DNA of 21,537 nt from a virus: positions 1 to 21,537 of IMG/VR virus record IMGVR_UViG_3300035703_000436. One strand, 5' to 3'. Below are positions 1 through 21,537 of the stretch, piece by piece (position 1 is the stretch's first letter; the number at the start of each line of letters is the position of its first letter). A program made the position numbers and the translations under genes. Below the pieces are notes generated by a model. That model did not search any database. It was not told where the DNA came from and was given only the letters and a program-made list of their open reading frames with translations.

Positions 1-3000
1 CTATTAAATGATTATTTTCCAAATGTTTTCTACTACAAGTTGGAAAATGCAAATGTAGACTTTATCGGAGAGATAAAGAAACAGATAGTAGATGATACTG
101 AGGTGTATAATCATAATCAGATTAACTTGGTCAATAGTAAGTACTCTGGAATGCAAAGAGTAGTTGGAGTTGGGACTACAAATACTTTTGAGTTTAATTT
201 AAGAGAATATCCAGAAGAATCTTCATACACTAAGTTTACATCAAATTTATATTACACTACAAATTCACTTAATGCGTATGGACCAATTTCAAAAGTATCA
301 ATTTTAAGTGGAGGAAGTAATTATGAATTTACTCCAGGGATTAGTACTGTAATTTCATCTTACGGATCTGGAGCAATATTTGAAGTAAATAGCAAATCAA
401 TTGGCAAAATAGTAAAAACTGAGATTGAAGATATTGGATTTGATTATCCAACAGATTTAACTCTAAATCCATCACTCAATTTACCAGAAATTCTCCAAAT
501 CGAACCTCTTACATCATTCAAGAGTATTGGAGTAACTTATGGTGGAAAGAATTATTTGACTTCTCCAGGATTAGTAGTCATTGATGGTTATACAAATAAA
601 ATTGTCAATGATGTTGATCTTCGATACAAAATAGGAGATCCCAGTGTAAAGATTGTTAAAAATACTTATGGAATGTTTGACACTACACCTCGTATTATTC
701 CAATAAACAATTCAAATGGTATTGGAATTAATAATATTTCATATAATTCAACAACAAAAGATGTAACTGTAGGATTTAATACTGGATTTAGTGACGAGTT
801 CCCATTTAGTATTGGAGACAAAATTTTAATTGAGAACACGAGTGTAGGTATTGGATCTACGGCAAGAGGATTTAACTCCTCTGAGTATGGATATAACCTG
901 TTTACAATTACTTCAATAAATCCAGCCCTTGGTGGAAATACAGGTTCCATAACATATAATATTTCAGATTATCTTCTTCCAAATGAATTTCCTGGTACTT
1001 TTAGTGCATTAACTTCTTTTGGTAGAGTTATTCCTGAAAAGTACTTCCCAACTTTTGATATTAAACTAAAGAAAAATGATTTCTTAATTGGTGAAAAAGT
1101 ATCTTCCGAATCTGGAGATGGTATTGTAGAAAGTTGGAATAATAAAATTGAATACCTAAAAGTATCTACCAACAAAGAATTGAAAAAAGGTGATATTTTA
1201 GTAGGAGAATCTTCAAATACAAAAGGATTGATAAAGAGAAAGATTGATTTTGATTCTTATGCAAAACTTGGAACAGATTCTAGTGTCAACAAAGGATGGC
1301 AATATGATACTGGTATTTTAAATAATAATGTTCAAAGAATTGCGGATAATAATTACTACCAATACTTCTCATATTCATTAAAATCTAGAGTTCCTCTAGA
1401 AACATGGAATGACTCTGTAAGTTCTCTAAATCATACGACAGGATTCTTAAAGTTCTCCGATTTAATCGTAGAATCTCAGGAAGAGAGAACATTTTATGAT
1501 GGAGTGTTCCCGATAGAATCAGTAACTGACACTATTGTAGATATAATTGGAAATATAAATCTAAATTGTATCAATGTATTTGACTTAGCTTCAGAAAGAG
1601 CATATAGATTGGGATCTGGTATTATTTCTGATGAAATACTATTCCAAAATAGAATTTTAACAGATTATTTTGAATCTGTTGGAAATAGAGTTCTTATTAT
1701 TGATGATATCAGTGATCAATTCAATTCCAATCCAAGATCAACTCGTTTCAGCACGGTCAATGAATTTGAATTGGATTCTGCAAGAACTAAAAAATATTTT
1801 ACATTCGTCCGTGACAAGAGATTTACATTAGAAAGACAAATTTTAGTGGTATCTCTTTTACATGATGACGAATTTGGATATCTTAACCAGTATGGAAGAG
1901 TTGACACTTACTTAGATCTTGGATCTTTTGACTTTAGTATCTCCGGAACATTAGGTCAACTTAATTTCTATCCAATAAAATATTCCGTGAATGATTATGA
2001 TATTTCTTGCGTATCTCATGATTTGAGAAGTACAGTTACTGGTATTGGTCAAAGTTTTATTGGTGACATTGTAAATATTAATTCAAATCAAGCAACTATT
2101 CCTTCAGGAAGTAGTTCTGCTGTAAATATTGTTTCTATTGCAAATACTTACAGATCATCAAAGATTCTTGTTGAGATTGGAGGAACTGATGGATCTTATT
2201 ATGAATTTGATGAGTTAAATGTTATTCATGATGGAACAAATATTGACTTACTTGAGTATGGTCAGTTGACATCAGATACTTTGGTTTCTGGTTCATCTCC
2301 TGGTCTTGGAACTTATATTCCATATTTTGACGGATCTAATCTAAAAATTGATTTTAAACCAAACTCTACATCAACTGTAAATGTTGATATCAATACTTTG
2401 AATATTTCTATTGCAAGTTCAACATCTGGTGCAGTCGGAGTTGGAACAGAAGAATTGAACACCGCACTTGTTAGTTCTGGAATTGCAACAATTGCAGCAT
2501 CTCCTACGCCATTGGAAACAATAGTTACGGAATATCCAAATAATCACTCATGTGCCTACTATATCGTAAGTGTAGAAGACACTACTAACCAAAGATATCA
2601 AATGTCTGAGGTAATTGTAATTGATGATGGATCGGAAGCATCTATAACAGAGTTTGGTATTCTCCAAACACATAGTTCTCTTGGAACTGTTGGAGCTGCG
2701 GTATCAACAAATGGAACTCAAATTACATTTACACCAGAACCAAGTATTGATGTTGAAGTTAGAGTTTTCCAAAATGCACTGGGATTGGTGAAGGAAAATA
2801 TTTTAGAAACTTCTATAGATCTGACTAATGCGGAAATAACAACAGGTAATGGATTTTATGAAGGAACAGAAAAATCCGTGAGGAGAAGTTTTGACTTAAC
2901 ACATAATCAGAATCTCATTTTCCAAAGATATTTTGATGGAAGTGACTCAAATATAGTAGATATAAATTCCGACACCATAAGAATACCTGATCATTACTTT

Positions 3001-6000
3001 GTAAGCGGAGAGGAAGTTATCTATGCATATGCTGGAGCAGGAACTACACAAGCAATTGGAATTGCACAAACAGTAGTTACTGGAATTGGATTGACGAATA
3101 AACTGCCATCAAGTGTTTATATTGTAAAACTAAATGAAAGTACTGTTAGATTGGCAGCTACTGCAGAAGACGCACTAAAGTCTTCTCCACTAACTTTTGA
3201 CATAACATCAGTTGGAATTGGAACTTCACATACATTTATTGCGAAAAATCAAAATACAAAAAATATTATTGCTATTGACAATTATTTCCAATCACCAATT
3301 GTTGGATCTTCTATCACGACAACTTTAGGAAAAGATGCTTCTATATTTGATAATAGACTCACTTTTACTGGTATAACATCATTCTTTAGTGGAAATCTAA
3401 TTCAAATTAATAATGAGATAATGAAGATTAACACTGTTGGTTTGGGAAGCACAAATGTAATTCTCGTCGATAGACCTTGGATGGGTACAGGACTATCCAC
3501 ACACTCTGCTGGGGATTTGATTAGAATTATAGAGGGAAATTATAATATCATCGACAGTACTATTCATTTCGTAGAAGCTCCTTATGGACCAACTCCAATA
3601 GGATCAATAACAAATCCACCAAATGATAGAGATTGGACTGGAATTACAACTCATTCCACTTTCCAAGGAAGAACTTTCCTGAGAACGGGAAGAGCAAATA
3701 CTTCACAAGAAACATATTCAACTAATTACATTTTTAATAATGTTTCAAATGCATTTAATGGATATGATAATACATTTACATTGACCTTTAATAATCAAAA
3801 TGTAACTGGATTCTCTACCAATAATGCTATTGTATTAATTAATGGTGTTTTCCAAGGTCCACAAGGAGAACAGGCAGTTATTAGAGATTACACATTGATC
3901 GAAAATTCTGGCATTTCGAGCATAAGGTTTACGGGAACAGCTTCTTCTGTGGGATATGATGTGAATAATTCTAATCTTCCAGTTGGTGGAGTAATTGTTT
4001 CGGTCGGTTCTTCATCTGGATTTGGCCTACAACCGTTGATCTCCGCAGGAGGAACTGCGATTGTATCTGCAGCAGGAACAATTGCTTCTATTAGTATTGG
4101 AAATAGTGGATCTGGATATAGAATCGGTATTCAAACAATAGTTAATGTTGGTGTTCAAACTGAGAGTGTAGGAACTCCGAATATAACATTTATCGGAACT
4201 GCATCTGTAAGCAATGGTCATATCATAGGAATTGCAATTACAAATCCAGGTTTTGGATACACCACATCAAATCCACCAATAGTTGTTTTTGATGATCCAC
4301 TATCTTACTCTGATATTCCTTTGATATACAGTTCGTCTTCAACACAAGGATCCGGTTCTGAAGCAAAAATTGATATTGTTGTTGGACAAGGATCAAGTGT
4401 AATTGATTTTACCATCAAAAATACTGGTTATGGATATGGTCAAGGAGAAATTCTAACTTTTGATATTGGAGGAAATAGTGGAATTCAAACTGATATCTCC
4501 AAACCATATTCCGAGTTCCAAGTTACTATCGATAAAACATATAGTGATAATTTCTCTGGATGGGTAGTTGGTGAACTTCAAGTTCTCGATAGTTTCGAAG
4601 ATCTTTTTGATGGCACTTCCAGGAAGTTCCCATTAAAGTTTGGAGGTAACTTAGTAACAATCAGAGCTGCCAAAGGTTCTATTATTGATGTAAGGGCGAC
4701 TCTTCTCATATTCCTCAATGACATTCTCCAAAAACCTGGAGAGGCATACTTATTTGAAGGTGGCAGTGTAGTTGAGTTTAGTGAAGCACCTAAAGAGGGA
4801 GACACCGTAAAGGTCTTGTTCTATAAAGGAAGTGGAGATATTGATGTAGTTTTCCGAGATATACTAGAAACTGTGAAAGTTGGGGACGAGTTAACTCTTA
4901 ATAGTGAACCTGGATTTGGACAAGGAATCGGACTCCAACAAGAAAGTAGAGTTGTTATCGGAATTAATACAACAGATTCTGTCCAAACTAATCCATACAC
5001 TGGTCCAGGAATTACAACTGATGAAACTTTATTGAGACCTGTTAAATGGTGTAAGCAAACATCGGATAGAATTATCAATGGAAGAACTGTTGGAAAAGAC
5101 AGAGTTCAATACGAACCTCTAATTAATCCATCTTCATATCTGATTAATTCTGTTGGTATTGGATCAACAACAATTTATGTTGATAATATTAAACCTTTCT
5201 TCAATGCACAAAACGAAGGTCCATTATTAGGTTTCCAGAATCAAGTTACTTTCACATCACAAGATTCTTTAGTAGCAGCTTCTGCCACTGCTATTGTTTC
5301 TTCTGCTGGAACTATTTCTTCTATCATTATTAATGATGGTGGATACGGTTATGATACTGCTCCAACTGTGATCATCGAAAATCCTGTTGGATTAGCAGTT
5401 TCATATAGAGCAACAGCATCGTCTACAATTTCTTTTGGTATTGTCGATACTATTAGTGTTACTGGACCCGGAACTGGTTATGATTTAGAAAGTCCACCTG
5501 TAGTTCTTATTGAAGAACCTGTTTTATTAAATGAAACTTCTAATGTTATTTCATACTCTGGAGATTCTGGTGTTATTGTTGGTGTTGGAACAACAACTTC
5601 AAAAACAACATTTGATTTATTTATTCCAACAGATTCTTTCTTAAGAAATACAAATATTGTTGAATCTGCTATAACTGTAAGTGGAATTTCATCAGGAGAT
5701 TTCTTCATCATTTACAATTCAAATATCGGAAGTATATCAACATCAATAAATTCTTTTGATTCTTCCAACAATATTATTGGTGTAGGAACACAATTTATTG
5801 ATAATATATATCAAGTTTTATCCGTACAAGATATAACAAAAAATTTGATTGGAATTGGAACAACTACTATTAAGAGAATATCGGTCAATTCGGGCATAAC
5901 TTCAATATTCAATTCTTTCAATGTCGGTCTCTCTACTTCTTATTATGGAAATTATAGTTGGGGTAAGATAATTGTATCTGAACCTTTGGAAAACGGACCA

Positions 6001-6096
6001 TTCAATTCCTACACATTGAATGGTCTTGGCGGTATAACAACATCAACTTTAGTAAACAGAACATCTCCACTAAAATACTTAAATTATACTTCATAA
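1..6096 (+). CDS. Giant baseplate/tail structural protein, gp7-like in part (5' end outside window)
   Basis: The frame is open from the first base with no upstream stop, so the visible 2031 residues lack the true N-terminus. A TTG at position 40 could be called a start but is more likely an internal Leu codon. The gene sits directly before gp8, where T4 carries gene 7. Residues about 361-417 are a 'GEKV...SGDG' module. Residues about 445-482 (QRIADNNYYQYFSYSLKS, then W, L-x-H, GF) follow the pattern of a C-terminal stretch of T4 gp7 (NR-x-YY-x-KS-x-W-x-V-x-H-x-GF). About 701-805 and 829-930 are two related copies of one domain. About 1127-1178 hold an 'INNEIMKI' module. About 1349-1495 and 1757-1840 hold glycine-tyrosine repeats (GSGYR, GFGYT, GYGYD). 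Many VGIGT/S turns occur throughout. No enzymatic motif is visible. A structural role is well supported by context and composition; equivalence to gp7 is an inference. Stop TAA at 6094-6096. Confidence 0.85.
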   Translation, partial: LLNDYFPNVFYYKLENANVDFIGEIKKQIVDDTEVYNHNQINLVNSKYSGMQRVVGVGTTNTFEFNLREYPEESSYTKFTSNLYYTTNSLNAYGPISKVSILSGGSNYEFTPGISTVISSYGSGAIFEVNSKSIGKIVKTEIEDIGFDYPTDLTLNPSLNLPEILQIEPLTSFKSIGVTYGGKNYLTSPGLVVIDGYTNKIVNDVDLRYKIGDPSVKIVKNTYGMFDTTPRIIPINNSNGIGINNISYNSTTKDVTVGFNTGFSDEFPFSIGDKILIENTSVGIGSTARGFNSSEYGYNLFTITSINPALGGNTGSITYNISDYLLPNEFPGTFSALTSFGRVIPEKYFPTFDIKLKKNDFLIGEKVSSESGDGIVESWNNKIEYLKVSTNKELKKGDILVGESSNTKGLIKRKIDFDSYAKLGTDSSVNKGWQYDTGILNNNVQRIADNNYYQYFSYSLKSRVPLETWNDSVSSLNHTTGFLKFSDLIVESQEERTFYDGVFPIESVTDTIVDIIGNINLNCINVFDLASERAYRLGSGIISDEILFQNRILTDYFESVGNRVLIIDDISDQFNSNPRSTRFSTVNEFELDSARTKKYFTFVRDKRFTLERQILVVSLLHDDEFGYLNQYGRVDTYLDLGSFDFSISGTLGQLNFYPIKYSVNDYDISCVSHDLRSTVTGIGQSFIGDIVNINSNQATIPSGSSSAVNIVSIANTYRSSKILVEIGGTDGSYYEFDELNVIHDGTNIDLLEYGQLTSDTLVSGSSPGLGTYIPYFDGSNLKIDFKPNSTSTVNVDINTLNISIASSTSGAVGVGTEELNTALVSSGIATIAASPTPLETIVTEYPNNHSCAYYIVSVEDTTNQRYQMSEVIVIDDGSEASITEFGILQTHSSLGTVGAAVSTNGTQITFTPEPSIDVEVRVFQNALGLVKENILETSIDLTNAEITTGNGFYEGTEKSVRRSFDLTHNQNLIFQRYFDGSDSNIVDINSDTIRIPDHYFVSGEEVIYAYAGAGTTQAIGIAQTVVTGIGLTNKLPSSVYIVKLNESTVRLAATAEDALKSSPLTFDITSVGIGTSHTFIAKNQNTKNIIAIDNYFQSPIVGSSITTTLGKDASIFDNRLTFTGITSFFSGNLIQINNEIMKINTVGLGSTNVILVDRPWMGTGLSTHSAGDLIRIIEGNYNIIDSTIHFVEAPYGPTPIGSITNPPNDRDWTGITTHSTFQGRTFLRTGRANTSQETYSTNYIFNNVSNAFNGYDNTFTLTFNNQNVTGFSTNNAIVLINGVFQGPQGEQAVIRDYTLIENSGISSIRFTGTASSVGYDVNNSNLPVGGVIVSVGSSSGFGLQPLISAGGTAIVSAAGTIASISIGNSGSGYRIGIQTIVNVGVQTESVGTPNITFIGTASVSNGHIIGIAITNPGFGYTTSNPPIVVFDDPLSYSDIPLIYSSSSTQGSGSEAKIDIVVGQGSSVIDFTIKNTGYGYGQGEILTFDIGGNSGIQTDISKPYSEFQVTIDKTYSDNFSGWVVGELQVLDSFEDLFDGTSRKFPLKFGGNLVTIRAAKGSIIDVRATLLIFLNDILQKPGEAYLFEGGSVVEFSEAPKEGDTVKVLFYKGSGDIDVVFRDILETVKVGDELTLNSEPGFGQGIGLQQESRVVIGINTTDSVQTNPYTGPGITTDETLLRPVKWCKQTSDRIINGRTVGKDRVQYEPLINPSSYLINSVGIGSTTIYVDNIKPFFNAQNEGPLLGFQNQVTFTSQDSLVAASATAIVSSAGTISSIIINDGGYGYDTAPTVIIENPVGLAVSYRATASSTISFGIVDTISVTGPGTGYDLESPPVVLIEEPVLLNETSNVISYSGDSGVIVGVGTTTSKTTFDLFIPTDSFLRNTNIVESAITVSGISSGDFFIIYNSNIGSISTSINSFDSSNNIIGVGTQFIDNIYQVLSVQDITKNLIGIGTTTIKRISVNSGITSIFNSFNVGLSTSYYGNYSWGKIIVSEPLENGPFNSYTLNGLGGITTSTLVNRTSPLKYLNYTS
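2101..2790 (+). repeat. Tandem duplicated domain inside the giant gp7-like protein
   Basis: Two consecutive stretches of roughly 100 residues (about 2101-2415 and 2485-2790) align by eye. Copy 1 reads KILVEIGGTDG-YYEFDELNVIHDGTNIDLLEYGQL and copy 2 reads YIVSVEDTTN-RYQMSEVIVIDDGSEASITEFGIL, each followed by a GxxLGT turn and a (K/Q)IxFxP strand. The DNA copies have diverged, so this is an old duplication. Function unknown; it looks like a beta-sandwich-type repeat. Confidence 0.6.
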
Positions 6097-6105
6097 ACTT
6101 CGTGT

Positions 6106-6117
6106 AATAAATAAATA
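6106..6117 (+). promoter_or_regulatory. T4-type late promoter before gp8
   Basis: Two overlapping matches to NATAAATA (AATAAATA at 6106-6113 and again at 6110-6117) lie in the 34-base gap between the gp7-like gene and gp8. T4 late promoters use TATAAATA at -10, and cyanophage late genes use the relaxed NATAAATA form. The site is only 13-17 bases from the gp8 ATG, so the leader would be very short. No clear Shine-Dalgarno sequence precedes the ATG. Confidence 0.6.
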
Positions 6118-6130
6118 AAAACTCCGTAAA

Positions 6131-7699
6131 ATGGCTGCAATTATAACTGATCAACTTCGTATATTGAATGCAAAGAATTTTATAGCAGGAGTTGCTTCTA
6201 CTAGTAACTCTTACTATTCCTTTGTTGGATTGCCAAATGCCACAGATTATAACTCCAATTGGAATACAAATCCACCTTCTCCTGTAGATAATTTCGATCA
6301 GGAGAATGATTATTGGGATACTATGATTGCATTGAAGAAAATATCAAAAAGTGATGTCAGACAAGTTATAAGAAAAATAACTTGGACTTCTGGAATTACT
6401 TATGATATGTATCGTCATGATATAAGTGTAAATAATCCTTCTCAACCATCAAATTCCTTTGATTTATATTCTGCAAATTATTATGTTGTAAATAGTGATT
6501 ATAGAGTTTATATTTGTCTCCAAAATGGAACTTCTCCAGAAAATCCATCTGGAAGACCTTCTTTAGATGAACCAACTTTCACAGATCTAGAACCAAGAGA
6601 AGCGGGAACAAGTGGAGATGGTTATGTTTGGAAATATCTTTATACCATTAGTCCAAGCGATATTGTAAAGTTTGATTCTACAAATTATATGCCAGTTCCA
6701 CAGAACTGGGAAACAAGCACAAGAGACGCTGCGGTAAGAAATAATGCATCATCCAGTGGACAGTTAAAAATTGTTACTATTACCAATAGGGGTGTTGGAT
6801 TAGGAACTGCAAACAGAACTTATACTAGAGTTCCAATTAAGGGTGATGGTTCTGGAGCAGAAGCGACCATTGTTATTAACAATGATTCCAAGGTGGAGAG
6901 TGTAACGGTTTCAAATGGTGGTTCTGGATATACATTTGGAACTTTAGATTTAGTTTCTGGAAATGTTCCAACTGGTTCCACTTCACCAACTTTCAATGTA
7001 ATTATTCCTCCACAAGGAGGTCATGGTGCAGACATTTATAGAGAACTTGGTGCATATAATGTCCTACTATATTCCAGAATTGAAAATGATACTGAAAATC
7101 CAGACTTTATTACCGGAAACCAAATATCAAGAGTTGGTATCGTAGAAAGTCCTCTTAGTTATAACTCAGATAGTATCTTAACTTTAGATAAAGCAAGTGC
7201 AGTTTATGCTCTTAAGTTAACTGGTATTGGTTATAGTTCTGTGGTTTTCAATCCAGATACCCAGGTAACTCAAACAATTGGAGTAGGTTCAACCGCATTT
7301 GGTAGAGTTATTTCATATGATCAAAATACTGGTGTTTTAAAGTATTGGCAGGATAGATATCATGTTGGTTTTAATACCAATGGAACACAAAATTCTTCAC
7401 CAACATATGGATTCACTCTACATAGATTTACCTCCGATATTGGTAGTGGAGGATCTTTAAATATTTTGGGTGGAAGTGCAATTCTTGCAATTCAAACAAC
7501 ATTTGGCAGTTCCAGCAATCCAGGTATCAGTACCATAATAAATAGTAGGACCTACTATTTGGGTCAACAATTTGTTAAGGGTGTTTCGCAACCAGAAGTT
7601 CAAAAATACTCTGGCAACATCGTTTATGTTGATAATAGACCATCAATTACTAGATCATCAAACCAAAAAGAAGATATCAAAGTCATTTTGCAATTCTAA
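6131..7699 (+). CDS. gp8: Baseplate wedge protein gp8
   Basis: This 522-residue protein is a T4 gp8-family baseplate wedge component. In T4, gp8 dimers bind gp7 and gp10 in each wedge. Diagnostic similarities are GDGYVWKYLYTI at residues 162-173 (T4 GDGYVWEYLFEI) and the C-terminal GNIVYVDNRPSI...IKVILQF at about 495-522 (T4 GEMIYMENRPPI...INILFTF). T4 gp8 is about 334 residues. The extra length lies between these motifs: about residues 210-279 contain the glycine-tyrosine repeat (NGGSGYTFG) and about 370-405 a QTIGVGSTAFGRVISYD module. The N-terminal 200 residues and the C-terminal 100 would then be the wedge core. The gene starts 34 bases after the gp7-like stop, behind a late promoter, and ends 6 bases before the next ATG. 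The family call is firm; the function of the inserts is unknown. Confidence 0.88.
   Translation: MAAIITDQLRILNAKNFIAGVASTSNSYYSFVGLPNATDYNSNWNTNPPSPVDNFDQENDYWDTMIALKKISKSDVRQVIRKITWTSGITYDMYRHDISVNNPSQPSNSFDLYSANYYVVNSDYRVYICLQNGTSPENPSGRPSLDEPTFTDLEPREAGTSGDGYVWKYLYTISPSDIVKFDSTNYMPVPQNWETSTRDAAVRNNASSSGQLKIVTITNRGVGLGTANRTYTRVPIKGDGSGAEATIVINNDSKVESVTVSNGGSGYTFGTLDLVSGNVPTGSTSPTFNVIIPPQGGHGADIYRELGAYNVLLYSRIENDTENPDFITGNQISRVGIVESPLSYNSDSILTLDKASAVYALKLTGIGYSSVVFNPDTQVTQTIGVGSTAFGRVISYDQNTGVLKYWQDRYHVGFNTNGTQNSSPTYGFTLHRFTSDIGSGGSLNILGGSAILAIQTTFGSSSNPGISTIINSRTYYLGQQFVKGVSQPEVQKYSGNIVYVDNRPSITRSSNQKEDIKVILQF
7537..7544 (+). promoter_or_regulatory. Possible internal late promoter for the DUF4815 gene
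   Basis: AATAAATA occurs inside the 3' part of gp8, 161 bases upstream of the ATG at 7706. By eye it is one of only about five places on the + strand that match NATAAATA, and the others lie close to gene starts. It could also be a chance match in AT-rich coding sequence. Confidence 0.3.
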
Positions 7700-7705
7700 G
7701 GAATT

Positions 7706-10700
7706 ATGTCTCAAGAAACTAATCTCAATGTAGCTCCATATTTCGATGACTACAATGAACCAGTAATTGGTGGTAGGGATAATAATTACTACAAAGTCCT
7801 TTTTAAACCAGGATTTCCCGTTCAAGCAAGAGAACTGACTACTCTTCAATCAATATTACAAAATCAAGTTGAACAGTTTGGCACTCACTTTTTCAAAGAA
7901 GGTGCGAAAGTAATTCCAGGATCACTTTCTTTTATCAATCCTTTTTATTATGTTCAATTGGAAGATAACTTCCTAGGAATTCCTATTGAACTTTATATCA
8001 ATGAGTTAGTTGGAAAGAAAGTGAGGGGAGAAGTATCTGGAGTTGTTGGTGTAGTTAAGAAGGTATTAAGCAAAACCGAATCAGAAAGAGATACATATAC
8101 TCTATATGTTGACTTAATTGATTCTGATTCTAATAACTTCACTAATACACAATTTAATGATGGTGAAAATTTAGTTTCTGAAGAACCTATTTCTTTTGGT
8201 TCTACCTTTATTGCGGCCAATGAAGGTTTTGCAAGAACTATTGCTGCAAATGCAACAGGAAAAGGAACTGCTTTTGCCTTAGGTGCAGGTGTTTACTTCT
8301 TAAGAGGATATTTTGTTGATGTAAAGGATGAGATTTTACTTTTAGATCAATATTCCACAAATCCAAGTTATAGAGTTGGATTAGATGTTGTAGAAGAAAT
8401 TATATCTGCAGATGTTGATTCATATTTAAATGATAATGCAAACGGTTTTAATAACTATGCTGCGCCTGGAGCGGATAGATTAAAAATAACTGCAACTTTA
8501 TCAAAAAAACCGATTGATCTTTATGATAGTCCAGGATTTGTAGAACTTGCGAGAGTTGAAAACGGAACTCTTATAAAGATAAACAACAATACTGACTATA
8601 ATCTATTATCAAATGAACTTGCAAGAAGAACTTTTGATGAATCTGGAGATTATTATATTAAAGCATTCAATCTTTTTGTAAGAGAAAGTTTAAATGATAA
8701 TGAAGGGAATGATGGAATATATAATCAAAATCAACTAACCTCAAGTGGTTTAAAACCATCAGAAGATTTGATGGTTTATAAAATATCTCCAGGAAAGGCA
8801 TATATTAGAGGATATGAAGTAGAAACTTTAGCGCCGGCATTTTTAGATGTTCCTAAAACAAGAACGACTAGAACGCTTGAGAATCAATCAGTTAATTTTA
8901 ATTTTGGTGCATCTTTAACAGTAAACAATGTTCATGGATCTCCATCACTAGGTATTAACACTTCATCTACAATTAGTTTAAGAAGTGCTAGGGTTGGCGT
9001 AAATTCAACTTCTCCATCTGGCAAAGAAATAGGCATTGCTAGAGTATATGACTTTGCTCTAGAATCAGGTTCGTATGAGTTTGATAATCAAGCACTCAAT
9101 CGTTGGGACATTTCTCTATATGATGTTCAAACATATGGTGATTTGACTATCAACGAGCCAATCACTTTGACAATTCCAACATATGTTAAAGGAAATTCAA
9201 GTGGAGCAACGGCGTTCCTTAAAAATGCAGTTAGTTCTGGAATAGCACTTACTGTATATCAAATTTCCGGAAACTTTATTAATGGGGAAAAGTTAATCTT
9301 TGATGGAGCTACAGAAACACGAGTAAGCACTGGATACACCGATTATAGTATTTCTGATACAAAATCTCTTTATGCAGTGGTTGGATCTGGAAACACTTTT
9401 AACTCTGATGTTATCCAAACTCCATCAAGAATTATTGGAAATGTAACTATAAGTGCAAGATCATCTGGAATTTCTACAGTTACAAGTCCATTATTCTCTT
9501 TCCCTGGAATTGTAACCACTGGAAATATCGTACAGTATACGAGACCAGGATTTTCGGTAAAATCATTTGCAAAAGTAGATCAAGTATTTACAAATTCTAT
9601 AATAGTTTCAGGAATAACAACTGTTACCGGAGTTTGTGATGGAGGACTTCCACAATCTCAAGTGACAGTTAATGACTTTACCTTAGTAAATTCTTATCTA
9701 CAAAAATCAAATAATATAGTAGAATCAAGTTTATTCCAACCTTTACCAAAGATTAATGTAGAATCTGTAGATTTGAGTAACTCCACCATAATTATAAGAA
9801 AACAATATGATGTCACAATTTCAGATAATTCTACCAATACAATTCAATCAGGAACAGATGAAGTATTCCTTCCATTCGATGAGGAAAGATATGTCTTAAC
9901 AAGATCTGATGGAAGCACTGAAATTTTAACTCCAGATAAGTTTGAATTTAGTGCTGGATCCAATCAATTAACAATCAATGGACTAGGATCAAATAGCACT
10001 GGAAAGTTAATAACCACACTTAGAAAATCTAATGTAACTGCTAAGTCTAAGAGAAAGCAAAGAATAAGCACCATTATAGTAGACAAATCAAAGTATGATT
10101 ATTCCGGAATTGGATCAACTACAATTAATGATGGATTGGAATATGGAAACTATCCATTTGGTACGAGAGTTCAGGATGAAAGAATTTGTCTGAATGTTCC
10201 AGATGTAGTCGATGTTTATGGAATTTTTGAGTCAAATGATACTACAGATCCAACATTATCTAAGATAACCATTGGATCTATGGATGGACCAACATCCAAA
10301 ACTGATGATTTAATTATTGGAGAAACTTTTACAGGAACAATTTCTGGAGCAAAAGGACTATATGCCGAAAGGATTGATAGTGGACAAATTTCTTTCATAT
10401 ATTTAAACTCATCTACTTTCCAAGAAGGAGAAGTTATTAGTTTTAGTGAATCTGGTGTCAATGGAATTGTTTCTGTCATATCTATAGGAAGTAAGAACAT
10501 TTCGAATAACTTTGTTTTGGATAAGGGACAGAAGATTACTCATTATGATTATTCTAATATAAGAAGATTGCCAAACAAGAAAGAACCATCAAGAAAACTA
10601 AAAGTAGTATTTTCATATGGTTACTATGATCAATCCGATAATGGAGATATAACTGTAGCAAATTCTTATGAAACATTTAATTATGGTTCCGAAATTGCAT

Positions 10701-13700
10701 CAGTAAATGGATATAGAAGCACCGATATAATTGATGTTAGACCAAGAGTTAACAATTATACTGTATCCGAAGGAGCAAGATCTCCATTTGAATTTGAAGG
10801 TAGAAGTTTTACAAATGGCAATCATAGCTCAAAGTTTATTTTTGCTTCTGATGAATCTGAAACAATATCATTCAATTATTATCTACCAAGAATAGACCGA
10901 GTTTATCTAACAAAAGATGGAGTTTTCCAAGTAAAATATGGAGCACCATCAGACACTCCACAAATTCCAGAGGAAGTTTCTGGTGCATTGAATATTGCAA
11001 ATATTGCAATTCCACCTTATGTCTATGATGCTAGAAATATAAAAGTAGATTATGTAGAGCATAAGAGATATCAAATGACTGATATCTTTAAACTTGAGAA
11101 TAGAATTAAGAATCTTGAGTATTATACTTCACTATCACTTTTGGAAAATAATACTTCCAACTTATTCATTTCCGATGCCAATGGTCAAAATAGATTTAAG
11201 TCCGGATTCTTTATTGATAATTTCTCTTCTGCAGGAACACAAGATAATAAGATTGGAGTTAGAAATAGTGTAGATTTGAAAAATGGTCAACTAAGACCAT
11301 CTCATTATACTACACAACTTTCTTTGGAAGTTGGTTCAAGTTCTATAGTTGGTTTAGCGTCTACTAGCGTACAAAATCAAGATCAAAGATTTATTAATGA
11401 TCTTGTAGGAACAAACATAAAGAGATCTGGTAGTGTTATAACTCTGGATTATGATGAAGTATCTTGGTTAGAGCAACCATATGCAACAAGAGTGGAAAAT
11501 GTAACTCCATTTTTGGTTCAATTATGGAGCGGCAGTATTAAATTAGAACCAGATACTGATGTCTGGATCGATGTAAATCGTCTAGAACTTAGAGATGTTC
11601 AAATGGAAGGTAGCTTCCTCGGAGTTGCAGAAGCAATGAGGGCAGAAGTTTCCACAACAGCTGACGGATCAAGACTTGGCATCAGTCCAATTATATGGCA
11701 ATCTTGGGAAACTACAGGAATTAGACAAGATATAAGACTTGATTTAAATGCTTCACTAGACACTTCATCCTCTAGTAGTACAGATTTTTCAAATGAAAGA
11801 ACTACAAGTTCAAGTACATCTAGAGATACTGGTGGATTTGAGGCAAATAGAGGAATTCCTACTGAGACTGTAACAACGGATGTAACAACTAGAGATGCAA
11901 CAACAACGGTAACTCAAACATCCACCTTACAAATTTCTGGTTCTGTAAGTTTAACAACTAATCTAGACCAACAAAGGACTGGAGAAAGAAGAACGGTTCG
12001 AGAACAAATAAACACAGAATCTCTAGGAAATAGAGTTATAAGTCGCAATATAATAACATTCCAGCGTTCTAGAAACATAGAATTTAATGCTTCCAGATTA
12101 AAACCAAATACTCAAGTATTTGCATTCTTCGATGATGTTGATGTTAACGCTTATTGTGTGCCAAAGTTACTAGAAATTTCCATGAGTTCTGGAACTTTCT
12201 TAGTTGGTGAAGATGTTGTTGGTTTAATGCCGATAGTTGAAAGAACTTCTTTGGAAGATAGATCTGATGTAAGTTCTTCAACCTCTATTAGATTTAGAGT
12301 TGCTGTTTCTAATCATAAGTATGGACCATATAATTCACCAACAGTTGTTTATTCAAACAATCCTTACGATAGAAATAACACCGTTTCTCCAATTTATTCT
12401 TCAACAAGTAATATTCTGAATATTGATACTTTCAGTCTACAAAACGATACTCAACCACAATATTTTGGTAATATTAGACCAGGAATGATATTGAGAGGTC
12501 AGACTAGTGGTGCTCAAGCTATAGTTACGGAAAATAGACTGATCACAGATTATCAAGGAGTTTTGATTGGATCTTTCTTTGTTCCAAATGGAAGTATTTC
12601 TGGAAATCCAATATTTGAAACTGGAAGATCAGTATTTAGATTGACTAGTAGTTCATCAAATTCAAAGGTTCCTGGAGTTATTACAACTGTCGCTGAAGAG
12701 ATCTTCTACTCTCAGGGAGATATTGACAATACTCAAGAAGTCACACTTTCCTTGAGAAATGCTAGAACTAGTTTTGAAGATTTCACACAAACTAGATCAC
12801 TTACATCTTCAACATCAAGTTCTGATACTGCAACTTCTACTAGTACAACAACTACTAGTTCCACTAACACGGAATTTGTAGGGGCCAATACTACAGTAGA
12901 AAGTGGATATAGAGATCCTCTAGCACAATCATTTATTGTTAGTGATGCGACTGGAGTTTTCGTCACAAAAGTTGATGTTTTCTTCAGAACAAAAGATACC
13001 ACACTTCCAGTGGAGTTCTATATAAGTGAAGTCAATTTAGGAATTCCTACCAAGAAAATAGTACCATTTACAGATGTTTCGGTATATCCAGATCAAATCA
13101 ATACATCAGATGACGCATCTGTGGCGACCACAATTCAGTTTGAAGCACCTGTTTATCTGGAGTCTCAAAAGGAATATGCATTAGTTCTGCTTTCAGACTC
13201 TACAGAGTATACAGTTTGGATTTCTAGACTTGGTGAATTTGATATCCAAACTCTGGATAATCAAAGTACACAAGTTTTAGTATCCACTCAACCATTACTC
13301 GGTTCACTATTCAAGTCACAAAATGCTTCTACATGGGATCCAAGTCAATATGAAGATCTCAAGTTTAAACTTTATCGGGCTAATTTCGTAGATAATGGTT
13401 CTGTTCTTTTCTTCAATCCAACTCTACCTACAGACATTTCTAGATTAACTTCGGATCCTTTTGATATTGATTCAAAGACGGTTAGAATTGGCATTGGAAC
13501 TACTGTAAGAGATAATGATTTAACTAACGGAAATACTATTCTACAGTTAACTTCTGGAGCACAAGGAAATCTTGTAGGAACAGCGGGAACAGCAAAAGGT
13601 GACCTTACTATCATCAATAGCGGAATCGGATACACTCCATCGACAGGTTCATTAACTTTCAACAATTTGACATTAACTAATGTAGAGAGTTCCGGAAGAA

Positions 13701-15370
13701 ATGCCACTGCAAACATTACAATTAGTAATGGTATAGCAATAGCTGCAACCATTGCTAATGGAGGAACTGGTTATTCTGTTGGTGATGTATTAACAGTTTC
13801 TTCTATTGGAATATCATCAGTTGGAAGAAATCTAAGATTAAGTGTTTCCGAATTGAACGGTATTAATGAACTTATAGTGACAGATGTTCAAGGAGAATTT
13901 ACTGTTGGTGCCGGTTATACTGTACAATATATCAACAACTCTGGTATAACAACCAACTTGAATAGTGGTTTTGGTGGAAATGTGACTCTATCTTCACCAG
14001 AAGAAATTATATTTGATGGATTACATGCAAAAGTTTTGCATAGAAATCATGGTATGCACTCTGATGTGAATCAGGTAGTTATAACTGGAGCAAAATCAGA
14101 TATCACTCCAACAACTCTAGCAACAGATTATGCGGCATCATCAACATCTGATATTATTTTATCAAATTCAGCAAACTTCACTACTTTTGAAGGAGTAAGT
14201 GTAGGAAGTACAAATCCAGGATATGCTCTCATTTCAAATGAGATTATCAAATACACTGGAGTGTCTGGAAATTCTCTCACAGGAATTACCAGAGAAATAG
14301 ATGGAACTAAAGCATTCTCATATAATACTGGCGGTTTAGTTTACAAATACGAAATGGACGGAGTATCTCTTCTCAGAATTAATAAGACACATACATTAAG
14401 TGATGCTACAATTCCTGATCCAATAGGACTTGACTATTATCATATTAAGGTTGATATGTCTTCTGGAAATAATACTACTGACAGACAAACTGGATCAGGT
14501 CTTCCAAAACTATTCTTTACTCAAAATGGAAAGTTTGGTGAGAAAGAAGTCAATGCTACCTATAATGTAACATTTGATTTAATAACACCAAACTTTGGAG
14601 TCATTTCTCCAAAATTCACAGCAACTTCCGCATCAGTTAGAACTGTTTCTGGAAAGAGTATTGATGGAAATGAGTCTCCATATGAAGATAAGGGTTTCCA
14701 GTCAATTTCATTGGCAAACCAATCCATTTACTTCGACTCTCCTCGTGTAGTAGCTTCAAAGGTAAACGAAGATTCTAGATTAACTAGTTTGCCTGGAAAT
14801 AAGTCATTTACAATGAATATTAATCTACTATCATCAAACTCTAAAGTATCACCATGTATTGATTTAAATAAGACTAGCGTGATCTTTACTACAAATAGGA
14901 TTAATAATCCAGTTTCAGATTATACAGCAGATTCTAGAGTTAATACTTATTATGAAGATCCAAATGCTTGTATCTATATTTCAAATCCAATCTCACTCAA
15001 AAATCCAGCAACGGCATTGAAATTACTTGTATCTGGTTCTATCCACGAGTCTAATGATATTAGAGCATTCTATTCAATTCAAAATGATTTATCAGAAGAT
15101 CCTATTTTCATTCCTTTCCCAGGATATGGAAATATAGACTCCACTGGAAGAAAGATAGATCCATCAGCAAGTAGTGGATTATCGGATTCATTGATTCCCA
15201 AAAATTCATCATATGAATTCTTACCAACTCCCAAATCCTTTGTTGAATATGAATTTTCAGATGATAACTTACCAAACTTTAAAATCTTTAGAGTCAAATT
15301 GATTATGACTTCAACAAATCAAGCATATCCACCAATTATTCAAGATTTGAGAGCAATTGCTTTAGCATAA
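7706..15370 (+). CDS. Giant DUF4815-family virion structural protein (baseplate/tail fibre)
   Basis: 2554 residues. The N-terminal FKPGFPVQARELTTLQ, QNQVEQFG and HFFKEG (residues 33-66) are the hallmark of the phage DUF4815 domain, found in tail/baseplate proteins of marine myoviruses. Further blocks are: two 'GE-x-SGA' modules (about 493-558 and 868-930); RSTDIIDVRPRVNNY (about 1001-1015) followed by a coiled-coil-like DIFKLENRIKNLEYY; a Ser/Thr-rich linker (about 1350-1435); a 'RPGMILRGQTSGA' module near 1590; a second Ser/Thr linker (about 1696-1725); a RDPLAQSF domain to about 1848, with VDVFFRTKD, PVYLESQKEY and YTVWISRLGE; glycine-tyrosine repeats (about 1964-2045); VLHRNHGMH; an 'ISNEIIKY' module (about 2137-2218); and the terminal DLRAIALA. 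It occupies the place of T4 genes 9-12, so it may replace fibre-attachment proteins (inference). SD-like AAGGA overlaps the gp8 stop, 3 bases before ATG. Confidence 0.85.
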   Translation: MSQETNLNVAPYFDDYNEPVIGGRDNNYYKVLFKPGFPVQARELTTLQSILQNQVEQFGTHFFKEGAKVIPGSLSFINPFYYVQLEDNFLGIPIELYINELVGKKVRGEVSGVVGVVKKVLSKTESERDTYTLYVDLIDSDSNNFTNTQFNDGENLVSEEPISFGSTFIAANEGFARTIAANATGKGTAFALGAGVYFLRGYFVDVKDEILLLDQYSTNPSYRVGLDVVEEIISADVDSYLNDNANGFNNYAAPGADRLKITATLSKKPIDLYDSPGFVELARVENGTLIKINNNTDYNLLSNELARRTFDESGDYYIKAFNLFVRESLNDNEGNDGIYNQNQLTSSGLKPSEDLMVYKISPGKAYIRGYEVETLAPAFLDVPKTRTTRTLENQSVNFNFGASLTVNNVHGSPSLGINTSSTISLRSARVGVNSTSPSGKEIGIARVYDFALESGSYEFDNQALNRWDISLYDVQTYGDLTINEPITLTIPTYVKGNSSGATAFLKNAVSSGIALTVYQISGNFINGEKLIFDGATETRVSTGYTDYSISDTKSLYAVVGSGNTFNSDVIQTPSRIIGNVTISARSSGISTVTSPLFSFPGIVTTGNIVQYTRPGFSVKSFAKVDQVFTNSIIVSGITTVTGVCDGGLPQSQVTVNDFTLVNSYLQKSNNIVESSLFQPLPKINVESVDLSNSTIIIRKQYDVTISDNSTNTIQSGTDEVFLPFDEERYVLTRSDGSTEILTPDKFEFSAGSNQLTINGLGSNSTGKLITTLRKSNVTAKSKRKQRISTIIVDKSKYDYSGIGSTTINDGLEYGNYPFGTRVQDERICLNVPDVVDVYGIFESNDTTDPTLSKITIGSMDGPTSKTDDLIIGETFTGTISGAKGLYAERIDSGQISFIYLNSSTFQEGEVISFSESGVNGIVSVISIGSKNISNNFVLDKGQKITHYDYSNIRRLPNKKEPSRKLKVVFSYGYYDQSDNGDITVANSYETFNYGSEIASVNGYRSTDIIDVRPRVNNYTVSEGARSPFEFEGRSFTNGNHSSKFIFASDESETISFNYYLPRIDRVYLTKDGVFQVKYGAPSDTPQIPEEVSGALNIANIAIPPYVYDARNIKVDYVEHKRYQMTDIFKLENRIKNLEYYTSLSLLENNTSNLFISDANGQNRFKSGFFIDNFSSAGTQDNKIGVRNSVDLKNGQLRPSHYTTQLSLEVGSSSIVGLASTSVQNQDQRFINDLVGTNIKRSGSVITLDYDEVSWLEQPYATRVENVTPFLVQLWSGSIKLEPDTDVWIDVNRLELRDVQMEGSFLGVAEAMRAEVSTTADGSRLGISPIIWQSWETTGIRQDIRLDLNASLDTSSSSSTDFSNERTTSSSTSRDTGGFEANRGIPTETVTTDVTTRDATTTVTQTSTLQISGSVSLTTNLDQQRTGERRTVREQINTESLGNRVISRNIITFQRSRNIEFNASRLKPNTQVFAFFDDVDVNAYCVPKLLEISMSSGTFLVGEDVVGLMPIVERTSLEDRSDVSSSTSIRFRVAVSNHKYGPYNSPTVVYSNNPYDRNNTVSPIYSSTSNILNIDTFSLQNDTQPQYFGNIRPGMILRGQTSGAQAIVTENRLITDYQGVLIGSFFVPNGSISGNPIFETGRSVFRLTSSSSNSKVPGVITTVAEEIFYSQGDIDNTQEVTLSLRNARTSFEDFTQTRSLTSSTSSSDTATSTSTTTTSSTNTEFVGANTTVESGYRDPLAQSFIVSDATGVFVTKVDVFFRTKDTTLPVEFYISEVNLGIPTKKIVPFTDVSVYPDQINTSDDASVATTIQFEAPVYLESQKEYALVLLSDSTEYTVWISRLGEFDIQTLDNQSTQVLVSTQPLLGSLFKSQNASTWDPSQYEDLKFKLYRANFVDNGSVLFFNPTLPTDISRLTSDPFDIDSKTVRIGIGTTVRDNDLTNGNTILQLTSGAQGNLVGTAGTAKGDLTIINSGIGYTPSTGSLTFNNLTLTNVESSGRNATANITISNGIAIAATIANGGTGYSVGDVLTVSSIGISSVGRNLRLSVSELNGINELIVTDVQGEFTVGAGYTVQYINNSGITTNLNSGFGGNVTLSSPEEIIFDGLHAKVLHRNHGMHSDVNQVVITGAKSDITPTTLATDYAASSTSDIILSNSANFTTFEGVSVGSTNPGYALISNEIIKYTGVSGNSLTGITREIDGTKAFSYNTGGLVYKYEMDGVSLLRINKTHTLSDATIPDPIGLDYYHIKVDMSSGNNTTDRQTGSGLPKLFFTQNGKFGEKEVNATYNVTFDLITPNFGVISPKFTATSASVRTVSGKSIDGNESPYEDKGFQSISLANQSIYFDSPRVVASKVNEDSRLTSLPGNKSFTMNINLLSSNSKVSPCIDLNKTSVIFTTNRINNPVSDYTADSRVNTYYEDPNACIYISNPISLKNPATALKLLVSGSIHESNDIRAFYSIQNDLSEDPIFIPFPGYGNIDSTGRKIDPSASSGLSDSLIPKNSSYEFLPTPKSFVEYEFSDDNLPNFKIFRVKLIMTSTNQAYPPIIQDLRAIALA
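11754..12010 (+). repeat. Ser/Thr-rich low-complexity linker 1 in DUF4815 protein
   Basis: About 85 residues (1350-1435) are dominated by Ser, Thr, Asp and Arg, for example DTSSSSSTDF, TTSSSTSRDT and DATTTVTQTS. This is unlike the glycine/beta-turn-rich flanks and looks like an extended or disordered linker between two folded halves. The run is not an exact DNA repeat. Confidence 0.6.
12790..12880 (+). repeat. Ser/Thr-rich low-complexity linker 2 in DUF4815 protein
   Basis: About 30 residues (1696-1725) are nearly all Ser and Thr (RSLTSSTSSSDTATSTSTT and onward), encoded partly by repeated actagt/acaact words. The linker directly precedes the conserved RDPLAQSF domain. Such runs commonly act as flexible tethers and can change length by slippage. 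Confidence 0.6.
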
Positions 15371-15371
15371 A

Positions 15372-15596
15372 ATGAACTTAATACCTGTAGAGGGCGAGAG
15401 AAATCTCGCCCGCGATCTGAGAACAAACGCTATCATTAATACAAATGATCAAGATTATAATGCATATCTTGCTAGGAAAAACTTAGCAACAAATGAAAAA
15501 CAAAGGATTGAAAATTTAGAGAATCAGATTAGCGAAGTTAAAGATGATTTGAATGAGATAAAAATGTTACTTAGGAGATTATCAAATGGATCCTGA
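15372..15596 (+). CDS. Small coiled-coil protein, function unknown
   Basis: 74 residues. The N-terminal half (GERNLARD, TNAIINTN, then YNAYLARK) has the look of a conserved motif I associate with small marine T4-like phage proteins. Residues about 40-72 (KQRIENLENQISEVKDDL...) form a clear amphipathic helix with heptad spacing, so an oligomeric or docking role is plausible. The ATG lies one base after the stop of the DUF4815 gene, so translation is probably coupled to it. The end overlaps the next gene by 11 bases. The first codons encode a strong hairpin (15392-15411). I do not know its function; its position suggests an accessory tail/neck assembly factor. Confidence 0.75.
   Translation: MNLIPVEGERNLARDLRTNAIINTNDQDYNAYLARKNLATNEKQRIENLENQISEVKDDLNEIKMLLRRLSNGS
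15392..15411 (+). other. Perfect GC-rich hairpin with GNRA tetraloop inside a coding start
   Basis: GGGCGAGA (15392-15399), loop GAAA, then TCTCGCCC (15404-15411) make a perfect 8-base-pair stem with six G-C pairs, closed by a stable GNRA tetraloop. It stands out in this AT-rich DNA. It starts 20 bases after the A of the ATG of the 74-residue gene, just downstream of the 7.7-kb gene. No T-tract follows (GCGATCTG), so it is not a canonical intrinsic terminator. Transcript stabilisation, RNA processing or translation control are options. Confidence 0.8.
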
Positions 15597-15771
15597 TTCT
15601 ATAAAATTGAATGATTTGTCCAAAAATTTTGAATATACTAAAGCTTGCATAGAAATAGATTCTATAGAAGATATAGAAGAACTGAAGAATATAAGTAAAT
15701 CTTACATGAAATTATACATGAAACAGCAAGAAGTATTATCAGATATGCTCTCTCAACCAAATCATAAATAA
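15586..15771 (+). CDS. Small acidic protein, function unknown
   Basis: 61 residues, acidic and predicted helical: an N-terminal DLSKNFEYTKACIEIDSIED block, then helix SYMKLYMKQQEVLSDML. There is no signal peptide or membrane segment. The start is supported by AGGAG at 15573-15577, 8 bases before the ATG, inside the upstream gene that it overlaps by 11 bases. Its stop codon TAA (15769-15771) overlaps the late promoter for gp13. I recall similar small proteins at this position in cyanophages but no assigned function. A helper in neck or tail assembly is only a guess from location. Confidence 0.7.
   Translation: MDPDSIKLNDLSKNFEYTKACIEIDSIEDIEELKNISKSYMKLYMKQQEVLSDMLSQPNHK
15763..15770 (+). promoter_or_regulatory. 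T4-type late promoter before gp13
   Basis: CATAAATA matches the NATAAATA late promoter and overlaps the stop of the 61-residue gene, ending 21 bases before the gp13 ATG. It would place the neck genes 13-14 under their own late promoter. Confidence 0.6.
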
Positions 15772-15775
15772 TTTC

Positions 15776-15781
15776 AAGAGG
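15776..15781 (+). promoter_or_regulatory. Ribosome binding site of gp13
   Basis: AAGAGG lies 10 bases before the ATG at 15792 and supports that start. It is one of the few clear Shine-Dalgarno sequences in the window. Confidence 0.6.
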
Positions 15782-15791
15782 TATTAAATAA

Positions 15792-16640
15792 ATGGCGCAA
15801 CCTTCTTCTAGACAAGAACTAATAGATTACTGCAAAAGAAAACTGGGTGCGCCAGTTTTAGAAATTAATGTTGCAGATGAACAGATAGATGATCTGGTAG
15901 ATGATGCAATACAATTTTTTCAAGAGAGACATTTCGATGGCGTCTCTCAGATGTACTTAAAATATCAAATCACACAAGATGATATTGATAGAGGAAGAGC
16001 TCCAAATGGAAATAATCCAAGTGCAGGAATAGTTACATCAACAGCATCGACAAATATAAATGGATCTACGGTAACATTTGACTATAAAGAAAGTAGCAAT
16101 TACTTACAAGTACCACCTTCAGTTATTGGTGTGACCAAAGTTCTTCACTTTGATGGTACTAACACTGTTACCAATAATATGTTTAGTGTAAAATATCAAT
16201 TATTCTTGAATGATATCTATTATTGGGGATCGACAGAACTTTTAACTTATGCGATGGTCAAAACTTATCTTGAAGATATGGATTTTCTTTTGACAACTCA
16301 AAAGCAAATTCGTTTCAATCAAAGAATGGATAGATTGTATCTTGACATTGACTGGGGAAGCGTTAATGTCAATGACTATTTAATTATCGATTGCTATAGA
16401 ACATTAGATCCAAATGATTTTGCTAGAGTTTGGAATGATTCTTTCCTAAAACCATATTTAACCTCACTTATAAAACGTCAATGGGGACAGAATCTCATTA
16501 AATTCCAAGGAGTAAAACTTCCTGGTGGTGTAGAGTTAAATGGTAGACAAATATATGATGATGCTCAGAAAGAAATTGATATGATCATGGAAAAAATGTC
16601 AAATACTTATGAACTTCCACCTCTAGACATGATCGGATAA
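15792..16640 (+). CDS. gp13: Neck protein gp13 (head completion)
   Basis: 282 residues; T4 gp13 is about 309. In T4, gp13 and gp14 form the neck that seals the DNA-filled head below the portal and receives the tail. Supporting sequence: an N-terminal helix-rich block with RKLGAPVLEINV and an acidic IDDLVDDAIQFFQERHFDG stretch (residues 16-50), and the C-terminal KRQWG (228-232) followed by LPGGVELNGRQIYDDA, matching the T4 KRQWG...LPGGV-LNG signature. The middle (about residues 70-120) is Ser/Thr/Asn-rich with VIGVTKVLHFDG. There is a good ribosome binding site and an upstream late promoter. gp14 follows 4 bases after the stop, so the two partners are probably made together. The core appears complete, with no large insert, unlike its neighbours. 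Confidence 0.93.
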   Translation: MAQPSSRQELIDYCKRKLGAPVLEINVADEQIDDLVDDAIQFFQERHFDGVSQMYLKYQITQDDIDRGRAPNGNNPSAGIVTSTASTNINGSTVTFDYKESSNYLQVPPSVIGVTKVLHFDGTNTVTNNMFSVKYQLFLNDIYYWGSTELLTYAMVKTYLEDMDFLLTTQKQIRFNQRMDRLYLDIDWGSVNVNDYLIIDCYRTLDPNDFARVWNDSFLKPYLTSLIKRQWGQNLIKFQGVKLPGGVELNGRQIYDDAQKEIDMIMEKMSNTYELPPLDMIG

Positions 16641-16644
16641 TCAT

Positions 16645-18027
16645 ATGCTTAATCCATTTTTTCAACAAGGTTCAAAGACAGAGCAAGGATTAATACAAGA
16701 CCTGATCAACGAACAATTGAGGATGTATGGAGTTGAGGTTTATTATTTACCTAGACAATATGTTACAGAAAAAACAATAATAAAAGAAGTCATAGAATCT
16801 AAATTTGATCATGCATATCCAATTGAGGCATATGTCGATACTTATGAAGGATATAATGGATTAGGAACATTGATGTCAAAATTCGGCATTCAGGAAATGG
16901 ATGATTTGATTTTGACAATATCAAGAGAGAGATTTGAAAACTACATAACTCCATTGATTCAAAATATTCCAAATATTAAACTTTCATCAAGACCAAAAGA
17001 GGGAGATTTAATCTATTTTCCACTTGGTGATAGGTTGTTTGAAATTAAGTATGTTGAGCATGAAAAACCATTCTATCAACTACAGAAAAACTATGTTTAT
17101 CAGTTGACATGCGAACTCTTCAGATACGAAGATGAAATCATTGATACTAATGTAGATGAGATTGATGATAATATTGTAGATCAGGGTTACATTCAAACAC
17201 TAACACTTGTTGGTAGTGCATCTACAGCAACAGCAATAACAGGAATAGTAAATGGTGGTGTGAGAAGAATTACACTCACAAATAGGGGAAGTGGATACAC
17301 TTCTATACCTAGAGTTGCAATTTCTTCTGCTCCAACCGGAGGTTTAACTGCTATTGGTATTGCAACTATGATTTCTGGAATCATTGATTGTAACGGAGTG
17401 GCATCAGACAAAATACAAGGAGTTGAGATAGTAAATCCTGGATATGGATATACTGTTGCTCCAGGAGTTTCATTTATTGGTGGAGGTGGAGTTGGTGCTG
17501 CAGCCACTACAGAAATTGCAGATGGTGTTATTGGAATAATAACAATTACAAACGGAGGATCTGGTTATACATCTTTACCAATTGTAACTATTAGTTCTCC
17601 AGGAATAGGAACAACAGCTTCAGCATTTGCTGTTGTAAGTGCTGCTGGAACAATTACATCAATAAGAGTTATCGATGCTGGTGTTGGATATACTGTTGCA
17701 CCAACAATATCAATCGCATCTCCAATCGTTGGTAGTGGAAATACCGGATCTTATATTTTCAATGAAATTGTTACCGGATCAGTAAGTGGAACAACAGCAA
17801 GAGTGAAGAAATGGAGTGCTGTAAGTAATATTCTAGAGGTATCTGTAATTTCAGGTTCATTTGTTTCTGGAGAAACTATTGTTGGAACTGCAAGTAGTGC
17901 TACTAGAATTCTTAGAACGGTTGATGTAGACGATATCAATGATCCATATGCACAAAATGATGTAATAGAGGAAGAAGCAGATCAAATAATCGATTTTTCA
18001 GAGATAAATCCTTTTGGTATGCCTTGA
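16645..18027 (+). CDS. gp14: Neck protein gp14 with large repeat insertion
   Basis: 460 residues against about 256 in T4. The first 175 residues are the gp14 core: RMYGVEVYYLPRQYV (26-40; T4 KMRGVELYYIPREFV), YVDTYEGYNGLGTLMSKFGIQ, EGDLIYFPL, and FEIKYVEHEKPFYQ from about residue 132. About 187-362 then carry four glycine-tyrosine repeats (GSGYTSIP, GYGYTVAP, GSGYTSLP, GVGYTVAP), each followed by a hydrophobic strand and an Ala/Gly-rich turn. About 371-427 is an 'EIVTGSVSGTTA...GETIVGTASSA' module. The tail is acidic and ends FSEINPFGMP. The core role is neck assembly and head closure together with gp13. The added region probably projects from the neck as a beta-rich decoration; whether it binds host surface or just stabilises the virion is unknown. 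Confidence 0.92.
   Translation: MLNPFFQQGSKTEQGLIQDLINEQLRMYGVEVYYLPRQYVTEKTIIKEVIESKFDHAYPIEAYVDTYEGYNGLGTLMSKFGIQEMDDLILTISRERFENYITPLIQNIPNIKLSSRPKEGDLIYFPLGDRLFEIKYVEHEKPFYQLQKNYVYQLTCELFRYEDEIIDTNVDEIDDNIVDQGYIQTLTLVGSASTATAITGIVNGGVRRITLTNRGSGYTSIPRVAISSAPTGGLTAIGIATMISGIIDCNGVASDKIQGVEIVNPGYGYTVAPGVSFIGGGGVGAAATTEIADGVIGIITITNGGSGYTSLPIVTISSPGIGTTASAFAVVSAAGTITSIRVIDAGVGYTVAPTISIASPIVGSGNTGSYIFNEIVTGSVSGTTARVKKWSAVSNILEVSVISGSFVSGETIVGTASSATRILRTVDVDDINDPYAQNDVIEEEADQIIDFSEINPFGMP
17203..17730 (+). repeat. Four glycine-tyrosine repeats in gp14
   Basis: Repeat cores at the protein level are ITLTNRGSGYTSIPRVAI, VEIVNPGYGYTVAPGVSF, ITITNGGSGYTSLPIVTI and IRVIDAGVGYTVAPTISI. The unit is about 40-50 residues: strand, N/D-x-G-x-GYT, x-x-P, strand, then a Gly/Ala turn. 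DNA copies differ at synonymous positions. The same unit appears in three other proteins of this window. Confidence 0.8.
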
Positions 18028-18029
18028 AA

Positions 18030-18037
18030 CATAAATA
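18030..18037 (+). promoter_or_regulatory. T4-type late promoter before gp15
   Basis: CATAAATA starts 3 bases after the gp14 stop and ends 40 bases before the gp15 ATG. It lies in the longest intergenic gap of the window (50 bases), a typical place for a late promoter. Confidence 0.65.
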
Positions 18038-18046
18038 ACACTAAGG

Positions 18047-18068
18047 TTTTGTTAAGTACTTTACAAAA
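18047..18068 (+). repeat. Imperfect palindrome in the gp14-gp15 gap
   Basis: TTTTGT (18047-18052) pairs with ACAAAA (18063-18068). Between them the palindromic AAGTACTT (18054-18061) is flanked by a T-T mismatch on each side. It lies just downstream of the late promoter, so it would be in the gp15 leader. It is AT-rich and weak as an RNA hairpin; it could be an operator, a weak terminator-like element or chance. Confidence 0.4.
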
Positions 18069-18077
18069 AATTTTAAA

Positions 18078-19091
18078 ATGTTTGAATATTTCTATCATGA
18101 GATATTAAGAAGAACTGTTATTTCTTTCGGTTCACTATTCAATAATATTTCAATTAAGCATACAAATAACTCTGACGAAGTTGTTAGTGTTATTAAGGTT
18201 CCTCTCGCATACGGACCAACACAAAAGTTTTTAGCAAGACTTGAACAGTCTCCAGATTTAAATAAGCCAGTTCAAATGACTTTACCAAGAATGTCATTTG
18301 AATTTATTGGTTTAAATTATGACTCGCAGAGAAAGGTAACACAAACTCAAACATTTCTAACTGCACCGACTTCAAATAAAACACAGGAAAAAAAGGCATA
18401 TATGCCAGTTCCTTATAATATGCAATTTGAACTTAGCATTATGACCAAGTTAAATGATGACATGCTCCAAATTGTAGAGCAAATTTTGCCATATTTTCAA
18501 CCCTCTTATAATATGTCAGTCAATCTTGTGGAAGAAATTGGTGAGAAGAGAGACATCCCAATTGTTCTGGATAGTATCACAATGAGTGATGATTATGAAG
18601 GTGATTTTAGTACTAGAAGAGCACTGATTTATACCTTAAGGTTTACGGCAAAAACATATCTGTTTGGACCTGTACTTTCAGCATCCTCAGATATTATCAA
18701 GAAAGTTTCTGTTGGTTTTGTTGCAGCATCTTCTTCTGGGTCAGATTCAAAGGCAGGAGCAAGAGATCTTACTTATTCAGCAGAACCAAGAGCTATTAAG
18801 AATTATACTGGAACTGTCACAACTAGTTTGGTTGGAGATATTGGTTTATCTGAAACTCAAATTACGGTAATTGATGCATCATCAATTCCAGAAAAAACAT
18901 ACATTGTCATTGATAATGAAGAAATGTATATTGAATCAAAATCTGGAAATATTCTCACTGTTGTAAGAGGATCTGATCAGACAATAGCATCTAATCATGT
19001 TTCTGGTGCAGATATTAAGAAAATAACAAACCAGGATGACCAATTGATTGAGGTTGGAGATGATTTTGGATTTAGTGGCGGATTCTCATGA
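18078..19091 (+). CDS. gp15: Tail completion and sheath stabiliser protein gp15
   Basis: 337 residues; T4 gp15 is about 272. In T4, gp15 forms a hexameric ring on the end of the tail tube and sheath and joins the tail to the neck. The match is strong: MFEYFYHEILRRTVISFGSLF at the start (T4 MFGYFYNSSFRRYATLMGDLF), PLAYGPTQKFLARL, and DDMLQIVEQILPYFQP at residues 127-142, almost identical to T4 DDMFQIVEQILPYFQP. The core ends near FTAKTYLFGP. The C-terminal extension includes a separate module at about 244-316 (YIVIDNEEMYIESKSGN then LTVVRGSD), also present in two giant proteins of this window. No clear Shine-Dalgarno sequence precedes the ATG. The stop overlaps the gp16 ATG (ATGA), so gp16 is translationally coupled. 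Confidence 0.93.
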   Translation: MFEYFYHEILRRTVISFGSLFNNISIKHTNNSDEVVSVIKVPLAYGPTQKFLARLEQSPDLNKPVQMTLPRMSFEFIGLNYDSQRKVTQTQTFLTAPTSNKTQEKKAYMPVPYNMQFELSIMTKLNDDMLQIVEQILPYFQPSYNMSVNLVEEIGEKRDIPIVLDSITMSDDYEGDFSTRRALIYTLRFTAKTYLFGPVLSASSDIIKKVSVGFVAASSSGSDSKAGARDLTYSAEPRAIKNYTGTVTTSLVGDIGLSETQITVIDASSIPEKTYIVIDNEEMYIESKSGNILTVVRGSDQTIASNHVSGADIKKITNQDDQLIEVGDDFGFSGGFS

Positions 19092-19519
19092 AAATGACAA
19101 AAAAATTTGACGACCTAAATGAGACATTCAATGTCTCTGGAGAAATTGTAGAAAAGCAAGTAGAACCAATTGAAAAGGTTGAAAAAATATCATCTTCAGT
19201 AGAGGATGTAAAAAAAGATTACGAATACACTAGAGGTAATTTGTATTCTTTGATTGAAAAGGGTCAGGAGGCAATTAATGGAATTCTTGAATTAGCTCAA
19301 GAAAGTGAAATGCCAAGAGCATATGAAGTTGCAGGTCAATTGATCAAAAATGTTGCTGATGCCACGGACAAACTCATGGATCTTCAAAAGAAACTTAAAG
19401 ATCTAGATGAGGATAAGAGTATTAAAGGACCAACAAATGTTACAAATGCATTGTTCGTAGGTTCAACAGCAGAGTTAGCTAAATTACTCAAAAAGCAATC
19501 TACCAATGAAAACATTTAA
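19088..19519 (+). CDS. gp16: Small terminase subunit gp16
   Basis: 143 residues; T4 gp16 is about 164. The small terminase recognises phage DNA and regulates the gp17 ATPase/nuclease that pumps DNA into the prohead. The conserved core spans residues 45-107: YEYTRGNLYSLIEKGQEA, LELAQESEMPRAYEVAGQL, and DATDKLMDLQKKLKDL, which would form the central coiled-coil oligomerisation region. The first 40 residues are charged and variable and would hold DNA-binding or regulatory functions. The ATG overlaps the gp15 stop in ATGA; a second in-frame ATG lies two codons later. The end overlaps the following small gene by 14 bases. The large subunit gp17, normally close behind, is not within the window. Confidence 0.92.
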   Translation: MKMTKKFDDLNETFNVSGEIVEKQVEPIEKVEKISSSVEDVKKDYEYTRGNLYSLIEKGQEAINGILELAQESEMPRAYEVAGQLIKNVADATDKLMDLQKKLKDLDEDKSIKGPTNVTNALFVGSTAELAKLLKKQSTNENI

Positions 19520-19661
19520 AGAGTTTCAAGAAGAGTGGAGTAATAAATATAAAAAGAGTATTGATTGCTCAAATCCAAAAGGATTTTCTCAACGCGCTCA
19601 TTGTGCAGCGAGAAGAAAAAGAGCCCAAGGTGAAGAAACTAAATCAAAACCAGTTGAATGA
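19506..19661 (+). CDS. 51-residue basic protein with possible capsid-targeting N-terminus
   Basis: A small frame, missed by length cut-offs, runs from ATG 19506 to TGA 19659-19661. It begins MKTFKEFQEEW, close to the T4 capsid-targeting peptide MKTYQEFIAEA. The rest is Cys/Lys/Arg-rich: DCSNPKGFSQRAHCAARRKR, then TKSKPVE. The SNPKGFSQ-x-HCA-x-RKKR type motif is one I recognise from marine phage proteins of unknown function, but I cannot assign an activity. The basic middle could contact DNA. It overlaps gp16 by 14 bases and the next gene by 4 (ATGA), so it is well placed for coupled translation, which supports it being real. Confidence 0.7.
   Translation: MKTFKEFQEEWSNKYKKSIDCSNPKGFSQRAHCAARRKRAQGEETKSKPVE
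19542..19549 (+). promoter_or_regulatory. Possible internal late promoter before the 565-residue gene
   Basis: AATAAATA lies inside the 51-residue gene, 108 bases before the ATG at 19658. It matches NATAAATA but, being inside a gene, may be chance. Confidence 0.35.
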
Positions 19662-21355
19662 AAAATCAAAAGTTTTCGCATAAAACACCACATCTAAAAG
19701 GAAAACAACATCAGTTGGATCCTAATTTAGATCTAAAACAATTAGTTCATCACTCAACAGTCCAATATGTTGATCGTGATGCTGATGGTGATGTGGATGT
19801 TTATGACAATCCAAAAAAGAAAACTCCTGACGAAAATCCGATTGATATTAATGTTGGCGCTGGATCAAAAAAATTGCTAGCAAAACAAAAAGGTGAATTG
19901 AAACATACTAGAAGGGGTATGGCTTACGAAGATCTCCGTAAGTGGTTTGGAACTGGTGGAGAGGGTGGTGTAGGCGGCGGTGGATGGGATCGTTACAACA
20001 CTAAAGGCGAACGAATTGGCAAATGTGCTCGTGAACCTGGAGAATCAAAACCAAAATGTTTATCAAAAGAAAAAGCAGCAAAAATGTCTAAAGATGAAAT
20101 TGCCGCTGCAGTAAGAAGAAAGAGAGAAAAAGATCCAGTAGCAGATCGTCCAGGAAAAGGAGGAAAACCAAAAATGGTATCCAATAAGATTGAAGAACAG
20201 TCGGATGAAATGAGATATTGTCCGATGTGTAGGAAAAAGGAAAAAAGAATGGAATGTTCTTATGGACCTGCTATGTGGGATGCAGTAACTGTTGGTGGAG
20301 TTATGGAGTCTAAAAAACCAGAACCAGATCATGAGCACTCAATGGCAAGATCTGAACTTTCTACTATTGAAAGAGCAGTAAAGCGTCTCAGATCAAAAAT
20401 GAAGGGAGAGGGCAATATTGAGGCATGGGTACAATCAAAAATTACAAAAGCAGCAGATTATATTGATGCAGCTGCAGATTACTTGGATAGTGGTGAGCAC
20501 AATGTTCAAGGATCTATGGATGAAGCAAAGGATGATCCTTGCTGGACTGGATATAAGCAACAAGGTTTAAAGAAAAAAGGTAACAGGATGGTTCCAAATT
20601 GTGTTCCAGAAGAAGTAGATTTGGAAGAAGAAAATAAACCAACTAATCCAAAACTTTGGGCCAAGTGGAAGGCAAAGGCAAAAGCAAAGTTTGATGTATA
20701 TCCTTCAGCATATGCAAATGGTTGGGCTGCAAAAGGATATAAGTCAGAAGGTGGTGGTTGGAAATCAGTTTCAGAAGAAACCAAAGTTTGTGAAGTATGT
20801 GGAAAGTCACCTTGCGAATGCTCTCCAAAGAGACCAATGGGAGGAAGTTCTGCGAAACCAGGACCAGATAAAAATTATGTAAAACCAATGGGAGAGTCGG
20901 TTAGAATTCCGTCAAAAACTGGAAATATTATTCTAGTTACTTTGAGTTGGAGAGGAAAGTATTTTATGATCAAATTATTCTTTCCACAGACAACTAAACC
21001 AAATCGTCAGGAAGTTCAGGATCAAATTCAAAAAGTTTATCCTGGTTCTAGAGTTCAATCATATTACATCTCAGATATTAAACCTGGTGAACAGTTTCTT
21101 CAAGTAGAAGGTGCTGCATGGACTAAGAGAGAAGGTCAGAATAAAGAAGGTGGATTAAATGAAAAAGGCCGTCGTTCTTATGAAGCAGAAAATCCTGGTT
21201 CAGATTTAAAGGCACCATCTAAAAAAGTTGGAAATCCTCGTCGCGCATCATTTTGTGCAAGAATGAAAGGTATGAAGAAAAAATTAACTTCTACAAAAAC
21301 TGCTAACGATCCAGATAGCAGAATTAACAAGTCACTTAGAGCGTGGAACTGCTAA
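19658..21355 (+). CDS. Mosaic cysteine- and lysine-rich protein of unknown function
   Basis: 565 residues built from short modules. Residues 39-50 (DRDADGDVDVYD) look like an EF-hand calcium loop with Asp at position 12. About 92-175 hold DLRKWFGTGGEG, WDRYNTKGERIGKCARE, KCLS and a lysine-rich tail. About 187-200 have YCPMC...C. About 229-280 form a helical MARSELSTIERAVKRLRSKM / IEAWVQSKITKAADYI domain. 295-319 is CWTGYKQQGLKKKGNRMVPN-C. 330-369 contains KFDVYPSAYANGWAAKGYK. 378-388 is CEVCGKSPCEC. About 424-486 is a WRGKYFMIKLFF...VYPGSRV domain. The end holds FCARMKGMKKKLTS and DPDSRINKSLRAWNC. Several modules resemble DUF5872- and DUF6321-type domains in marine phages and giant viruses (recalled, unverified). 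It lies next to packaging genes, so an internal head or DNA-associated protein is possible (inference). It overlaps the preceding gene by ATGA and shares one base with the next. Confidence 0.8.
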   Translation: MKNQKFSHKTPHLKGKQHQLDPNLDLKQLVHHSTVQYVDRDADGDVDVYDNPKKKTPDENPIDINVGAGSKKLLAKQKGELKHTRRGMAYEDLRKWFGTGGEGGVGGGGWDRYNTKGERIGKCAREPGESKPKCLSKEKAAKMSKDEIAAAVRRKREKDPVADRPGKGGKPKMVSNKIEEQSDEMRYCPMCRKKEKRMECSYGPAMWDAVTVGGVMESKKPEPDHEHSMARSELSTIERAVKRLRSKMKGEGNIEAWVQSKITKAADYIDAAADYLDSGEHNVQGSMDEAKDDPCWTGYKQQGLKKKGNRMVPNCVPEEVDLEEENKPTNPKLWAKWKAKAKAKFDVYPSAYANGWAAKGYKSEGGGWKSVSEETKVCEVCGKSPCECSPKRPMGGSSAKPGPDKNYVKPMGESVRIPSKTGNIILVTLSWRGKYFMIKLFFPQTTKPNRQEVQDQIQKVYPGSRVQSYYISDIKPGEQFLQVEGAAWTKREGQNKEGGLNEKGRRSYEAENPGSDLKAPSKKVGNPRRASFCARMKGMKKKLTSTKTANDPDSRINKSLRAWNC

Positions 21356-21537
21356 TGAAAAGTTTTAAGCAATTTCTATCAGAGTCAGTAAATATCTCTG
21401 GAGATTTCAACGGAAATCTTTATATTAATAGTTCGGAACCTGAAGTGGCAAAAGAATCATTCGTTGCTGATGTGGTTTGGGAAGGAAAAATTTATAGGAT
21501 GGAAGTTGAAGGTAGAATGATGAGCAAGAATGAACTT
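21355..21537 (+). CDS. Start of small protein with capsid-targeting-like N-terminus (3' end outside window)
   Basis: The first 61 residues are visible. The ATG overlaps the previous stop by one base (TAATG). It begins MKSFKQFLSES, resembling the T4 capsid-targeting peptide; L-S-E fits the [L/I]-x-E rule for cleavage by the gp21 prohead protease. Next comes VNISGDFNGNLYINS, then VADVVWEGKIYRMEVEG, which parallels the WRGKYFMIKLFF segment of the preceding 565-residue protein. I recall cyanophages carrying a similar small gene just before the large terminase gene 17, so gp17 probably follows. Function unknown; packaging into the head is an inference from the N-terminus and location. Confidence 0.75.
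   Translation, partial: MKSFKQFLSESVNISGDFNGNLYINSSEPEVAKESFVADVVWEGKIYRMEVEGRMMSKNEL

Follow-up and report, generated by a model that had tools for sequence, protein, structure and literature searches.

Stem-loops that lie inside coding sequences and aid initiation are already known from a few bacterial genes. In E. coli, fepA and also bamA have an activating stem-loop near position +20 of the coding sequence (Jagodnik et al. 2017, as described in PMC12692685 and PMC7769764). In structure-assisted RNA translation (START), the structures begin at about +16, and the accessible text of the study describes a screen of eight bacterial and six eukaryotic genomes that includes no phages (PMC7664666). 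Phages have their own examples: stem-loops are found at the starts of T4 gene e and others (PMC3014915), and the manA, wcaG, and PhotoRC-II RNAs are structured RNAs of marine phages (PMC2864571). Conserved structures in viral mRNAs, those of phages included, were surveyed in 2019 (PMC6563262). The literature searched, from which subscription papers were mostly absent, contained no published report of the phrog_473 hairpin described below; the family may be included in that survey.

The hairpin and its host gene

The window studied here is the whole of a 21.5-kb virus record with T4-type structural genes: gp8, an ORF of 2554 aa, a 74-aa gene, a 61-aa gene, neck proteins, gp15, and gp16. Among its named relatives (259 records), phages of Synechococcus and Prochlorococcus predominate, and its source is a T4-like marine cyanophage. 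The 74-aa gene (15372-15596, plus strand) belongs to phrog_473, 'virion structural protein', equivalent to T4-GC 112. It both matches the PHROGs profile (E = 6e-23) and lies behind the giant ORF, and isolates with annotated orthologues have the same order. Comparison of the family with solved structures gave weak matches alone, to short nucleoporin chains (E 0.06-0.1). The giant structural ORF (phrog_358, 7706-15370, plus strand) is named 'VrlC', 'virulence-associated', or structural protein in isolates, and T4-GC 112 is usually found directly behind it or overlapping it in those we fetched. The next small gene (phrog_27081, 61 aa, 15586-15771, plus strand) overlaps the 74-aa gene in turn.

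The stop of the giant ORF and the start of the 74-aa gene are separated by a single base (TAA-A-ATG, 15368-15374, plus strand), and the 20 nt that precede the ATG at 15372 contain no Shine-Dalgarno (SD) match (duplex energy +1.3). Of 76 IMG/VR sequences, 38 have a gap of 1 nt (median 1), and an SD better than -5 kcal/mol is present in 13% of 75 relatives. A fusion with the giant ORF by frameshift or readthrough was rejected, since the stop-to-start distance varies in frame among relatives (1, 2, -4, 5, 6, 7, and others), leaving no fixed recoding frame.

With the A of the ATG as +1, the hairpin spans +21 to +40 of the 74-aa ORF (15392-15411, plus strand), and its stem begins 21 bases after the stop at 15370. 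The 5' arm, GGGCGAGA (15392-15399), and the 3' arm, TCTCGCCC (15404-15411), enclose a GAAA loop (15400-15403) and form a perfect stem of 8 bp, 6 of them G-C, exactly as an earlier note on this sequence had described it, at the same coordinates. The 37 nt that contain the hairpin fold at -16.3 to -16.6 kcal/mol, and its 30-nt energy of -16.4 kcal/mol is the lowest on either strand of the window. The earlier note had called it by far the most stable local structure; most stable it is, but 'by far' is slightly too strong because the runners-up reach -14.5 (minus strand) and -13.1 kcal/mol (plus strand). Perfect 8-bp stems with at least 6 G-C pairs are expected 0.002 times per dinucleotide-shuffled window (500 shuffles), and none of 300 synonymous-codon shuffles of the gene start folds as well (z -4.3 to -4.6). 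Compared with dinucleotide shuffles, longer stretches around it stand out less (z -2.8 for 79 nt and -2.0 for 129 nt). The start codon is unpaired in the 129-nt fold.

No run of T follows 15411, and a terminator scan of 14000-17000 did not report 15392-15411. This bears out the remark that the hairpin lacks a T-tract, and an intrinsic terminator was rejected on these grounds. We also rejected a known RNA family, because Rfam gave 0 matches at the gathering threshold and none at E up to 1 for 15300-15500; there is no tRNA in the window. Perfect inverted repeats also occur near the end of gp8 (10 bp, 7540-7560) and near the end of the first long ORF (11 bp, 5996-6025).

Structure across the gene family

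We compared the folding energies of 45-nt segments with those obtained when codons were swapped for synonyms drawn from each locus. The IMG/VR relatives are the best 80 of at least 591 matches in an alignment scan and comprise 76 distinct sequences, or 75 once one with ambiguous letters was dropped. The excess of predicted structure peaks at +19 to +63, where the mean z is -2.62 and 55% of the 75 relatives are below -2, against a mean of -0.23 and 6.2% below -2 in 2,115 control segments. Segments starting at +1, +28, and +37 have mean z of -0.51, -0.89, and -0.34, a smaller second dip, down to -0.83, occurs at +73 to +135, and values close to background (means from +0.07 to -0.62) are seen over the final 300 nt of the upstream gene. 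The relatives are not independent, and clustering helps, yet falls short of a full tree test: Wilcoxon tests give p = 2.1e-10 for 43 protein clusters, p = 2.7e-5 for 19 (-2.50 versus -0.19 in controls), and p = 0.016 for 7. The earlier note had wondered whether constraint on the encoded peptide GERNLARD could be involved; as the sole cause, this is ruled out because the shuffles keep the protein. These results argue strongly for a cis-acting mRNA hairpin in the start of this virion gene, which selection very probably keeps at this place in the gene family. The excess of predicted structure at +19 to +63 of phrog_473, at the level of the family and with protein and codon usage held constant, is the main new result of this study.

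Among nine close IMG/VR loci, the exact 20-mer is kept in five (L001-L004 and L009). The stem has 8 pairs in L007 and 7 in L008, both with the same replacement of C-G by A-U, which coincides with an Ala to Ser change in the protein. We interpret this replacement as one compensatory change in the closest clade, and RNA-level selection, merely suspected in the earlier note, is supported both by it and by the family-wide test. The stem of L006 has 6 Watson-Crick pairs and one G-U. In L005 the peptide GERNLARD is unchanged, yet only 2 Watson-Crick and 2 G-U of the 8 pairs are left. Such a case, the same protein motif with no stem, had been named beforehand as evidence against the proposal; it exists once, and shows that the stem can be lost, while the family-wide signal stands. 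The alignment of the closest clade (A2) comprises eight distinct sequences, with pairing in 90.6% of its cells and changes on both sides at one pair. Of 500 shuffles, 21 attain its covariation score; taken alone, this clade is suggestive only. The start of the gene in L009 (3001-3174) is the same as that in the window, with a 48-bp in-frame deletion just 3' of the hairpin, between ACAAATGA direct repeats.

The exact 20-mer is found in 13 IMG/VR stretches, i.e., 5 orthologues of the 74-aa gene and 8 unrelated contigs (L048, L050-L052, and L056-L059). At least five of the latter (L052 and L056-L059) have T-rich tails typical of terminators after it, and in the eight unrelated contigs the 20-mer is apparently a convergent terminator-type hairpin. 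The 20-mer itself is thus without lineage meaning, and a conserved exact motif was rejected.

Pairing was followed further in 100 codon-aligned sequences, with duplicates merged, rows with N dropped, and SynMITS9220M01 (identical to L105) not recounted. The best continuous helix occurs in many registers, the commonest holding 17, 16, 11, and 8 sequences, and the register differs between clades. It is thus the place of the hairpin, not a fixed sequence, that seems to be selected: a stem would be wanted here whatever its letters. In groups A3 and A4 (28 and 30 sequences), the covariation score is reached by 0 and 1 of 500 shuffles, in counts that lean towards these groups' own structures, around which they were assembled by eye. 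The 5' edge of the stem, in a search region that began near +13 and thereby bounds its left side, has a median of +22 (IQR 20-26) and lies within +16 to +30 in 78% of cases (50 structured sequences of the 100). Orthologues with longer N-termini can have the stem further in, at +34 and +44, so the distance from the ATG is not fixed. Structure is slightly stronger in sense than in antisense (-2.39 versus -2.11, p = 0.01, rows not independent), and G-U modestly exceeds A-C among off-pairs (38 to 25), which is weak evidence, in the right direction, for RNA over DNA.

The peak is at the same place, and weaker, in 26 named isolates (mean z -1.69, 9 of 26 below -2). Strong hairpins occur in S-WAM2, S-SM2, S-CAM22, S-MbCM100, P-HM1, P-SSM2, Bellamy, and ACG-2014b, among others. 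In the fixed +19 to +63 segment, 17 of the 26 isolates are not below -2, and the hairpin is absent from S-PM2, S-8S55, Mosig, S-H38, two Vibrio phages, and Cygsa01.

Some of this signal belongs to a trend common to gene starts, because other cyanophage gene starts also carry excess structure: at +19, 138 other starts in five cyanophage records have a mean z of -0.79, with 19% below -2. The hairpin gene ranks 1/35 among the gene starts of S-SM2, 1/30 in S-WAM2, 2/42 in P-SSM2, 24/25 in S-PM2, and 1/11 in the window, S-SM2 and S-WAM2 having been picked after their hairpins were seen and S-PM2 and P-SSM2 added later. Three other families, whose sets are closer relatives than those of phrog_473 and not a matched control, range from modest structure in gp15 (-1.25 at best) to a mean z of -2.0 at +55 to +99 of gp17 (large terminase, L172-L251; 45% of 74 below -2) and of -5.78 at +55 of gp20 (portal, L332-L411; 72 of 72 distinct relatives below -2). 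Hairpins early in ORFs thus also occur outside the family of the 74-aa gene. The gp20 hairpin is of the CCCCGTTCC...GGACGGGG type, at about +60 to +95, and is also present in P-SSM2 (L171:31463) and S-SM2 (L168:38805); S-PM2 has a different hairpin nearby. The gp17 genes of S-PM2 and P-SSM2 have strong early hairpins at +19 too, and in the window a perfect 8-bp stem with a 5-nt loop (15839-15859) lies at about +48 of the next neck gene (Ad2). It is possible, if somewhat doubtful, that hairpins just inside ORFs form a general punctuation system in the tightly packed late operons of T4-like cyanophages. Those of phrog_473 (+20), gp20 (+60), and gp17 might then be instances of a gene-by-gene control of translation restart or of mRNA ends, in which the exact pairing would be disposable and the presence of a stem would not.

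Candidate roles of the hairpin

The reading we favour, tentatively, is that of an early-coding 'starting block', a stem-loop that may aid initiation or reinitiation on a presumably coupled gene without SD. Ribosomes ending the giant ORF at the TAA (15368-15370) would meet the ATG one base on, with no SD to place them. The leading edge of a ribosome on an ATG lies, from its footprint, just short of +21. A stem that begins at +21, just past this edge, would hold the ribosome or the 30S subunit at the ATG. This would promote reinitiation and determine how much of the 74-aa protein is made relative to the giant one. The position suggests a role in translation start, given the median edge of +22, the median gap of 1 nt, and the near absence of SD. 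A trade-off between SD and hairpin was rejected, because neither SD strength nor gap correlates with the z of the hairpin. The gp20 hairpin, at about +60, does not fit a block at +20. Of the earlier proposal that the hairpin slows early elongation and so tunes the small gene, the tuning is retained, with initiation as a likelier step than elongation. A large viral gene family in which the hairpin keeps its spot while its register changes would offer a natural experiment on stem-loops of this kind, in which synonymous evolution, rather than single mutants, would define the required location of the stem. It would also bear on how phages express packed genes that lack SD sites.

The main rival, possible but on balance doubtful, is that the hairpin marks the 3' boundary of the giant gene, placed within the following ORF for want of intergenic space. 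It would block 3'-to-5' decay or mark a processing site, and keep the mRNA of the giant gene apart from the downstream genes. The stem is indeed 21 nt past the giant-gene stop, most of the isolates fetched have the 74-aa gene immediately after the giant gene or overlapping it, the gp20 hairpin likewise lies a short way past the end of gp19, the tail-tube gene, and register turnover fits a simple physical barrier. The isolates weigh mildly on the other side: P-SSM2 has a strong hairpin (z -4.6) behind the small T4-GC 111, and in P-SSM7, too, the hairpin, here a moderate one, follows a small gene. Because the P-SSM2 hairpin follows a small gene, not the giant one, we give less weight to the suggestion, made in the earlier note, that the hairpin protects the 3' end of the long transcript.

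It is rather unlikely that the hairpin is a brake, slowing early elongation or lowering the output of the small gene to a low copy number. A very stable stem within the first 14 codons, and a small virion protein encoded beside a giant one, would suit this role, and sequence does not separate it from a starting block. However, a 5' edge just past the initiating ribosome is an odd place for pure elongation control. We consider unlikely that the hairpin has no function and is a by-product of shared descent and of a conserved peptide whose L-x-R-D-P codons are partly self-complementary. The D-L-x-R-D codons do tend to pair mutually, the rows are related, and L005 and several isolates have no stem, but shuffles that preserve the peptide and local codon usage still give -2.62, the cluster-level test stays significant, and similar peptides use different registers. 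Finally, a palindrome acting in DNA, as a protein-binding site or recombination hot spot, is very unlikely: many stems are pure Watson-Crick, antisense structure is nearly as strong (-2.11), and the 48-bp in-frame deletion of L009 lies just downstream between short direct repeats, but sequence and register change freely between clades, unlike a binding site, the sense strand is slightly favoured, and G-U pairs are tolerated.

Comparison with described elements

Structured RNAs are shared with other T4-like cyanophages, in which manA, wcaG, and PhotoRC-II RNAs were described. According to the sections of that report available, manA RNAs occupy potential 5' UTRs, and metabolic genes appear to be under the control of wcaG RNAs (PMC2864571), whereas the window has no Rfam match. 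In T4 itself, mRNA structure also occurs at gene starts, and the accessible account is that the stem-loops of gene e act at the initiation region, where they inhibit the translation of early transcripts (PMC3014915). Unlike these, the stem of the window is past the start codon and leaves it free.

The resemblance to START, as its available text presents it, lies in the region concerned (+16 to +65) and in the selection of a start codon by downstream structure (PMC7664666). The MFE ratio, at least 2 in START, is 1.93 in the window with 300 mononucleotide shuffles and 1.86 with dinucleotide shuffles. Of the 76 IMG/VR sequences, counting the window, 32 attain a ratio of 2, as do 7 of the 26 isolates and 16 of the 138 other gene starts. 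The window further differs from the START cases described there in that many relatives have the stem and its pairing changes. As for fepA and bamA, the citing papers present them as cellular genes under the sRNAs OmrA/B, whereas the hairpin of the window belongs to a phage gene that starts one base after a giant ORF, with no known sRNA. In all of them the stem-loop is inside the ORF at about +20 (edge at +21 in the window; median +22 in 50 structured relatives), and the region of the start codon is unstructured, in the window as judged from the 129-nt fold. The stem-loop of fepA and bamA was proposed to position the initiating ribosome, and by its position the hairpin of the window may be likened to it.
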